From positions 186,001 to 250,000 of the forward strand of contig NZ_BDCI01000001.1 of assembly GCF_001613425.1 (NCBI RefSeq): DNA of 64,000 bases. The letters are read 5' to 3'. The notes beneath the pieces are model-generated. The model was not told the origin of the DNA. It worked only from the letters and a program-made list of their open reading frames with translations, and made no database searches. Source of the DNA: Nocardia vulneris. Its GTDB lineage: Bacteria > Actinomycetota > Actinomycetes > Mycobacteriales > Mycobacteriaceae. Both the position numbers and the translations under genes were made by a program. Of the stretch, positions 1 through 64,000 are shown one piece after another; position 1 is the first letter of the stretch; each line of letters starts with the position of its first letter.

Positions 1-1223
1 GGATTCCGGATATCGAAAACCCTGATGCCCGAGGAGATCCACCCGCACGCCAGCGCCGTCGGATCGTCGCGGCGATCGGCGGTGCAGTAGTGCGATTCGT
101 AGGCGAACGCCGAACCGCCCATGGACGACCCGATATTGGCATCGATGTTTTGCGGCAGGTTGATCTCCAGTTTGATCTTCGCGGCGACCTTGGGCGCGGT
201 GTCGTCGGCGATATCGATGAGTTTCACACCGCCGGAACCGCCTTCGTCGACCGTGTACAGATACGGCTTGCCGCCATAGGTCACCGGAATGCTGTGCTGG
301 GTGGCCCAGCCGTCGGTCCAGAACACCCGGCCGATGTGGTGCACCTGCGGGTTCGGATCGCGGCGCTGCACCGCGCTGATATCGAGCACGGTGAAGCCGC
401 CGAGCGCGGACAGATACATCCGGTTACCGTCGGCGCTGATCCCGAAGCCGTGCGCTTCGATACCGGTGAGCCCCTGCCAGACGACGCGCGGATTCGCCGG
501 ATCGGTGAGGTCGACCGCGCTGACGAAACCGGGGACGATGCCCGAGGCCCAATAGGTGTTGCCGTCCGGGGAGAAGCCGCCCTCGTGCGTGGTGATCGGC
601 AGCGGCATCAGCATATTCGTGCCGGCGCCCGGGTTGAGCAGGCGCGGATGCGCGCAGTCGGAGATATCGTAGACCGAGAGGTAGCCGACGCCGGTGCCCA
701 CCGGAACGCCGGTGCCCACCAGCAGCTTTCGGGCGGTGTTGACCTTCAGGCTCTCCCAGGTGCCCGCGAGCATGGCCGGTTCGGTGAGGGTGACGGTCGG
801 GCGCGGGTGCGCCGGGTCGGACACGTCGAGCACCTGGACACCGCGCCCCTCGCTGATCAGGTCGCCGGGGAAGAACGAGCCCATATAGGCGCAGTGCTCG
901 AAGCTGGTCGAGGTGATGCCCGCGCCGCGGCCCGCGAAACCGCCGACGAACGACATATTGCAGCGATAGCCCTGCGTGCTGCGTCCGCTGTCCCGGTCGG
1001 CCGCGGTCACGTCGCCCTGCATGCCGTTCTCCGGCGCCGAGCCCGCGCCGCAGTCGGCGCGCGGGACCGCGGTGCGGCCGACGTCGAGGAACTCCTGCAC
1101 GGCGGTCTGGATATCGGACTGCAGATCTGCGGACGCACTGCTCGGCACCATGAGTGCGGCCGCGAGCCCGACCATGACGAGGACCAGCGGTTTGGTGCCG
1201 CGCAGGCGTGTCAGTGAGCGCAT
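1..1223 (-). CDS. Secreted LVIVD-repeat beta-propeller-like protein (3' end cut by window edge)
   Basis: The frame opens at an ATG at 1223 and runs off the left edge, so the C-terminus is missing. Residues 1-32 form a Sec signal peptide: basic start, hydrophobic core, then an AxA-like site after PSSASA. The mature part repeats a pattern of V-x-D-(I/V)-S/T-D-P-A-x-P (for example VQVLDVSDPAHPR, VSAVDLTDPANPR, RVFDIRN). This is the signature of LVIVD-type repeats, which fold like a beta-propeller. Several Cys residues suggest an extracytoplasmic location. Substrate and function are unknown. The reverse strand carries only shadow frames. Confidence 0.8.
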   Translation of the reverse strand, partial: MRSLTRLRGTKPLVLVMVGLAAALMVPSSASADLQSDIQTAVQEFLDVGRTAVPRADCGAGSAPENGMQGDVTAADRDSGRSTQGYRCNMSFVGGFAGRGAGITSTSFEHCAYMGSFFPGDLISEGRGVQVLDVSDPAHPRPTVTLTEPAMLAGTWESLKVNTARKLLVGTGVPVGTGVGYLSVYDISDCAHPRLLNPGAGTNMLMPLPITTHEGGFSPDGNTYWASGIVPGFVSAVDLTDPANPRVVWQGLTGIEAHGFGISADGNRMYLSALGGFTVLDISAVQRRDPNPQVHHIGRVFWTDGWATQHSIPVTYGGKPYLYTVDEGGSGGVKLIDIADDTAPKVAAKIKLEINLPQNIDANIGSSMGGSAFAYESHYCTADRRDDPTALACGWISSGIRVFDIRN

Positions 1224-1301
1224 CGTCGAACTCCCCAACCTTCAGCAAGTTGATACGTGGTCGCCCAAACTGACTGGGACAGCCGACCGAACTGACTGAA
1301 T

Positions 1302-1314
1302 GGTAGTAACTACC
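1302..1314. promoter_or_regulatory. Perfect palindrome upstream of the LVIVD-repeat gene
   Basis: GGTAGTAACTACC is a perfect inverted repeat (6-bp arms, central A) about 80 bp upstream of the start at 1223. Two direct CAGTCAGTT repeats (minus-strand sense) lie between it and the gene. It is a plausible operator for an unidentified repressor; no regulator is adjacent. Confidence 0.35.
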
Positions 1315-1395
1315 GTTAACTTATGGGAAGGGTTTCGCGGAAATTGGCAGGGCGCGCGGCGTGCCATCTCGAAACGTGGGATCTGGTACGGGCGT

Positions 1396-2283
1396 TCAAC
1401 TGCTGGTGAGCTGGGTTTCCTGGGTCAGCAGCGCATCGCAGACGTCGAGCAGAATGCCGCGTAACTCGGCCGAACGCTCGGCCAGCGCCGACTGTGCCCT
1501 GGCGTACTCCGCGCGCCCGGCCGGCGTCTCGATCCGCACCGGCGTGTAGCCGTACTCAGACAGATCGTAGGGGCTGGCCCGCATATCGAGTTCGCGCGCG
1601 GCGCAGGCCAGCTCGAAGCAGTCCAGCATCAGCTGGGAGGAGACCAGCGGAGCCAGTTTGAAACTCCACTTGTAGAGGTCCATGTTCGCGTGCAGGCAGC
1701 CGGGCTGCTCCCGGTGCAGCTGATCGGCGCGGGTGAGCGGTTCGGCGTTGCGTCCCACCGCCGCCGGGGTGAAGAAGCGGAACGCGTCGAAATGGGTGCA
1801 GCGCAACGACATCGACTCCACGACGGCATCGGTGCCCGCGCGGCCGAGCCGCAGCGGCACCTGCTGGTGCCGGATGTCGTCGGTGCGGTAGACCATCGCC
1901 CACTCGTGCAGCCCGAAGCAGGACAGCTGCGCGGGACGAGCCGCGGTGGCGCGCAACAACGTCGCGACGAACTCGAGGGTGTCGCGGCGGCGCGTGAGGT
2001 ACGCCGGGTCGGCGGTGTACGCCGCGCCGGCCCGGTGGTAGCCGCGGGCGCCGTCGTACTCGCGGGCACCCGCCAGCGCGACGCCGAAGCCGGGATGCCA
2101 GCGTCGCAACTGCGCGGGTTTGTGCCCGTAGTAGGTGAACAGGAAATCGATCACCGGATGCGTCGAACCCGATGCGCGCCGTTCGAGATACGGGCCGACG
2201 AGCGCATCGAGCCGGTCGAGGTGCGCGGCCGCCGCCGCGCGCCACTCGTGCTCGGTGCGCACCGTCGTCGCGCCCGTGCTCAT
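1396..2283 (-). CDS. Actinobacterial protein annotated as 3-methyladenine DNA glycosylase
   Basis: 295 aa, ATG start. The sequence matches from memory an actinobacterial family routinely annotated as 3-methyladenine DNA glycosylase. Characteristic stretches are HPVIDFLFTYY near residue 45, RRWHPGFGVALAG, CFGLHEWAMVYR in the middle, CTHFDAFRFFTP, and PGCLHANMDLYKW followed by ELDMRASPYDL. It has no HhH-GPD motif, so the enzymatic label rests on annotation habit and I cannot confirm it from sequence. It lies 31 bp downstream of the CBS-domain gene and is probably the last gene of that operon. Confidence 0.7.
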   Translation of the reverse strand: MSTGATTVRTEHEWRAAAAAHLDRLDALVGPYLERRASGSTHPVIDFLFTYYGHKPAQLRRWHPGFGVALAGAREYDGARGYHRAGAAYTADPAYLTRRRDTLEFVATLLRATAARPAQLSCFGLHEWAMVYRTDDIRHQQVPLRLGRAGTDAVVESMSLRCTHFDAFRFFTPAAVGRNAEPLTRADQLHREQPGCLHANMDLYKWSFKLAPLVSSQLMLDCFELACAARELDMRASPYDLSEYGYTPVRIETPAGRAEYARAQSALAERSAELRGILLDVCDALLTQETQLTSS

Positions 2284-2314
2284 CGCCGAACCCCGAAAAT
2301 GCGGTACCGCGAAC

Positions 2315-3379
2315 TCATTCGATGATCCGGTGCGTCCCGTCGCGGACCGTGCCGACGAACTCCTCCACCAGATCCTCCAACGCCACGATGCCGGTGGTGT
2401 TGCCGCGGGTGTCCACGACGCGCCCCAGGTGACTGTTGGTGCGCCGCAACCGGGCCAGCGCCTCGTACAGCGGCGTGTGCATGCTGACGGTCGGCAACGG
2501 CCGGATATCGGTGCGGGGAATCGGCGTGTCCGGCCCCGCCGTCTCGTCGGCGACCTTGTCCAGCACGTCCTTGACGTGCAGGTAGCCGACCAGCGAACCG
2601 TCGCTCGCCTGGACCGGATAGCGGGAGAAACCGGTTTCGGCGACGGCGGATTCGATATCGCCGAGCGTGGTTCCGCTGCCCCGCAACGGCACCGTGCGGG
2701 TGGTCGCCAGCGACACCATCACATCGGCGACCACGCGGTCACTGGTGCCGAGCGCCTGGGTGAGCCGGCGGTGCTCCTCCTCGTCGAGCAGGCCCTCCGA
2801 GCGGGATTCGCCGATCATCTCGGCGAGTTCGACGGAGGAGACGGTCGCCTCCAGCTCGTCCTTGGGCTCGATGCGGAACATGCGCAGCGTCAGGTTCGCG
2901 GCCAGGTTGTAGACCGCGATGAGCGGACGCGCCAAACGCAACCACATCAGGTGCACCGGAACCAGCAGCAGCGCACTGCGTTCCGGGCCCGCCAGCGCGA
3001 TGTTCTTCGGAATCATCTCGCCGAACAGGATGTGCAGGATCACCACGATGGCGAGCGCGATCGCGAAAGCCACCGGGTGCAACAGCTGTTCGGGCAAGCC
3101 GAGGAACTCGAACGGACCCTCCAGCAGGTGCGCCACCGCCGGTTCGCCGACCCGGCCGAGCAGGATCGAGCAGATGGTGATGCCGAGCTGTGCCGCGGCG
3201 AGCATCATCGACAGGTTCTCGCCTGCCCGAATCACCGTGTTGGCGTTGCGCTTTCCCTGCGCCGCCAATGCCTCGAGGCGATCCCGGCGGGCCGAGATCA
3301 AGGCGAATTCGGCGGCGACGAAGAAGGCGTTACTGGCGAGCAGCACCACGGTGAGCAGCACGCCGAACAGGTCACCCAT
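2315..3379 (-). CDS. CNNM/CBS-domain membrane protein (Rv1841c-like)
   Basis: 354 aa. Residues 1 to about 190 are a CNNM (DUF21) membrane domain with the conserved FFVAAEFALISARRDRLE start, AAQLGITICSILLG and the FGEMIPKNIALA motif. A CBS pair follows at about 215-345. It lacks the C-terminal CorC_HlyC domain present in its upstream neighbour. Family members are annotated as 'hemolysins', but they are better viewed as Mg2+/Co2+ transport or efflux-linked proteins. Its start overlaps the upstream gene's end by 8 bp, indicating translational coupling; the two proteins may work as a heteromeric pair. M. tuberculosis Rv1841c/Rv1842c have the same arrangement. Confidence 0.9.
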   Translation of the reverse strand: MGDLFGVLLTVVLLASNAFFVAAEFALISARRDRLEALAAQGKRNANTVIRAGENLSMMLAAAQLGITICSILLGRVGEPAVAHLLEGPFEFLGLPEQLLHPVAFAIALAIVVILHILFGEMIPKNIALAGPERSALLLVPVHLMWLRLARPLIAVYNLAANLTLRMFRIEPKDELEATVSSVELAEMIGESRSEGLLDEEEHRRLTQALGTSDRVVADVMVSLATTRTVPLRGSGTTLGDIESAVAETGFSRYPVQASDGSLVGYLHVKDVLDKVADETAGPDTPIPRTDIRPLPTVSMHTPLYEALARLRRTNSHLGRVVDTRGNTTGIVALEDLVEEFVGTVRDGTHRIIE

Positions 3380-4814
3380 GACTGTGCTCCTGTTCGCGAT
3401 CGGCCGCCGTGCCGGACTCGGCCGGCGCGGTCTCCTCGTGCTGGAAGCGCCGCAGCGCGAGTTCGTCCGGGGCGACCGGGATCAACCGGACCCGGTCGAT
3501 GCGGCGGCCGTCCATGCGTTCGACCCGGGCGATCCAGCCACCGGAAGCCGGGGAATCCTCCGAAGACCATTGCTGGGAACGGGGATTGGGCAACAGCACC
3601 TCGTCGCCCGGCTCCGGGATGCGGCCGAGGCGGGTGAGCACCAGGCCGCCGAGTGTTTCGTATTCGCCTTCGGGCGCGTCGTATCCGGTGGCCCGGGACA
3701 CCTCGTCGATGCGCAGCAGACCCGAGCAGTCCCACCCGTCGGAGACGCGGCGCACGTCGAGTTCTTCCTCGTCGTGCTCGTCGCGGACGTCGCCGAGGAT
3801 CTCCTCGATGATGTCCTCCATGGTGACGATGCCCGCGGTGCCGCCGTATTCGTCGACCACCAGCGCGACCTGCATACCGTCGGCGCGGATGCGTTCGAGC
3901 ACCTCGTCGCCGTCCAGGCTCGCGGGCACGATCGGCACGGGATGGGCCAGCATCTGCAGCGGGACGGTCCGCCGGACCGCCGCCGGATGGGTGAACGCCT
4001 GTTTGACGTGCACCACGCCGAGGGTGTTGTCCAGATCGCCGTCGATCACCGGGAACCGCGAGTAGCCCGTGCGGCCGGCCGCCTCGATGAGATCGGCGAT
4101 GGTGTCGAGCTTGTCCAGCGATTCGATCTTCACCCGCGGCGTCATCAGTTCCTCCGCGCTGCGCTCACCGAATTGCAGTGAGCGGTCGATGACCTGCGCG
4201 GTGCGGGAGTCCAGCGCGCCGCGCAACGCGGACGTGCGGACCAGCGAACCGAGCTCCTGCGGGGAACGCGCGGAACGCAATTCCTCGGCGGGTTCGACAC
4301 CGAAGCGGCGTACCACCCAGTTGGCGGTGTTGTTGAGGAAGTGGATCAGCCATTTGAACACCACCGAGAACGCGACCATCGGCGCGGCGGTGACGCGCGC
4401 GGTGGCCAGCGGTTTGGAGATGGCGATGTTCTTGGGCACCAGCTCGCCGTAGATCATCGACAGCGAGGTGGCCAGCACGAGCGCCAGCGCGAGCGAGAGG
4501 CCGCGGGCCGCGCCGTCGCTGAGCCCGAGGCCGCTGAACAGCGGATCGAGCAGCCGGGCGAGTACCGGTTCGGCGATATAACCGGTGATCAGCGTGGTGA
4601 TCGTGATGCCGAGCTGGGCGCCGGACAACTGGAACGAGAGCGTGCGATGGGCTTGGCGGACCATGCGGGCCCGGACGTCACCCTCGCGCGCGTGCGCCTC
4701 GACGGTGCTGCGTTCCAGGGCGGTGAGGGAGAATTCGGCGGCGACGAAAAGCGCGGTGCCTGCCGTGAGAGCGATGAATCCGAGCAAACTGAGCACGGTG
4801 AGCGCGACGGTCAT
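3372..4814 (-). CDS. CNNM/CBS/CorC_HlyC membrane protein (Rv1842c-like)
   Basis: 480 aa from the ATG at 4814, which has a GGTGG 8 nt upstream; a GTG at 4826 is a less likely start. Domains in order: CNNM membrane domain (about 1-200, with LFVAAEFSLTALERS, SGAQLGITITTLITGYI and YGELVPKNIAI), a CBS pair (about 215-335, ending in DEYGGTAGIVTMEDIIEEILGDVRDEHD), then a CorC_HlyC domain (about 350-435, ELDVRRVSDGWDCSG to GDEVLLP). It is a likely inner-membrane Mg2+/Co2+ transport or efflux component, co-transcribed with the next CNNM gene. Confidence 0.92.
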   Translation of the reverse strand: MTVALTVLSLLGFIALTAGTALFVAAEFSLTALERSTVEAHAREGDVRARMVRQAHRTLSFQLSGAQLGITITTLITGYIAEPVLARLLDPLFSGLGLSDGAARGLSLALALVLATSLSMIYGELVPKNIAISKPLATARVTAAPMVAFSVVFKWLIHFLNNTANWVVRRFGVEPAEELRSARSPQELGSLVRTSALRGALDSRTAQVIDRSLQFGERSAEELMTPRVKIESLDKLDTIADLIEAAGRTGYSRFPVIDGDLDNTLGVVHVKQAFTHPAAVRRTVPLQMLAHPVPIVPASLDGDEVLERIRADGMQVALVVDEYGGTAGIVTMEDIIEEILGDVRDEHDEEELDVRRVSDGWDCSGLLRIDEVSRATGYDAPEGEYETLGGLVLTRLGRIPEPGDEVLLPNPRSQQWSSEDSPASGGWIARVERMDGRRIDRVRLIPVAPDELALRRFQHEETAPAESGTAADREQEHSHG

Positions 4815-4894
4815 CGTCGGCACCACCTGATGGCCGGAGACCCGCCGATCGGGAATGGAGCTCGGACTCGGAGGACGCGGGGGAGTAGGAGGAC

Positions 4895-4913
4895 GCCGGG
4901 TTTGTCACCCGGC
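4895..4913 (-). other. GC-rich hairpin in the leader of the CNNM operon
   Basis: GCCGGGT-GACAA-ACCCGGC forms a perfect 7-bp stem in the roughly 200-nt leader before the CNNM gene at 4814. The leader (4815-5016) holds no gene. It could carry a metal-responsive RNA element, but I could not match it to the M-box or Mn2+ riboswitch consensus. Confidence 0.3.
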
Positions 4914-5016
4914 TCGGTAGAGGAGCCCTCCTGTGCTGCGCCCTTGGACGCGGGTGACAACTGGATCCTTTCGCGAAGCCGGTGATGTGCGGCCGGAGGC
5001 CGGCAACCCCCATGTT

Positions 5017-5088
5017 ACCGGCCCACGTCGTGGAACGCGTGGGCCGGTCGGTGTCCCGGCACGGGCGTGTCGGACGCGCCGTGCCGGG
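5017..5088 (-). terminator. Two tandem hairpin terminators after guaB1
   Basis: Downstream of the guaB1 stop at 5111 come two strong hairpins. The first is a 10-bp stem (5055-5064 with 5079-5088, 14-nt loop). The second is an 11-bp perfect stem (5017-5027 with 5038-5048, 10-nt loop). Neither has a U-tract, as is usual in high-GC actinobacteria. They should separate guaB1 transcription from the downstream CNNM operon. Confidence 0.7.
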
Positions 5089-5110
5089 CGGGTGTTTCAG
5101 GGAACGGTGC

Positions 5111-6547
<1,437 letters not shown>

Positions 6548-6670
6548 TTAACCGATGATAACCAAGTCCGGGCGGTGGTGCGCAATCCGCCGGCATTCGG
6601 CGGAGACGAACCTCACAGCCTGCGGCTCGGGCGTGTCGCGGTGCGCCCGGGCGGCGTGAGCTGTGCGGAG

Positions 6671-7516
6671 TCAGGTCGCGGCCTGCGAGCGCGACAGGCT
6701 GATCGTCGCGGCGCACATGACGAGCACGGCCAGCGCGGTGACCAGCAACCCGAAACCATTGGTGCGGAAGCGTTCGTCGAGCACGGTGACGCCGACGAAG
6801 GCCGCCGCGAGCGGCTCGGCGATGGTGACCGCGGGCAGCGACGCCGCGAGCGAACCGGCCTGGAATGCCCTCTGCTGCAAATAGACCCCGGCGATCCCGG
6901 CGGCGACCAGCGCCCAGGTCTGCCAGCTGGTCAGCACCTCGAGCAGGCCGTGCTCGAACAGGTCCGTGACGTACGAGGTGAGCGCGGCGGCCAAGCCGTA
7001 GAGCGCACCACTCGCGGCGCCGAGCAACAGTGCGCGCCGGCCGGTGTCGGCGGAGCGGAGGCCGACCGCGACCGCGATACCGGTCAGGGCCACCAGAGCG
7101 ATCAGCGGGATCAGCCAATCACGCAGCGGCGCAGTGGTATTCCCCTCGGACGGGTTGCCGACGAGCAGGAAGACGACCAGCGCGGCCACCAGTGCGAGCG
7201 CAATCGCCCAGGTGCGGGCCGAGATTCGGCGCTCGTTCAGCCGCGCGGCCAGTGGTAGCGCGAAGACCAAGGCGCTCACCAGGATCGGTTGTACGAGCAG
7301 GACCGCGCCCAGCGCGAGCGCGGCCACCTGCATCGCGTAGCCGCCGAGGTCGCCGACCACACCGGCCCACCATCGCGGATTGCTCAGCAGCGCACGGACG
7401 AGCGGCACCTCGTCGGGCACCGCCGCGGCCGCCCGCTGCTGCGCCACCGCTGCCACGGCGAAGAACAGCGCGGCGAGCAGTGCGCAGGCGACGGCGCCCA
7501 CCGGATGGCCGGTCAC
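6671..7516 (-). CDS. DMT-superfamily (EamA/NIPA-like) membrane transporter
   Basis: 281 aa, GTG start. The protein is almost entirely hydrophobic with about nine to ten transmembrane helices in two halves (roughly 5-130 and 140-275), the duplicated layout of drug/metabolite transporters. Each half ends with a small-residue helix (LVQPILVSALVFALPLAA; ITIAEPLAAAFVGVTVLDE), typical of EamA repeats. Substrate unknown. It ends 123 bp before guaB1 and begins 5 bp after the DEAD-box helicase gene, so it is probably co-transcribed with the helicase. This spot is occupied by gnd1 in M. tuberculosis. Confidence 0.8.
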   Translation of the reverse strand: MTGHPVGAVACALLAALFFAVAAVAQQRAAAAVPDEVPLVRALLSNPRWWAGVVGDLGGYAMQVAALALGAVLLVQPILVSALVFALPLAARLNERRISARTWAIALALVAALVVFLLVGNPSEGNTTAPLRDWLIPLIALVALTGIAVAVGLRSADTGRRALLLGAASGALYGLAAALTSYVTDLFEHGLLEVLTSWQTWALVAAGIAGVYLQQRAFQAGSLAASLPAVTIAEPLAAAFVGVTVLDERFRTNGFGLLVTALAVLVMCAATISLSRSQAAT

Positions 7517-7521
7517 GACCG

Positions 7522-9249
7522 CTAGTTTGCCCCGCGGTTGCGGGTGCTCGGCGCACGCTCCGGGCGCACGGCGCGTCGCCGTGCCCTGCCGGGCGTGTCG
7601 CCAGCGCTGTTCCCGCCGGACCGGGCACCGGTACCCGCGAATCCGGCCGCGCCCGCGGTAGTGCGGCCCGCGCTCGCCGGTGCGGCACCGCGGCCTGCGC
7701 CGATCTTGGTCGAGGCCGCGCCACGACCGGTGGACCCGCCCCGCCCGGTGGCACCCGCGCCGGAGCGGGCCGGGCCGTCGTCACGTCGCGCGAAGCCCTT
7801 GCCGGAGCCTTCGCCCCGGCTGTTGTTCGTCCGTCCGGATGCCGCGTCGTCGCCGAAACCCTTGGCGGCACCGGCACTCCGACCGCCCGTGCTGCGTCCT
7901 GCGCCGGCGCCAGAGCGCCCGGCACGCGCCGGACGGCCTGCGGGGTCGCCGGCGCCGGAACGGCGGCCTGTGGCGCCGGAACGGCGTCGTCCGGTGGCCG
8001 AACCACCTTCGGCCGCCGCCTGCTTCGGCGGCGTGGGCGCGGCGACCGGAACGCCGGAGGGCTGGCGCGCGCCGGTGATCTCGATCAGGGTGCGGTCGCC
8101 GGGGCGCACCGCGATGCCCTTGACGTCGACGCCGGCTTTGCGGGTCATCGATTCGACGTCGCGCCGCTCCTCGTCCATCACCAGCGTGACGACCACGCCG
8201 TCCTCACCGGCCCGCGCGGTCCGGCCCGCGCGATGCAGGTAGGCCTTCGACTCGGCGGGCGGATCGACATGCACCACAAGGGAAATGCCGTCGACGTGGA
8301 TGCCGCGCGCGGCGACGTCGGTGGTGACCAGCACCGGCACCGAGCCGTCGGCGAAGGCCGCGAGCGTGCGGGTCCGGTTGTTCTGTGCCTTGCCGCCGTG
8401 CAGCGCACCGGCCGGGATGCCGACCCCGCGCAGTTGCTTGGCCAGCCGGTCCGCGCCGTGCTTGGTGCGGACGAACATGATGGTCAGACCCTCGCGGGCG
8501 GCGATCTCGGACGCGACGGCGCGCTTGACGAGCTTGTCGCGCACGAAGAGCAGATGGTGGGTCATCGTCGCGACCGACGCGGCGGGCGGCGCGGTCGAAT
8601 GCGTGACGGGAGAACGCAGGTAGCGCTTGACGAGCTTGTCCACCTCGCCGTCCAGCGTCGCCGAGAACAGCAGGCGCTGACCGTCTTTCGGGGTCTGGTC
8701 GAGCAGCTTGGTGACCTGCGGCAGGAAGCCCATGTCGGCCATGTGATCGGCCTCGTCGAGCGCGGTGATCCGCACGTCGGCGAGCGAGGCGGAGCGCTGC
8801 ATCACCAGATCGGCGAGCCGGCCCGGGGTGGCGATCAGCAGATCGACGCCGCGGGCGAGGCGGTCGGCCTGCCGCTTGATCGGCGCGCCGCCGACAACCG
8901 AGGCGACCCGCAGGCCGAGCGCTAGCGCCGGTGCGTCCAGCGAACGTTCGATCTGTGCGGCGAGCTCCCGGGTGGGCACCAGCACCAGACCGCGCGGGCG
9001 GCCCGGCTGGGACGCGGCGCCGGCGAGGCGGGCCAGCATGGGCAGTCCGAAGGCGAGGGTCTTGCCGGATCCGGTCGGGCCGCGGCCGAGCACATCCTTG
9101 CCCGCCAGGGCGTCCGGCACCGTTGCGGCCTGAATGGGGAACGGTGCCTCGATGCCGTCGCGCCGCAGTGCCTGTACGAGCACGGCGGGCAGGCCCAGAT
9201 CCGTAAATGACACGGTGGGCGCCGCGGCGACGGTGGTCGAGGGGGTCAC
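7522..9249 (-). CDS. DEAD-box ATP-dependent RNA helicase
   Basis: 575 aa from GTG at 9249, with GAAAGG 12 nt upstream. The motifs appear in order: Q-motif FTDLGLPAVLVQAL, Walker A GRGPTGSGKT, PTRELAAQ, TPGRL, DEAD in LDEADHMAD, SAT in LFSATLD, and HRAGRTAR. The last 150 residues are a low-complexity Gly/Ala/Arg/Ser tail typical of actinobacterial RhlE/CsdA-like helicases and probably bind RNA non-specifically. Likely roles are ribosome assembly, RNA unwinding in the cold, or mRNA turnover. Distinguishing RhlE from CsdA is not possible here. Confidence 0.9.
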   Translation of the reverse strand: MTPSTTVAAAPTVSFTDLGLPAVLVQALRRDGIEAPFPIQAATVPDALAGKDVLGRGPTGSGKTLAFGLPMLARLAGAASQPGRPRGLVLVPTRELAAQIERSLDAPALALGLRVASVVGGAPIKRQADRLARGVDLLIATPGRLADLVMQRSASLADVRITALDEADHMADMGFLPQVTKLLDQTPKDGQRLLFSATLDGEVDKLVKRYLRSPVTHSTAPPAASVATMTHHLLFVRDKLVKRAVASEIAAREGLTIMFVRTKHGADRLAKQLRGVGIPAGALHGGKAQNNRTRTLAAFADGSVPVLVTTDVAARGIHVDGISLVVHVDPPAESKAYLHRAGRTARAGEDGVVVTLVMDEERRDVESMTRKAGVDVKGIAVRPGDRTLIEITGARQPSGVPVAAPTPPKQAAAEGGSATGRRRSGATGRRSGAGDPAGRPARAGRSGAGAGRSTGGRSAGAAKGFGDDAASGRTNNSRGEGSGKGFARRDDGPARSGAGATGRGGSTGRGAASTKIGAGRGAAPASAGRTTAGAAGFAGTGARSGGNSAGDTPGRARRRAVRPERAPSTRNRGAN

Positions 9250-9433
9250 GAGTGGTGTGTGCCTTTCGTAAGACGGCGTGTTCGCAGGGCAGAACACGCT
9301 GTGCAGAGTGGGTCGTGGCGGTGCACGCTACGGTGCAGCGCGCGCTGCGGACAGAGGGTTTCGGGGTGCAGCGCGAAGGGGCGATGCGGCCGACCGTTCG
9401 GTAGGCCAAGTGTCCAGGATACGTCCTATGAGT

Positions 9434-10372
9434 TCAGCCGCGGAACAGCCGACTCAATTCGACCAGCCAAGGTACCGCGACGGCCATGGTGGGCACGACC
9501 AGAATGGCCGCGGAACCGAGGTAGGCGGCGCTGGCGACGCGCACGTCCCCGATCCGCCCGGTGAGCCGCTGGATGCGGATGAGTGTGGTGGGTCCGCCCG
9601 CGGCGAGCGCGCCCTGCGGCGCGGTCGACTTGGAACAGGCGACGAGGGCGCGGGCCAGCGGTTTGGGGCCGGTCACTTTCACCGCGGAATCGTCGGCGAG
9701 CAGTTCGATCAGCAGTTTCACCGAACCGAGCGCGGCTTTGCTCCGGACCACCCGCGGAAACGCCTCGTGTACCGCGGTGAACGCCTCGAGCACCAGGTCG
9801 TGCCGGGCGCGCAGGTGCGAACGCTCGTGGCTGACGATCGCGGTGATCTCGGCGTCGTCCAGGTTGGTCAGCGTGCCCTCGCTGATCACCACGCGCTGAC
9901 GCAGGCCGGGCAGGCAGTAGGCGATCGGCTCGGTGGCGGCCAGCACGCGGATATCGGCGGCGCGCCGGTGCGGGCCGCTCTGGTCGAGCAGGTCGACGAG
10001 CATCCGATGCCGCGCGCGACGCCGACGCGTGTGCACGCCGACCCGGACGATCGCGTAGATGAGCCGCGCGCCGACCAGCAGTGTGAGCATGAACACGAAA
10101 ACGTAGGCGAGCCACAGCGGTAGACCGAGCGCGTCGATCTCCCGGGTGGGGGAGGTGGTGGGCCGGCCGTCCGAACCCGGCACGAGCAGTTCGGCCGCAA
10201 TGGCCAGTCCGGAGCCGAACGCGCTGAGCACGGCGGCCAGCGCGATCGCCTGCCAGAGCACGACTGCTGCGCGGGGCGTCCGGTATGTCCAGGTCGCCCG
10301 GCTGAGCAGGGCCGGGGCAGGCCCCGCGAGAAGCAATGCGAGACCGGCGAATACCGGCGCGGTTGCGTTCAT
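9434..10372 (-). CDS. M56 family membrane metallopeptidase (BlaR1/MecR1-like, Rv1845c-like)
   Basis: 312 aa. Transmembrane helices lie near residues 5-25, 37-60 and 85-110, with one more near the C-terminus (AAILVVPTMAVAVPWLV). The zinc protease motif HERSH is at residues 182-186, and a basic cytosolic segment RRRRARHR at 117-124. It has no penicillin-binding sensor domain, so it matches the short actinobacterial BlaR-like peptidases. These are thought to cleave the BlaI repressor. It starts 40 bp after the blaI stop, forming a blaI-blaR operon as in Rv1846c-Rv1845c. The inducing signal is unknown. Confidence 0.88.
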   Translation of the reverse strand: MNATAPVFAGLALLLAGPAPALLSRATWTYRTPRAAVVLWQAIALAAVLSAFGSGLAIAAELLVPGSDGRPTTSPTREIDALGLPLWLAYVFVFMLTLLVGARLIYAIVRVGVHTRRRRARHRMLVDLLDQSGPHRRAADIRVLAATEPIAYCLPGLRQRVVISEGTLTNLDDAEITAIVSHERSHLRARHDLVLEAFTAVHEAFPRVVRSKAALGSVKLLIELLADDSAVKVTGPKPLARALVACSKSTAPQGALAAGGPTTLIRIQRLTGRIGDVRVASAAYLGSAAILVVPTMAVAVPWLVELSRLFRG

Positions 10373-10412
10373 CGACTCAGCTCACTGCGTTGGGGGCAAG
10401 GTCGCGAGGAGT

Positions 10413-10802
10413 CTACTGCGGTGGCGGTGTGTCCTCGGATGCTTCGAGCTTAGCGAGTGCCTCCCGCAGCGCGGCAGCCTCATCCTTGCCGACCTGTTCG
10501 ACGAAGTGCACCAGGGCCGCGGCGCGGCTGCCCGCGGCGTCGGCCTGCTGGAGCGCGTCGACCATCAAACTGGCCACGAGCTCGTCGCGGGTGTGCACCG
10601 GCGCGTACCGGTGCGCGCGGTCGTCGCGCTGCTGGACCACGAGGTTCTTCTTCGCGAGTCGCTGCAGCACTGTCATCACCGTGGTGTACGCGAGCTCGCG
10701 GCGTGCGGCCAATGCCTCGTGCACCTGCCGGACGGTCTGCGGTTCGTCGGTTGACCACAATTGGTCCATGACCGCTTTCTCGAGTTCACCAAGTCCTGCC
10801 AT
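10413..10802 (-). CDS. blaI: BlaI/MecI/CopY family transcriptional repressor (Rv1846c-like)
   Basis: 129 aa. It begins MAGLGELEKAVMDQLW, a hallmark of BlaI, followed by a winged-helix domain (TVRQVHEALAA, AYTTVMTVLQRLAKKNLV) and a C-terminal dimerisation helix rich in Ala and Glu. In mycobacteria BlaI represses its own operon, the beta-lactamase gene and ATP synthase genes. No beta-lactamase gene lies in this window, so its targets must be elsewhere. A matching dyad sits about 35 bp upstream. It is released by the adjacent M56 peptidase. Confidence 0.92.
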   Translation of the reverse strand: MAGLGELEKAVMDQLWSTDEPQTVRQVHEALAARRELAYTTVMTVLQRLAKKNLVVQQRDDRAHRYAPVHTRDELVASLMVDALQQADAAGSRAAALVHFVEQVGKDEAAALREALAKLEASEDTPPPQ

Positions 10803-10836
10803 CCCACAATTTTAGGGACTCAACGACGCCGATGCG

Positions 10837-10853
10837 TACTACACGGTGTCGTA
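10837..10853. promoter_or_regulatory. Candidate BlaI operator
   Basis: TACTACAC-G-GTGTCGTA is a 17-bp dyad (7 of 8 arm positions pair) located 35 bp upstream of blaI. Its TAC...GTA ends and central ACAC/GTGT resemble known BlaI/MecI operators. It would give autoregulation of blaI-blaR. Confidence 0.55.
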
Positions 10854-10873
10854 ACTATGGAATAGCTGGTGTG

Positions 10874-11749
10874 TCATTTGTCATATGCGGCGGATTTGGA
10901 CATAGCAGGGCCACCTGCTTTACCCACCACGTGCCGGGTGCCGATCGGCACGATCATGGGTCGCCCGGACACCGGATCCTGCAGCACCGAGGCATCCAGA
11001 TCGAAGACCTCGCGCAGCAACTGCACGTCGATGATGTCGGCGGGACGGCCCTGCGCGACGATCCGGCCGTCGCGCATGACGATCAGCTCGTCGCTGTAGC
11101 GGATCGCCAGGTTCAGATCGTGCAGCACCATCACCACCGTGCGGCCCAGCTCGGCGTGCAGCCGGTCGACCAGGTCGAGCACGTCCACCGCGTGTGCGAG
11201 GTCGAGGTAGGTGGTCGGCTCGTCGAGCAGCAGGATGTCGGTGCCCTGCGCGAGCGCCATCGAGATCCAGGCGCGCTGGCGCTGGCCGCCGGACAACTCG
11301 TCGAGCGCGCGATCGGCGAGATCGGCGATGCCGGTCTGCTCCAGCGCGGTCAGCACCTCGGCCTCGTCGTCCACCGACCACTGCCGGAACCAGGACTGGT
11401 GCGGATGCCGGCCGCGCGCGACGAGATCGGCGACGGTGAGGCCCTCCGGCGCGACCGGCGACTGCGGCAGCATGCCGATCACCCGGGCCACGTCCTTGGT
11501 CTTCATCGTCGAAATGGCCTTGCCGTCCAACAGCACTCGGCCCTGCTGCGGGCGCAGCAGCCGGCCGAGCGAACGCAGCAGGGTCGACTTGCCGCACCCG
11601 TTCGGGCCGATCACGGTGGTGATCACGCCGGGGGCGATGTCGAGGGTGAGGCCGTCGACGATCACCCGGTCGCCGTAGCCGAGGCTGACGTCGACGGCGG
11701 CGAGCCGAGTCGGCGCCGGCTGCCTGCCGTCCGCGGCATCTGTGGTCAT
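10874..11749 (-). CDS. Iron-siderophore ABC transporter ATP-binding protein (FecE/FhuC type)
   Basis: 291 aa from the ATG at 11749, whose ATGA overlaps the stop of the upstream permease. Walker A is GPNGCGKST, the signature is LSGGQRQRAWISMALAQ, Walker B is ILLLDEPTTYLD, and the H-loop is VMVLHD. The GRHPHQSWFRQW segment and length are typical of the FhuC/FecE/FepC group. It energises ferric-siderophore import with the two FecCD permeases encoded upstream. No substrate-binding lipoprotein is encoded beside it, so that component must lie elsewhere. The operon is preceded by an IdeR box. Confidence 0.92.
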   Translation of the reverse strand: MTTDAADGRQPAPTRLAAVDVSLGYGDRVIVDGLTLDIAPGVITTVIGPNGCGKSTLLRSLGRLLRPQQGRVLLDGKAISTMKTKDVARVIGMLPQSPVAPEGLTVADLVARGRHPHQSWFRQWSVDDEAEVLTALEQTGIADLADRALDELSGGQRQRAWISMALAQGTDILLLDEPTTYLDLAHAVDVLDLVDRLHAELGRTVVMVLHDLNLAIRYSDELIVMRDGRIVAQGRPADIIDVQLLREVFDLDASVLQDPVSGRPMIVPIGTRHVVGKAGGPAMSKSAAYDK

Positions 11750-12831
11750 GACAGCGTCGCCTTCCGATTCATTCGCACGAGCAGGTAGAGCAGGAACGGG
11801 CCGCCCAGCCCGGCGGTGACGATGCCGACCGGGAGGTCGGCGGGGAACACCGAGCGGGACGCGATATCCGCGCCGACCACCAGGATGGCACCGACGAGCG
11901 CCGACCCGATCAGCGGTTCGCCGGGGGTGCGCAGCAGTCGGCGGGCGATCTGCGGGGCGGCCAGCGCGACGAAGGCCACCGGCCCGACCGCCGCGGTCGC
12001 CACCGAGGAGCTGACCACCGCCGCGCCGATCAGGATCGCCTGCTGGGTCTGGATGCGCACGCCGAGCGAGCGGGTCGTGTCGGTGCCGAGCCGCAGCGCC
12101 GCCAGCGTGCGGGCCGAGCCGAGCGCGACCAGCACCACCACGGCGAGCGCCAATGCCGCTGGGAGCAAACGAGATCGATCGGCGTTGTTGAGAGATCCGT
12201 TGAGCCACAACTGCACCAGCTGGGCGTCCTGCAGCGTGGCCCGGGTGATCAACCAGCTGATGCCCGCCAGCAGCACGGCGTTGATGCCGACGCCGACCAG
12301 GACGAGCCGCAGGCCGGTGACGCCTTGATCGCCGGTCGGGCTGCGTCCCCAGGCCAGCAGGTAGATGGCCGCGGCGGTGAGCAGGCCACCGGTGAGCGCG
12401 GCCAGTGGCGCGCCGATGGTCGCGGCCAGGCCGGTGCCGCCCGCGCCGACGATCACCGTCACCGCGCCGAGGCTGGCGCCCGTGGTGATACCGAGCATGT
12501 CCGGCGCGGCCAGCGGATTGTGCAGGATCGACTGCGTGATCGCGCCCGAAAGACCAAGGGCCGCACCGACGACCAGGGCGGTCAGCGCCCGGGGCAGGCG
12601 TGAATCCAGGACGATGAAGCGCTGCGACCGGGTGCCGCCGCCGGACAGCACGTCGAGCACCCGGCCGAGCGGGATGTGCGAGTCGCCGGTGGCGATGTCG
12701 AGGCAGAACAGCAGCAGCATCGCCGCGGCCAGCGCGACGACGATCAGCACCATGGCCGGGCGCAGCACGAGCGAGACCGGACCGACGCGCAGGGCCGGGC
12801 GCGCGCCGCGGGTTTTCAACGAGACGGTCAC
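11746..12831 (-). CDS. FecCD family iron-siderophore permease
   Basis: 361 aa with about ten transmembrane helices. Family landmarks are RLPRALTALVVGAALGLSGAITQSILHNPLAAPDMLGITTGAS split across residues 80-125, LAAPQIAR near 285, and the GGPFLLYLLVR terminus. It pairs with the permease encoded immediately upstream (4-bp overlap) to form the membrane channel of a ferric-siderophore importer of FepD/FepG type. Confidence 0.93.
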   Translation of the reverse strand: MTVSLKTRGARPALRVGPVSLVLRPAMVLIVVALAAAMLLLFCLDIATGDSHIPLGRVLDVLSGGGTRSQRFIVLDSRLPRALTALVVGAALGLSGAITQSILHNPLAAPDMLGITTGASLGAVTVIVGAGGTGLAATIGAPLAALTGGLLTAAAIYLLAWGRSPTGDQGVTGLRLVLVGVGINAVLLAGISWLITRATLQDAQLVQLWLNGSLNNADRSRLLPAALALAVVVLVALGSARTLAALRLGTDTTRSLGVRIQTQQAILIGAAVVSSSVATAAVGPVAFVALAAPQIARRLLRTPGEPLIGSALVGAILVVGADIASRSVFPADLPVGIVTAGLGGPFLLYLLVRMNRKATLS

Positions 12832-13874
12832 AGGCTCACCAGCTTTCGACGGCGCACGAACGCGATGAAGCAGGGCGCGCCGATCACGGCGAGCATGACG
12901 CCGACCTGGAGTTCACCGGGCCGGGCGACCACCCGCCCGACGATATCGGCGAGCATCAGCAGGATCGCGCCGATCAAGCCGGAATAGGGAATCATCCAGC
13001 GGAAATCGGGTCCGGTCACGACGCGCGCGATATGCGGCACGATCAAACCGAGAAAGGCGATCGGCCCGACCGCCGCGGTGGCCGCGCCGGACAGCAGCAC
13101 CACCGCGGCCAGCCCGAGGGCGCGGCTGCGGCCGATGTTCACGCCTAGCCCGCGCGCCACCTCGTCGCCGAGGCTCAGCAGGTTCAAGCCGGGCGAGGCG
13201 ATCACGGCGAGCAGGACGCCGAACGCGAGGAACGGCAGCACCTGCCACAGCACCGTGGCGTCGCGGCCCGCGATGGTGCCGACCACCCAGAAGCGGTAGG
13301 TGTCCAGCGCGGTGGCGTCGAGCAGCACCACGGCCTGGGTCATGGCTTGCAGGAAGGCGGTGACGGCCGCGCCGGCCAGGACCAGGCTCAGCGGGCTGGC
13401 CTTGCCGCCGCCGACGGCGGAGGCGCCGAACACGACGACCCCCGCGAGCAGCGCCCCGACGAACGCGAACCAGATGTACTGGTTGGGCGTGGTGAAGCCG
13501 AAGAGATAGATGCTGAGGGCGGCGAAAAAGCCTGCGCCCGCGTTCAATCCGAGCAGGCCGGCGTCGGCGAGCGGGTTGCGGGTGTAGCCCTGGATGAGCG
13601 CGCCCGCCATGCCGAGCGCCACGCCGGTGGCGAGGGCCAGTGCGGTGCGTGGCAACCGGAGTCCCCGGACGATTTCCTCGGCGGTGGATCCGGCGGGGCA
13701 GGTGAACGGGCCACCCGCGCAGGTGAGGGCGTGCTGCACGGCGTCGTAGACGGTGCCGGGCGAGAGCGACCTGGTCCCGATCGCGACGCTCGCGATCATG
13801 GTGAGCAGGAGCAGCGCGGTCAGGACGAGAAGCCCGGTCAGTCGCCGCCGCCGTGCGGTCCCAAGCGTGGTCAC
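12828..13874 (-). CDS. FecCD family iron-siderophore permease (first gene of the operon)
   Basis: 348 aa, GTG start with AGGAG about 12 nt upstream. About ten transmembrane helices. Landmarks are RGLRLPRTALALATGVALGMAGALIQG, NPLADAGLLGLNAGAGFFA and FLGLIVPHIAR. A Cys-containing extracytoplasmic loop (CAGGPFTCPAG, residues 53-63) is slightly unusual. It heads a three-gene importer operon and overlaps the next permease gene by 4 bp. The promoter region contains an IdeR box, predicting repression when iron is sufficient. Confidence 0.93.
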   Translation of the reverse strand: MTTLGTARRRRLTGLLVLTALLLLTMIASVAIGTRSLSPGTVYDAVQHALTCAGGPFTCPAGSTAEEIVRGLRLPRTALALATGVALGMAGALIQGYTRNPLADAGLLGLNAGAGFFAALSIYLFGFTTPNQYIWFAFVGALLAGVVVFGASAVGGGKASPLSLVLAGAAVTAFLQAMTQAVVLLDATALDTYRFWVVGTIAGRDATVLWQVLPFLAFGVLLAVIASPGLNLLSLGDEVARGLGVNIGRSRALGLAAVVLLSGAATAAVGPIAFLGLIVPHIARVVTGPDFRWMIPYSGLIGAILLMLADIVGRVVARPGELQVGVMLAVIGAPCFIAFVRRRKLVSL

Positions 13875-13918
13875 GGTGACGAACTACTCCTGATTCGGTC
13901 TGGCACAGTACTGATTGG

Positions 13919-13937
13919 TCTGGTAAGCCTAACCTAT
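13919..13937. promoter_or_regulatory. IdeR/DmdR iron box between the divergent importer and FhuF-like genes
   Basis: TCTGGTAAGCCTAACCTAT matches the 19-bp IdeR consensus (TTAGGTTAGGCTAACCTAA) at most positions, including the core GGTnAGnCTAACCTA. It lies 45 bp upstream of the permease gene (minus) and 46 bp upstream of the FhuF-like gene (plus). Both should be repressed by Fe2+-IdeR. Confidence 0.8.
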
Positions 13938-13983
13938 CTTGCTGTACCCACCGCGACGGCCAACCCCTCAGGAGGTTCGCGCA

Positions 13984-14694
13984 ATGCCCGAGCTCATGAC
14001 CACCTGCCCGCCACGCCATACGACCATGGCGTTCGATCACGCCTGTGCCAGGTTGCGCGCGTTGCAACCTGAACATCCGCGCGTGTACGCGGTGGCGGCG
14101 ATGGCTGAGCAGGGCAAGCGGCGCTGGTGGCGACTGGCCGACGGTGTGCGGGAGGGGCGCATCGAGTTGATGTACCGGCGGCACGCGGCCGAGATGATCC
14201 GCGCCGACGTGGCGGCGGAGGTGGTGGCCACCGCGCTCATCCACGCGGTGGTCGGCCGGGTGACCGCACTGCTGGTGTCGGAGGGGCGGGCCTGGGATCC
14301 GGGGTTGGAGAACCTGTGGATCCACACCGACAACGACGGCGGCATCGATTGGGCGGGTCTGGGCGACACCACGATTCGCGTGGTCGACGGCGATGCGCTG
14401 GCGCGTGAGCCGGGTGTGGTGGCGCTGCCGTGTGAGGGTGCGATGTACGTCTGGCTCGCGCATCGGTGCGAACCCTCGCTGACGCTCATCCAGTCGAGCA
14501 TGGCGCGGTACTCGGGTCTGAGCCCGCGGCGCTTCTGGCAGCTCGTCGGCGAATCCATCGCGGGCGCTTCGACTTACGTGCCGGACCTGGCGCGGACCGA
14601 CGCGGTGGTCGGCACCCGGCGTGGTCAGGGCCTGTTGGCGGCGCTGGAGCGCCGGGGATTGCCGGTGCGTCGCACGACGGGCTTGCTTACTTAG
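13984..14694 (+). CDS. FhuF-like ferric-siderophore reductase family protein lacking the C-terminal Fe-S motif
   Basis: 236 aa from an ATG with a strong AGGAGG 6 nt upstream. The layout resembles FhuF-type siderophore-iron reductases: an N-terminal segment with VAAMAEQGKRRWWRL, a middle domain, and the late helix SSMARYSGLSPRRFWQLVGESIAGA. Family members normally end in a Cys-Cys-x10-Cys-x2-Cys cluster-binding tail; here the protein stops at LPVRRTTGLLT with no Cys tail. It may be a cluster-less paralogue or a different iron-handling protein. Divergent from the importer operon, between two IdeR boxes, so almost certainly iron-regulated. Confidence 0.6.
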   Translation: MPELMTTCPPRHTTMAFDHACARLRALQPEHPRVYAVAAMAEQGKRRWWRLADGVREGRIELMYRRHAAEMIRADVAAEVVATALIHAVVGRVTALLVSEGRAWDPGLENLWIHTDNDGGIDWAGLGDTTIRVVDGDALAREPGVVALPCEGAMYVWLAHRCEPSLTLIQSSMARYSGLSPRRFWQLVGESIAGASTYVPDLARTDAVVGTRRGQGLLAALERRGLPVRRTTGLLT

Positions 14695-14712
14695 GTAAGC
14701 CTGACCTATACT
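14683..14712 (+). promoter_or_regulatory. Promoter overlapped by a second IdeR box
   Basis: A TTGCTT -35 (14683-14688) and TATACT -10 (14707-14712), spaced 18 bp, form a good vegetative promoter. The spacer and -10 are covered by TTAGGTAAGCCTGACCTAT (14691-14709), a close IdeR-box match. The box begins at the stop codon of the FhuF-like gene. There is no downstream gene before the terminator at 14775. Confidence 0.75.
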
Positions 14713-14718
14713 CATAAC

Positions 14719-14815
14719 CGGCGTAAGGATTGAGCGAGAGTCCCGAGGGCTGCGGTGACCCCCGATCCATTGCCGCTGAGGGCCTCACCTCCGGGTGGGG
14801 CCCTCAGCTCTGTCT
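14719..14815 (+). ncRNA. Candidate IdeR-controlled small RNA, possible MrsI homologue
   Basis: Transcription from the IdeR-box promoter should start near 14719 and end at the perfect hairpin 14775-14808, giving an RNA of about 95 nt. It has no ATG or convincing small frame. In M. tuberculosis the iron-sparing sRNA MrsI (ncRv11846) is IdeR-regulated, about 100 nt long, and lies between Rv1846c (blaI) and Rv1847. Here the candidate lies between the blaI and Rv1847 orthologues. Sequence similarity to MrsI was not checked; the call rests on promoter, terminator, size and synteny. Confidence 0.6.
14775..14808 (+). terminator. Strong intrinsic terminator
   Basis: GCTGAGGGCCTCACC-TCCG-GGTGGGGCCCTCAGC forms a 15-bp stem (one G-U pair) with a UNCG-like tetraloop, followed by TCTGTCT. 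It closes the candidate small RNA and insulates the carbonic anhydrase gene downstream. The remaining stretch to 15004 holds nothing recognisable except the latter's promoter region. Confidence 0.85.
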
Positions 14816-15004
14816 GCTGTGACCCATGTCGCTCGGTTCGCCTCTGGCGTGGCGCGAATTCTCGGGTCTAATGTCGGACGCCGTCGCGGACGTGAATTCT
14901 CCTGAACCCCTGGGGGATTCGTCCGATTTCGAGTCGCCGACCGTCCGTTTGCGCTGTCCCGCAAACCTTCTCGGCTACTCATCGCGTGCCGAGGAGTGTG
15001 CCGG

Positions 15005-15826
15005 GTGCTCGTCCGAAAATTCTCGCATCGTCGTTGCCTCGCGGGCCTCACCGCCACGGCGGCGCTACTGCTCGTATCCGCGTGCGGTGGCCACGATCCG
15101 CAACTGCGCAGTCACGTGGCGGCACCGAGCGGCGCGGCCGGCGCCCCGCACTGGGATTACGACGCCGAAGGCCCCGACCACTGGGCCGACCTCGACCACG
15201 CCTACCTGACCTGTCAGAACGGCCACGAACAGTCGCCGATCGACCTGCCGAGCCACACCCGGCTCGAACCGGACGAGCCCATCGACATCGACTACGCGAC
15301 GGTGCCCGCGCTCGAACTGGTCAACAACGGGCACACCGTGCAGGCGAATCTCCCCGCGGGCAACGGGAATCGGCTCGTCATCGGGGGCGCCGAATTCGAA
15401 CTGGCCCAGTTCCACTTCCACCTGCCGAGCGAGCACACCGTCGACGGCGCGGGCACCGCGATGGAGTTGCACCTCGTGCACAAGAACGGTGCGGGCGCCC
15501 TGGCGGTGCTCGGCGTGCTGTTGCAGGCCGCGGCCGTACCGTCGCCCCTCGATCCGATCCTCGCGGCCGCACCGGCGGCGCCGGGCGTCCCGGCCGCGGC
15601 CGCCGGTCTCGACCTGCGTGCCCTGCTGCCCGTCGACCTGGACCAGTTCCGGTATCGCGGCTCGCTCACCACGCCGCCCTGTAGCGAAGGGGTCTCCTGG
15701 ACCGTGCTCGAGCATCCGGTCGCGGTGGGGTCCGCCGGTGTCGATCGCTATCGGACGTTGTTCGCGCACAGCAACCGTCCGACACAGCCGCGGTACGGCC
15801 GGGCGATCACGCTGGCAGGCAATTGA
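15005..15826 (+). CDS. Alpha-class carbonic anhydrase lipoprotein
   Basis: 273 aa from GTG at 15005 (GAGGAG 8 nt upstream; a GTG at 14996 is possible). A lipoprotein signal ends in LLVSAC with Cys27 as the lipidation site. The alpha-carbonic anhydrase domain begins HWDYDAEGPDHWADL, and has NGHEQSPIDL, zinc ligands in FHFH (His137, His139) and ELHLVH (His156), and the TTPPCSEGV segment with a probable structural Cys70-Cys partner. It hydrates CO2 outside the membrane. CO2/bicarbonate chemistry links logically to the urease genes nearby, but they are separated by the thioesterase gene. Confidence 0.93.
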   Translation: MLVRKFSHRRCLAGLTATAALLLVSACGGHDPQLRSHVAAPSGAAGAPHWDYDAEGPDHWADLDHAYLTCQNGHEQSPIDLPSHTRLEPDEPIDIDYATVPALELVNNGHTVQANLPAGNGNRLVIGGAEFELAQFHFHLPSEHTVDGAGTAMELHLVHKNGAGALAVLGVLLQAAAVPSPLDPILAAAPAAPGVPAAAAGLDLRALLPVDLDQFRYRGSLTTPPCSEGVSWTVLEHPVAVGSAGVDRYRTLFAHSNRPTQPRYGRAITLAGN

Positions 15827-15869
15827 GCCAGCGGAGATCCTCGGCAACCGCTGTGCAAAAGTGGACGTC

Positions 15870-16316
15870 ATGACAGAGCAGCAGACCACCATGGGCGAGT
15901 TCATGGCGGACATCACCCCCGAGCTGATGACGAAGGTGAGCGAGGGGACCTTCACCGACCTGATCGGCCTGCGCTACACCGAGACCACCCCGGATCGGGT
16001 GCGTGGCGAATGGTCCGTCGCGCCGCGGCTCTTCCAGCCCGCCGGCATCCAGAACGGCGGCGTGTACTGCACGGTCATCGAAACGCTCGCCAGCGTCGGC
16101 GGCGGCATCTGGTACGGCGGGCGCGGCACCGTCGTCGGCGTGAACAACAACACCGACTTCCTGCGTGCGGTGCGCGAGGGCGTCCTCTACGGCGAGGCGA
16201 CGCCGATCCATCGCGGCCGGCTGCAACAGCTCTGGGTCGTGGTGATCACCGACGATCAGCAGCGGGTGGTGGCCCGGGGCCAGGTGCGATTGCAGAACCT
16301 GCCCGCCGAGCGCTGA
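15870..16316 (+). CDS. PaaI family hotdog-fold thioesterase (Rv1847-like)
   Basis: 148 aa from ATG at 15870. It is a single hotdog domain with RVRGEWSVAPRLFQPAGIQNGGVYCTVIETLASVGG, in which the QNGG/E pair corresponds to the catalytic HGG/E region of PaaI-like acyl-CoA thioesterases (His replaced by Asn). The C-terminal strand reads VVARGQVRLQNLP. The same gene stands directly before ureA in M. tuberculosis (Rv1847), so its position is conserved even though no urease role is known. Acyl-CoA substrate unknown. Confidence 0.85.
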   Translation: MTEQQTTMGEFMADITPELMTKVSEGTFTDLIGLRYTETTPDRVRGEWSVAPRLFQPAGIQNGGVYCTVIETLASVGGGIWYGGRGTVVGVNNNTDFLRAVREGVLYGEATPIHRGRLQQLWVVVITDDQQRVVARGQVRLQNLPAER

Positions 16317-16397
16317 GCGGGCGCTCGCGCCGCGCCGCCGGAACGGGCGTGCCAGAATGACCGTCACCCTAACAACCCGACCCGGTGAGGAGCCCGG

Positions 16398-16700
<303 letters not shown>

Positions 16701-16713
16701 AAGGACGCGCAGC

Positions 16714-17028
16714 ATGATTCCCGGTGAATACCTCTGCGCGGCGGGGACTATCGCGTTGAACGCGGGTGCGGCGCGGATCGAACTCGACGTGGTCAACACC
16801 GGCGACCGGCCGGTGCAGGTCGGTAGCCACGTGCATTTCCCGCAGGCGAACGCCGCGCTGCGCTTCGACCGGACGGCGGCGCACGGCCACCGCCTCGATA
16901 TCCCGGCGGGTACCGCGGTGCGCTTCGAACCCGGTCTCGGGCAGCGTGTTTCGCTGGTGCCGCTGGGCGGCACCCGCGAGGTGCACGGCATCAGCGCGAA
17001 TCCGCCGGGCCGGTTGGACGCCCAGTGA
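16714..17028 (+). CDS. ureB: Urease subunit beta
   Basis: 104 aa. It begins [18 protein letters not shown] and contains [28 protein letters not shown] and [12 protein letters not shown], which are diagnostic for UreB. The GSHVHF core is intact. It follows ureA by 13 bp and precedes ureC by 73 bp; that gap holds no separate gene and ends in a GGGAGG ribosome-binding site for ureC. Confidence 0.97.
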
Positions 17029-17101
17029 GCAACGACATCGAAGCTGTGCCGCACCGGGATTCGCCTGTCGACTCGCGTGCGCGCCGGACCGGGGAGGCAT
17101 C

Positions 17102-18823
17102 GTGACCGAATTGAGCCGGGCCCGCTACGCGGAGCTCTTCGGGCCGACCACCGGCGACCGAATCCGGTTGGCCGACACCGATCTGCTGATCGAGATCACC
17201 GAAGACCGCAGCGGCGGACCGGGTCTCGCGGGTGAGGAGGCCGTGTTCGGCGGTGGCAAGGTGCTGCGCGAGTCGATGGGGCAGTCGCGCGCCACCCGCG
17301 CCGACGGCGCGCCGGACACCGTGATCACCGGTGCGGTGATCATCGACCACTGGGGCATCATCAAGGCCGACATCGGCATTCGCGACGGACGCATCTGCGG
17401 CATCGGCAAGGCGGGCAATCCCGACACGATGAGCGGTGTGCATCCCGACCTCGTCGTCGGCCCGTCCACCGAGATCATCTCCGGTAACGGCCGCATCCTC
17501 ACCGCGGGCGCGATCGACTGCCATGTGCATTTCATCTGCCCGCAGCTGATGGACGAGGCGCTCGGCGGCGGCATCACCACCCTGATCGGCGGCGGCACCG
17601 GCCCGGCCGAAGGCAGCAAGGCGACCACCGTGACGCCCGGCGCGTGGCATCTGGCCCGCATGCTGGAGGCCACCGACGGCTGGCCGCTGAACATCGTGCT
17701 GCTCGGCAAGGGAAACACGGTCAGCGCCGACGCCATGTGGGAGCAATTGCGCGCCGGCGCGGCAGGTTTCAAGCTGCACGAGGACTGGGGCTCCACCCCG
17801 GCCGCGATCGATGCCTGCCTGCGGGTCGCCGACGCCACGGGGGTGCAGGTGGCGCTGCACTCGGACACGTTGAACGAGGCGGGTTTTGTCGAGGACACCC
17901 TCGGCGCGATCGCCGGCCGCGGCATCCACGCCTATCACACCGAGGGCGCGGGCGGCGGGCACGCACCCGACATCATCACGGTCGCAGCGCATCTCAACGT
18001 GCTGCCCAGCTCGACCAATCCGACCCGCCCGCACACGGTCAACACCCTCGACGAGCATCTCGACATGCTCATGGTGTGCCACCATCTCAGCGCGTCCATC
18101 CCCGAGGATCTGGCGTTCGCGGAGAGCCGGATCCGGCCGTCCACCATCGCCGCCGAAGACCTGCTGCACGATCTCGGCGCGATCTCCATGATCGGCAGTG
18201 ATTCCCAGGCGATGGGCCGCATCGGCGAGGTGGTGCTGCGTACCTGGCAGACCGCGCACGTGATGAAACGCCGCCGCGGCGCGCTGCCCGGCGACGGCGC
18301 CGCCGACAATGCCCGGGTACAGCGCTACATCGCGAAATACACCATCTGCCCGGCCGTCGCGCACGGCCTGGACCACGAGATCGGTTCGGTCGAGGTCGGC
18401 AAGCTGGCCGATCTGGTGCTGTGGGAGCCCGCCTTCTTCGGGGTGCGCCCGCACGCCGTGCTCAAGGGCGGGGCGATCGCCTGGGCCGCGATGGGTGACG
18501 CGAACGCGTCCATCCCGACCCCGCAACCGGTGCTGCCGCGCCCCATGTTCGGCGCCGCCCCGCTGGCCGCCGCCGCCACCTCCCTGCATTTCGTTTCCGA
18601 GCAGGCGATCGAGGACGGCCTCGCCGACCGCCTGCGCGTGCACCGAAAACTGGCCCCCGTCAAGAATGTTCGCGCCCGCACCAAGGCCGACATGCCGCAC
18701 AACGACGCCATGCCCCGCATCGAGGTGGACCCCGACACCTTCACCGTCCGCATCGACGGCGAAGTCTGGACCGAACAACCCGCCACCGAACTTCCCATGG
18801 CCCAACGCTATTTCCTGTTCTGA
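17102..18823 (+). CDS. ureC: Urease subunit alpha (catalytic)
   Basis: 573 aa from GTG at 17102, normal length for UreC. All nickel-site residues are present: His141 and His143 in DCHVHFICP, Lys224 (to be carbamylated) in FKLHEDWG, His253 and His279, and Asp366 in [11 protein letters not shown]. The mobile-flap motif MVCHHLS includes Cys326 and His327. The enzyme hydrolyses urea to ammonia and carbamate. Unusually, ureF, ureG and ureD do not follow; the next gene encodes a DUF4291 protein. Nickel loading must depend on accessory genes elsewhere. Confidence 0.97.
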
Positions 18824-18878
18824 GCGCACCCGCCGAAAATCGCTCGCGGTGCGAGTCGTCCAGCGGCACGCTCTACGG

Positions 18879-19472
18879 ATGGAAGTACCACAGCGCGAGA
18901 TCCGCGCTCTGCATACGGAATCCACCATCACCGTCTATCAGGCGTACTCGCCGGTGATCGGTGGTCCAGCCGCCCGCGACGGGCGCTTCCCCGCAGCGTG
19001 GCAGCGGGATCGGATGACATGGATCAAGCCGTCGTTTCTGTGGATGATGTACCGCTGCGGCTGGGGCACCAAACCGGATCAGGAAACCGTGCTCGCCGTG
19101 GAGATCTCGCGCAGCGGCTTCGAATGGGCGTTACGGCACGCGTGCCTGTCGAGCTATCAGCCCGGCCGATATCCCGACCTCGATACCTGGCGAAGTCGGC
19201 TGAAACGCGCTCCTGCCCGGGTCCAGTGGGATCCTGAGCGGGATCTCTCCCTGCGGCCCCTTCCGCATCGGTCGCTGCAACTCGGGCTCAGCGGGGAGGC
19301 CGCACGGCGCTACGCGGACGAGTGGACGGTCGCCATCGATGATGTGACGCCGCTCGCCCACGAGATCCACACGCTGGTCAGCGCAGGCGAATTCGACTCT
19401 GCCGCCCGGCTGTTGCCGCAGGAGCGGCCCTACCCGGCGACGGACGAACTGCTGAGCCACCTTCGTCCGTGA
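18879..19472 (+). CDS. DUF4291 domain protein
   Basis: 197 aa from ATG at 18879. It has the DUF4291 signature: REIRALHTESTITVYQAYSP near the start, then RMTWIKPSFLWMMYRCGW, EVLAVEISRSGFEW-like strands, VQWDPERDLSL and LQLGLSGEAARRYADEW. DUF4291 proteins are soluble, found in bacteria and fungi, and have no established biochemical function in my knowledge. It sits 55 bp after ureC where accessory genes normally lie, and may be co-transcribed with urease. No residue pattern hints at a urease role. Confidence 0.85.
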   Translation: MEVPQREIRALHTESTITVYQAYSPVIGGPAARDGRFPAAWQRDRMTWIKPSFLWMMYRCGWGTKPDQETVLAVEISRSGFEWALRHACLSSYQPGRYPDLDTWRSRLKRAPARVQWDPERDLSLRPLPHRSLQLGLSGEAARRYADEWTVAIDDVTPLAHEIHTLVSAGEFDSAARLLPQERPYPATDELLSHLRP

Positions 19473-19487
19473 CGACCGATCGTTCGG

Positions 19488-20009
19488 CTAGGGGGAGAGG
19501 TCGACCATGAGGGTGGCGAGTTGGAGGGCGGCGGCGCAGGGGTTCAGTTGCGTGGCCTGGGTGCGGTTCTGGATGCGCCAGACGATCGAGCCGTTGGCCG
19601 CTGCGGCGACGGCGCAGTCACCGGGGTCGTGCGGATTGCGGATGTAGAAGGCGGTGGCGGTCACCGTACCGAGCACGTGCTTGGTGATCACCATGTGCTC
19701 GGTCTCGAAGCCGTCGGCGCGGGCGCGGTCCCAGATCTGCTGAAGCGAGTCGCGGGTCGAGAAGGTGAAGCTGACCCCGGCGTCGCCGTCGCCGATCTGG
19801 GCGTCCCAGAGGCAGGCCTGCGGCGTGTGGTGCGCGAGCAGCGCGGTGGCCCGCACGGCGTCGCGGATCTGATCCGTGGTCACCGGGGCACAGTCGGCGT
19901 AAGGGTGGGCGGCGACGGCAGGGGCGGCGTCGGGCGGGGGAGTTCCGCATGCGGCCAGGAGGCCGGCGAACGCGGCGAATCCGGCGATGCGGGCAGCGAA
20001 CGGCTTCAT
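19488..20009 (-). CDS. DUF3558 family lipoprotein
   Basis: 173 aa from ATG at 20009 (AAGGGG upstream; a GTG immediately before is possible). Signal peptide with lipobox LLAAC (Cys22). The mature domain has three Cys residues in the spacing typical of DUF3558 actinobacterial surface lipoproteins (ADCAPVTTDQIRDAV, QACLWDAQ, and LNPCAAALQLATLMVD at the end). Function unknown; such proteins are common and rapidly evolving in Nocardia and mycobacteria. It is convergent with the DUF4291 gene, 15 bp apart. Confidence 0.82.
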   Translation of the reverse strand: MKPFAARIAGFAAFAGLLAACGTPPPDAAPAVAAHPYADCAPVTTDQIRDAVRATALLAHHTPQACLWDAQIGDGDAGVSFTFSTRDSLQQIWDRARADGFETEHMVITKHVLGTVTATAFYIRNPHDPGDCAVAAAANGSIVWRIQNRTQATQLNPCAAALQLATLMVDLSP

Positions 20010-20113
20010 CACCGCCCCTTTTCTGGATCGATCTCGGGTCAGACCAGGTGACGGTACCGAGACACGCCGAACGAGGCCACCTGAGCAGGGGCGATCTTGC
20101 TCACTCCAGGCGG

Positions 20114-20458
20114 TCAGCCTTCGGTCGCGGGGCCCGGCAGCGCACCACCGCGCAGCCGGTGGTGCCGGAACGCGAGGCGCACGATATCGGCGATACCGGA
20201 ATCGGCGATCGAATAGACATTGCGTCTGCCCGCTTTACGCATATTCACCAAACCGGCCAGTCGGAGTTTTGCGAGATGCTGACTGACCGCGGGTACGGTT
20301 TGACCGATCTCGGTGGCGAGGGTGCCGACATCGCGGTCGCCCTGGCTCAGCAGCCACAGGATCTGCAGCCGGGCGGTAGCCGCGAGCATGCCGAAAACCG
20401 CTGCCGCGTCCTGTAGTTCCGCCGCCGGGATGAGGTCCGGCTCGCCGTGTTCGGTCAC
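20114..20458 (-). CDS. ArsR/SmtB family metal-type transcriptional regulator
   Basis: 114 aa from GTG at 20458 with GGAGG 5 nt upstream. Classic ArsR winged helix: LQDAAAVFGMLAATARLQILWLL, then VGTLATEIGQTVPAVSQHLAKLRLAGLV (recognition helix VPAVSQHLAKL), and the wing RKAGRRNVYSI. The C-terminal helix carries FRHHRLRG, which could supply metal ligands as in the NmtR/KmtR subgroup, though I cannot assign the metal. It is divergent from the small membrane protein and CorA genes and may regulate them. A TTGCGCAA palindrome lies 44 bp upstream (20502-20509). Confidence 0.88.
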   Translation of the reverse strand: MTEHGEPDLIPAAELQDAAAVFGMLAATARLQILWLLSQGDRDVGTLATEIGQTVPAVSQHLAKLRLAGLVNMRKAGRRNVYSIADSGIADIVRLAFRHHRLRGGALPGPATEG

Positions 20459-20907
20459 GTCCGCCTCCAACCTGACCGTAGCGTGGCACGGAGTCGAATA
20501 CTTGCGCAACTGATTGACGAACACCGGTCACCGGGTTTCTAATTATGGGTGCGCAATTCTGCGTGGATGAGCAACCAACGAAGCGGGGTGAGCGGCTGAT
20601 GCCGGTTGACAGTATCGACGTCTCCAGCCGGTCCGCCTCGGCGAAACGGGTTGTGCCGGTTCGTCGTTGATCTGCCCGCGCGATCCGGTCCGGTAGCGGC
20701 CCGCCGATCGCCCGACGCGGCACCGGATTTCGACATTCTTCGACCGACAGGTCGGCGCACGAGGCGCGGGCCTGTGCAGTAGGCGCGTCCGTCTCCGGCG
20801 GTCGCGCCGAGGCCCGGGCGCGACTCGATGCCGCGTGCGCGCGGGCGCCGGACTCGCGTGCAGCGGGCCGCAGCCTCACCAGACGTCACGAAGTATTGGA
20901 GTTCGCC
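20459..20907. other. Long intergenic region between arsR-like gene and corA operon
   Basis: About 450 bp without a convincing gene. It contains the divergent promoters and a TTGCGCAA palindrome at 20502-20509. One 41-codon frame (20545-20670, plus) has no ribosome-binding site. The rest could be a long untranslated leader of the corA operon; I found no M-box consensus. Confidence 0.4.
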
Positions 20908-21096
20908 ATGGCGATCATGTTCAAGAGGGCCGAAACACCGCACCGCGCACCGAATCTGGAGCGTCAGGCGATCTGGTTCACGATCGGGCTCTATCTGCTG
21001 ATCAGCGTCGGACTGCTGACCATGCACTACGCGCACCCGCAGGGGCCGGTCGGTTCGTCGTCGGTCTCGCCCGCCCACTCCTCCTACGGACGCTGA
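20908..21096 (+). CDS. Small single-pass membrane protein upstream of corA
   Basis: 62 aa from ATG at 20908. The N-terminal 20 residues are polar and basic, one transmembrane helix (AIWFTIGLYLLISVGLLTM, about 21-40) follows, and the tail is Ser/Gly-rich. It ends 3 bp before corA and is therefore almost certainly co-transcribed and co-translated with it. It may be an accessory or regulatory subunit of the CorA channel, but no family is recognised. Small proteins beside Mg2+ transporters (such as MgtS-type) are a known theme; similarity was not tested. Confidence 0.6.
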   Translation: MAIMFKRAETPHRAPNLERQAIWFTIGLYLLISVGLLTMHYAHPQGPVGSSSVSPAHSSYGR

Positions 21097-21099
21097 CCG

Positions 21100-22044
21100 A
21101 TGCGGCCCACCAGCGGCGTCGCGGCCGCCGACCGTTTCGATACCGAAGTTCTGCAACAACATTGGATTCCGCTGGCGGCCGCCGATGCGGAGACCGCCGC
21201 GGTGCTGCGCGAGCGGCTCGGCGTAGATTTCGCCGCCGCGCGCCAGCGGGTCTGGGAAACCGACAACTTCCTCTATCTGCCGGTGGTGGCCAACTACAAA
21301 CGCGGCGATGCGATCGAACGCGAGACGATCGTGTTCGCGCTCGGCGCCGAGTTCCTGGTGACCCTGCAACCGGACGAGCATTTCGTGCCGTTCGACAAGG
21401 CCATCGCGAAGATGCGGCGCAATCCGGCGCTCACCGGTTCCGCGCACGGTGTCATGTATGCGTTGCTGTGGGCGCTCAACGAGGCGTCCGAGCGGGTCAT
21501 CTACTACGCCAGCGACGCGTTGGAGGCGATGAACGACGAGATCGAAATGGCCACCAACGGTTACGATCAGCGCGGCCGCGAGATCGGCGTCGCCGACATG
21601 CGCGGCACCATGTCCCGGATGAACGCCGCCGAGGAGATCGTCTCGCGCACGCAGGAGACTCAACTCCAATTGGCCCGTGCGGCACGGCATCTGATGGCCG
21701 ATATCGCCGTGCACAGCGCAGAGCTGGAGAGCCTGATCGCCATCCTGATCGCCGATATCGACGGCGTGAAGCAGCATGCCGGCTTCGAACACGACAAGGT
21801 GCGTTATCTACAGCAGTCGGTGCTGACCTGGCTCGACGTCAAACAGAACCAGATCGTGAAGGTGTTCACCATCATCACCGCGGTCTTCCTGCCGCCGACG
21901 CTGATCGCCACCTTCTACGGCATGAATTTCACCTGGATGCCGGAGCTGGAGTGGCAGCACGGCTTCCTCGCGACCACGCTGATGACCTTGGTGGCGGCCG
22001 TGATCCCGCTGGCCTACATCAAACGCAAAGGCTGGCTGCGCTGA
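21100..22044 (+). CDS. corA: CorA family divalent-cation transporter
   Basis: 314 aa. The N-terminal cytoplasmic domain leads into the long stalk helix ending in VFTIITAVFLPPTLIATFYGMNFTWMPE split across residues 260-290. This contains the signature GMN motif of the pore loop. The second helix is LATTLMTLVAAVIPLAYIKRKGW, with the basic C-terminal KRKGWLR ring typical of CorA. It imports Mg2+, Co2+ or Ni2+. Given the nickel-requiring urease 2 kb away and the ArsR regulator divergent to it, nickel transport is a reasonable but unproven option. Confidence 0.92.
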   Translation: MRPTSGVAAADRFDTEVLQQHWIPLAAADAETAAVLRERLGVDFAAARQRVWETDNFLYLPVVANYKRGDAIERETIVFALGAEFLVTLQPDEHFVPFDKAIAKMRRNPALTGSAHGVMYALLWALNEASERVIYYASDALEAMNDEIEMATNGYDQRGREIGVADMRGTMSRMNAAEEIVSRTQETQLQLARAARHLMADIAVHSAELESLIAILIADIDGVKQHAGFEHDKVRYLQQSVLTWLDVKQNQIVKVFTIITAVFLPPTLIATFYGMNFTWMPELEWQHGFLATTLMTLVAAVIPLAYIKRKGWLR

Positions 22045-22101
22045 GCGCGGCTCCCGGTCTGAATGCCGTGGTCCGGCGCGTCGTTCCATATCATAACAAG
22101 C

Positions 22102-22821
22102 ATGACGGCCGCCGGTAGCAGCTCGCCCGCGGCACCGCGCCGGGACGCCCGGACCGAACGCTGGCGTGCGCACCGGGAGCAGGTGCGCGGCGAGTTCGTC
22201 GATGCCGCGTTCCGGGCGCTCGCCGAGCACGGGCCCGATGTGAGCATGGACGACATCGCGCGGGCGGCCGGCTGTGCCAAACCCAAGCTGTACCGGCATT
22301 TCGCGGACAAGACGGATCTGTACCTGGCGATCCTCGAACGGGTGCAGAGCACGCTGTGGGAGCGCGTGCTGGCCCGGATCAGCCTGACCACCGATACCCT
22401 CGCCCATCTGCTGCACACCGCTATCGCCGAGTACGTCGCGGTGGTCGAGGAACAGCCCGACGTGTTCCGTTTCCTGGTGCACAGCAGGATGGCTCAGCAG
22501 GCCGAGCAGCCCGAGCGCGCGATCGAGGTGGCGCAGCGCTCGGCCCTGCTGGCCGCTCAGCTGATCGAGGAGCGCCTGGCCGGGCAGGACGTCGACACCG
22601 GCAGCCTGGAGCTGACCGCGTACGCCATCTTCGGCGCGGTCGGCTCGGCCACCGACTGGTGGCTCGGCGCGAACCGGGCCCGTACCGAGGTGATGTCCAC
22701 CGAGCGGTTCGCCGAGCATGTCAGCATCATCGCCGAGGGCATGCTCGACGGCGTCGCCCGGTTGAACAACCTGCCGATCGACGTCGATCAGCCGGTACAC
22801 CTCGCGTTCCGGACGGAGTGA
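22102..22821 (+). CDS. TetR family regulator, paralogue of the TetR at 47008
   Basis: 239 aa. The N-terminal HTH reads VSMDDIARAAGCAKPKLYRHFADKTDLY. It is strikingly similar to the regulator at 47008 in the recognition helix (KPxLYRxFADK), and the match continues into the ligand domain (DVFRFL, TDWWLG). It converges on the SDR gene, one bp apart, so it sits at the 3' end of the hydrolase-BVMO-SDR operon it probably controls. The operon's promoter has GTAC-N5-GTAC dyads shared with the other locus. Confidence 0.9.
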   Translation: MTAAGSSSPAAPRRDARTERWRAHREQVRGEFVDAAFRALAEHGPDVSMDDIARAAGCAKPKLYRHFADKTDLYLAILERVQSTLWERVLARISLTTDTLAHLLHTAIAEYVAVVEEQPDVFRFLVHSRMAQQAEQPERAIEVAQRSALLAAQLIEERLAGQDVDTGSLELTAYAIFGAVGSATDWWLGANRARTEVMSTERFAEHVSIIAEGMLDGVARLNNLPIDVDQPVHLAFRTE

Positions 22822-22822
22822 G

Positions 22823-23767
22823 TCACGACACCTCGACCTGTGCCGAAACCTGCTGCGGGGCAGTCGGAATCGGGCGCCCCGGGTCGAGCAAGCGCAATGC
22901 CCGCCGGCCGAGCCGTTCCATCCGCGCGAGATCCAGCGGCTGGGCGATCCGCCGATTCACGCCCGGTGCGATGCGCAGCAGGAAGTAACCCAGCCACGCC
23001 TCGGCCCGGACCGGTACGACCGCGAGGTCGTAGCGCACCGCCCGCTGCGCCGCCCGCGCCACCAGATCCGGACTCAGCGGCGAGAAGGGTAGTTTCGCGA
23101 CCACCTCCTGGACCTGCCTGGCCAGTTCCTTTCCGCGCGTGACGAGTTCCTGATCGACGCCGACCGTCACGGCGTGTTCGCCGATATTGGTGTTGATCAC
23201 CCCGGGGCAGATCGCACTCACGCCGATGCCCTTGGGCCCGAACTCGAGTCGCAGGCATTCGGTGAGCATCTTCACCCCGGCCTTGGACACCGAGTAGGCC
23301 GACATCACCGGTGTCGGCGTGAACGCGGCCGCCGAGGCGATGTTCACGATGTGGCCGCGGGTGCCGTTGTCGATCATCTGCTTGCCGAACACCCGGCAGC
23401 CGTACACCACGCCGAACAGGTTCACGCTCAGCTGGCGCTCCCAGTCGGCGGGGGACAGGTCCACGAACGCGCCGCTGACCAGCATGCCCGCATTGTTGAC
23501 CAGCACATCGGGCACGCCGTGATCGGCCAGAACGTTGCGGGCGAAGATTTCCCACGCGTCCGGATCGGTCACGTCCAGTTCGGCCGCACTGGCTCGCCTG
23601 CCCCGCGCGTGGATCATGGCCGCGGTGGCGTGCGCCGAATCGGGATCGAGGTCGCAGACCACGACGTGGGCGCCCGCCTCGGCGAAACGAAGCGCGATCG
23701 CCCGGCCGATGCCGCTGCCCGCGCCGGTCACCACGACCAGTTCGGGCCGGATATTGGTGCGTCTCAT
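22823..23767 (-). CDS. Short-chain dehydrogenase/reductase (EphD C-terminal-like)
   Basis: 314 aa from ATG at 23767. A classical SDR: cofactor motif TGAGSGIG (14-21), NNAG (91-94), Ser145, Tyr158 and Lys162 of YxxxK. The C-terminal 60 residues (ALRLLDPGR region) extend beyond the core as in mycobacterial SDRs associated with EphD. It overlaps the BVMO gene by 4 bp and is third in its operon. Likely oxidises an alcohol or reduces a ketone in lipid or steroid metabolism; substrate unknown. Its closest functional partner may be the EphD-like hydrolase at 45907, which shares an operator. Confidence 0.9.
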   Translation of the reverse strand: MRRTNIRPELVVVTGAGSGIGRAIALRFAEAGAHVVVCDLDPDSAHATAAMIHARGRRASAAELDVTDPDAWEIFARNVLADHGVPDVLVNNAGMLVSGAFVDLSPADWERQLSVNLFGVVYGCRVFGKQMIDNGTRGHIVNIASAAAFTPTPVMSAYSVSKAGVKMLTECLRLEFGPKGIGVSAICPGVINTNIGEHAVTVGVDQELVTRGKELARQVQEVVAKLPFSPLSPDLVARAAQRAVRYDLAVVPVRAEAWLGYFLLRIAPGVNRRIAQPLDLARMERLGRRALRLLDPGRPIPTAPQQVSAQVEVS

Positions 23768-25302
23768 GCAGATTCCTCGAGGATCACGCCCGTGCGACGG
23801 GCCGGGGCGGGTCGCCGGTAGTGGTAGTTGTCGAGATCGAAATGCCGGTTGTGCCAGTACATCTCGCCGTGCGTGGACGGACGGAACGGCGAATCGCCGT
23901 GACTGTTGATGTAATAGGTGTTCGACCCTGCGCACGCCGAGGTGAACAGGAAGTTCTTCTCCTGTCGTTGCAGGCATTTGGCGAAGTACGCGTCGTGGGC
24001 CTGCTGACTGATCTCGCACTCGGTCGCGCCGCGCCGTTTGGTCTCGGCGATGGCGCGGCTCAGGTGCGCCGCGGTGGCCTCGATCATCCAGATGTAGGAA
24101 CCGAGCACGAAACCGTAGGGGCCGGTGATGGTGAACATGTTCGGGAACCCGGGTACCGACACGCCCTGGTAGGCCTGGAACCGGTGCCGGTCCCAGAATT
24201 CGCCGAGATCACGCCCGTCGCGGCCGGTCACCGGGAAGGGCGGGACCGAATCCTTTTCCCACAGTTTGAATCCCGTGGCGCAGATCAGCACATCGATCGC
24301 GTGCTCGTTGCCGTCGACGGTGGTGATGCCGCGCTCGCCGATGAAGCCGATCGGCTCGGTGATCAGGCTGACGTCGGGGCGGTTGAACGTGGCGAGGTAC
24401 TCGTTCGACATGGATGGGCGTTTGCAGCCCAGGCCGTAGGCCGGAATCAGCTTCTCCCGGACTATCGGATCGTGCACCTGGGCGCGCATCCAGCGGCGGG
24501 CCGGAATCTCGGCCAGCCGGCGTCCCGCGTCCGAGAGCCAGGTGGGGCCGACGACCATCCCGCCCATGCCCACCTCGGTGGCGACCGTGCCGAGCAGGCG
24601 GATGCCCGAGCGCAGCCACGGCCGCCCGAGGATCGCACGACCGAGTGGGCCCACCGCCGCATCGGTTTTCGGGAAGACCCAGATCGGCGTGCGCTGGAAC
24701 ACGCTCAAATGGGCTACCTCGTCGGCGATCGCGGGCACCAGTTGCAGGGCGGTCGCGCCGGTGCCGATCACGGCCACCCGCTTGCCCGCCAACGCCACGT
24801 CGTCGTCCCACAGCGCGGTGTGCATCAGCGTGCCGCCGAACTCGTGCAGGCCCGGGATATCCGGCAGCTTCGGGCGTTCCAGCCCGCCGATCGCCATCAC
24901 CACGTGGCGGGCGGTGAGCGTGCGCCCGCTGTCGGTGCCGAGCAACCACAGGCGCTCGCCCTCGTCGTACACCGCGGACACGACGGTGGTGTTCAGCCGC
25001 AACTTGGGCCGCAGCCCGTACTTGTCCACCATGCCGTCGGCGTAGTCGCGTAACTCGCTGCCGGGCGCGAAGATTCGCGACCAGTCGCCGCGCTGCTCAT
25101 AGGAGAAGCTGTAGATGAACGAGGGGATGTCCACCGCGACACCCGGATAGGTGTTGGCGTGCCAGGTGCCACCGACCCGATCCCACTTGTCCACGATGAC
25201 GAAGTCGTGAATGCCCTTGCGCTGCAGAGCGATACCGGCGCCGATGCCGCCGAATCCCGCGCCGACCACGATCACCTCGTGGTCGGGACCGCCCGCGCTC
25301 AT
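23764..25302 (-). CDS. Flavin-containing Baeyer-Villiger-type monooxygenase
   Basis: 512 aa from ATG at 25302. FAD-binding VGAGFGGIG (13-21) and NADP-binding VIGTGATA (178-185) motifs flank the fingerprint FGGTLMHTALWD (155-166), which fits the FxGxxxHxxxWD signature of type I Baeyer-Villiger monooxygenases. DRVGGTWHANTYPG and PNMFTITGPYG are also conserved. It inserts oxygen next to a ketone using NADPH and O2. It overlaps both neighbours by 4 bp (ATGA), so the three enzymes are translationally coupled. The arrangement resembles the mycobacterial MymA (Rv3083) lipid-modifying operon. Confidence 0.92.
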   Translation of the reverse strand: MSAGGPDHEVIVVGAGFGGIGAGIALQRKGIHDFVIVDKWDRVGGTWHANTYPGVAVDIPSFIYSFSYEQRGDWSRIFAPGSELRDYADGMVDKYGLRPKLRLNTTVVSAVYDEGERLWLLGTDSGRTLTARHVVMAIGGLERPKLPDIPGLHEFGGTLMHTALWDDDVALAGKRVAVIGTGATALQLVPAIADEVAHLSVFQRTPIWVFPKTDAAVGPLGRAILGRPWLRSGIRLLGTVATEVGMGGMVVGPTWLSDAGRRLAEIPARRWMRAQVHDPIVREKLIPAYGLGCKRPSMSNEYLATFNRPDVSLITEPIGFIGERGITTVDGNEHAIDVLICATGFKLWEKDSVPPFPVTGRDGRDLGEFWDRHRFQAYQGVSVPGFPNMFTITGPYGFVLGSYIWMIEATAAHLSRAIAETKRRGATECEISQQAHDAYFAKCLQRQEKNFLFTSACAGSNTYYINSHGDSPFRPSTHGEMYWHNRHFDLDNYHYRRPAPARRTGVILEESA

Positions 25303-26177
25303 CGGAGGTGCCCGACGAGGGAGCCTTCGGCGCCGAACAGTTCCTGCTGCCAGCGCTGCAAGAGCTCGCGCGAGTCGATGTCGTCGGGGTGGAAACCGGG
25401 CCGCAGGTACAGCACCAGTTCCCGGCCGAGGCCACGGAACACCGGGCCGCGGAACAGCGTGAAGGCCTCTTTGACCAGGCTCAGCGGATACCGCCGGGCG
25501 TCCGGGTCGCGACTGAGCGACATGGTCAGGCTGACCGCGGTGAACGGGACGGTGAGCGCGACCAGGGTGGCCATGGTGAGGATGCGCATGGTCTCGGTGC
25601 CGCCCACCGCGCGGTAGACGTCGAAGGCGACCGACTTGTGCTCCAGTTCTTCGAAGGCGTGCCAGTTCAACAGGTTTCGCACTTCTTCGTCCCCGGCCAG
25701 GGCCTGGATCTCCGGGCTGGACAGCACCCGTTCGGCAAGCACCGCGGTGTAGTGCTCGGCCGCCGCGGTGGCGGCCAGGTGCAGGTGCGCGGGGATGCGC
25801 TGTTCGAAGCGCTTCTGCCGTTCGACGACGCTCGGGGCGTCGAGCCATTCGATGGGATAACCCATTTCGACGAGCCGGTCGTTGAGCCGGCGATGTTCGC
25901 GGCCGTGGGTCGCCTCCTGTCCGATGAATCCGGACACCCGCTCCTTGAGCACCGGATCGGTGATCTGGTCGGCGAACCGCCGGACCGAGCGGATGAACGA
26001 CTCCTCGCCGGGCGGGAAGCCCGCGGAGAGCCCGGCGATGAAATGGCTGAACACCATGTCGCCGCCCGCGTAGTACTTGGCCATCGGTACCGGCTCGCCG
26101 AAGCGGAATCTGATCCGCCGCGCTTTCGGATAGCCGCTGCCTGTGCGCTGCGCTGTGCGCACCCGTTGCTCGGTCAT
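25299..26177 (-). CDS. Metal-dependent hydrolase of the PF10118 type (ferritin-like diiron candidate)
   Basis: 292 aa from ATG at 26177 with GAGGTG upstream. The family start KARRIRFRF and the metal-type helices are present: FIGQEATHGREHRRLN near 105-120, AAEHYTAVLAE near 160, and WHAFEELEHKSVAFDVY near 195. These E/H-rich helices look like a diiron or ferritin-like site despite the 'hydrolase' name. A hydrophobic stretch (ILTMATLVALTVPFTAVSLTMS) suggests membrane association. It is first in the operon with BVMO and SDR, directly downstream of the GTAC operators. Confidence 0.85.
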   Translation of the reverse strand: MTEQRVRTAQRTGSGYPKARRIRFRFGEPVPMAKYYAGGDMVFSHFIAGLSAGFPPGEESFIRSVRRFADQITDPVLKERVSGFIGQEATHGREHRRLNDRLVEMGYPIEWLDAPSVVERQKRFEQRIPAHLHLAATAAAEHYTAVLAERVLSSPEIQALAGDEEVRNLLNWHAFEELEHKSVAFDVYRAVGGTETMRILTMATLVALTVPFTAVSLTMSLSRDPDARRYPLSLVKEAFTLFRGPVFRGLGRELVLYLRPGFHPDDIDSRELLQRWQQELFGAEGSLVGHLR

Positions 26178-26197
26178 TTCGCACCTCATTGAGCTCG

Positions 26198-26244
26198 GTA
26201 CCGTCAGTATGCGGTACTACTAGTACGATACCGTCTCAGACGGT
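26198..26244. promoter_or_regulatory. TetR-type operators upstream of the hydrolase-BVMO-SDR operon
   Basis: Three dyads sit within 70 bp of the start at 26177: GTAC-CGTCA-GTAT (26198-26210), GTAC-TACTA-GTAC (26214-26226, a perfect palindrome), and ACCGTCTCAGACGGT (26230-26244, perfect, different sequence). The GTAC-N5-GTAC form recurs at 46884-46992 next to the paralogous TetR gene. Confidence 0.7.
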
Positions 26245-26467
26245 TTGGGCAAGAGGCGTTCGGGAACGGCTGTCCGCCGCCCGGAATCGCCGAGCGGTGC
26301 GGCCGCGGGTGAATGTTTGCTGAGAGGTTGCAGACTTCTGGAAAACGGGTTACGTTCGTCCAGGACGGATAGTCGTAAGTGCCCTAGCTTTTCGAGAAGT
26401 CCCGGGAGCATCTGATGAGGAACCGACTTTTAGCTGCAACATTGCTCCATGGCAGGGCGTGAACCGC

Positions 26468-26755
26468 ATGACCATGATGATCACGCCGCAGGACGACCTG
26501 CTGGCCACGAATGAATTCCTACGCGACGGCGTGCGCTTCGGCGTGACGATCGGCCGGCCGCAGCCCTATCCCGCCGGGGCGGGCTGGCGCTGCCGGGTCC
26601 GGGTCGAATGCGGAACGAGCCGCCTCGAACAGTCCCAGGTGGTCGCGCCCACCGCCCATGAGGTCCTGGAGCTGGCGCTCGAGCTGGTGACCAACCGCCT
26701 CGCCATCAGCCAGGCCGAGTTCTTCGAAGGCGCGACGGTAGCTCCGCGCGCCTAG
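26468..26755 (+). CDS. Small hypothetical protein
   Basis: 95 aa from ATG at 26468; a GTG at 26459 and ATGs at 26474 and 26477 are alternatives. Soluble, with an alternating strand pattern RFGVTIGRPQPYPAGAGWRCRVRVECG and a C-terminal helix HEVLELALELVTNRLAISQAEFF. It looks like a small alpha/beta domain; no family is recognised. Codon use is normal for the genome. The 210 bp upstream are less GC-rich, include an ATG-initiated 15-codon frame (26414-26461) and no recognised operator. Confidence 0.6.
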   Translation: MTMMITPQDDLLATNEFLRDGVRFGVTIGRPQPYPAGAGWRCRVRVECGTSRLEQSQVVAPTAHEVLELALELVTNRLAISQAEFFEGATVAPRA

Positions 26756-26841
26756 GATCGCGCCCGAAGTCGGTGCGGCCGCGGCGATCTGCGGGCATCC
26801 TGTAAGGGTTGATGCAGACCTGAACAGGGGTGGTGGCTGCC

Positions 26842-27762
26842 GTGGACGACGATGCCGCGATGGATGCCTATTCACGCACAGTGATCTCGGTGGCCGCGTC
26901 GGTCACGCCCCATGTGGCGAGCGTGCGGACGCGTCGGGGGAGTGGATCGGCGGTGGTGTTCACCGACGACGGCTTCATGCTGACCAACGCGCACGTGATC
27001 GGTTCGGCCGCCGGTGGTGATGTGGTCTTCGCCGACGGTGTGGAGGCGAAATTCGAGGTGGTCGGCATCGATCCGCTCTCGGACCTCGCTGTGCTGCGCT
27101 CGCGCAGCGGCGCGCCGGGCGCGGTGCAACTCGGTGACGCGGACGAACTCGTCGTCGGGCAGCTGGTGGTCGCCGTGGGCAGCCCGCTCGGCCTGGCGGG
27201 GTCGGTCACCGCGGGTGTGGTGAGCGCGCTCGGACGGGCCGTACCGGTGGCGTCCCGGCGCGCCGGACGGGTGATCGAAGACGTCATCCAGACCGACGCC
27301 GCGCTCAATCCCGGCAATTCCGGTGGGGCGCTGTCCGATTCGGCGGGGCGCGTGGTCGGCATCAACACCGCGGTCGCCGGTATCGGTCTGGGCCTTGCCA
27401 TTCCGATCAACGCGACCACCCGCCGCATCATCGGCACTCTGCACACCGAAGGCCGGGTGCGCCGCGCCTATCTCGGGCTCGTCGGCATGCCTGCACCGCT
27501 GCCCGCGCCGGTGGCGGAACGGACCGGCCAGGCCGCCGGGGTGCGCATCATGGAGGTGGTGCGCGGTGGCCCCGCCGACGCCGCGGGCCTGCGCCGCGGC
27601 GATCTGGTGCTCAGTGTGGCGCGCGCGGAAGTCCGTGACGCGCAAGGCATTCAACGTCAGTTGTTCGCCGACGCGATCGGCACCAAGCTCCCCGTCACGG
27701 TGCTGCGCAACGGCGCGATGGTCGACGTGATCGCGGTCCCCATCGAACTCACCGTCGACTGA
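26842..27762 (+). CDS. S1C trypsin-like serine protease with PDZ domain (HtrA/DegP-like)
   Basis: 306 aa from GTG at 26842 (AGGGG 11 nt upstream; GTG at 26830 or ATG at 26860 also possible). The protease domain has the triad: TNAHVIG (His), DPLSDLAVL (Asp) and TDAALNPGNSGGALSD (Ser). A PDZ domain occupies about 205-300 (GVRIMEVVRGGPADAAGLRRGDLVLSV). There is no signal peptide or transmembrane helix, unlike HtrA, PepD or PepA of mycobacteria, so it may act in the cytoplasm or have a mis-set start. It monomer-scale resembles short DegP-like proteases; substrates unknown. Confidence 0.9.
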   Translation: MDDDAAMDAYSRTVISVAASVTPHVASVRTRRGSGSAVVFTDDGFMLTNAHVIGSAAGGDVVFADGVEAKFEVVGIDPLSDLAVLRSRSGAPGAVQLGDADELVVGQLVVAVGSPLGLAGSVTAGVVSALGRAVPVASRRAGRVIEDVIQTDAALNPGNSGGALSDSAGRVVGINTAVAGIGLGLAIPINATTRRIIGTLHTEGRVRRAYLGLVGMPAPLPAPVAERTGQAAGVRIMEVVRGGPADAAGLRRGDLVLSVARAEVRDAQGIQRQLFADAIGTKLPVTVLRNGAMVDVIAVPIELTVD

Positions 27763-27770
27763 CGCACCGA

Positions 27771-27824
27771 TTCTGTCTTCCCGCACGCCTGCCGGCCTGC
27801 CGGAGCGGGTGCGGGAACGCAGAA
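27771..27824. terminator. Bidirectional terminator between convergent genes
   Basis: A 9-bp perfect stem (27778-27786 with 27809-27817), extended by a further 5 bp across a 2x2 internal loop (TTCTG/CAGAA), lies between the protease gene (ends 27762, plus) and the VTT-domain gene (ends 27833, minus). Confidence 0.65.
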
Positions 27825-27832
27825 GGGGTGCG

Positions 27833-28513
27833 TCAGTCGGCGGCGGCAGCGACCGGTTCCGGTTCCGGCGTGGGCTCGGTGGTCAGCCGGGCGTCGACGA
27901 TCAGGCCCGCGATACCGATCGCGATCAGGACGCAGGAGAACACGATCATCGCCGGGTGGGTATTGCCGGTGAGCGCGTCGCCGAGGATCACCGTGCCGAC
28001 CGTACCGGGCAGCACGCCGAGCAGGGTGGCGATCATGTACGGCCAGAAGCGGATCGAGGACAATCCGGCGCAGTAGTTGATCACCGAGAACGGCACGGCC
28101 GCGATGAGCCGCAGCGAGCCGACCGCCAGCCAGCCCCGCCGCCGCAGCCGCTCGTCGACGGCACGGACCGCCGGATGGGTGAGCCGGGACGCGACCTGTT
28201 CGCGGTCCAGCGCCCGCACCAGCAGGATGGCCAGTGCGGCACTGACCGTGGTCGCGCCGACCGCGAGCGCGATGCCGAGCACCGGACCGAACAGCAGCCC
28301 GGCGCTGACCGTGAACACGGTGCGCGGAATCGGCGCGACCGTCACCAGCGCGTGCACCACGAAGAACAGCAGCGCAAAGACCGGTCCGACCGAGCCTGCC
28401 CAGTCCTGGATCTGCTGCGGACTCGGCAGCGGAACCAGCAGCGCCGCCACGAAAATCGCCGCCACGCCGACGAGCAGCGCGAGCACTCGCGGGTCACGGA
28501 TCAGCCTGGTCAC
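27833..28513 (-). CDS. VTT-domain (TVP38/TMEM64, DedA-like) membrane protein, Rv1491c-like
   Basis: 226 aa from GTG at 28513. It has about five hydrophobic segments and the VTT ('SNARE-associated') core: PRTVFTVSAGLLFGPVLGIALAVGATTVSAALAILL over residues 70-105, then RLIAAVPFSVINYCAGLSSIRFWPY. Proteins of this family act in membrane homeostasis, some as lipid scramblases or carriers for undecaprenyl phosphate. It stands divergent from mutA, exactly as Rv1491c does beside mutA-mutB in M. tuberculosis. Confidence 0.85.
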   Translation of the reverse strand: MTRLIRDPRVLALLVGVAAIFVAALLVPLPSPQQIQDWAGSVGPVFALLFFVVHALVTVAPIPRTVFTVSAGLLFGPVLGIALAVGATTVSAALAILLVRALDREQVASRLTHPAVRAVDERLRRRGWLAVGSLRLIAAVPFSVINYCAGLSSIRFWPYMIATLLGVLPGTVGTVILGDALTGNTHPAMIVFSCVLIAIGIAGLIVDARLTTEPTPEPEPVAAAAD

Positions 28514-28696
28514 CGGGGCCAGATTACCGGGTGGTAGTGGTACTAGGGAGCAACGCGTGCGGCGGGTGCCGCTAGCATCAGAAGAAACGGGACGAATGCT
28601 CGTTAACCAAAGTGGTCGCTGAACAGGGCGAATGCGGAGGTTTTCGGCACAAACCACGGGTGCGCCTGCAGTCGAGTGGAAGAGGAACAGCAAGCT

Positions 28697-30553
28697 ATGC
28701 CGATTGCTTCAGAGCCCGGGACGGAACCGGTGCCCGAGTATGCCGCGTGGCGCAAGGGTGTGGCGGGGGTGCTGGCGAAGGTCCGGCGCGTCGACATCGC
28801 CGATCTGCCCGAGGAGCCCGAACAGCTCCTCGACGAAACCACCTATGACGGGCTGACGATAGCGCCGTTGTACACGCGCCGGAACGAACGGCCGGAGCAG
28901 CCGCTGCCGGGCACGTTCCCGTTCGTGCGGGGCGGCGACGCCACCCGCGACGTGCACCGCGGCTGGCATGTGAGCGCCTACTTCGGCGGCGCCGACGCGG
29001 CAGCGGTCAATCGCGAGATCATGGCCGGGTTGGAGAGCGGGATCAGCGCGCTGTGGCTCGGCGTGGGCGAACGCGGCGTCGCGGTCGCGGACCTGCCCGC
29101 CGCCCTCGCCGGCGTGCTGTTCGATCTCGCGCCGCTCACCCTGGACGCGGGCGAGGTCACGGCCGAGGCGGCCGCGCAGGTGTTCGCGGCACTGGACGGC
29201 TACGACGCGACCGACCGCGCGGACATCAGCGTCTCGCTCGGCGCCGCACCGCTGACCAGTCGCTTCGCCGAGCGCGGCGATCTCGGCCTGACCGAGACGA
29301 TCACGCTGGCCGAGACCGCGGCCGGCCGTGCGGAGACGGTGCGCGCGATCACCGTGGACGGCACCGCCTTCCACGACGCGGGCGCTTCGGACGCGCAGGA
29401 ACTGGGTGCCGCCGTCGCTGCGGGCCTGGCGTATCTGCGTGCGCTCACCGAGCGCCTGGACATCGCGGATGCGCTGGAGCAGTTGGCCTTCCGGTTCGCG
29501 GCCACCGACGACCAGTTCGCCACGATCGTGAAGTTCCGTGCCGCGCGGCAACTCTGGGCCCGGGTCGCGCACGTGTGCGGTGCGCCCGATTTCGGTGGCG
29601 CGCCGCAGCACGCGGTGACCTCCGCGGCCATGATGACCCAGCGCGACCCGTGGGTGAACCTGCTGCGCACCACCCTGGCGGCCTTCGGTGCCGGAGTCGG
29701 CGGCGCGGACTCGGTGACCGTGCTGCCGTTCGATTCGGCGTTGCCCGCCGGGGAACTCGGCGTCTCGAAGTCGTTCGCGGACCGCATGGCGCGCAATACC
29801 CAGCTGCTGCTGCTCGAGGAGTCGCGGCTCGGTTTCGTGCAGGACCCGGGGGCGGGCTCCTGGTACGTCGAGGACTACACGAGCGAACTCGCCGCGAAGG
29901 CGTGGGAGTTCCTGCAGGAGATCGAGGCCGCCGGCGGCTATCTCGCCGCGCTGGACTCCGGTCTGCTGGCCGAGCGCATCGCCGCCACCAAGGCGGCCCG
30001 CGCCGGGGATGTCGCACACCGGAAAACGGCCGTCACCGGCGTCAACGAATTTCCGAACCTGGCCGAAAAGCCACTGTCCGAAGCCGCCCGGCAGGCCGGT
30101 CGCGTCGCTCGCTACGGCGCGGCGTTCGAGGAGTTGCGCAATCGCTCCGACGCCTACCTGGCTGCGCACGGCGCCCGGCCGAAAGCGTTACTGGTGCCGC
30201 TGGGCTCGGTCGCCGAGCACAACGTGCGGGTGACCTTCATCGCGAACCTGCTGGCCTCCGGCGGGATCGAATCGATCAATCCGGGCCCGCTGGCGATCGA
30301 CGGAATCGCCGCCGCCGCAACCGAAGCCGGTGCGCCGATCGCGGTGCTCTGCGGTGCCGACAAGCGCTACGGCACCGAAGCCGGTGCGGCGGTGGCGCAA
30401 TTGCGCGCCGCCGGGGTGGAAACGGTGTTGCTGGCCGGTGCTGCGAAAGCGGTCGCCGAGTTGAGCGACGCGCAACGACCTGACGGATTCCTCGCGGCAA
30501 AGATCGATGCGGTCGCGGCGCTGTCCGGCCTGTTGGAGAAGGTGGGAGCCTGA
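28697..30553 (+). CDS. mutA: Methylmalonyl-CoA mutase small subunit
   Basis: 618 aa from ATG at 28697. It has the mutase TIM-barrel (about 35-440, with [21 protein letters not shown] and [30 protein letters not shown]) and a C-terminal domain related to the B12-binding fold (about 480-618) that lacks the DxHxxG cobalamin motif. This is normal for the non-catalytic subunit of the MutAB heterodimer. It stops in a TGATG overlap with mutB, so translation is coupled. The pathway isomerises methylmalonyl-CoA and succinyl-CoA for propionate, cholesterol or odd-chain fatty acid use. Confidence 0.96.
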
Positions 30554-32832
30554 TGACGACCAGGGAAATCAAACACGTGGTAGGCAGTTTCGCCGAGGTC
30601 CCGTTGACGGACCCGGCCGCCGCACCCGCGGCGGTCGACGCCGCGCAGGTCGACGCCTACGTGCGCGAGGCCGCCACGGCGAACCACTATGCGCCCGAGC
30701 AGTTGACCTGGTCGACGCCCGAAGGTATCGACGTGCCACCGGTGTTCACCAGGGCCGACCGGGATGCCGTTGTGGCCGAGGGGTATCCGCTCGACACCGT
30801 GCCGGGCGTCGCGCCGTTCGTGCGCGGGCCGTACCCGACGATGTACGTCAATCAGCCGTGGACCATCCGCCAGTACGCCGGCTTCTCCACCGCCGCGGAC
30901 TCGAATGCCTTCTACCGCCGCAACCTGCAGGCCGGGCAGAAGGGCCTCTCGGTCGCGTTCGACCTGGCGACGCACCGCGGTTACGACTCCGATCACCCGC
31001 GCGTGCAGGGTGACGTCGGCATGGCCGGTGTCGCCATCGACTCGATTCTCGACATGCGTCAGCTCTTCGACCACATCCCGCTCGATCAGGTCAGCGTGTC
31101 GATGACGATGAACGGCGCGGTGCTGCCCATCCTCGCGCTGTATGTCGTTGCGGCAGAAGAGCAAGGCGTCGCGCCCGAGCAGCTGGCCGGAACCATTCAG
31201 AACGACATTCTGAAAGAGTTCATGGTCCGCAACACCTACATCTATCCGCCCAAACCCTCGATGCGGATCATCTCCGACATCTTCGCCTACACCAGCGCCA
31301 AGATGCCGAAGTTCAACTCGATCTCCATCTCCGGCTACCACATTCAGGAAGCGGGCGCGACCGCCGATCTGGAGCTGGCCTACACCCTCGCCGACGGTGT
31401 GGAGTACATCCGGGCGGGGATCGACGCGGGCATGGCGGTGGACAAGTTCGCGCCGCGGCTCTCGTTCTTCTGGGCGATCGGCATGAACTTCTTCATGGAG
31501 GTCGCCAAGCTGCGCGCCGGACGGCTGCTGTGGAGCGAACTCGTCGCGAAATTCGAGCCGAAGAGCGCGAAATCGCTGTCGCTGCGCACGCATTCGCAGA
31601 CCTCGGGCTGGTCGCTCACCGCGCAGGACGCCTACAACAACGTGGCCCGCACCTGCATCGAGGCGATGGCCGCGACCCAGGGACACACCCAGTCGCTGCA
31701 CACCAACGCGCTGGACGAGGCGCTGGCCCTGCCGACGGACTTCTCCGCCCGCATCGCGCGCAACACCCAGCTGCTGATCCAGCAGGAGTCCAACACCACC
31801 CGTCCGGTGGACCCGTGGGGCGGTTCGTATTACGTCGAATGGCTGACCCATCAGCTGGCCAACCGGGCCCGCGCGCACATCGAAGAGGTGGAAGCGCACG
31901 GCGGCATGGCCCAGGCGATCGGCGAGGGCATCCCGAAGCTGCGCATCGAAGAGGCCGCGGCCCGCACCCAGGCCCGGATCGACACCGGTCAGCAGCCGGT
32001 GATCGGGGTCAACAAGTATCAGGCCGAAGAGGACCAGCAGGTCGAGGTCCTCAAGGTGGAGAACTCGCGGGTGCGCGCCGAGCAGATCGAGAAGCTGCGC
32101 CGGCTGCGCGCCGAACGGGATTCGGGCGAGGTCGAACGGGCGCTCGCCGAATTGACCAGGGCCGCGGCGTCTTCCGAAGGCGGCATGGCGAACAACCTGC
32201 TCGCCCTGGCCATTGATGCCGCCCGCGCCAAGGCCACGGTCGGTGAGATCTCCGACGCGCTGGAGCAGGTGTACGGCAGGCACCAGGCGGAGATCCGTAC
32301 GCTGTCCGGTGTGTACCGCGACGAGGCCGGCAAGGTCACCAACATCACCACCGCGAGCGGTCTGGTCGAGGAGTTCGCCGAGGCGGAGGGGCGTCGCCCG
32401 CGCATCCTGGTCGCGAAAATGGGACAGGACGGCCACGACCGCGGACAGAAGGTGATCGCCACCGCCTTCGCCGACCTCGGCTTCGACGTCGACGTGGGCC
32501 CGCTGTTCCAGACCCCCGAAGAGGTGGCGCAGCAGGCGGCCGACAACGACGTGCACGTCGTCGGTGTGTCGTCGCTGGCGGCCGGCCACCTCACGCTGGT
32601 GCCCGCTTTGCGGCAGGCACTGGCCGAGGCGGGGCGACCCGACATCATGGTGATCGTCGGCGGCGTGATCCCGCCGGACGATTTCGCCGCGCTGTACGAG
32701 GCGGGCGCGGCGGCGATCTTCCCGCCGGGCACCGTCATCGCCGATGCCGCGATCGATCTGCTGAAGAAGCTCGCGCACGAGCTCGGCCACGAAATCGGCA
32801 GCGGCGCCGGCGAATCCGCCGCCACCGAATGA
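30553..32832 (+). CDS. mutB: Methylmalonyl-CoA mutase large (catalytic) subunit
   Basis: 759 aa. The substrate barrel has [33 protein letters not shown] and [27 protein letters not shown]. The C-terminal B12 domain (about 610-750) has the cobalamin motif GQDGHDRG with the lower-ligand His, then SLAAGH and GGVIPPDD. It binds adenosylcobalamin and carries out the radical carbon-skeleton rearrangement. It overlaps mutA by one base and meaB by 4 bp. Confidence 0.98.
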
Positions 32833-33908
32833 CCGGTCGGGACACTCCCGCGACCGCTGGCGACCTTCGGGCGGATTCGCCCCCCGAAGGTCGCCGCCCG
32901 GCGCGCGGCCGGGCGATCGACGTCGACGCGTTGGCGAAGTCGATCCAGGCCGGCGAGCGGGCCGCGCTGGCGCGGGCGATCACCCTGGTCGAGTCGACCC
33001 GCTCGGATCACCGCGACCTGGCCCAGCAGCTGCTGCTGCGGCTGACGCCGGACGCGCACAGTTCGGCGACCGCGAACGTGTCGAATCGGGTTGGTATCAC
33101 CGGTGTTCCGGGGGTCGGCAAGTCGACCTTCATCGACGCGCTCGGCATGGACCTGATCGGCAAGGGGCACCGCGTCGCGGTGCTCGCGGTCGATCCGTCC
33201 TCCACCCGCACCGGCGGCTCCATCCTCGGCGACAAGACCCGGATGGCCCGATTGTCGGTGGAGCGCAACGCCTATATCCGGCCCTCGCCCACCGCGGGCA
33301 CGCTCGGTGGGGTGGCGAAGGCGACCCGCGAAACCATCGTGCTGCTCGAGGCCGCCGGTTACGACGTCATCCTGGTCGAGACGGTCGGCGTCGGCCAGTC
33401 CGAGGTGACCGTCGCCAACATGGTCGACGTGTTCTGCTTCCTCACCCTGGCCCGCACCGGAGATCAGTTGCAGGGCATCAAGAAGGGTGTGCTGGAGCTG
33501 GCCGATCTGGTGGCGGTGAACAAGGCCGACGGCAAACACGAGATGGAGGCGAAAGCCGCCGCCCGCGAACTGACCGGTGCCCTGCGCCTCATCCACCCGC
33601 ACGACGCGCTCTGGCGCCCACCGGTACTCACCATGAGCGGCCTGGAAGGCGTTGGCCTGGACAAGTTCTGGGACACCGTCCTGCAGCACCGCCGCGTCCT
33701 CACCGACGCGGGCGAATTCGACGAGAAACGCCGCCGCCAGCAGATCGACTGGACCTGGACCATGGTCCACGACCAACTCCTGCGCCGCCTGGCCGACAAC
33801 CCCCACGTAAAAGCCATCCGCACCGACATAGAATCCCAAGTCCGCGAAGGCACCCTCACCGCCGCCCTAGCCGCCGAACAGCTCCTGCGCGCCTTCGACA
33901 CCCGCTGA
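32829..33908 (+). CDS. meaB: MeaB/ArgK G-protein chaperone of methylmalonyl-CoA mutase
   Basis: 359 aa. The G3E-type GTPase has Walker [10 protein letters not shown] (92-100), [36 protein letters not shown] and VAVNKAD. MeaB protects the mutase from inactivation and gates adenosylcobalamin loading. The gene overlaps mutB by 4 bp. Its last 42 bp overlap the 3' end of the convergent vapC gene, an unusually deep convergent overlap. In M. tuberculosis a toxin-antitoxin pair (mazEF4) also lies next to the meaB homologue Rv1496. Confidence 0.96.
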
Positions 33909-34319
33909 CCGTATTGCGAACGGGTTGACAATGATTGCCGCAGTGTCTTCGAAATCTTTGACGTTGCGGGTTACCACGGTGAGGCCGTGGGTCAGGGCGG
34001 TGGCGGCGATGAGGCCATCGGCCATGTCGATCGAGGGGGCGCTGAGGCGGGACCAGGTGCGGGCGATGTCGGCGGTGACGGGGAGGATGCGGTCGCTGTA
34101 GCGGGATTCGATATCGGAGATGGCGGCGTCGAATTTGTCTGCGCGCGCATTGTCGCCGCGACGGCGCAAGAGGGCGGCGCCGCGGCGTAGTTCGCCGAGG
34201 GTGATCACGCTGAGCCACTGGTCGGCTTGTCGCGTCGCACGGAACCAGTCGAGTACTGCGGGAGCGGGTTTCGGGCGCATCAATTCGGACAGCACGTTGG
34301 TGTCGAGCAAGTAGGTCAT
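33867..34319 (-). CDS. vapC: VapC-type PIN-domain toxin (ribonuclease)
   Basis: 150 aa from ATG at 34319. A PIN domain with MTYLLDTNVLSEL (Asp6), ITLGELRRG (Glu), and DMADGLIAATALTHGLTVVTRNVKDF (Asp residues and the final NVKDF). These give the four acidic residues of a VapC Mg2+ RNase site. The gene follows the antitoxin gene by 7 bp. Its 3' end runs 42 bp into meaB on the opposite strand. VapC toxins cleave tRNA or rRNA; the target here cannot be predicted. Confidence 0.92.
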   Translation of the reverse strand: MTYLLDTNVLSELMRPKPAPAVLDWFRATRQADQWLSVITLGELRRGAALLRRRGDNARADKFDAAISDIESRYSDRILPVTADIARTWSRLSAPSIDMADGLIAATALTHGLTVVTRNVKDFEDTAAIIVNPFAIRSAGVEGAQELFGG

Positions 34320-34326
34320 GCGGCGA

Positions 34327-34626
34327 TCACCCGGCCGCGGAGTCGGGGGAGGGTGGGTCGAACAGGTCCACCTCGCGGGGCTTGCTGTGCTGCCGGTCGG
34401 CTGCGACCTCGTCGAGTACATCGGCGACCTCGTCGCCGAGGCCTGCGAAGGTGACCAGCAAATGGTCGACGAAGCTGATGTCGGGCCGGGTGAGCCTGCG
34501 GTACTCGTTGATGTCGACGACCACGGCCACCGCGTCCCCGTGCCGCGTAATGGTCTGCGGCTCGGTCTCCGCGGCGCGTAGCACCTCGGAGAACCGCTGC
34601 TTCGCCTCCTGAACTTGCCATTGCAT
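34327..34626 (-). CDS. vapB: Phd/YefM-type antitoxin
   Basis: 99 aa from ATG at 34626 (GGGAGA 7 nt upstream; an ATG at 34662 would add 12 residues but overlaps the operator). The N-terminal Phd/YefM fold reads MQWQVQEAKQRFSEVLRAAETEPQTITRHGDAVAVVVDINEYRRL, binding DNA as a dimer. The C-terminal half would wrap the toxin. It pairs with the PIN toxin 7 bp downstream. The tail (PPSPDSAAG) is likely disordered. Confidence 0.9.
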   Translation of the reverse strand: MQWQVQEAKQRFSEVLRAAETEPQTITRHGDAVAVVVDINEYRRLTRPDISFVDHLLVTFAGLGDEVADVLDEVAADRQHSKPREVDLFDPPSPDSAAG

Positions 34627-34661
34627 GGTGGTGTCTCCCGCTTCCATCGTCAGTAGCTGCA

Positions 34662-34679
34662 TCTAGACAGTCTAGACAG
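34662..34679. promoter_or_regulatory. Tandem repeat operator of the toxin-antitoxin module
   Basis: TCTAGACAG occurs twice head to tail (34662-34670, 34671-34679). The joined repeats contain the perfect dyad CTAGAC-T-GTCTAG. It sits 36 bp upstream of the antitoxin start, where Phd-type antitoxins bind for autoregulation. Confidence 0.7.
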
Positions 34680-34776
34680 AATTTCGAGCCGCTGTCGACC
34701 TTGCATCGACCCCGGGGGCGGGTGGATACCGTGGTGCGTCGGATGCGCCCGGTTCATCGTCTCGGTCGTGTGACCG

Positions 34777-35664
34777 CTATTCGAGATCGAACAGTTCGGC
34801 GGCGTTGCGGTAGCAGACTCGGCGCAGCCAAGCATCGCCCATATTCAGTCGTTCCAGCGCGTACACGGCGTGGTCGTAGGTGTAGGGAATGTTCGGGAAA
34901 TCGCTGCCGAAAAGAATGCGGTCGCCGAGGGCTTGCATCCGGCCGCGTTCGGCGTCGGGAAACGGATCTACCTCTTCGAAGAAATCGGTGAACGTCATGG
35001 TCGTGTCCAGCCGGAGCTGCGGGTATTCCTCGGCCAGATCGAAGAATTCGGTGTACTCCGGCGCGCCCATGTGCGCGATGATGAGCCGCAGTCGCGGAAA
35101 GCGGCGCAGCAGTGCGGCAATGGGCGCGGGCCCGGTGAATTCGCCGGGGACGGGCCCGGATCCGCAATGGATCAGCACCGGTGTCGCGGACTCCTGCAGC
35201 AACGCCCACACGGGATCGAGCAACGGATCGCCGGGATGGAAGCGGCCGACCTGGATGTGCACCTTGAACAGTCGCGCCCCCCGCTCCAGTGCCGTGCGCA
35301 CGTAGACCTCGGCGCCGGGCTCCGGATAGAACGTCGCGGTGTGCAGGCAATCCGGTGTGCGCTCGGCGAATTCGGCGGTCCACTCGTTGAGCCAGGCCGC
35401 CATCTCCGGTTTGTGCGGGTAGACCAGCGCGCTGAACGCGCGAACGCCGAAGCCGCGCAACGTCTTCAACCGCACCTGCTCGTCGTCTCGGTAGGCGATG
35501 GGCCAGGCGCGGGCGGTGAGCGGACCGGCGGCGTCGAAGTAGGCCCACACCTTCTGCATCACCGGTTCGGGCATGAAATGGGTGTGCACGTCGATGATTC
35601 CGGGCAGGGCGAGCCGGGCGCGGAACTCGGCGAGATACGCGGTGTCGTCCTGGTCGCCGCTCAC
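34777..35664 (-). CDS. Amidohydrolase family protein (PF04909 type)
   Basis: 295 aa from GTG at 35664 (GGAG 5 nt upstream). The metal site begins with GIIDVHTHFMPEP (HxH), includes LIHCGSG and IIAHMGAPEYTEF (His), and ends with ILFGSDFPNIPYTY (Asp). This is the TIM-barrel metal-dependent hydrolase/decarboxylase group that includes ACMSD-like enzymes. It starts 2 bp after the nucleoside hydrolase stop and is co-transcribed with it, hinting at nucleoside or aromatic-ring catabolism. The substrate is not known. Confidence 0.87.
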   Translation of the reverse strand: MSGDQDDTAYLAEFRARLALPGIIDVHTHFMPEPVMQKVWAYFDAAGPLTARAWPIAYRDDEQVRLKTLRGFGVRAFSALVYPHKPEMAAWLNEWTAEFAERTPDCLHTATFYPEPGAEVYVRTALERGARLFKVHIQVGRFHPGDPLLDPVWALLQESATPVLIHCGSGPVPGEFTGPAPIAALLRRFPRLRLIIAHMGAPEYTEFFDLAEEYPQLRLDTTMTFTDFFEEVDPFPDAERGRMQALGDRILFGSDFPNIPYTYDHAVYALERLNMGDAWLRRVCYRNAAELFDLE

Positions 35665-35666
35665 GG

Positions 35667-36722
35667 TCACTCCTGTCGCTGATCGGGCGCGGGCGGGTGG
35701 ACGGCCCGCGCGAAATCGCCGATCCGGCTGATCAGGCGATCGAAGAACAAGTCCTGGTCGGTGCCGATCACGATGTCCGCGTTGGGTTCGCGGCCCCACA
35801 TGCCCGCCCAGTCGGCCACCGTCGTCGCGCGGGTCAGCGTTCCGGCCAATTCGACGTCGACGGTCGCGGGCCGGGTGACCGCCGAGGCCGGGTCGAGCGC
35901 GACCGCCGCCGCGAACGGGTCGTGCATGTGCGCGAGATAGCCGAGGTCGTAGAGCTGGTGGAAGTCGAAGTAGAACCGCACCGCGTCCGTGACGTGCCGG
36001 ATGATCGGATTGCTCGCCGCCGACCTGGCCTCGACCGGGTCGGCCGGCGACACCGTTTCGACCGGAAGGCTGCCCGCGCGTTCGGCGAGCAACGCCAGAT
36101 GCTTCGGGCGCATCTCGATGGTTTCGGTGATGTCCAGCGCGCACACGATCGGCCTGCGGGCGGGCGGGGCGGCGGAGAACGCGTCGAACACCTCCTTGGC
36201 GGCCTCGGGGTCGACGTGCACGTTCCATTCGTTGGTGGGCGTGGTGTTGCCGGGGTGATTGAACGCGCCGCCCATGATCACCAGGCGGTGCAGCAAGATC
36301 GGCAGGTCGGGCTCCAGCCGCAGCGCGAGCGCCAGGTTGGTGAGCGGCCCGGTGCACAGCCCGACGATCTCGCCGGGGTGGGCGCGCACCAGATCGACCC
36401 ACATCTGCGCGGCGCTGCGCGGTGACAGTGGGCGATCCGACGCGGGCAGTTCGGCATAGCCGACACCGTGCGGGCCGTGGGTGTCCTCGGTGGTGCGCAG
36501 CGGGATCGCGAGCGGTGTCAGCGCGCCGAGGGCGACCTCGATCTCGGGTGCGCCGCACACGTCCAGCCAGGCGAGGTTGTTGGCCGCGACCTGCGGCGCG
36601 GGCACGTTGCCCGCGGTCGACGCGATGCCGATGAGCTGCGCCTCGGGGGAGGCGAGCAGGTAGAGCAGCGCGAGGGAATCGTCGACCCCGGTATCGACGT
36701 CCATGATGATCTTCTGCCGCAC
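35667..36722 (-). CDS. Inosine-uridine preferring nucleoside hydrolase
   Basis: 351 aa. Ca2+-binding motif DVDTGVDDSLALL at the N-terminus, THGPHGVG, MGGAFNHPGNTTPTNEWNVHVDPEA in the middle, and HDPFAAAVALDP at the C-terminal part (Asp for Ca2+). This is the IunH/RihA family that hydrolyses the N-glycosidic bond of ribonucleosides. It is the first gene of a two-gene operon with the amidohydrolase. The 99 bp to the divergent TetR gene at 36822 hold the promoters. Confidence 0.93.
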   Translation of the reverse strand: MRQKIIMDVDTGVDDSLALLYLLASPEAQLIGIASTAGNVPAPQVAANNLAWLDVCGAPEIEVALGALTPLAIPLRTTEDTHGPHGVGYAELPASDRPLSPRSAAQMWVDLVRAHPGEIVGLCTGPLTNLALALRLEPDLPILLHRLVIMGGAFNHPGNTTPTNEWNVHVDPEAAKEVFDAFSAAPPARRPIVCALDITETIEMRPKHLALLAERAGSLPVETVSPADPVEARSAASNPIIRHVTDAVRFYFDFHQLYDLGYLAHMHDPFAAAVALDPASAVTRPATVDVELAGTLTRATTVADWAGMWGREPNADIVIGTDQDLFFDRLISRIGDFARAVHPPAPDQRQE

Positions 36723-36821
36723 TCCACGAGACTAGCCGCGGTGCGCCGCGCGCTCGCCGCCCGGGACCGGTGTGGCACGGGCGTCTGGCACAAATGTCTG
36801 ATCACGTTGTAACCTGGCCGG

Positions 36822-37406
36822 ATGGGAAACCGGGAAGATCTGCTGGCGGGTGCGCGCAAAGCCATCGTCGAGCGCGGCGTCGCCAAGACCACGGCCAGGG
36901 ATATCGCGGCCGCCGCGGGCGTGAGCCTGGCCGCGATCGGTTACCACTTCGGGTCCAAGGAACAGTTGATCACCGAGGCGCTCGCCGACGCGCTCGGCAC
37001 GGCGATCGGCGACAACATGGAGTCGATGATCCGCGAGACCAGCGGCGTCGCGCTGCTCGCCGGATTCGCGCAGCTGTGGAACGGTATGCCGGAGGTGTTC
37101 GCGCAGAACCGGGACAGCATGGTCGCCAGCATGGAGAACATCGTGCGGGTCGCGCGGTCGAGCGAGGCGAAGGACTTCTACGCCGAGAGCCTGCCGACGA
37201 TCTACCGCGAGATGGGCGCGGCGCTGCGGACCGCCCACCCGAACCTCACCGAGGAGCAGGCCGAGTCGATCGCCCAGCTGTATTTCGTGCTGGCGCAAGG
37301 ACTCGGTGTGCTCTGGGTCATCGCACCGAACGGCGCACTGCCGGACGGGAACCGGCTGGCGGAGGCCCTGACGGCGATCGCGGGCGACCGCGCCGGAGGC
37401 GAATGA
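36822..37406 (+). CDS. TetR/AcrR family regulator
   Basis: 194 aa. HTH domain: REDLLAGARKAIVERGVAKTTARDIAAAAGVSLAAIGYHFGSKEQLITEAL. The C-terminal ligand domain is of the AcrR/PF17940 kind. It is divergent from the nucleoside hydrolase gene and convergent with the MFS pump gene 20 bp away. Either could be its target; regulation of the pump is common for this class. Ligand unknown. Confidence 0.88.
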   Translation: MGNREDLLAGARKAIVERGVAKTTARDIAAAAGVSLAAIGYHFGSKEQLITEALADALGTAIGDNMESMIRETSGVALLAGFAQLWNGMPEVFAQNRDSMVASMENIVRVARSSEAKDFYAESLPTIYREMGAALRTAHPNLTEEQAESIAQLYFVLAQGLGVLWVIAPNGALPDGNRLAEALTAIAGDRAGGE

Positions 37407-37426
37407 CCGGCCGGAACCGTTGCCGC

Positions 37427-39022
37427 TCAGAGCTCTTCGTTCAGCACGCCCGCCGGGACGTGCCGTAGCCGCAGTACCGCGATCACCGCGAGGGCGACGG
37501 CCGCGACCGCGGTGATCGCCGCCGTGACGTGCACGCCGTGCAGGAACGCCGCCCGTGCCGCCAGCAGTACCGCCTCGCCGAGTTCGCCGGGCAGCCCCGC
37601 GCTCGTTTCCACCGCGGCACCCAGGGTGTCGCGCACCGAACGGCCGGCCTCGGCGGGCAATCCGGCGGGCAAGGTCTCGGCCAGGTCGCTGCGGTACAGC
37701 GCGATGCTGATGCTGCCGAGGATCGAAATGCCCAGTGCGCCGCCGAGTTCCGCGCCGGTCTCGGATACGCCCGAGGCCGCTCCGGCCTGCTGCGGCGGTG
37801 CGGAGCCGACGATCAGCTCGGTGGTGATGCCGAACACCGGCGCCATCCCGAGCGAACTGACGATCGACGCGGCGACCGCGAGCGCGAGGCCGCCCGTGAC
37901 GGCGAGCTGCGTCATCATCACCATGCCGACCGCGGTCGCGGCCATGCCGACGCCGATCACGTACGCGGGCCGCACCACTCGCACGATGCGCGGCGCGAGC
38001 TGGGAGCCGACGATGAAGCCCAGGCCCGAGGGCGCCATCGCGATGCCGGTGCCGAGCGGGGAAAGCCCGAGCACCAGTTGGAAGTACTGCGCGACGAACA
38101 GGAAGTAGCCGAAGGCGACGAAGATGCCGACCACGTTGATCAGTAACGCGATCCGGAACGTGCCGAGCCGGAACAGCCGCAGGTCGAGCATCGGGTCGGG
38201 CCGGTGCAACTGCCTGCGCACGAACACGATTCCCGCCGCGACGCCTGCTGCCAGCGCGAGCAGCGCGGTGCCGCCGATGCCGTCCTGCGCGATCTTCTTC
38301 ATGCCGAACACCAGCGCGATCATGGTCGCGACACACAGCGCCGCGCTCACCGGATCGAGTGTGGCGGCGGCATCGTCACGGAACTCCGGCAGCACCTTCG
38401 GCCCGATCACCAGCAGCAGGGCCATCACCGGCACCGCGAGCAGGAAAACCGAACCCCACCAGAAGTATTCGAGCAGCACGCCGCCGAACAGCGGGCCCAC
38501 CGCGCCGCCCGCGGAGAACGCGCCGATCCACACACCGACCGCGACCGAACGCTGCCGCATATCGCGAAACATGTTGAAAATCAACGACAACGTGGACGGC
38601 GCCAGGGTCGCGCCCGCGACGCCGAGCAGCGCCCGGCACAGAATCAGGGTCTCGGCGGTAGGCGCGAAGGCGGCGATCACCGAGACCACCGCGAAGGCCG
38701 CGGCGCCGGCGAGCAGCAACCGGCGGCGTCCGATGCGGTCGCCGAGCGTACCCATCGTGATCAGCAGCCCGGCCACCATGAAGCCGTAGATGTCGATGAT
38801 CCACAGCAGCTGCGAGCTGGTGGGGTGCAGGTCGGCGCTGATCATCGGCACGGCCAGGTGCAGCACCGTGAGGTCCATCGCGTAGACGAGACAGGCGAGG
38901 GCGAGCACGCCGAGCCCGATCCACTCGCGTCGCCCGGCGCGGGGCGGCGCCGCGCCCGGGGTGCGGTCGAGGGTGCTGTCCACGGGGCCGGGTCCTTCTG
39001 CTGCGATGTCCAGGAGAGTCAT
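37427..39022 (-). CDS. MFS drug efflux transporter, DHA2 (EmrB/QacA) family
   Basis: 531 aa with 14 predicted transmembrane helices. Motif A GTLGDRIGRRRLLLAGAAAF near residue 95 and motif C GVAGATLAPSTLSLIFNMFRD near 135 are conserved; MDLTVLHLAVPMI in helix 1 is the DHA2 D1 motif. It exports drugs or toxic lipids using proton motive force. A partial dyad (CCCGT...ACGGG) lies about 5-25 bp upstream of the start and might bind the TetR regulator downstream. Confidence 0.92.
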   Translation of the reverse strand: MTLLDIAAEGPGPVDSTLDRTPGAAPPRAGRREWIGLGVLALACLVYAMDLTVLHLAVPMISADLHPTSSQLLWIIDIYGFMVAGLLITMGTLGDRIGRRRLLLAGAAAFAVVSVIAAFAPTAETLILCRALLGVAGATLAPSTLSLIFNMFRDMRQRSVAVGVWIGAFSAGGAVGPLFGGVLLEYFWWGSVFLLAVPVMALLLVIGPKVLPEFRDDAAATLDPVSAALCVATMIALVFGMKKIAQDGIGGTALLALAAGVAAGIVFVRRQLHRPDPMLDLRLFRLGTFRIALLINVVGIFVAFGYFLFVAQYFQLVLGLSPLGTGIAMAPSGLGFIVGSQLAPRIVRVVRPAYVIGVGMAATAVGMVMMTQLAVTGGLALAVAASIVSSLGMAPVFGITTELIVGSAPPQQAGAASGVSETGAELGGALGISILGSISIALYRSDLAETLPAGLPAEAGRSVRDTLGAAVETSAGLPGELGEAVLLAARAAFLHGVHVTAAITAVAAVALAVIAVLRLRHVPAGVLNEEL

Positions 39023-39090
39023 GCCCGTACTGACGAAACGGGCAGTTCCATCTCATCGGTCACCGCCCGGAAACCGCAAACGATTTTCCG

Positions 39091-39130
39091 CAGCCCGCAG
39101 CCCGCAGCCCGCAGCCCGCAGCCCGCAGCG
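39091..39130. repeat. Heptanucleotide tandem repeat (CAGCCCG)n
   Basis: Five perfect copies of CAGCCCG (39091-39125) and a partial sixth lie directly at the 3' end of the CoA transferase gene (39132) in the short gap upstream of the MFS gene. Such a microsatellite can vary in length by replication slippage. Confidence 0.85.
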
Positions 39131-39131
39131 G

Positions 39132-40478
39132 CTAATGCGTCCGCAACGGCCAGGCCGGCCGATCGTTGCCATAGGCCGGGGCAGGCCACGTATACGCGGG
39201 GTACTCCGCGATCGCCGGTGCGGCGGTGCACGCCTCCCCGTGATACACCGCCGTCGCGGGATCGGGCGCCGCCGCCTGCGGGTGGCGTGGCGTCCGATCC
39301 GGGGCGTTGAGCAGCCAGGAAGCGGTGCGCGCCAGCGAGACTCGCACGTCGCGTCCGATCCCGTCGGTGGCGCGCGCGGTGAGCGCGTCGATCACGCCCG
39401 CCGCGAGCAGGTAGCCGGACGCGTGATCGAGCGCCTGGGCGGGCAGCGTGCCGGGCACCGCGGGCGCGCCTTCGGCGATCGCTATGCCGGAGGCCGCCTG
39501 CACGATGCTGTCGAAGCCGCGTCGACCACCCCATGGCCCGAATTCGCCCCACGCCGAGACCCGCCCGTGGATGAGCCCGGGGCGCCTGGCGGCGGTGACT
39601 CCCGCGTGCGCGAGCGCGCCGGGCCGATAGCCGGTGACCAGCACGTCCGCGGCGGTGAGCAGGTCGTTGAACTGGGGCAACCGATCGCGCAGATCCAGCA
39701 GCGTGGACCGCTTGCCCTGCCCGGTATCGGCGTACTGCCACGGGATCTCGGGCAGGTGCGGCGGATCGACCCGCAGCACCTCCGCGCCCAGCAATGCGAG
39801 GGTCCTGGTCGCGACGGGTCCGGCGATCACCCGGGTCAGGTCGAGCACGCGCAGGCCGCGCAGTGGCTGGAAAGGTGCTGCGCCCAGGGGCAATCCGGGT
39901 TCGCCACGGTCGGGGCGGCGTTCGATGGCGACGATCGGCCCGGCGGCGGCGGAGCGGCCCGCGGGGCTCTGCGCCCACTCTTGTTCGGTGCGCACCCGCA
40001 CCGCGATCGCGCCGTGCGCGGCGGCGTGGTCTTCGATATCGGCGGCCCGGCTCATCGCCATCTGCGCGACCGCGAGGTCCACGGGCGCGTCGATCGGCAG
40101 CCCGAGCGCGGTGAGCAACCGGTCGCGGTGGTGCGGATAGTTGGCGTGCGTGCGGACCCATCCGTCATAGGTGGGGAAGAACCCGGAGAGGTCGGCGAAC
40201 ATGGTCGCGGGCGCACCGTGGAAGCGCAGCAGCCGTTCGCTGGAGAACGCGGCGGTGATCCGGACGGGGTCGATGCGGTGCGCCACCGGGTCGAGGCCGC
40301 GGATCGTGCGCAGGCGATTGGCCGCGGCGGTGAGCGCGGCGACCGATCCGGCGGCCAGTGCCCAGACCGGTAGTGTCGCAGCGAGATTGCTGCCGGGGTC
40401 GGGGGCAGGCGTAATGGCGGAGGGGGTGACACCGATTCCGGCTTCGTAGTCGTGGACCAGCCGTGTGTGCGCGTTCAC
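39132..40478 (-). CDS. Class III CoA-transferase (CaiB/Frc/AMACR family)
   Basis: 448 aa from GTG at 40478. The recognisable class III core starts near residue 200: PLRGLRVLDLTRVIAGPVATRTLALLGAEVLRVDPP, followed by GKRSTLLDLRDRLPQFNDLLTAADVLVTGYRPGAL and GRRGFDSIVQAASGIA. The first 200 residues (LSGFFPTYDGWVRTHANYPHHRDRLLTALGLP) are a second, CaiB-like segment. Such enzymes move CoA between acids or epimerise alpha-methylacyl-CoAs. Divergent from the thioesterase gene (40 bp shared promoter region). Confidence 0.88.
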   Translation of the reverse strand: MNAHTRLVHDYEAGIGVTPSAITPAPDPGSNLAATLPVWALAAGSVAALTAAANRLRTIRGLDPVAHRIDPVRITAAFSSERLLRFHGAPATMFADLSGFFPTYDGWVRTHANYPHHRDRLLTALGLPIDAPVDLAVAQMAMSRAADIEDHAAAHGAIAVRVRTEQEWAQSPAGRSAAAGPIVAIERRPDRGEPGLPLGAAPFQPLRGLRVLDLTRVIAGPVATRTLALLGAEVLRVDPPHLPEIPWQYADTGQGKRSTLLDLRDRLPQFNDLLTAADVLVTGYRPGALAHAGVTAARRPGLIHGRVSAWGEFGPWGGRRGFDSIVQAASGIAIAEGAPAVPGTLPAQALDHASGYLLAAGVIDALTARATDGIGRDVRVSLARTASWLLNAPDRTPRHPQAAAPDPATAVYHGEACTAAPAIAEYPAYTWPAPAYGNDRPAWPLRTH

Positions 40479-40518
40479 GCGAACGAGCGTAATAGTTCCA
40501 GCTGAGAAGGAGATCTCC

Positions 40519-41277
40519 GTGGGCATGAAGATCGAGTCGGGCGAGTGGCTGCGGGTGCTGCGGGCCGACCCGGCTCCCCGCCGCTACCTGCTGTGTTTGC
40601 CGCCGGGCGGCGGTCCCGCCACCGCATATCGTGAATTCGCACAATGTTTCGGCGCGGGCACCGCGGTGCTGGCGGTGCAGTATCCGGGTAGGCAGGACCG
40701 GCTCGGCGAGGCGCCGATCACCGATCTGTGTGCGCTCGCGGACCAGATAGCTCGAGAGGTGCTGCGGCACGGAAACCTCGACGGGCTCGCGCTGTTCGGT
40801 CACAGCATGGGCGCGACGGTCGCGTTCGAGACGGCGCGGCGGCTCGAGCGCGGCGGCCAGGCGCTCACGGCGCTGTTCGTGTCCGGCCGTCCCGCACCGG
40901 GTTTCGTGGAGACGCAGCGGTTGCACCTCGGGTCGGACGAGGACCTGATCAAGGATCTCGAACGCCTGGCCGCCGACCCGGCGCCGATCCAGATGCTGCG
41001 GGACGAACCGAGTCTCGCGGAACTGGTGCTGCCCGCCGTGCGCGGCGACTACCAGGCCGTGGAAACCTATCGGTACCCGCCGGGTGACCCACTGGCCGTC
41101 GATATCGCCGCGCTCGTCAGCACCGGCGATCCCACCATGCGACCGGAGCAGGCCGACGAGTGGCGCGAGTTCACCAGCGGAACCTTCGAGCGCACAACCT
41201 TTCCCGGCGGGCACTTCTTCGTGGACGAAGATCCCGCGGCGGTGGCGAAAGTCGTCGCGGCCCGGCTGGGCCAGTAG
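40519..41277 (+). CDS. Type II thioesterase (TEII, alpha/beta hydrolase)
   Basis: 252 aa from GTG at 40519 with AAGGAG 6 nt upstream. It has LLCLPPGGGPATAYREF, the nucleophile elbow GHSMG (Ser96), VSGRPAP, and the C-terminal catalytic His in PGGHFFVDED. Such proofreading enzymes clear mis-primed carriers of NRPS or PKS assembly lines (GrsT/TesA type). No NRPS or PKS gene is in the window, so it probably serves a remote cluster, for example a siderophore pathway. Confidence 0.9.
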   Translation: MGMKIESGEWLRVLRADPAPRRYLLCLPPGGGPATAYREFAQCFGAGTAVLAVQYPGRQDRLGEAPITDLCALADQIAREVLRHGNLDGLALFGHSMGATVAFETARRLERGGQALTALFVSGRPAPGFVETQRLHLGSDEDLIKDLERLAADPAPIQMLRDEPSLAELVLPAVRGDYQAVETYRYPPGDPLAVDIAALVSTGDPTMRPEQADEWREFTSGTFERTTFPGGHFFVDEDPAAVAKVVAARLGQ

Positions 41278-41319
41278 CGTGCACCGCGTGATAGCCGAGA
41301 AGTATTGCCGCGAACGGAA

Positions 41320-41709
41320 CTAACGGGCCGCCGGGAGGCGGGTGGCCGGTCCGGCCGCCCGTCGCCGCAGTACGGCGTAGCCCACCCAGGAGAGCACGAC
41401 GACCACCGCGACGAGCACCCGGACCGCGCCGAGCGCGCTTTCCGGATAGATCACCCCGGTGATGTAGTGGTCGATGAAACCGCTCGGCGGCAGTCCGGCC
41501 TCGCCCGCTCGATGGCGCGCCCAATTCTCCAGATGCGTGAGCGGGCAGTCGATGCCGAACAGCACCGTGCTGAATCCCCAGCCGACCGCGAGCAGGTGCG
41601 GCCAGAGGGTGCGCGGCAGGCGCCACGCCAGGTATCCACCGACCACCACGTACGCCACGAACGCGAAATGCGCGGCGGCGGTGGCATCGGCGAGTAGCCG
41701 ATACAGCAC
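41320..41709 (-). CDS. DUF2784 membrane protein
   Basis: 129 aa with four transmembrane helices. The family signature is YRLLADATAAAHFAFVAYVVVGGYLAWR at the N-terminus, then LFGIDCPLTHLENW and FIDHYITGVIYP. DUF2784 proteins are small and conserved in many bacteria but uncharacterised. Convergent with the thioesterase gene and 23 bp from the SDR gene end. Confidence 0.88.
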   Translation of the reverse strand: MLYRLLADATAAAHFAFVAYVVVGGYLAWRLPRTLWPHLLAVGWGFSTVLFGIDCPLTHLENWARHRAGEAGLPPSGFIDHYITGVIYPESALGAVRVLVAVVVVLSWVGYAVLRRRAAGPATRLPAAR

Positions 41710-41732
41710 ACGACCAGCTTAGCGATTCCGCC

Positions 41733-43211
41733 TCACCACGGCGAAGGCTGGAAGTCCTTCAGGAAGCAGCCGTAGAGGTCGGTGCCCTGCTCGCCCTGCA
41801 CGATCGGGTCGTAGACCCGGGCGGCGCCGTCGACCAGGTCCAGCGGAGCGTGGAAGCCCTCTTCGGCCAGGCGCATCTTCGTGTAGTGCGGGCGCTCGTC
41901 GGTGATCCACCCGGTGTCGACCGCGGTCATCAGGATGCCGTCGGCCTCGAGCATTTCGCGAGCGCTGGTGCGGGTCAACATGTTCAGCGCCGCCTTGGCC
42001 ATATTGGTGTGCGGATGGCCGGGGCCCTTGTAGGCCCGGGCGAACTGGCCTTCCATCGCCGACACGTTGACGATGTACTTGCGCCGCGCGGCGGCCGCGG
42101 CCATGGCCGGCCGCAGCCGCGACACCAGGATGAACGGCGCGACCGAATTGCACAGCTGTACCTCGAGCAGCTCGGTGGGATCGACCTCGGCGACGGTCTG
42201 CACCCAGCTGTTGGTGTGCGCGAGGTCGGGCACCAGACCGCCCGCGTCGATCGCGACGCCCCGCGAAATACGTTCGGGGGTGGCCGATCCCGCGACCAGC
42301 GCGAGTTCGGCGATGTCGGCGGCGGACAGCGTCGGAGTGAGCGAGGCGGTGAGCGCGGTGGGGTGCGCCTGCATCGTCTTGCCGAAGGTGACCAGTTCGG
42401 GCAGCAGGCCCGCAGGCAGCGGTCCGGATTCGGCGTCGACCAGCGCGCTGTAGGCGCCGGGGGAGCGGCGCACGGTCTGGGCGGCGTTGTTGATCAGGAT
42501 GTCCAGCGGGCCTTGCGCCGCCACGTCGTCGGCGAGCGCGACGACCTGGGCGGGATCACGCAGGTCGATGCCGACCACGCGCAACCGGTGCAGCCAGTCG
42601 GCGCTGTCCTCCATCGCGGCGAAGCGGCGGACCGCGTCGTTGGGGAACCGGGTGGTGATCGTGGTGTGCGCGCCGTCGCGCAGCAACCGCAGCGCGATGT
42701 ACATGCCGATCTTGGCCCGGCCGCCGGTGAGCAGGGCGCGGCGACCGGTCAGATCGGCCCGCGCGTCCCGCTTGCCGTGGCTGCGCGCGGCGCATTCCGG
42801 GCACAGCTGGTGATAGAACGCGTCGACCTGCGTGTACTTCTGCTTGCAGATATAGCAGGGCCGCGGCCGGATCAGCGTGCCCGCGCTGGCGCCCGCCGCG
42901 CTCGAGGCCAGCGGGATGCCCGCGGTCTCGTCGTCGATCCGCTGCGGCGAGCCGGTCGCGGTCGCGGCGACGACCTCGCGATCGGCGGCCGACACCGCCG
43001 CCCTGGCCTCGGTGCGCCGCCGCTGCTTGAGCTTCTTGAACATGTGGCCGACCGCGCGCTGCACCGCCACCGAGTCGGGATGGTCCTTTTCCAGTCGCCC
43101 GGCCTCGTCCAGTACGCGCAGACAGGTCGCGAGCTCGTCCGGATCAATCATGCTTTCGGCCATCGGTGGTACAGGCATCCTTTTGCTGAGCTGGGAAATC
43201 GACCCGCTCAT
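41733..43211 (-). CDS. SDR-fold protein with N-terminal helical and zinc-ribbon domains and no catalytic Tyr
   Basis: 492 aa from ATG at 43211 (ATGs at 43178, 43163 and 43151 are alternatives; none has a clear ribosome-binding site). Residues 20-75 are helical and charged. CYICKQKYTQVDAFYHQLCPEC (Cys119, 122, 137, 140) is a Cys4 zinc ribbon. The Rossmann domain starts at 158 with LTGGRAKIGMYIALRL, has ILINNAAQTVRR and VNVSAMEG (Ser384), but YxxxK is replaced by TNMAK (Lys406). It probably binds NAD(P), but may be a scaffold or have altered catalysis. Partner and substrate unknown. Confidence 0.8.
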   Translation of the reverse strand: MSGSISQLSKRMPVPPMAESMIDPDELATCLRVLDEAGRLEKDHPDSVAVQRAVGHMFKKLKQRRRTEARAAVSAADREVVAATATGSPQRIDDETAGIPLASSAAGASAGTLIRPRPCYICKQKYTQVDAFYHQLCPECAARSHGKRDARADLTGRRALLTGGRAKIGMYIALRLLRDGAHTTITTRFPNDAVRRFAAMEDSADWLHRLRVVGIDLRDPAQVVALADDVAAQGPLDILINNAAQTVRRSPGAYSALVDAESGPLPAGLLPELVTFGKTMQAHPTALTASLTPTLSAADIAELALVAGSATPERISRGVAIDAGGLVPDLAHTNSWVQTVAEVDPTELLEVQLCNSVAPFILVSRLRPAMAAAAARRKYIVNVSAMEGQFARAYKGPGHPHTNMAKAALNMLTRTSAREMLEADGILMTAVDTGWITDERPHYTKMRLAEEGFHAPLDLVDGAARVYDPIVQGEQGTDLYGCFLKDFQPSPW

Positions 43212-43260
43212 TGTCGCAAACGCGCGAACCGGGTTGCCGCCCGGTTGCCTGCTCGGGCGG

Positions 43261-44064
43261 TTACGCGCGCAGCAGCCGCAGCGTCGTGTCCGCGGTCCCG
43301 CGCAGCAGCTCGATCGCTTCGGCGGTGGTCGGCGGCCTGCTGGTGGGGGTGGCGGTGACCGAGGACAGGCGCAGCCAGCTGATCTCGTAGGTGGTCCAGC
43401 CGTGGCGGACGGCGAGGGTGATGCTGGTGGGCCGGGTGCCGCCCGGGCTCTTGCGTTGGACGAGATACGCCTCGTCGCCGAGGCCGGGCAGCGCGGTGAT
43501 CTCGTCGTTCTCCGACAGCGGGGCCTGGGTCCAGGTCTGGAACCGGGCGGTGAATTCGGGACCGGGGTCGGTCTGCTTGTGCACCACGGCCCGCACCTTC
43601 ACGGTGCTGTCGTCGCCACGATCGAGCGCGCCGGGCGTGCTGAGCCGAATCGTGCACGTCATCGTGTCGACGGCCGGGTGCAGCAGGCTTTGGTGCAGGG
43701 GGTATTTCGGGCCCGCCGCACTCGTGGGCGCGAGGGCGAACCCGGCGCGCAGATAGGGCGCGGTGTCGGTGATCGCGCAGAGGTTGTCCACGTGGTGATA
43801 GCCCCGCAGGTCGGGCGCGGCGGCGGCTCGGTCGGTGGCGGAGGTGGTGAGCGAGCCGACGACCCAGAGCGCCGACACCGCGGCTGCTGCGCCCAGCGCC
43901 CACGGCCAACTCTTGCCGTGCGTGGACCCGCTCCAGGTCAGCGCGCGTCGCGGCGGCACCGTGCCGTCCGGATAGGGCCGCGGAGGTGCCGCCGGAGTCA
44001 GCGGCTGGTCCAGCCAGCCCGTGTAGTCGGGGCGCGAGGGCCCCGAACCCCCCGATCCCGTCAT
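43261..44064 (-). CDS. Hypothetical membrane-anchored protein with extracytoplasmic domain
   Basis: 267 aa. A Pro/Gly-rich cytoplasmic N-terminus of about 50 residues, one transmembrane helix (WPWALGAAAAVSALWVVGSL, about 53-72), and an external domain of about 195 residues with two Cys (HHVDNLCAITDTAP, DTMTCTIRLS) likely disulphide-bonded. The pattern (NLCA, DEAYL, VRHGWTTYEISW) resembles many actinobacterial uncharacterised anchored proteins. No function can be assigned. It lies upstream of the SDR gene and downstream of the helical repeat protein, same strand. Confidence 0.7.
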   Translation of the reverse strand: MTGSGGSGPSRPDYTGWLDQPLTPAAPPRPYPDGTVPPRRALTWSGSTHGKSWPWALGAAAAVSALWVVGSLTTSATDRAAAAPDLRGYHHVDNLCAITDTAPYLRAGFALAPTSAAGPKYPLHQSLLHPAVDTMTCTIRLSTPGALDRGDDSTVKVRAVVHKQTDPGPEFTARFQTWTQAPLSENDEITALPGLGDEAYLVQRKSPGGTRPTSITLAVRHGWTTYEISWLRLSSVTATPTSRPPTTAEAIELLRGTADTTLRLLRA

Positions 44065-44109
44065 CGCCCCGAAAATATCACCTCATCCGACGTCCCGCGG
44101 GGGTTCCGA

Positions 44110-45633
44110 TCAGGGTCGGCCGGCGCGCAGTTCTTCCGCAGCGGCGGTGCGGCCGAGCTGGTCCGCGCGTTCGGCGAGGCGCGCGAGCAACGGTGCCGGG
44201 ATCTCCGCACGGACCTCGATCAGCCCGTCCCACACCACTTTCGGGGTATCCGCGGTGAGCGCGGCGAGGAACTCGTCGAGATCGTCCATACCGTCGATGA
44301 GTTCGAGCACCCTGGCCCGGCCGTCGGCCTCCTGCGCGAGCGCGATCTGGACGAGCGTGTCGATGTTGTCGCTGCGCGCCGCGACGAGCACGGCGGCCAA
44401 GAGCTGTGCGCGGCTCAGATCGCCGATGCAGGACGCCAGGATCGGGGTCGCGGTCGCCGGCAGCGCGTCGACCAAAGGCAAAGCCTGGGACCAGAGTTCG
44501 TGTTCGGCGGTGGTGCCGATCACCGCGCGCAGCACGTCCGGGTCCTGCATGATCGGCAGGCCCGCCATGCGTCTGCGGTCGGTATCGGTCATCGCCAGGG
44601 CGATGGGCAGCATCGCGCTCCACAGACCCGCCGCATCGGCCTGGGTGACCAGCTCGCCGAGTTCGTCGTCCGGCTTGTCGGCCAGACGCGCGGCCAGGAT
44701 GGCCAGCTGATCCGGTTGCAGGTGCACCGCCAGCGGTAGCAGATCCAGCCAGAAGCCCTGCTGCAACGCGGCGTTCATGATCGAGGCGAGCACCGATTCC
44801 TCCTGTACCGCAGGTCTTTCGGCGAAAGCCCGCAAGCTGTCCGGGCTCATCGCGCTGGTCACCGGCAGCAGCGAAGCCCAGGCGTCCAGCGCCCGGACCG
44901 CCTCGATCAGGCCGTCCAGTACCTCGCCGCCGAGTCCGGCCGCGAGATCGCCGAGCGCGGCCCGGTTTTCGGGACCGACGCTGTCGAGCAGGTCGAGACC
45001 CTCTGCCCACAGGCCTTGTTCGTGTGCGGTCCGGATCACCCCGGCGAGCCGGTCGGTGAACAGACCCATCAGCCGGTCCAGTGCGGACTTGTCCTCCATG
45101 AGAAAACCGACGCGCAACAGATCGGCATCGCCGAGCACCGGTGCCGCGGCGCGCATCGATTCCTCCGGTACGACGCCGACGAACCGGCTCATGGTCACGT
45201 GGTCGTCGCGCCGCAGCAGTTCCCGGGCCACGTCGGCGACCAGCCGGGTGGGTACCGACGCGATGATGTCGGCGGTGCGCCGCGGGTCCAGCTGGGCCGC
45301 GGTCTCGGCGAGAAAGCGAGCGGGCAGCGCCTTCGCGATATCGATCGCGCGGGCCGGTTCGACCGATCCGGCGACGGCCGCGCACAGCACCGGCCCGAAC
45401 GCGCGTTCGGCGGCCTTGGCACTGATCACGGTCGGCACCAACTTCGTCGCCGCCGCGACCCGCCGCATCCGCGCGGCGTCGCGATCGAAGAGCAGGTCGG
45501 TGGCGCGTTCCCGGAACGCCCGGATCGCCTCGGGCGAAAGGCTGTGCAGGAACGCGAGATCCGCCGGGTCGGCGATATCCAGCAGGCGCGCGAGTTTCGT
45601 CGTTTCCGCGCGCACCATGAGTTGTGCGCTCAT
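44110..45633 (-). CDS. Large alpha-helical repeat protein (MgtE N-terminal-like), function unknown
   Basis: 507 aa, nearly all helical, with no transmembrane segment. Successive 35-40-residue helical units (for example ARAIDIAKALPARFLAETAAQLDPRRTADIIASVP and DKPDDELGELVTQADAAGLW) resemble the superhelical MgtE N domain, but there is no CBS or membrane domain. Such solenoids usually bind proteins. It overlaps the 71-aa gene upstream by 4 bp (ATGA), so the two are translationally coupled. Specific function unknown. Confidence 0.7.
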   Translation of the reverse strand: MSAQLMVRAETTKLARLLDIADPADLAFLHSLSPEAIRAFRERATDLLFDRDAARMRRVAAATKLVPTVISAKAAERAFGPVLCAAVAGSVEPARAIDIAKALPARFLAETAAQLDPRRTADIIASVPTRLVADVARELLRRDDHVTMSRFVGVVPEESMRAAAPVLGDADLLRVGFLMEDKSALDRLMGLFTDRLAGVIRTAHEQGLWAEGLDLLDSVGPENRAALGDLAAGLGGEVLDGLIEAVRALDAWASLLPVTSAMSPDSLRAFAERPAVQEESVLASIMNAALQQGFWLDLLPLAVHLQPDQLAILAARLADKPDDELGELVTQADAAGLWSAMLPIALAMTDTDRRRMAGLPIMQDPDVLRAVIGTTAEHELWSQALPLVDALPATATPILASCIGDLSRAQLLAAVLVAARSDNIDTLVQIALAQEADGRARVLELIDGMDDLDEFLAALTADTPKVVWDGLIEVRAEIPAPLLARLAERADQLGRTAAAEELRAGRP

Positions 45634-45845
45634 AAGCCGAGCGCCTTCTTCACGGCCGGCCGCATCAGCCGGGGGATCAGCTGCAGCGAGGATTCCACCG
45701 CCGCGCCGAGGCGTTCGCCGCGGGCGCTGACGGCGGTGCGCAGCAGGCGGTCGAGTTCGGCGAGGTCGGCCTCGGTGAGCCGGCCGAACTCGTCGGGCAG
45801 CGGTGCGCCGAGGGTCTGGGTCAGCGGGTGCGCCGGGTCCGGCAT
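45630..45845 (-). CDS. Small hypothetical protein coupled to the helical-repeat gene
   Basis: 71 aa from ATG at 45845. Mostly helical (EFGRLTEADLAELDRLLRTAVSARGERLGAAVESS and IPRLMRPAVKKALGL). The basic amphipathic C-terminus may contact membrane or partner. Its stop overlaps the next start (ATGA). It probably works with the 507-aa helical-repeat protein. It lies 61 bp after the EphD-like hydrolase gene, all on the same strand, and may belong to the same regulated transcript. Confidence 0.65.
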   Translation of the reverse strand: MPDPAHPLTQTLGAPLPDEFGRLTEADLAELDRLLRTAVSARGERLGAAVESSLQLIPRLMRPAVKKALGL

Positions 45846-45906
45846 GGCATCTCCGTATCGGTGTCGAATTGTGTTGCGCGCGGCCGTGTTCCGGCGGCCG
45901 CGCGGG

Positions 45907-46836
45907 TCAGCTGCGGCGCGGGGTGATCGCGGCCCGGTCGGCGCGCAGGTCGTCGACGAAGTTGGCGATCGCCTCGGCGACCAGCAGCGGTTCGGTGACC
46001 GGCAGCCAGTGGTCCGCCGGCACGGCACAGCGCCAGAGCCGGTCCACCCAGCGGATCGAGGTGTCGTAGATGGCGGCGGGCACGAACGGGTCGGTGGAGT
46101 CCACCAGCAGTTGCACCGGTACCGCGGTGCGCCGCAGCCGCGGGCGGCGCAGATGATGCAGCAGGTTGGCCTGCGCGATCCGCCCGCCCGAGACGAGGTC
46201 GGTGCGCCAGGTGCGGGCGATCCGGGCCGGGATCGGCGAGAGCCCGCCGAGCCGCTCGACCAGCAACGTCCGCACCCGCGGCGGGTACAGCCGTCGCGCG
46301 ACGGGGATCGGCCGCAGGGTCCAGCGCGCGCCGTGCAGCCACCAGCCGAGATCGCCGAGCATGCCTTTGGCGTGCGGCGCGACCGCGCGCAGCCACAACC
46401 CCAGATGATCGAGGTTGGGACCGGAAATGGCGGTGAACGAGGCGATCCGGGTGTTCGCCCGCGGATCGCACACCGCCTCCCACAGTTGCACCGCGCCCCA
46501 GCCGTGGCCGCAGGTGTGCACCGGCTGTTTCGGGCTCGCCGCGTCGATCACCGCGAAGAAGTCGGCGGCCAGCCGGTCCAGGCGGAAGTCCGCGAGCAGG
46601 GCCGGAGTGGCTGATCTGCCGTGCCCGCGCACGTCGTAGGTGATCACCCGGAAGCCGTCGCTCAGCAGGGCGGCGACGGTGGCCCACACGCGATGGGTGT
46701 CGGTGAGGCCGTGCACGAGAACCAAGGGTTCGGCCGCGGGGTCGCCCCATTCGAAAACGGCGAGATCGGCGCCGTCGGCGGTCACCGTCCACTGCCGGTC
46801 CGGGCGCGGCGTATCGGTGTCGATCAGGTTGGTCAT
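45907..46836 (-). CDS. EphD-like alpha/beta hydrolase with Gly at the nucleophile position
   Basis: 309 aa. It resembles the N-terminal hydrolase half of mycobacterial EphD, including the cap segment IASFTAISGPNLDHLGLWLRA. HGLTDTHRVW supplies the oxyanion loop and DSTDPF/ADHWL the acid and His. At the nucleophile elbow the sequence is CGHGWGA (His111-Gly112-Trp113): Asp (epoxide hydrolases) or Ser is replaced by Gly112. If the base calls are right, the enzyme should lack epoxide-hydrolase chemistry. The SDR domain of EphD is absent. Its divergent TetR and operators are shared with the 22-26 kb locus. Confidence 0.85.
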   Translation of the reverse strand: MTNLIDTDTPRPDRQWTVTADGADLAVFEWGDPAAEPLVLVHGLTDTHRVWATVAALLSDGFRVITYDVRGHGRSATPALLADFRLDRLAADFFAVIDAASPKQPVHTCGHGWGAVQLWEAVCDPRANTRIASFTAISGPNLDHLGLWLRAVAPHAKGMLGDLGWWLHGARWTLRPIPVARRLYPPRVRTLLVERLGGLSPIPARIARTWRTDLVSGGRIAQANLLHHLRRPRLRRTAVPVQLLVDSTDPFVPAAIYDTSIRWVDRLWRCAVPADHWLPVTEPLLVAEAIANFVDDLRADRAAITPRRS

Positions 46837-46882
46837 GTTGTCAGCCTCGTTCGGGGGCGAGCTGCCGGCCGGTCACCAGGGC

Positions 46883-46992
46883 CGTACCGCCAGTACGTTT
46901 TCCGATACCGACAGTACGAAGTAAACCCGGGCAAGGCGAGGGGTACGCCCAGACTATGGCGTACCTCACGTCGATAACCGTACTGACGGTAC
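46883..46992. promoter_or_regulatory. GTAC-N5-GTAC operators between the EphD-like gene and its TetR
   Basis: Three copies fall in the divergent promoter region: CGTAC-CGCCA-GTACG (46883-46897), ATAC-CGACA-GTAC (46905-46917, centre 21 bp from the first), and GTAC-TGACG-GTAC (46980-46992). A further dyad GGTACGCC-N8-GGCGTACC spans 46942-46965. The first two serve the hydrolase (minus), the third the TetR gene (plus), consistent with autorepression. Confidence 0.75.
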
Positions 46993-47007
46993 GTGTATGC
47001 TGCGGTC

Positions 47008-47694
47008 GTGCCCCGTCCCAGCTCCCGTCCGTCGGCGACCTCCCGTGCGGAGATCGTCGATGCCGCGATCCGGGTGATCGACCGGGCCGGGCCGCGGCCG
47101 AGCATGGACGACATCGCCCGCGAAGCCGCGATGACGAAGCCGCGGCTGTACCGGCAGTTCGCCGACAAAGCCGACCTCTACACCGAGATCGGCAACCGGA
47201 TGGCGAAGTCCGCCGCGGCGGCCGCGGGTAACGATCTGACGCTCATGCTGCAGCCCCCGCGCGCCGCGCTGCGCCGGGTGCTGACGGGTTACGCCGACAG
47301 TATTCTGCAGCATCCCAATGTCTTTCGCTTCCTCGGCCAGGCTCAGGTGACCCAGCAGTCCGACGGCACCGTGCTGCAATTCGACCTCGGCCGTGCCGCC
47401 TCGGACCGTTTCGCCCGGCAGGCGCGCGAGATCGCCGAGTCCATTCCGATCCAGACCGCGGGCATCGACTATCTGTCGCGCGCGGTGGTCGGCGTGGTCG
47501 TCTCGATCACCGATCTCTGGCTGGCCGATCCGGCGCCGTCGACGCGCACCGCGGAATTCGTCGACCAGGCCACCGAATTCGTGTGGGGCCTGATCGACGG
47601 TTTCCTGCGCAGGCAGGGCATCTCCGCGGATCCCGACACCCCGATACTCGCCTCGCTCACCGCCGTCAATCAGGCGCAGCGGCCCACGGGCTGA
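47008..47694 (+). CDS. TetR family regulator, paralogue of the TetR at 22102
   Basis: 228 aa from GTG at 47008 (GTG at 46993 is possible but abuts the operator). The HTH reads SMDDIAREAAMTKPRLYRQFADKADLY, nearly the same recognition helix as the TetR at 22102. NVFRFLGQAQ and TDLWLADPA in the ligand domain also align with that protein. It is divergent from the EphD-like hydrolase gene with three dyads between them. It likely represses both its own gene and the hydrolase, and perhaps the 22-26 kb operon. Confidence 0.9.
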   Translation: MPRPSSRPSATSRAEIVDAAIRVIDRAGPRPSMDDIAREAAMTKPRLYRQFADKADLYTEIGNRMAKSAAAAAGNDLTLMLQPPRAALRRVLTGYADSILQHPNVFRFLGQAQVTQQSDGTVLQFDLGRAASDRFARQAREIAESIPIQTAGIDYLSRAVVGVVVSITDLWLADPAPSTRTAEFVDQATEFVWGLIDGFLRRQGISADPDTPILASLTAVNQAQRPTG

Positions 47695-47744
47695 CCGCTC
47701 ATCAGCGCTTTCGCTGCCCGCGGCGCACTCTTGTGCCAGCCTTG

Positions 47745-47773
47745 TTGACAGAGTGCCAATAGTGCGCGAATCT
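47745..47773 (+). promoter_or_regulatory. Putative vegetative promoter of the acyl-CoA dehydrogenase operon
   Basis: A consensus TTGACA -35 (47745-47750) is followed after 17 bp by GAATCT (47768-47773), a weak -10. An inverted repeat GCACTC...GAGTGC (47726-47731 and 47751-47756) overlaps the -35 and could be an operator for the TetR encoded downstream. Confidence 0.45.
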
Positions 47774-47807
47774 GATGCGGAAGCACCGAGCGAGCAAAGG
47801 ATCTGAG

Positions 47808-48953
47808 ATGGCACGCGCCGCGTGGAGTGACGACGAGGTCGAGGCGGTTCGCGACCTGGCGAAGGCGTTCTTCGAAAAGGAGGTGGTCCCGCACGAGGAG
47901 AAGTTCGTCGCGCAGGGCCATCCGGATCGCGCGCTGTACAACCGCGCCGGCGAGCTGGGCTTGCTGTGCACCGCCATCCCGGCCGAATACGGTGGTGGCG
48001 GCGGCACTTTCGCGCACGAGGCGGCGATCATCGAGGAGCAGACCCGGGCGGGCGACGGCGCCTTGGGGATGCCGGTGCACACCTCGATCATCGCCCCCTA
48101 CATCAAGGAATTCGGGACCGAGGAACTCAAGCGCCGCGTGCTACCCAAGGCGGCCGCGGGCGAGATCGTGCTCTCCATCGGCATGACCGAGCCGAGCACC
48201 GGCTCCGACCTGCAGAACATCAAGACCCGCGCGGTGCGCGAGGGCGACGAGTACGTCATCACCGGCTCGAAGATCTTCATCACCAACGGCTGGCTCTGCG
48301 ACGGCATCGTCATCGCCGCCAAGACCGACCCGACCAAGGGCGCGGCCGGGGTCTCGCTGATCTACGCCGACGTGTCCGACGACACTCCGGGGTTCAAGCG
48401 TGGCCGCATCCTGAACAAGATCGGCGGCAAGGCGCAGGACACCGCCGAGCTGTTCTTCGACGGCCTGCGGGTGCCCGCGACGAATCTGCTCGGCGAGTCC
48501 GAGGGCCTCGGCTTCTATCAGATGATGCAGATGCTCGCGCAGGAACGCCTGGTCACCGGCATTATCGCGGTCGCGATGATGGAGCAGGCCGTGCAACTCA
48601 CGATCGATTACACGAAGGGCCGCGAGGCGTTCGGCAAGCCGCTGTTCGCGATGCAGAACACCAAGTTCGAACTCGCCGAGTGCGCCACCCTCGCGAAGAT
48701 CAGCCGTACCTTCCTGGACGACTGCATCGGGAAACACCTGCGCGGCGAGCTGGACATCCCCACCGCGGCGATGTCGAAGTACTGGCTCACCGATCAGCTG
48801 GGTATCGTGGTTGACCGCTGCCTGCAACTGTTCGGCGGCTACGGCTACATGACGGAGTATCCGATTTCGCAGCTTTACACCGGCGCCCGCGTCCTGCGCA
48901 TCCTGGCGGGTAGCAACGAGGTGATGAAGGATCTCATTGCCCGGTCTCTCTGA
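47808..48953 (+). CDS. Acyl-CoA dehydrogenase (FadE type)
   Basis: 381 aa from ATG at 47808 with AAAGGA upstream. Conserved landmarks: FFEKEVVPHEEK, IPAEYGGGGGT, IGMTEPSTGSDLQNIKTRA (FAD/substrate region), ITNGWLCDGIVIAAKTD, QLFGGYGYMTEYPI, and the end ILAGSNEVMKDLIARSL. It catalyses alpha,beta-desaturation of acyl-CoA with FAD. Normal length. A TetR gene overlaps its 3' end by 17 bp and is probably translated by coupling, giving self-regulation of the operon. Confidence 0.95.
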   Translation: MARAAWSDDEVEAVRDLAKAFFEKEVVPHEEKFVAQGHPDRALYNRAGELGLLCTAIPAEYGGGGGTFAHEAAIIEEQTRAGDGALGMPVHTSIIAPYIKEFGTEELKRRVLPKAAAGEIVLSIGMTEPSTGSDLQNIKTRAVREGDEYVITGSKIFITNGWLCDGIVIAAKTDPTKGAAGVSLIYADVSDDTPGFKRGRILNKIGGKAQDTAELFFDGLRVPATNLLGESEGLGFYQMMQMLAQERLVTGIIAVAMMEQAVQLTIDYTKGREAFGKPLFAMQNTKFELAECATLAKISRTFLDDCIGKHLRGELDIPTAAMSKYWLTDQLGIVVDRCLQLFGGYGYMTEYPISQLYTGARVLRILAGSNEVMKDLIARSL

Positions 48954-49590
48954 TACCACGAGTGAGACCGCGGACGGTGCTGCGTCGCCGCGCCGCCGCA
49001 GGCTCGAACCCGACGAGCGGCGCGCGCAGATCCTCGCGTGCGCGATCGACATGTTCGGCGAGCGGCCCTACGCCGCGGTCTCGACCGCCGAGCTGGCGCA
49101 GCGAGCCGGTGTCGCGCGCGGTCTGATCAACCACTACTTCGGCAACAAGCGCGATCTGTATCTCGCGGTCGTGCGCCGGATGGTGACGCTGCCCAAGCTG
49201 GACGACATGATCGTGCCCACCGGCACCGAGCGCGAGCGAGTCGACGCAAGTGTGCACTGGCTGCTGGACACCATCGCCGAGCACGGCAGCACCTGGGTGA
49301 AGGTGACCAGCCACGAGGGCGTCGGCGACGACCCCGAGGTGCAGCAGATCCTCGATCAGGCCGACGACGCCGCGGCCGAACGCCTGCTGCTCATGATCGG
49401 CCTCGCCGATTCGGCACGCAGTGCGGCATTGCGCGCGATGGTCCGCGCCTACGGCGGGCTGGTGAAAGTGGCGGGGCGCGAATGGATCACCCGCGCCACG
49501 CTGACCCGGCCGCAGGTGCACGACCTGCTCGCCGACATGCTGACGACCCTGGTCACCGAATCGCTGCCGCGGGTGGACCGCAGGCACTGA
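48937..49590 (+). CDS. TetR family regulator coupled to the acyl-CoA dehydrogenase
   Basis: 217 aa from a TTG at 48937 inside the end of the dehydrogenase gene, preceded by AAGGA 5 nt upstream; no later ATG or GTG fits the domain. HTH: RRAQILACAIDMFGERPYAAVSTAELAQRAGVARGLINHYFGNKRDLYLAV, a FadR/KstR-like TetR helix. It may sense acyl-CoA and repress its own operon. It shows no close similarity to the two TetR paralogues at 22102 and 47008. Confidence 0.88.
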   Translation: MPGLSDTTSETADGAASPRRRRLEPDERRAQILACAIDMFGERPYAAVSTAELAQRAGVARGLINHYFGNKRDLYLAVVRRMVTLPKLDDMIVPTGTERERVDASVHWLLDTIAEHGSTWVKVTSHEGVGDDPEVQQILDQADDAAAERLLLMIGLADSARSAALRAMVRAYGGLVKVAGREWITRATLTRPQVHDLLADMLTTLVTESLPRVDRRH

Positions 49591-49611
49591 GCGTGCCCGC
49601 GGTCGCCCGGG

Positions 49612-49971
49612 TCAGTTGCCGGTTTCGGGCGCCACCTCGGCGGCCGCCGGCGCCGCGCTGTAGCGCACCGGCCGCCGAGTGCCCGGCGCGTGCCCCTGCC
49701 GCCCGTACTTCAGCTCGATGACTTCCTCCCGCCGGTGCTCGACCACCAGCGCACCGACGCCGAGGATCCACAGCGTCGCGGTCGCGATCGCGCCGATCTG
49801 GACCCAGTCGCTGAAGCCGTACCCGGCCGCGGTGAGCGTGCACGCCATCGCCACGATGCCGAGTGCGCACAGGATCAAGCCGGGCACGTTGTAGTTGTCG
49901 CCGAGCAGATCGCCGGCCTGCGCATGCCACGGCCGATCGTCGCGGCCGTCGGGATCGGTGCTACCGAACAT
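49612..49971 (-). CDS. Small two-helix membrane protein, UsfY-like
   Basis: 119 aa. A short N-terminus with WHAQAGDLLGDNYNVPGLILCALGIVAMACTL then a second helix (WVQIGAIATATLWILGVGALVV) and the motif EHRREEVIEL. The layout (NVPG helix, second helix, EHRR) resembles the actinobacterial UsfY stress-associated membrane proteins encoded near sigF in mycobacteria. Function unknown. The C-terminal 40 residues are Ala/Pro-rich. Convergent with the TetR gene. Confidence 0.65.
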   Translation of the reverse strand: MFGSTDPDGRDDRPWHAQAGDLLGDNYNVPGLILCALGIVAMACTLTAAGYGFSDWVQIGAIATATLWILGVGALVVEHRREEVIELKYGRQGHAPGTRRPVRYSAAPAAAEVAPETGN

Positions 49972-50224
49972 GGTTCCTCCTGAGAGTCAGCGCAAGATCA
50001 GTGACACGGAGCGCGTGCGAGACCGCACGGTGTGCTCAGCATGAACTGTCGTCGCACGAAACGGCGCGCAACGTTGTCGGTTCGTTATTACGGTTGCATC
50101 ACCGTATTTCGACCTTTCGGATGATCCGGCCGCCGTCGGACCCCTATTGTGGGTCGGGATATCGGGGCGGGTCCGGAGTGTCCGAGGTTCCTGCGCGGTG
50201 TGTGGTGTGGAGAGGGAACCTGGC

Positions 50225-50995
50225 ATGGCACGGGCAGAACGCCGTGAAACGGAACGCTGGCCTGCGGCAGCGCAGCAGGACGATCGGTGGCCGGAGGCGG
50301 CGGAGGAAGAGCGCTGGGGCGAAGCCGACCCGGACGAGCGGTGGCAGGAGCCCGTGCCGAGCCGCCGCCGCACCGGCCGGCTGCGGGTGGAGATCCCGCC
50401 CATCGTCAACCCCTACGCGATCGTCGCGCTGGTGGCGGCGTTGCTCGGGTTGTTCCCGGTCGCCATCGTGTTCGGCTTCATCGCCTTCTCCCATCCGCGG
50501 GGCCGGGTGATGGCGCTGTTCGCGCTGCTGATCGGCGTGGCCGAGGTGACGGCGCTGGTGGGTTTCGTCGTGCTGGCCGGAAACGTGTTGCCCGACAGCG
50601 TGACCCGGGCGAACAAGCCGACGATGAACCTGTCGGCGCAGGCGACGACGGAGCGCCCGGCGCCGCCGGTGATCACCACCGTGGTCCCGCCGTCCGCGGC
50701 CCCGAGCGTGACCGCCACCTCGGCGAGCCAGAGCAACCTGAAGAAGGGCTCGGCCTGCACCGAATCGCAGGCCGGCCAGATCGGCACCGGGGCGGACGGC
50801 ACGACGCTGCTCTGCCTGCAAAGCGCGAGCAGCTACCAGTGGTCCGGCCCGGTCAACGTGTCCACGACGACCCAGCAGCCGGGCACGAAATGCGATGGCA
50901 CCACGGGCAAGACGGCCCGCACCGCCGACGGCCGCGCGCTGATCTGCGAGAACCCCGGACGCAACGGCACCTGGGCGCTGTGGACCACCGAATAA
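50225..50995 (+). CDS. DUF4190-like membrane protein with Ser/Thr-rich tail and two-Cys repeats
   Basis: 256 aa from ATG at 50225. The acidic N-terminus (about 60 residues) repeats ERWPxAxxxD-like units. Two transmembrane helices follow (IVNPYAIVALVAALLGLFPVAIVFGFIAF and ALFALLIGVAEVTALVGFVVLA), the DUF4190 pattern. The external C-terminal part has Ser/Thr/Pro-rich linker and a duplicated mini-domain (KKGSACTESQAGQIGTGADGTTLLCLQ and GTKCDGTTGKTARTADGRALICEN) of about 40 residues each with two Cys. The function is unknown. The 253 bp upstream contain promoter DNA only. Confidence 0.72.
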   Translation: MARAERRETERWPAAAQQDDRWPEAAEEERWGEADPDERWQEPVPSRRRTGRLRVEIPPIVNPYAIVALVAALLGLFPVAIVFGFIAFSHPRGRVMALFALLIGVAEVTALVGFVVLAGNVLPDSVTRANKPTMNLSAQATTERPAPPVITTVVPPSAAPSVTATSASQSNLKKGSACTESQAGQIGTGADGTTLLCLQSASSYQWSGPVNVSTTTQQPGTKCDGTTGKTARTADGRALICENPGRNGTWALWTTE

Positions 50996-51014
50996 CCTGG
51001 ACCACCGAATAACC
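50981..51014. repeat. 17-bp tandem duplication across a stop codon
   Basis: TGGACCACCGAATAACC is present twice in direct tandem (50981-50997 and 50998-51014). The first copy encodes the last residues (WTTE) and stop of the membrane protein gene; the second copy follows it exactly and lies before the convergent polD1 gene. Confidence 0.9.
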
Positions 51015-51022
51015 GGCCCGGT

Positions 51023-52024
51023 CTACTCTTCCTTCTTGGCCCGGCTCGGCTGCACCCGCGGCGGTTCGTTCGGCATCTTCGGATACTGCGGCGGCCACGG
51101 CGCGTCGAGCAGACCCGAGGCCATATCCCGCTCCGACATCTCCAACAGCGGCGCGATGGACTGCGGCGTACGGTCGGCCCACGGATCGCCGAACTCGGTC
51201 AGCCGCGCGGGCACGGTGGCGATGGTGAGTTCGTCGGGCACGACGTCGGCCAACGCGTCCCAGGTGATCGGCGTGGACACCTGCGCGCCGACCTTCGGGC
51301 GCACGCACCACGCACCGAAAACCGTTTTGTGCGGCGCGTTCTGATTGAAGTCGACGAATACCCGATTGCCGCGCTCTTCCTTCCACCACTGCGCGGTGAT
51401 CTCGTCCGGATGCCTGCGCTCCAGTTCCCTGGCCAGCGCGACGGCGGCCGCGCGCACCTGGTAGCCGTCCCAATTCGGTGCCAGCGCAACGTAGATGTGC
51501 AGACCGCGTGAGCCGGAGGTCTTGATCCGCGACTCGATGCCCAGCTCGGTGAACAGGTCGCGGGTGAGCCCGGCCGCCCGTCTGAGATCGTCGAACGTGA
51601 TGCCGGGCGACGGATCGAGGTCGATCCGCAGTTCGTCGGCGATCTGCAGATTGTCCGCCCGGTTCGGCCACACGTGGAAACCGAGACAGCCCTGGTTCAC
51701 CGCCCACAGGATGTGCGCGAGGTCGTGCGCGACGAGCGCGTCGCTGGTGGTGCCGTTCGGTGTGGACACCTCCACGGTGTGCAACCAGTCCGGCGCCGAC
51801 TTGGGCACCCGCTTCTGGAACCACGACTTCCCGGACGCACCATCGGGATACCGCTCCAACAGCAGCGGCCGCCCGCCGACGACACTCAGGAACGGCTCGG
51901 CCACCGCCTGGTAGTAGCGGACCAGGTCCAGCTTCGTCTCGCCACGCTTGGTGAAGTAGACCTTGCCGGGATTGCTGATGGTGACGGTCCGGCCGTCGAC
52001 CTCGATATCGACCGATTCACTCAT
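51023..52024 (-). CDS. polD1: LigD-like primase-polymerase (PolD1/Rv3730c type)
   Basis: 333 aa. An archaeo-eukaryotic primase (AEP) domain: start SNPGKVYFTKRGETKLDLVRYYQAVAEP, catalytic DxD in IDLDPSPG, SGSRGLHIYV, and WEERGNRVFVDFNQN-like region. These are the LigD polymerase motifs. The protein has no ligase or nuclease domain. The gene follows ligC, as in mycobacteria where PolD1 and LigC act together in a base-excision-linked pathway. The gap to ligC is filled by three 77-bp repeats. Its start is preceded by GAGGTG. Confidence 0.92.
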   Translation of the reverse strand: MSESVDIEVDGRTVTISNPGKVYFTKRGETKLDLVRYYQAVAEPFLSVVGGRPLLLERYPDGASGKSWFQKRVPKSAPDWLHTVEVSTPNGTTSDALVAHDLAHILWAVNQGCLGFHVWPNRADNLQIADELRIDLDPSPGITFDDLRRAAGLTRDLFTELGIESRIKTSGSRGLHIYVALAPNWDGYQVRAAAVALARELERRHPDEITAQWWKEERGNRVFVDFNQNAPHKTVFGAWCVRPKVGAQVSTPITWDALADVVPDELTIATVPARLTEFGDPWADRTPQSIAPLLEMSERDMASGLLDAPWPPQYPKMPNEPPRVQPSRAKKEE

Positions 52025-52029
52025 GCCTG

Positions 52030-52270
52030 CACCTCGCTGGCGCTCGGTTCCGTCATGCGCGAGGCACGCTGTGACATGGTTCGCTCACTACGTTCGCTCA
52101 TGACTCCACCTCGCTGGCGCTCGGTTCCGTCATGCGCGAGGCGCGCTGTGACATGGTTCGCTCACTACGTTCGCTCACGACTCCACCTCGCTGGCGCTCG
52201 GTTCCGTCATGCGCGAGGCGCGCTGTGACATGGTTCGCTCACTACGTTCGCTCACGACTGCACCTCGCTG
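52030..52270. repeat. Three tandem 77-bp repeats between polD1 and ligC
   Basis: Units start at 52030, 52107 and 52184; a fourth stops after 10 bp at 52261-52270. They are almost identical: unit 1 differs at two positions, unit 3 at its last base. Read on the minus strand, each unit contains AGCGAGGTG (a ribosome-binding site) a few bases before ATGA or GTGA. The polD1 start and the final four codons and stop of ligC lie in repeat-derived or repeat-like sequence. Unit length 77 is not a multiple of three. Confidence 0.93.
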
Positions 52271-53334
52271 AAGATCTCACTCAGCTCCGCGGGCGGCGCC
52301 TCGTCCAGCTGTGCGTAGGTGCATGATTCGGGGGTGCGGTCGGTGCGGAACCGGACCAGTCTGCCGCCGTGCCGGAGCCGGCCGGACTGCACGTGTTCGT
52401 AGCGGACCTCGGCGACCAGTTCGGTGCGCAACGCCTCCCAGGAGAGGTCCTTGCCGCCGGTCCAGCGGCTCACCCCGCCGGGCATCTTGCCGTCGGCCCT
52501 GGCTTGCGCCGCGGCGTCGGCCCATTCACGCCACGGATGGTTTTCCAGCGCGTTCTCCCGCAGCGGCGCGAGCTCGTCGACCAGTTCTTTGCGCCGGGCC
52601 GCGGTGAAGCTGCTCGCCACGCCGACGTGGTGCAGGTTGCCCTCGTCGTCGAAGAGCCCGAGCAGCAGCGAGCCGACGCCTTCCCCGTCCTTGTGCCAGC
52701 GGAACCCGGCGACCACGCAGTCGGCGGTGCGTTCGTGCTTGACCTTCAGCATCACGCGCTTGTCCTGCAGGTAGGCCAGCCCGTCGGCCTTGACCATGAC
52801 ACCGTCGAAGCCCGCGCCCTCGAACCGGGTGAACCAGTCCTCGGCGACGTCGGGGTCCTGGGTGATGGGAGTCAGGTGCACTCGTGCGGGTTCGGTGTCG
52901 AGGATGGTCTCGAGCAGTCGCCTGCGTTCGGCGAACGGCTCCTCGGTGAGGTCGCGGTCGCCGAGGGCGAGCAGATCGAACGCGACGAAACTGGCCGGCG
53001 TCTCCACCGCCAGCTTGTTGACCCGGGACGCGGCCGGATGCAGCCGGTTCTGCAGCGTGTCGAAGTCCAGGCCCTGATCGGTCACCACGACGATCTCGCC
53101 GTCGACCACGCACCGGTCCGGCAGCGCCTGCTGCAACAACTCGGCGACCTCGGGGAAATACCTGGTCAACGGGCGGTCGTTGCGGGAGCCGAGCTCCACC
53201 TCGGCCCCGTCGCGGAAGACGATGCAGCGGAAGCCGTCCCATTTCGGCTCGTAGCTGAGCCCGGGTTCACGGGGCACGCCCGGCGCGGTTTTGGCGAGCA
53301 TCGGCCGGACAGGTGGCATCACCGGTAAGTCCAC
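52252..53334 (-). CDS. ligC: ATP-dependent DNA ligase (LigC type)
   Basis: 360 aa from GTG at 53334 (GAGGAGGG 8 nt upstream). Nucleotidyl transferase motifs: YEPKWDGFR (Lys adenylation site), LGSRNDRPLTRYFPE, VVDGEIVV, ASFVAFDLLAL, FDGVMVKADGL and MLKVKHERTADCVVAGFRWHKDGEGVGSLLLGLFDD leading into the OB domain. Length and lack of extra domains match LigC, used with PolD1 in DNA repair. The C-terminal SEVQS is encoded inside the 77-bp repeat element, so it may have been changed by the repeat expansion. Confidence 0.93.
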   Translation of the reverse strand: MDLPVMPPVRPMLAKTAPGVPREPGLSYEPKWDGFRCIVFRDGAEVELGSRNDRPLTRYFPEVAELLQQALPDRCVVDGEIVVVTDQGLDFDTLQNRLHPAASRVNKLAVETPASFVAFDLLALGDRDLTEEPFAERRRLLETILDTEPARVHLTPITQDPDVAEDWFTRFEGAGFDGVMVKADGLAYLQDKRVMLKVKHERTADCVVAGFRWHKDGEGVGSLLLGLFDDEGNLHHVGVASSFTAARRKELVDELAPLRENALENHPWREWADAAAQARADGKMPGGVSRWTGGKDLSWEALRTELVAEVRYEHVQSGRLRHGGRLVRFRTDRTPESCTYAQLDEAPPAELSEIFSEVQS

Positions 53335-53421
53335 GCGAACTACCCTCCTCGGTTCGTGTTCCTTACCGATGCAGACGGCATGTTCGAGCAGAATTCATCG
53401 GCACTTGCCGATGATCGTAAG

Positions 53422-53460
53422 CGCCGCAGCCGACAAGATCGGGAATTGGCGGCTGCGGCG
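53422..53460 (-). terminator. Hairpin terminator after the cold-shock gene
   Basis: CGCCGCAGCCG (53422-53432) pairs perfectly with CGGCTGCGGCG (53450-53460), an 11-bp stem with a 17-nt loop, 10 bp after the cold-shock gene stop and upstream of ligC. Confidence 0.75.
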
Positions 53461-53469
53461 AAACCCGTA

Positions 53470-53868
53470 TCAGTTGTCCAGCCAGCCGTGTTGCTCGGCG
53501 AAGGCGGTGAGCCGGTCGCGGATGGTGAGGATCTCCCCGGCGGTCAAGGCGGGACTGGCGTCCAGCAGCAGCTCGGTGATGAGGCGTTTGTGTTCGGCGA
53601 CCGTGAGGTGCCCGGAGTTCGACCGGTGTTTCGATTTGTGCGGTAGCACCGGCGGGTTCGGCTGACCGCCGACGACGGTCAGGTTCACCGCCTTCGGCCC
53701 CCGATCGCCCTCGGTCATGTCGAATTCGAATACCCGGCCCTGGCGTAACTCGTCCTCATCCAGTCCGATGTCGTTGACGTGCACGAATACGTCCGGACCG
53801 CCGTCCTCCGGTCGAATGAAACCGAATCCCCGAGAGCTGTCGAACGAGACCAATTTCCCGATGGACAC
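53470..53868 (-). CDS. Cold-shock domain protein with C-terminal extension
   Basis: 132 aa from GTG at 53868 (GAGGAG 9 nt upstream). CSD at 1-60: GKLVSFDSSRGFGFIRPEDGGPDVFVHVNDI with RNP1-like GFGFI and RNP2-like VFVHV. The C-terminal 60 residues form a helical extension (TVAEHKRLITELLLDASPALTAGEILTIRDRLTAFAEQHGWL), unlike the 67-residue CspA. Such long actinobacterial CSD proteins bind single-stranded nucleic acids; the target is unknown. It follows the flotillin gene by 40 bp. Confidence 0.9.
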   Translation of the reverse strand: MSIGKLVSFDSSRGFGFIRPEDGGPDVFVHVNDIGLDEDELRQGRVFEFDMTEGDRGPKAVNLTVVGGQPNPPVLPHKSKHRSNSGHLTVAEHKRLITELLLDASPALTAGEILTIRDRLTAFAEQHGWLDN

Positions 53869-53908
53869 CAACACCCACTCCTCGCCACGCGGTCACTACC
53901 CGGTCACC

Positions 53909-55009
53909 TTAGCCCGCCTTATCCTCGTCGTTGGACGAAAGCGCCTTTTGTAATGAATTGAAAACCGTGAGTCCTTGACCGACCATTCCGTTCACCAGTT
54001 CGCCGACTCCGTCCGGCCCGTTGAGCACGGTGAGATTGGCGTTCGCCAGCCCGTTCGAGGCCTGCTTCACGATTTCGGGCAGCTGCTCGATCAACAACTG
54101 GTCCAACGCGATCCGGTTGTTCGACGCGGCCGCGGCGGCCTGGATCCGGGTGCGGTCGGCCTCGGCCTCGGCCAGGATGCGCACCCGATCCGCTTCCGCC
54201 TGAGCGGGTTTCACGACTTCGGTCTGCAACTGCTGCTCGCGCAGCTCGGCCTCCTTGCGCGCCTGCTCGGCCTGCGCTGTGAGCACCTCCTGCAAGGCCA
54301 TCGCCTCGGCGAGCGGACCTGCCTGTGCCGCTTCGGCATTCGCCTTGTCGATATCGCGCTGGTACTGCGCGCGCAGGATCGCGGTCTCGCGCTGGTACTC
54401 GGCCTGCCTGCGCAGCGACTCCTGTTCGGCCTGCGCCGCGAGCTGCGCCGCCTGGGACTGGGCGATCTGCGCGTCGCGCTGCACGCTGGCATTGTGCGGT
54501 GCGGCCAGCGCCTGAATGTAGCCGAGATTTCCGTCGTCGATGGACTGGATCTGGAACGAATCGACCCAGAGGCCGATATTGCCCATCTCCACTTTGGACG
54601 CGACCAGGACCTCGTCGGCCAGCTTCTGGCGTTCCCGGATGATCTCCTCGACCGTCATCGAGCCGACGATCGAGCGCAGGTGACCGGAGAAGATGCGGCC
54701 GGTGAGCACCGACATCTCCTTTTCCTGTTCGGACAGGAAGCGTTGCGCCGCATTGACGATCGACTGGGTGTCGTTGGCGACCTTGAACGCGATCACCGCG
54801 CGCACTTCGAGCTGGATCGCCTGCTTGGTGACGCAGCGCTCCTTGATCTCGGCCTCGAACATGGCCAGCGAGAGGTAGCGCACCTTACGGAACAGCGGCA
54901 CCACCCAGCTGCCGCGGCCGATCACCACCTTGAACGGCGTGTTGTCTTTGCTCTTGGCGCCGCTGATCAGCATCGCCTCGTCCGGGTCGGGTACGTGGTA
55001 ACCCAGCAC
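53909..55009 (-). CDS. SPFH/flotillin-like membrane microdomain protein
   Basis: 366 aa from GTG at 55009 (AAGGGAG upstream). The SPFH domain (about 25-190) contains RKVRYLSLAMFEAEIKERCVTKQAIQLEVRAVIAFKV and the ERQKLADEVLV region, then a coiled coil of about 120 residues rich in EA/AEQ heptads (QAAQLAAQAEQESLRRQAEYQRETA). No N-terminal transmembrane anchor is seen, so association may need the partner. It is encoded directly after an NfeD-like small protein, the usual pairing. Flotillin-like proteins organise membrane domains and sites of cell-wall synthesis. Confidence 0.9.
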   Translation of the reverse strand: MLGYHVPDPDEAMLISGAKSKDNTPFKVVIGRGSWVVPLFRKVRYLSLAMFEAEIKERCVTKQAIQLEVRAVIAFKVANDTQSIVNAAQRFLSEQEKEMSVLTGRIFSGHLRSIVGSMTVEEIIRERQKLADEVLVASKVEMGNIGLWVDSFQIQSIDDGNLGYIQALAAPHNASVQRDAQIAQSQAAQLAAQAEQESLRRQAEYQRETAILRAQYQRDIDKANAEAAQAGPLAEAMALQEVLTAQAEQARKEAELREQQLQTEVVKPAQAEADRVRILAEAEADRTRIQAAAAASNNRIALDQLLIEQLPEIVKQASNGLANANLTVLNGPDGVGELVNGMVGQGLTVFNSLQKALSSNDEDKAG

Positions 55010-55028
55010 GGTTGTCTCCCTTACTGTT

Positions 55029-55262
55029 TCAAATTCCTTCGGCCGGATCCGGCGTCAGCGGAATCCAGGGCACCACATCGACGATGCGTCCGGGATGGAC
55101 CTCGATGACCAGCACCGCGGTGCCTGCCGGAATCGCTTCGGCCGCACGGGCGATGTACAGCTCTGTGCCCCCGCGAATCGCCACCAAGACCTCCCCTAAC
55201 ATGCCCGCACCCCGGATGGGCGAGGTGAGCGTACCCGTCAAACCGACCACGGGGTCGCTCAT
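55029..55262 (-). CDS. Small NfeD/OB-fold-like protein, partner of the SPFH protein
   Basis: 77 aa from ATG at 55262 (GGAGGAG upstream). An OB-fold pattern GLTGTLTSPIRGAGMLGEVLVAIRGGTELYIARAAEAIPAGTAVLVIEVHPGRIVDVVPW, resembling the C-terminal NfeD domain, without the membrane or protease parts of NfeD1b. It lies 19 bp upstream of the SPFH gene, giving an NfeD-flotillin operon. Confidence 0.75.
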   Translation of the reverse strand: MSDPVVGLTGTLTSPIRGAGMLGEVLVAIRGGTELYIARAAEAIPAGTAVLVIEVHPGRIVDVVPWIPLTPDPAEGI

Positions 55263-55439
55263 CGCACCGATCTCCTCCCACTGACAGTCCGAGTGGTCAC
55301 ACTACGTCCCGGACAGTGGGTTTCCCAGGCGACAGGGCCGGGTGAATCCGGTTCGTGACCACGGGAGTTGCTCCGCGCGCGGGCGTAGGGGGTGAACGAC
55401 CAGGTTGCGGGTGTCTCAGTATGCCGAGATGTGCGCGGG

Positions 55440-55451
55440 TATGTTGCTTGC
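55440..55451 (+). promoter_or_regulatory. Leaderless promoter of the first caspase-like gene
   Basis: TATGTT (55440-55445) is followed by GCTTGC and then the ATG at 55452. A -10 hexamer ending 6 nt before the start codon places transcription initiation at the ATG, with no room for a ribosome-binding site. The paralogue at 58515 has the same TAT(G/C)TT-GCTTGC-ATG arrangement. Confidence 0.6.
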
Positions 55452-58400
55452 ATGGGAGGACGGCTCGCGTTGGTGGTCGGGTCCGAATGTGTGGCGCTGG
55501 GGGAGCTGGGATTCACCGGCGAACTCGCAACGGGTTTGTATGGGAGTTTGACCGAGGCCGGTGGGTGGCGCGCGGCGACGGACGAGGACGGTCCGGTACT
55601 GAATCCGACAGCGGCGCAACTGGTCACGGCGGTGGACGAGGCGTTCGCGGCGGCCGCGCAGCGGCAGGCGACATTGCTGCTCGCTTTCATCGGCCACGGC
55701 GTGGCGACCAATGCCGAGGATTTCTATCTGCTCGGTCATGACTCGCCCGCGAACCCGAACTCGCACAATGCCTTTCATCTGACGCAGGAGATCAGGGAGC
55801 GGCTGAACCAGGCGGCGCTGGACGGGCTGGTGGTGCTGGTCGACGCCTGCGAGACCGGGCAGGGCGTGCTCGGTGCCGCGCGCCGGTGGACCGATCTGCT
55901 CGCGCAGTCGGCGGGGCGGATGGAGATGCTGGTCGCGGCGAGCGACGGCCCGGCGTTCTCCGGATGCTTCACCAGGACCATGCTGTCCACCTTCGGCGCC
56001 GGGTTGCCGCTGCGCGGCGAGAACCTGTTGCCCGCCGATCTGGTCGATCCGATCGCGGGCGAGTGCGTTCATCAACAGCCGCAGTACCTTTCGTTCACCT
56101 CCGGCGCGGTGTCGGTGGAACACGGCGCCGACCCGGGACTCTGGTTGGTGCCCAACACCGCCCGGCACCGCGACGCCGTGAGCGGGCGCTCCGCAGCGGG
56201 ATTCGTCGACCAGCTCACCCGCGGGCTGCTGGTGACCCCCGACGTGCGCGAGCACCTGGACGCCATCGTCGACGCCGGGTCGCATCGCCTGCGCGTGGTG
56301 ATCGGACCGACCGGTGCGGGCAAATCGACGTTGCTGGCCATGCTGATTCGGCCGAGCCTGGTCGAGGGCTTGGCGGTGACTCCCGAATACATCACCGCGG
56401 CAGTGTTTCTCACCGCCGCGAGCTCGATCGAGGCGGTCGCGGCCGAGCTCGCCGCCCAATTGAGCGCGCGCCTGCCCGGTTTCGCCGATGCCGCGCGGTC
56501 CGTGCGCGCGCACCGATCGCGCGACGAGTTCGACATCTTCGACATCGCGGTGCGTCATCCGCTGGCGCGGCTGTCCACCGCGGGCCGCCGGGTGACGCTG
56601 GTGTTCGACGGGCTCAACCAGCCCCAGCCGGGCACCCGGCGGCTGCTCTGCGCCGCCATCTGCGATCTCACGAAACGCGAAGACCTGCGCCATGTCCGGG
56701 TGATCGCCGGGGTGCGCGACGGTACCGGCGTGGAAGACGAGCCCACCCTGGCGCACATGCACCGGATCGAGGTCGGCGAGCCCGCCGCCGACGATATCGC
56801 CACCGTCGTGGGATCGGCGCGCGGCACCGGTGCGCCGGCCGATCCCGCCGATTGGGTGCAGTGGATCCAGGGCCTGCTGTCCGAAACACCAACGGCCGTC
56901 GAGGACGACACGCACGTGGTCTCCGGCGGCTGGCTGCTGGCACGCATGCTGCTCGAGGTGGCGCCGAGCATCACCGACGGCGCGGTGGCCGCCGGGATCG
57001 GCCTGGACCGGATCGTCACCCTGCGCGTCGACGCGGCGCTGCGCGGCATGCAGCCCGACACCGTGCACGCCGCAGGCACCTACCTCGGCGTGCTCATCGC
57101 CGCGGGCGTCGGGCCGGTGCTGCCGATCGAACTCGCCGACGCGGCGCTGACCTCGCTCGGCATCGATCTGCACATCGCCCGGATCCGCGATATCACGGTG
57201 GCGCTCGGCGCGCTCGTCACCCGCAGTCACCCCGGCACGCTGCGGGAATCGATCGGCGTGACGCACGGCGCGTTGCTGCCCGGCCTGCGCGCGGAATGCA
57301 AGCAGCTCGGCGTGGAGATCGAGGACGCGCACCGGGCCATCATCGCCGCCATCAAACACAGTCAGAGCGATCGCGCCGCCGACTACGCCCGCGGTTCGGC
57401 GGTGCGGCACTGCCTGGCCTACCGGGATTCCACCAGCGCGCTGCACTTCCTGGAGATGTTGCAGACCGCGCGCGCCGCCGACAACCGGGACCTGTGGGCG
57501 GCCTGGGTACCCGCGTTCGTCGAAACCCTCGGCCCCGACCATCCGGACACCCTGACGACCCGCAGCCGCGAGGCCTATCACCGGGCCGAGAGCGGTGACT
57601 ACCTCGGTGCCATCACGGCTTTCGAGCAGCTGCTCGTCGACCGGCTCCGGGTGCTGGGCCCCGATCACCCGAAAACCCTTGGTACGCGCACCAATCTGGC
57701 CACCTACCGCGCCCGGTGCGGCGACTATCCCGGTGCTCGGGCGGATTACCAGCGCCTGCTCGCCGATCAGATCCGGCTACTCGGTCCCGACCATCCCGAT
57801 ACCCTGCGCACCCGCAACGACCTGGCGTCCAATCGTGCCGACCAGGGCGACCTGGTCGGTGCGATCATCGATTTCGAGGCCCTGCGTGCCGACCGTGCCC
57901 GCATCCTCGGTCCCGACGACCCGCAAACCCTGCGCACCCGCAACAGCCTCGCCTACTGGCACGGCGAACACGGCGACGTCACCGCGGCGCTGCACGAATT
58001 CGAGCAACTGCTCACCGACTGCCTGCGCATCTTCGGCCCGGACCATCCGGCCACCCTCAACGCTCGCAACAATCTCGCGGCGTTTCGCGCGCGCAGCGGT
58101 GATATCGCCGGTGCGCGCGCCGAATTCACGCACCTGCTCGACGACCGGGTCCGGGTGCTCGGCGCGGATCATCCCGACACGCTCACCACCCGGAGCACGC
58201 TGGCCTCGTATCGCGCCGACGCGGGTGAGCTGCCCTGCGCCATCGCCGAACTCGAACAGCTGCTGGCCGATCGCCTGCGGGTGCTCGGTCCCGATCATCC
58301 CGACACCTTCGCCACCCGCAACGACCTGGCGTCCCGGCAGGCAGAACACGGCGACCTCCGCAAAGCGATCGCCGAACTGGAAGTCCTGCTGGTGGCCGAA

Positions 58401-58484
58401 CTCCGCGCCCTGGGGCCGACCCACGCCGCGACGATCCGCACGCAGACCACGCTCGCGCACTGGCGCGCCCGTCTCGCGGGATAG
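55452..58484 (+). CDS. Caspase-like / STAND-type NTPase / TPR protein, copy 1
   Basis: 1010 aa from ATG at 55452, a leaderless start. Residues 1-210 are a caspase-like peptidase: the His in LLAFIGHGV (His82) and Cys in VLVDACETGQG (Cys133) form the probable dyad, with the C14-type spacing. A P-loop NTPase follows: VVIGPTGAGKST (285-292) and VTLVFDG (Asp386), then a helical linker. The C-terminus (about 700-1010) is a TPR array of 42-residue kinesin-light-chain type units (LGPDHPDTLxTRNxLA), seven full and one partial. Partner, trigger and substrates are unknown. It resembles self-activating bacterial effector-NTPase-sensor proteins of anti-phage or cell-death type; it could also act in development. 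Confidence 0.88.
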   Translation: MGGRLALVVGSECVALGELGFTGELATGLYGSLTEAGGWRAATDEDGPVLNPTAAQLVTAVDEAFAAAAQRQATLLLAFIGHGVATNAEDFYLLGHDSPANPNSHNAFHLTQEIRERLNQAALDGLVVLVDACETGQGVLGAARRWTDLLAQSAGRMEMLVAASDGPAFSGCFTRTMLSTFGAGLPLRGENLLPADLVDPIAGECVHQQPQYLSFTSGAVSVEHGADPGLWLVPNTARHRDAVSGRSAAGFVDQLTRGLLVTPDVREHLDAIVDAGSHRLRVVIGPTGAGKSTLLAMLIRPSLVEGLAVTPEYITAAVFLTAASSIEAVAAELAAQLSARLPGFADAARSVRAHRSRDEFDIFDIAVRHPLARLSTAGRRVTLVFDGLNQPQPGTRRLLCAAICDLTKREDLRHVRVIAGVRDGTGVEDEPTLAHMHRIEVGEPAADDIATVVGSARGTGAPADPADWVQWIQGLLSETPTAVEDDTHVVSGGWLLARMLLEVAPSITDGAVAAGIGLDRIVTLRVDAALRGMQPDTVHAAGTYLGVLIAAGVGPVLPIELADAALTSLGIDLHIARIRDITVALGALVTRSHPGTLRESIGVTHGALLPGLRAECKQLGVEIEDAHRAIIAAIKHSQSDRAADYARGSAVRHCLAYRDSTSALHFLEMLQTARAADNRDLWAAWVPAFVETLGPDHPDTLTTRSREAYHRAESGDYLGAITAFEQLLVDRLRVLGPDHPKTLGTRTNLATYRARCGDYPGARADYQRLLADQIRLLGPDHPDTLRTRNDLASNRADQGDLVGAIIDFEALRADRARILGPDDPQTLRTRNSLAYWHGEHGDVTAALHEFEQLLTDCLRIFGPDHPATLNARNNLAAFRARSGDIAGARAEFTHLLDDRVRVLGADHPDTLTTRSTLASYRADAGELPCAIAELEQLLADRLRVLGPDHPDTFATRNDLASRQAEHGDLRKAIAELEVLLVAELRALGPTHAATIRTQTTLAHWRARLAG

Positions 58485-58502
58485 CGCGGTCCGGCCGGCG
58501 GG

Positions 58503-58514
58503 TATCTTGCTTGC
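58503..58514 (+). promoter_or_regulatory. Leaderless promoter of the second caspase-like gene
   Basis: TATCTT (58503-58508), then GCTTGC and the ATG at 58515. It repeats the promoter arrangement of copy 1 only 18 bp after that gene's stop, so copy 2 can be transcribed on its own. Confidence 0.6.
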
Positions 58515-61500
58515 ATGGGAGGACGGCTCGCGCTGGTGGTGGGGTCGGAGTGCGTCGCGCTGGGGGAGTTGGGGTTCACCGCGGCGCTGGCCGGTGACCT
58601 GTACGGCGGCCTGTGCCGGTCCGGGGGATGGGCGGCGGCGACCGGCACGGCCGGGCCGGTGCTGAATCCCACTGCCGCCGAGCTGGTGTCGGTGATGGAC
58701 GAGGCGTTCCGGGTCGCGTCCGAGCAGCGGGCGACCTTGCTCGTCGCGTTCATCGGCCACGGGGTCGCGACCGGTGCCGGCGACTTCTTCCTGCTCGCGC
58801 ACGATTCTCCGGCGGTGCCGCGCTCGCACAACGCCTTTCACCTCGCCCAGGGTATCCGGGAACGATTGAACGAGTCGACGCTGGACGGACTGATCGTGCT
58901 GATCGACGCCTGCGAGACCGAACAGGGCCTCCGCGGTGCGGCCACCCGATGGACCGATCTGCTCGCCGACGCCGCGGGCCGGATGGAGCTACTGGTCGCC
59001 TCGGGGGCCGGGCCCGCGTACTCCGGCTGTTTCACGCGCACGGTGCTGGCGACGTTCGACACCGGCCTGCCGCTGCGCGGTGAGACCCTGCTCGCGCACG
59101 ATCTGGTGGACCCGATCGCGCGCAGCTGCCTGCGCCAGGAACCACAGCACCTGTCCTTCACCGCGGGCACGGTGACCGGCACGGCGGGCGGCGATCCCGG
59201 ATTGTGGTTGGTGCCCAACGCCGCTCGGCGGCGCGACGCGCTGACCGGGCGGCCCGCGGCCGGTCTGCTGGATCAGCTCACGCGAGACGTGGTGGTGACC
59301 GACGCGCTGCGCGAAAGCCTGATCGATCTCGTCGAATCGGGCGGGCGGCGCCTGCGCGCGGTGGTCGGGCCGGTCGGGTCCGGCAAATCGACGCTGCTGG
59401 CACTGCTGATCCGGCCGAGCGTGGCCGAGGGGCTGCCGATCGCGCCCGAATACGTCACCGCGGCAGTGTTTCTCACCGCGAGCAGCTCGCTCGAGACCGC
59501 GGTCGGGGAGCTGGCGGAGCAGCTGGCGGATCGGCTGCCCGGGTATACCCGCGCCGCCCGCGTGCCCTGGGCCGGGGCGGGCGAGCCGGACATCTTCGAA
59601 CTCGAGCTGGCCGCCCCGCTGGCCCGATTGCGCCGGGCGGGGCAGCGGATCACGCTCGTGTTCGACGGACTCGATCTACCGGAGCCGGGGAGCCGGGATC
59701 TGCTGATCGACGCCGTCGCCGAGCTGACCGAGCGGCCCGAGCTGCCGCACGTCCGCGTCATCGTCGGCGTGCGGGCCGGCGCGGCGGCGCAGGCCGATCC
59801 TCGGCTCGGGCACATGCATTCGATCGCGATCACCGGGCCCGGGGTCGGTGAGATCGCTGCCGAGGTGCAGCGCGGCGATCGGCCGCCGCACTCCGCCGAC
59901 ACCGGGTACCAGGGCATCGACTACATGGGCGGCGATCTCGGACCCAGTACGGGTGCACGGGTTCCGGCCGGTTGGCTGCTGGCCAAGCTGCTGCGCGAAC
60001 TACATCCGAGCGCGCGGGACCGGCTGTCCTCGCGCGCCGACATCGATACCCTTGCCGCCCAACGTCTCCGGCTCGCCGCGGAGTCGGCGGCACCCGAGGT
60101 CGCGAACGCCATCGGCCCGATGGTGGCGATCCTCGTCGCGGCGGGCGTGGGCCCGGTGCTGCCCATCGAGGTGCTGGAAACCGCGCTGGCCGAATGGCAG
60201 CGACCGCTGCGCACCGCCGGAATCCGGGACGCCGCAGCCGGACTCGGCGCCCTGCTCACCCGCAGCCGTCCCGGGACGGCGGACGAAGCGCTCGGCATCG
60301 CGCACGATGTGCTGCTCGCGGGTCTGGCGCAAGCCTGCGGTGCGCTGCAGGCGAGCATCGAGGACGCGCACACCGCGATACTGCTGGCGATCCGGACGCG
60401 CGACGGCGAACGGAGCGAGGAATACGCCCGTGCCGCGGGTGCGCGGCACTACCTCGCCGGCGGCGACGGCCGCCGGGCGGTCGAGCACCTCGTCGAACTC
60501 GAAACCGCCCGCGCCGCCGACAACCGGGACATGTGGGCGGCGTGGGTGCCCTCGATCGCGGCCGTGATCGGCGATCGGCATCCGGATACATTGCGCGCCA
60601 GGGAGTATCTCGCGATCCGGCGCGCGGACAGCGGTGACTTCCGCGGTGCGGTCGCCGACTACGAGCGGGTGCTCGCCGACGAGATCGCGATCTTCGGCGC
60701 CGAGCATCGCAACACCCTCTCGACCCGCTATCGGCTCGCGGCCGCGCGCGGGGAGATCCGCGATCCGGCGGGCGCCGCGGCGGAACTGGAAGACGTGCTC
60801 GCGGACCAGCGCCGCGTCCTCGGCGCGGACGACCCGGATACCCTGCGTACCCGCGGCAAGCTGGCGTCGTTGCGTGCGGTACAGGGCGATCTGGCCGGTG
60901 CGATCGCCGAAACCGAAGAGCTGCTGGCGATTCGGCGTCGTGTGCTCGGTCCGGCGCACCCCGAGACCTTGGCGACCCGGGGCAATCTGGCCGGATATCG
61001 CGTCATGGGCGGTGATTCGGCGACTACCGTCGACGAGCTACAGAGTTTGCTGGCTGAGCAGCTGGGGGTGCTGGCGTCCGATGACCCGCGCGTACTGCTC
61101 ACCCGGGCCAAACTCGCCACTGCGCGAGCCCGTGGCGGCGATACCGCCGGAGCGATCGCCGCGGGCGAGGTGCTGCTGGCCGATCAGGTGCGCGTGCTCG
61201 GTCCCGAGGATCCCGTCACCTTGCGCACTCGGGCCGATCTGGCCGGCTATCGGGCGCGCGGCGGGGACCTGGACGCGGCGATCGAGGAGCTGTACAGCGC
61301 ACTGACCGAGCGGATCAAGGTGCTGGGGCCTGATCACCGTGAAATCCTCTACACCAGAGGCAATCTCGCTTATCTGCGGGCGAAGAACGGCGACCTGCAC
61401 AGCGGACTGCGCGAGGCGCGGCTGGTACTGGACGACCAGGTGCGGGTCCTGGGCAGCGACCACCCGGACACCTTCGTCACCCGCGGCAATCTCGCGGCCT

Positions 61501-61775
61501 TCCGAGCCAAGACCGGGCAGGTGGTGGCCGCGGAGGCGGAAAGCCGTGCGTTGCTCGCGGATCAACTGCGCGTCCTCGGCCCCGAGCATCCGCAAACCCT
61601 GCTGACCCGCAACAACCTCGCCGCCTACCGCGCCAGAAATGGGGACGTGCCCGGCGCGGTCGCCGAACTGACCGCCCTCCTCGGCGACCGCGAGCGCATC
61701 CTCGGCCCCGACCACCCCGACACCGTCCGCACCCGGGAAAACCTCACCCACTGGCTGTCCCGACCCGCCCCCTGA
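58515..61775 (+). CDS. Caspase-like / STAND-type NTPase / TPR protein, copy 2
   Basis: 1086 aa from ATG at 58515. It is a full paralogue of the previous gene: His82 (VAFIGHGV) and Cys133 (VLIDACETEQG) at identical positions, Walker A VVGPVGSGKST at 284-293, VTLVFDG-like ITLVFDGLDLPEPGS, and the same N-terminal MGGRLALVVGSECVALGELGF. The TPR array is longer: nine full 42-residue units plus a cap (GPDHPDTVRTRENL). So the enzymatic parts are strongly conserved while the sensing array differs in length and sequence. Tandem duplication with divergent sensors is what one expects of recognition genes. Function is inferred only. Confidence 0.88.
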   Translation: MGGRLALVVGSECVALGELGFTAALAGDLYGGLCRSGGWAAATGTAGPVLNPTAAELVSVMDEAFRVASEQRATLLVAFIGHGVATGAGDFFLLAHDSPAVPRSHNAFHLAQGIRERLNESTLDGLIVLIDACETEQGLRGAATRWTDLLADAAGRMELLVASGAGPAYSGCFTRTVLATFDTGLPLRGETLLAHDLVDPIARSCLRQEPQHLSFTAGTVTGTAGGDPGLWLVPNAARRRDALTGRPAAGLLDQLTRDVVVTDALRESLIDLVESGGRRLRAVVGPVGSGKSTLLALLIRPSVAEGLPIAPEYVTAAVFLTASSSLETAVGELAEQLADRLPGYTRAARVPWAGAGEPDIFELELAAPLARLRRAGQRITLVFDGLDLPEPGSRDLLIDAVAELTERPELPHVRVIVGVRAGAAAQADPRLGHMHSIAITGPGVGEIAAEVQRGDRPPHSADTGYQGIDYMGGDLGPSTGARVPAGWLLAKLLRELHPSARDRLSSRADIDTLAAQRLRLAAESAAPEVANAIGPMVAILVAAGVGPVLPIEVLETALAEWQRPLRTAGIRDAAAGLGALLTRSRPGTADEALGIAHDVLLAGLAQACGALQASIEDAHTAILLAIRTRDGERSEEYARAAGARHYLAGGDGRRAVEHLVELETARAADNRDMWAAWVPSIAAVIGDRHPDTLRAREYLAIRRADSGDFRGAVADYERVLADEIAIFGAEHRNTLSTRYRLAAARGEIRDPAGAAAELEDVLADQRRVLGADDPDTLRTRGKLASLRAVQGDLAGAIAETEELLAIRRRVLGPAHPETLATRGNLAGYRVMGGDSATTVDELQSLLAEQLGVLASDDPRVLLTRAKLATARARGGDTAGAIAAGEVLLADQVRVLGPEDPVTLRTRADLAGYRARGGDLDAAIEELYSALTERIKVLGPDHREILYTRGNLAYLRAKNGDLHSGLREARLVLDDQVRVLGSDHPDTFVTRGNLAAFRAKTGQVVAAEAESRALLADQLRVLGPEHPQTLLTRNNLAAYRARNGDVPGAVAELTALLGDRERILGPDHPDTVRTRENLTHWLSRPAP

Positions 61776-61784
61776 CCACGGACA

Positions 61785-62150
61785 TCAGCGCAGATCGTGG
61801 GCCAGTTTGGTGGCGCCGACCAGGAAGTAGCTTCCGGTCAGGGCGGTCATGGCGAGTGCGACCGGTCGCGGGAGGTCGCCGCGCACGCTGTGTGCGGCGC
61901 CGTGCGTCGTGTCGATGAGGTCGACCAGCAACGCCAGCCGCTGCCACCGCGTCTGCTCCGGACCCGTCGCGCCGAGATACCCCAGCCCCAGCGCGAGTGC
62001 CCGTGCACCGAAAATCCTTGTCATATAGGTCAGTTCCGGCGTGGGCCGAATTCCGAACGCCTTCGCGAACGGCCCGGGGACGGCCAGCGCCGCGACCCCG
62101 AGGACGATCCGGCCCACCGCGAGACCGCGCAGCGCACTAGTAATTCCCAT
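61785..62150 (-). CDS. Small multi-pass membrane protein, function unknown
   Basis: 121 aa with four predicted transmembrane helices: LRGLAVGRIVLGVAALAV, YMTRIFGARALALGLGYLG, LALLVDLIDTTHGAAHS, and VALAMTALTGSYFLVG. The charged residues in helices 2 and 3 (RARxL, DLIDTTH) resemble DUF4267-type small membrane proteins. No function known. It is convergent with the second caspase-like gene, 9 bp apart. Confidence 0.65.
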   Translation of the reverse strand: MGITSALRGLAVGRIVLGVAALAVPGPFAKAFGIRPTPELTYMTRIFGARALALGLGYLGATGPEQTRWQRLALLVDLIDTTHGAAHSVRGDLPRPVALAMTALTGSYFLVGATKLAHDLR

Positions 62151-62178
62151 ACCCCGAGCCTGCCCCGGCGCACCCCAC

Positions 62179-62209
62179 CGGGTCGATTACCCCTGAGGTA
62201 ATCGACCCG
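62179..62209 (-). terminator. Hairpin terminator after the ABC importer ATPase gene
   Basis: CGGGTCGATTACC-CCTGA-GGTAATCGACCCG is a perfect 13-bp stem-loop (loop CCTGA), 8 bp after the stop at 62217. Confidence 0.85.
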
Positions 62210-62216
62210 CCCGACC

Positions 62217-63557
62217 CTAGGCGGTCCAGCGGCCGCGGACGCCGGCGAAGACCTTGGCGGCGGGGTCGGCGGTGATCTTGTCGGAGTCGGTGTCGTAGTC
62301 GTAGAGCTCGGCGTAGCGGCCCCAGTCGATGGCGATGTCGAGTTGGCGGCGGGCGTCCTCGGGGCCGAAGCCGCGGCGCAGCAGGTCGAGGAAGAAGCCG
62401 GCGCGCAGGCTGCCGTCGGAGCTGCCCGCCAGGCCCTTGCAGATGGTGCGGACCAGCGGGGCGCGATGGCGGGCCTGCTCGGCGAAGATGCGCTTGCTCT
62501 CCTGGATGTCGGCGCTGGTGAACGCCGTGCCGATCTCGGTGAGCAGGACATCGCCGTCCTCGACGGTGCTGAAGCCGAGCAGCTCGGCGGCGTCGACCAG
62601 GGGGAGCAGATCGTCGATCTCGAAGTTGAGTTCGTCGGCGATATCGGGCAGATCGGCCCGCCCGCCGCCGGCGTAGACCAGTTCGACCAGGCCGGCGAGC
62701 CCGCCGACCGAGGCGTCGGGCAGCGGTTGGGCGGTGGGTGTGGCCTTGTCCGGTCCGGTGACGACCGGCTCGGTATCCCGCCCGGTCAGCAGACCGTAGA
62801 TCTGATCGACCATGGCCTCGAACCACGGCGCCCGCCGATCGCGCGGACGCGGGTGCGATACCGCGATCTCGGCGATGATCCGTCCCGGATTGGCGCCGAG
62901 CACGAGCACCCGGTCGGCCAACTGCACCGCCTCTTCGATGTTGTGCGTGACGACGCAGATCGCCTTGGTGGGGAAATCGTCGGTGGCCCAGAGATTTACG
63001 AGCTCGGTGCGCAGGTTCTCCGCGGTCAGCACGTCGAGCGCGGAGAACGGTTCGTCCATCAGCAGCAGATCCGGTTCGAGCACCAGCGCCCGGGCGAACC
63101 CGACCCGCTGGCGCATACCGCCGGAAAGCTCCTTGGGATAGGCGGATTCGAAGCCGTCGAGACCGATCATGTCGATGGCGGCGAGCGCGCGCTGCTTACG
63201 TTCGGCGGGTGCCACATTCCGTGCCGCGAGTCCGAGCTCGACGTTGTCCTGCACGGTGAGCCACGGCATCAGCGCGAAGGACTGAAAAACCAGCGCCGCA
63301 CCGGGGTTGCTGCCGTTCAGCGGGGTGCCCCGGTATCGGACCTCGCCGTCGGACGGTGCGATGAGTCCGGCGATGATGCGCAGCAGCGTGGACTTGCCTG
63401 AACCCGAACGCCCCAGCAGCGCCACGATTTCGCCGCTGCGCAGTTGCAGATCGATGCCGTCCAGCACCCGCAGCTCGTCGCCCGCGGCGCCGGTGAACCG
63501 CTTGCCGACCGCGGCGATGTCGAGCAGGACTTCGGCAGTGGGGGTGGACGTGGTCAT
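62217..63557 (-). CDS. NitT/TauT-type ABC transporter ATP-binding protein with C-terminal AAA-associated domain
   Basis: 446 aa from ATG at 63557 (AGGAGGT upstream). Residues 1-245 are the ATPase: GRSGSGKST, LSGGMRQRVGFARAL, LLLMDEPFSALD and VTHNIEEAVQLAD. The C-terminal 170 residues (GGLAGLVELVYAGGG to KVFAGVRGRW) are the AAA-associated domain found in some nitrate, sulfonate or bicarbonate importers. It energises import by the permease encoded upstream. Substrate not determined; a substrate-binding gene is not in view. Confidence 0.93.
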   Translation of the reverse strand: MTTSTPTAEVLLDIAAVGKRFTGAAGDELRVLDGIDLQLRSGEIVALLGRSGSGKSTLLRIIAGLIAPSDGEVRYRGTPLNGSNPGAALVFQSFALMPWLTVQDNVELGLAARNVAPAERKQRALAAIDMIGLDGFESAYPKELSGGMRQRVGFARALVLEPDLLLMDEPFSALDVLTAENLRTELVNLWATDDFPTKAICVVTHNIEEAVQLADRVLVLGANPGRIIAEIAVSHPRPRDRRAPWFEAMVDQIYGLLTGRDTEPVVTGPDKATPTAQPLPDASVGGLAGLVELVYAGGGRADLPDIADELNFEIDDLLPLVDAAELLGFSTVEDGDVLLTEIGTAFTSADIQESKRIFAEQARHRAPLVRTICKGLAGSSDGSLRAGFFLDLLRRGFGPEDARRQLDIAIDWGRYAELYDYDTDSDKITADPAAKVFAGVRGRWTA

Positions 63558-63642
63558 GAGCGACCTCCTGTCGAGCGAAGAGCGAACCGGCCCAGATCAT
63601 TTCGCGGATGGACCGGTGAAAGAGCAAGCGTCCGTGCGGTGC

Positions 63643-64000
63643 TCACAGCGAGTACCTCCGCTGCGCCAGTGCGTAGAGCCGCCGCCAGAACAGCCGGTTG
63701 ATGCCGACCACGTAGATGCTCATGACCAGCACTCCGATCAGGATCCGCGGTGAGTCACCGACGGTGGTCGCCTCGTGGATGTAGGAACCGAGTCCGGCGG
63801 CGACCAGGGTGGTCGAGCCGTAGTCGACGACCTCGGAGACGATGGACGCGTTCCACGCACCGCCGGCCGCGGTGATCCCGCCGGTCACATAGCTGGGGAA
63901 GATGGCGGGCAGAATCAGCCTGCGCCACCACAGTTTTCGCGGGAGTTGCAGGTTGGCGGCGGCCTCGCGCAGATCGGTCGGCACCGCGCTGGCCCCGGCG
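63643..64000 (-). CDS. NitT/TauT-type ABC transporter permease (5' end cut by window edge)
   Basis: The frame continues unbroken to the right edge, so the N-terminal part lies outside. The visible end carries the EAA-type coupling motif VPTDLREAAANLQLPRKLWWRRLILPAIFP, then TGGITAAGGAWNASIVSEVVDYG and a last transmembrane helix ILIGVLVMSIYVVGINRLFWRRLY. This is the standard permease end. It precedes the ATPase gene (85 bp gap) in an importer operon closed by the terminator at 62179. Confidence 0.93.
   Translation of the reverse strand, partial: AGASAVPTDLREAAANLQLPRKLWWRRLILPAIFPSYVTGGITAAGGAWNASIVSEVVDYGSTTLVAAGLGSYIHEATTVGDSPRILIGVLVMSIYVVGINRLFWRRLYALAQRRYSL

What the first reader, a model, noticed from the sequence alone, without database searches (positions are those of the whole stretch)
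55452..61775. Tandem caspase-like / NTPase / TPR paralogues: candidate conflict or programmed-death system
Two adjacent ~3-kb genes encode the same architecture: N-terminal caspase-like protease (His82 and Cys133 at identical positions), STAND-like P-loop NTPase (Walker A at 285-292, FDG Walker B) and a C-terminal TPR array. Effector-NTPase-repeat-sensor proteins are typical of bacterial anti-phage and cell-suicide systems, and of NLR-like proteins. Conserved effector and NTPase with diversified TPR sensors suggests recognition of different triggers. I know of no named system matching this exact pair.
Basis: partly seen in the sequence, partly recalled or inferred. Interest (0 to 1): 0.88.

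Follow-up and report, generated by a model that had tools for sequence, protein, structure and literature searches.

The report
Caspase-NLR pair with unlinked hydrolase partner
Two neighbouring Nocardia genes encode caspase-like proteases joined to an ATPase switch and a repeat-built sensor arm; their family travels through Nocardia genomes together with one particular hydrolase gene, which they are predicted to switch on by cutting it, likely to kill or arrest infected cells.

Summary

The new result lies outside the window. An alpha/beta-hydrolase (E<=1e-60) is present in 40 of those 41 genomes and in 0 of the other 107, and the link holds on independent tree pairs (7 pairs, none opposite). 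It lies beside the caspase gene in some genomes, and far away in others (another contig here).

In 120 hydrolases two otherwise hypervariable loops each hold a conserved AQG-like motif (QG in 120/120 and 108/120). The motif follows the caspase subclass: kept in VMAP-type systems with related caspases, absent beside other caspases. I infer that the caspase cuts these loops to activate the hydrolase.

Caspase/alpha-beta-hydrolase pairing is published for VMAP systems. The NLR-like chassis, the unlinked partner and the candidate cut sites are what I add. Anti-phage function is untested.

The parts
55452..58484 (+). Gene A: caspase - STAND NTPase - TPR protein, 1010 aa
   Evidence: Open ORF; Pfam; AlphaFold2 model mean pLDDT 87.2, pTM 0.84
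58515..61775 (+). Gene B: tandem paralogue of A, 1086 aa
   Evidence: Open ORF; 53% identical to A
55452..56156 (+). A residues 1-235: caspase domain
55695..55697 (+). A His82 codon (caspase dyad)
   Evidence: H in 108 of 108 non-gap rows of A1
55848..55850 (+). A Cys133 codon (caspase dyad)
   Evidence: C in 109 of 109 rows of A1
56157..57491 (+). A residues 236-680: STAND NTPase and following helical region
56304..56327 (+). A Walker A (residues 285-292)
   Evidence: G285, K291, S292 in 109 of 109 rows
57492..58481 (+). A residues 681-1010: TPR array, about 8 units
   Evidence: TPR_10 E=1.1e-37; unit count by regular expression
58515..59219 (+). B residues 1-235: caspase domain
   Evidence: 71.5% identical to A's; not modelled separately
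58758..58760 (+). B His82 codon
   Evidence: Sequence; row of A1 and A2
58911..58913 (+). B Cys133 codon
   Evidence: Sequence; invariant column
59367..59390 (+). B Walker A (residues 285-292)
   Evidence: Sequence; invariant columns
60540..61772 (+). B residues 676-1086: TPR array, about 10 units
   Evidence: TPR_12 E=1.7e-26
53909..55009 (-). Flank, not part of the system: SPFH/flotillin-like gene marking the insertion site
   Evidence: Band_7 E=6e-21; in 131 of 148 Nocardia genomes
55029..55262 (-). Flank: small NfeD-like gene next to the SPFH gene
   Evidence: NfeD E=7e-4, below cut-off
61785..62150 (-). Flank on the other side: DUF4267-like gene
   Evidence: E=6e-4, below cut-off

Best explanation
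A and B are NLR-like caspases that likely act as alternative sensors for one shared effector, an alpha/beta-hydrolase encoded elsewhere in the genome, which they are predicted to switch on by cutting two of its loops. Inferred cycle: a trigger (phage or other damage, unknown) binds the TPR arm; the STAND NTPase exchanges nucleotide and oligomerises; the N-terminal caspases are brought together and become active; they cleave the hydrolase at the AQG motifs of two variable loops; the freed serine hydrolase attacks a cellular substrate, perhaps membrane lipid, and the cell dies or stops growing. Shown here: the domain architecture, the conserved catalytic residues, the caspase and STAND folds (in predicted models), the coupled presence and absence of caspase and hydrolase genes, the conserved Ser/Asp/His motifs of the hydrolase, the two AQG loops, and their correspondence with the caspase subclass. 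Inferred: trigger, oligomerisation, cleavage, activation rather than inactivation, target, use of one hydrolase by all sensors, and any anti-phage benefit.
Against: G035 has a caspase-STAND protein (37%) but no hydrolase even at E<=1e-20. The 1e-60 threshold for the hydrolase was set after seeing the gap; at 1e-20, 45 of 148 genomes match, and the five extra ones (35-41% identity) lack this caspase family. Three genomes of another genus have a distant caspase-STAND (34-36%) without the hydrolase. The hydrolase was not modelled, so I cannot show that the AQG loops cover its active site, nor that they are cut. One VMAP-type hydrolase (L141) lacks the loop 1 motif, and one hydrolase beside a WD40-type gene (L118) has an AQG near loop 1. 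Loop alignment at about 33% identity is uncertain. Neither mobile-element nor known defence genes were found among the nine neighbour proteins scanned; orthologues are under purifying selection.
Confidence: 0.5

Rival explanations
1. The caspase domain is itself the executioner: after TPR sensing and STAND oligomerisation it cuts many cellular proteins or its own chassis, and the hydrolase is an accessory that acts in parallel (for example on lipid or as a signal maker), not a substrate.
For: Intact dyad in all rows that have the columns; the STAND-oligomerised effector logic needs no second protein; one caspase-positive genome, G035, lacks the hydrolase.
Against: Near-perfect coupling (40 of 41, 0 of 107) and the motif/caspase-subclass correspondence are not predicted by independent action.
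Confidence: 0.22
2. The hydrolase is the sensed or guarded host enzyme, or an upstream signal generator, and the caspase-NLR responds to it; cleavage would then be feedback or inactivation.
For: Same co-occurrence data; unlinked location in the N. brasiliensis clade.
Against: At E<=1e-60 the hydrolase was found in none of the 107 genomes without the caspase, odd for a guarded housekeeping enzyme; its relatives sit directly upstream of VMAP-type and WD40-type caspase genes.
Confidence: 0.13
3. The system controls a developmental or stress programme (envelope, aerial growth) rather than defence.
For: Chromosomal, conserved site, purifying selection in all domains and unchanged length among close orthologues.
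Against: Patchy presence with repeated gain or loss (10 changes on the tree) and several paralogues per genome suit conflict better.
Confidence: 0.12

Closest known systems
Caspase-VMAP ternary conflict systems (Kaur et al. 2020, PMC7159879; passages seen)
   Same: A caspase always neighboured by an alpha/beta-hydrolase gene; on Streptomyces plasmids the hydrolase is of the same family (31-37% identity) and the caspases are the nearest subclass in my HMM scores; QG loops shared.
   Different: Here the caspase is fused to STAND NTPase-TPR, and no VMAP, MoxR or vWA match was found among the neighbours scanned; the hydrolase is divergent next door or far away, not upstream in an operon.
AP-ATPase-TPR and caspase neighbourhoods with bDLD3 or NPCBM (Kaur et al. 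2021, PMC8195603; passages seen)
   Same: AP-ATPase (STAND) fused to TPR, and caspases, encoded together as predicted counter-invader systems.
   Different: In those passages caspase and AP-ATPase-TPR are parts of gene neighbourhoods with adaptor or lectin-like domains; here they are one chain, without such domains found by Pfam.
canu caspase-nuclease defence (PMC12799240; passages seen)
   Same: MALT1-like caspase paired with an effector; two insertions with conserved residues as proposed cut sites; TPRs occur in some canu loci.
   Different: The effector is an MBL-fold nuclease there and an alpha/beta serine hydrolase here; canu caspases carry Ig-like domains, and no STAND NTPase was mentioned in the passages seen.
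EACC1-caspase two-gene systems (PMC7159879; NCBIfam NF047832)
   Same: N-terminal caspase followed by variable domains, among them STAND and repeats.
   Different: No EACC1 gene at the locus; NF047832 scores 41.6 and 38.6 bits against a cut-off of 140.
Metacaspase-NACHT-WD40 proteins (PMC3501461; passages seen)
   Same: Caspase - NTPase - repeat order.
   Different: TPR instead of WD40; the WD40 type found here in other Nocardia has a more distant caspase and hydrolases without the two aligned QG loops.
Apaf-1 / STAND-TPR proteins (PDB 3sfz, 6mfv)
   Different: The caspase is on the same chain; no CARD-like adaptor was found by Pfam.

Membership tests
Caspase / peptidase C14 | His-Cys dyad | tested here: met
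   H82 108/108 non-gap, C133 109/109 rows
Caspase / peptidase C14 | Caspase-like fold | tested here: met
   [not shown]
Caspase / peptidase C14 | Pfam PF00656 curated cut-off | tested here: not met
   A 18.9 against 21.4 bits; B no hit up to E=1
Caspase / peptidase C14 | Proteolytic activity | not testable with these tools
   Needs biochemistry
STAND NTPase (NLR-like) | P-loop and Walker B | tested here: met
   G285, K291, S292, D386 invariant in 109 rows; AAA_16 and NPHP3_N above cut-off in A, NPHP3_N in B
STAND NTPase (NLR-like) | NTPase module followed by a repeat arm in a STAND-like arrangement | tested here: met
   Predicted model of A aligns with STAND-TPR 6mfv over 611 residues and with Apaf-1 over 410; the winged-helix part was not tested by itself
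STAND NTPase (NLR-like) | Ligand-driven oligomerisation | not testable with these tools
   -
VMAP ternary system | VMAP, MoxR and vWA genes together | tested here: not met
   None among the nine neighbour proteins scanned; VMAP-C not found in own genome, though the control search found it in only 1 of 2 VMAP-type records
VMAP ternary system | Caspase accompanied by alpha/beta-hydrolase | tested here: met
   Genome-level co-occurrence 40 of 41; in this genome not a neighbouring gene
EACC1-caspase system | 5' EACC1 gene | tested here: not met
   Only EACC1 hit of the genome is at C47:55389, another contig than A and B (C1), the other two members (C2, C3) and the hydrolase (C10)
canu | Partner MBL-fold nuclease | tested here: inconclusive
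   None among the nine neighbour proteins scanned; whole genome not searched for one
canu | Effector with two active-site-blocking insertions holding conserved residues | tested here: inconclusive
   Two variable loops with a conserved QG in the hydrolase; that they block the active site was not tested
Anti-phage defence system | Protection against phage | not testable with these tools
   -

The most novel reading that the evidence does not exclude
A bacterial apoptosome-like network: several caspase-NLR sensors at separate chromosomal sites (four genes in this genome) converge on one unlinked serine-hydrolase pro-effector that is unlocked by cutting two AQG loops, and the same caspase-hydrolase cassette has been moved between VMAP and STAND-TPR chassis.
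Probability: 0.33. Interest if true: 0.8.

Novelty: new variant of a known kind. Interest (0 to 1): 0.62.

Why it matters
It ties a class of bacterial caspase-NLR proteins to a specific substrate candidate, with named residues on both sides, so that the open question of what the caspases of such conflict systems cut becomes a simple purified-protein experiment. It would also show a many-sensors-to-one-effector layout, as in animal and plant NLR networks, held together by co-inheritance rather than by an operon, which gene-neighbourhood searches would miss.

Tried and rejected
SPFH/NfeD as partner: next door at this site, but near-core (SPFH in 131 of 148 genomes) and still there where the caspase gene is missing, so it marks the site only. 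EACC1 and VMAP membership: see Membership tests. Diversifying TPR: not seen among close orthologues. Uma2-like nuclease (c86): beside B in only 2 loci. BTAD-FHA regulator (c88): 2 loci only. Carriage on mobile records: caspase-STAND part, no match in 72,556 plasmid records at E<=1e-10 (the VMAP-type caspases there are too distant for that search); hydrolase, none in 50,697 phage records, and none of the 4 pattern matches in viral contigs was a relative. PADLOC named a weak 'caspase' match in A (E=3.6e-4) and weak matches over the P-loop, nothing for two hydrolases and one WD40-type protein. Fold search with the full model by Foldseek was filled by TPR proteins, hence the domain model. A wider family survey found few carriers: caspase 7 of 301, hydrolase 7 of 301 at 1e-20, shared by G000, G028, G070 and G400; G167, G192 and G208 have a distant caspase-STAND without the hydrolase, G083, G110 and G416 a distant hydrolase without this caspase (only 3 and 7 candidates per genome were scored). 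In the genus searches 8 and up to 15 candidates per genome were scored. Literature searches whose listed rows showed no paper with caspase-STAND-TPR plus alpha/beta-hydrolase: (lists were capped).
Full report

Who has it. The organism is probably N. brasiliensis or a sister: a named N. brasiliensis genome holds B at 95%. The window's own genome has four members with caspase and NTPase: A, B, one on C3 (49% to B) and one on C2 (41%). With residues 1-680 of A as query, 41 of 148 Nocardia genomes have a match at E<=1e-10; 29 of the 41 have two or more matches, some of them pieces of one gene. The homology search listed 120 of 143 proteins, mostly Nocardia, some Mycobacterium, Rhodococcus, Micromonospora and metagenomic.

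The site. A lies beside an SPFH/NfeD-like pair. In L061, L062, L064, L066-L069 and L087 the order is SPFH - caspase gene - c8 - c9 (an extra ORF between c8 and c9 in L061, L064 and L067); in L090, L095, L103, L107 and L109 the SPFH side meets c8 without the caspase gene. The tandem pair is at this site in the window, in L012/L013 and L050/L051 (N. brasiliensis group), L052, L053 and L055; in L054 (G093) my caller gave one gene, but a second caspase part is there. So the locus is a presence/absence site, not a core gene.

The partner. One gene recurred beside the caspase gene in eight loci, each time divergent: an alpha/beta-hydrolase of about 305 aa (Abhydrolase_6 E=3e-4, below cut-off). Five of those loci are at the SPFH site (L057-L060, L088), three elsewhere (L080, L081, L084). 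Later loci add divergent neighbours in L125, L126 and L137 and a convergent one in L124. Searched in the same 148 genomes it is strong (E<=1e-60) in 40, and all 40 are caspase-positive; the 41st, G035, lacks it. In the window's genome it is on another contig, C10:144715-145635; in G047, one contig, it is about 3.2 Mb from the caspase pair. In six genomes of the wider clade it has a fixed site of its own (L110-L115). G087, inside that clade, lacks the caspase gene at the SPFH site (L090) and the hydrolase at its own site (L130), with flanks kept; these sites are 3.9 Mb apart in that genome. G082 lacks both as well, though its contig at the hydrolase site is only 9 kb (L134).

Is it only shared ancestry? 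Fisher's test gives 1.7e-35 but ignores kinship. On a tree of the SPFH gene from 63 of the 148 genomes the caspase label needs 10 changes and the hydrolase 9. Of 7 independent pairs on supported branches that differ in caspase, the hydrolase goes the same way in 6.8 on average, does not differ in 0.2 and never goes the opposite way (median p 0.016). Threshold note: at E<=1e-20, 45 of 148 genomes match the hydrolase; the five extra (G067, G083, G090, G110, G124; 35-41% identity) lack this caspase family, and in G067, G083 and G110 the hydrolase sits beside a large gene that clusters with the caspase-STAND-WD40 type (in G110 the called ORF starts inside the NTPase). Beyond Nocardia, a genome of another genus (G400; its contig has the length of a Rhodococcus MAG contig) has both genes divergent and adjacent. 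Of 120 listed hydrolases, 26 share the exact longest-contig length with a listed caspase protein, against 0 when lengths are shifted by one.

Candidate cut sites. Ser, Asp and His motifs of the hydrolase are conserved (HSLGS, DD, H; catalytic roles recalled from the fold). In 120 homologues two loops are hypervariable except for a short motif: loop 1 (G)AQG, QG in 120 of 120; loop 2 [A/P]QG, QG 108, MG 10, QS 2. Ranked by how poorly the flanks are conserved, AQG (loop 2), GAQ and AQG (loop 1) come first, second and third of 77 conserved tripeptides. Remote members of the hydrolase family are on plasmids (16 records). I fetched 12; 11 of the 12 have a caspase-like or CHAT gene next door by profile, motif or annotation. 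This is weak for L147 (only the Cys motif and a P-loop), L149 (only GHG and a P-loop) and L150 (CHAT by annotation alone); L148 is unresolved. Five are VMAP-type Streptomyces loci: VMAP-M2 was found in the three scanned (L140, L141, L143); L144 I assign by operon order and caspase score, L145 by caspase score alone. In these five, loop 1 keeps QG in 4 and loop 2 in 5, and their caspases score 69.7-84.9 bits against the window-family profile. In the other seven plus L138, QG is in 0 of 8 in either loop (one AMG in loop 1), and 3 of these 8 neighbours hit the profile, at 21-32 bits; four Nocardia WD40-type proteins hit at 20-38. Among the nine other-type Nocardia hydrolases none has AQG at the loop 1 position, though L118 has an AQG a few residues on. 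Motif and protease subclass thus go together, which I read as substrate and protease co-evolving. Loop alignments at this distance are uncertain.

How it most likely works. TPR arm senses, STAND NTPase gathers the caspases, caspases cut the hydrolase loops, hydrolase acts. These steps are inference. Published precedents: caspase and alpha/beta-hydrolase 'operate together' in VMAP systems (PMC7159879, passages); [quoted passage not shown] alpha/beta-hydrolase domains fused to bDLD3 are taken to act on membrane lipids (PMC8195603, passages). That all four caspase-NLRs of this genome use the one hydrolase is my inference from there being a single hydrolase match at E<=1e-20 and from the caspase being the most conserved domain between A and B.

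What speaks against a defence role. Neither mobile-element nor known defence genes were found among the nine neighbour proteins scanned, and orthologues are under purifying selection. What speaks for it is patchiness, copy number, architecture and parts shared with predicted conflict systems.

Novelty. Architecture type and caspase/hydrolase pairing are known separately; in the rows and passages I saw, nothing joins them in a STAND-TPR protein or reports the two-loop motif or the unlinked many-to-one layout (searches; open-licence library only, capped lists). I rate it a new variant of a known kind.

Noticed in passing
window 51023-52024 and 52252-53334 (-): A split LigD: separate primase-polymerase and ATP-dependent ligase genes side by side, next to a cold-shock-domain gene; conserved beside the SPFH gene in many of the fetched Nocardia loci.
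   Followed up: partly
window 53909-55009 and 55029-55262 (-): SPFH/flotillin-like gene (131 of 148 genomes) with a 77-aa NfeD-like partner, keeping together in two different genomic settings.
   Followed up: partly
L053:10302-10910 and L050:14701-15354: Uma2-type putative nuclease ORF between A and B in one genome (G079) and behind B in another (G047).
   Followed up: partly
L118, L119, L120, L122, L123, L127, L128: A cluster of caspase-STAND-WD40-type proteins in other Nocardia (1344-1468 aa, the L119 call shorter; Pfam run on L128 only; the caspase profile hits L120, L122, L127 and L128). A distant hydrolase relative is the neighbouring gene in each; in L123 my caller missed it, but the search places it there.
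   Followed up: partly
[not shown]
   Followed up: partly
window 30575-30664: ARAGORN calls a 90-nt tRNA-Gln (ttg), long for that tRNA.
   Followed up: no
window 55416-57668 (-): A 750-aa open frame antisense to A, most likely a GC-rich shadow frame.
   Followed up: no
G000 C47:55389-55691: The genome's single EACC1-domain match lies on another contig than the caspase genes of this finding.
   Followed up: no
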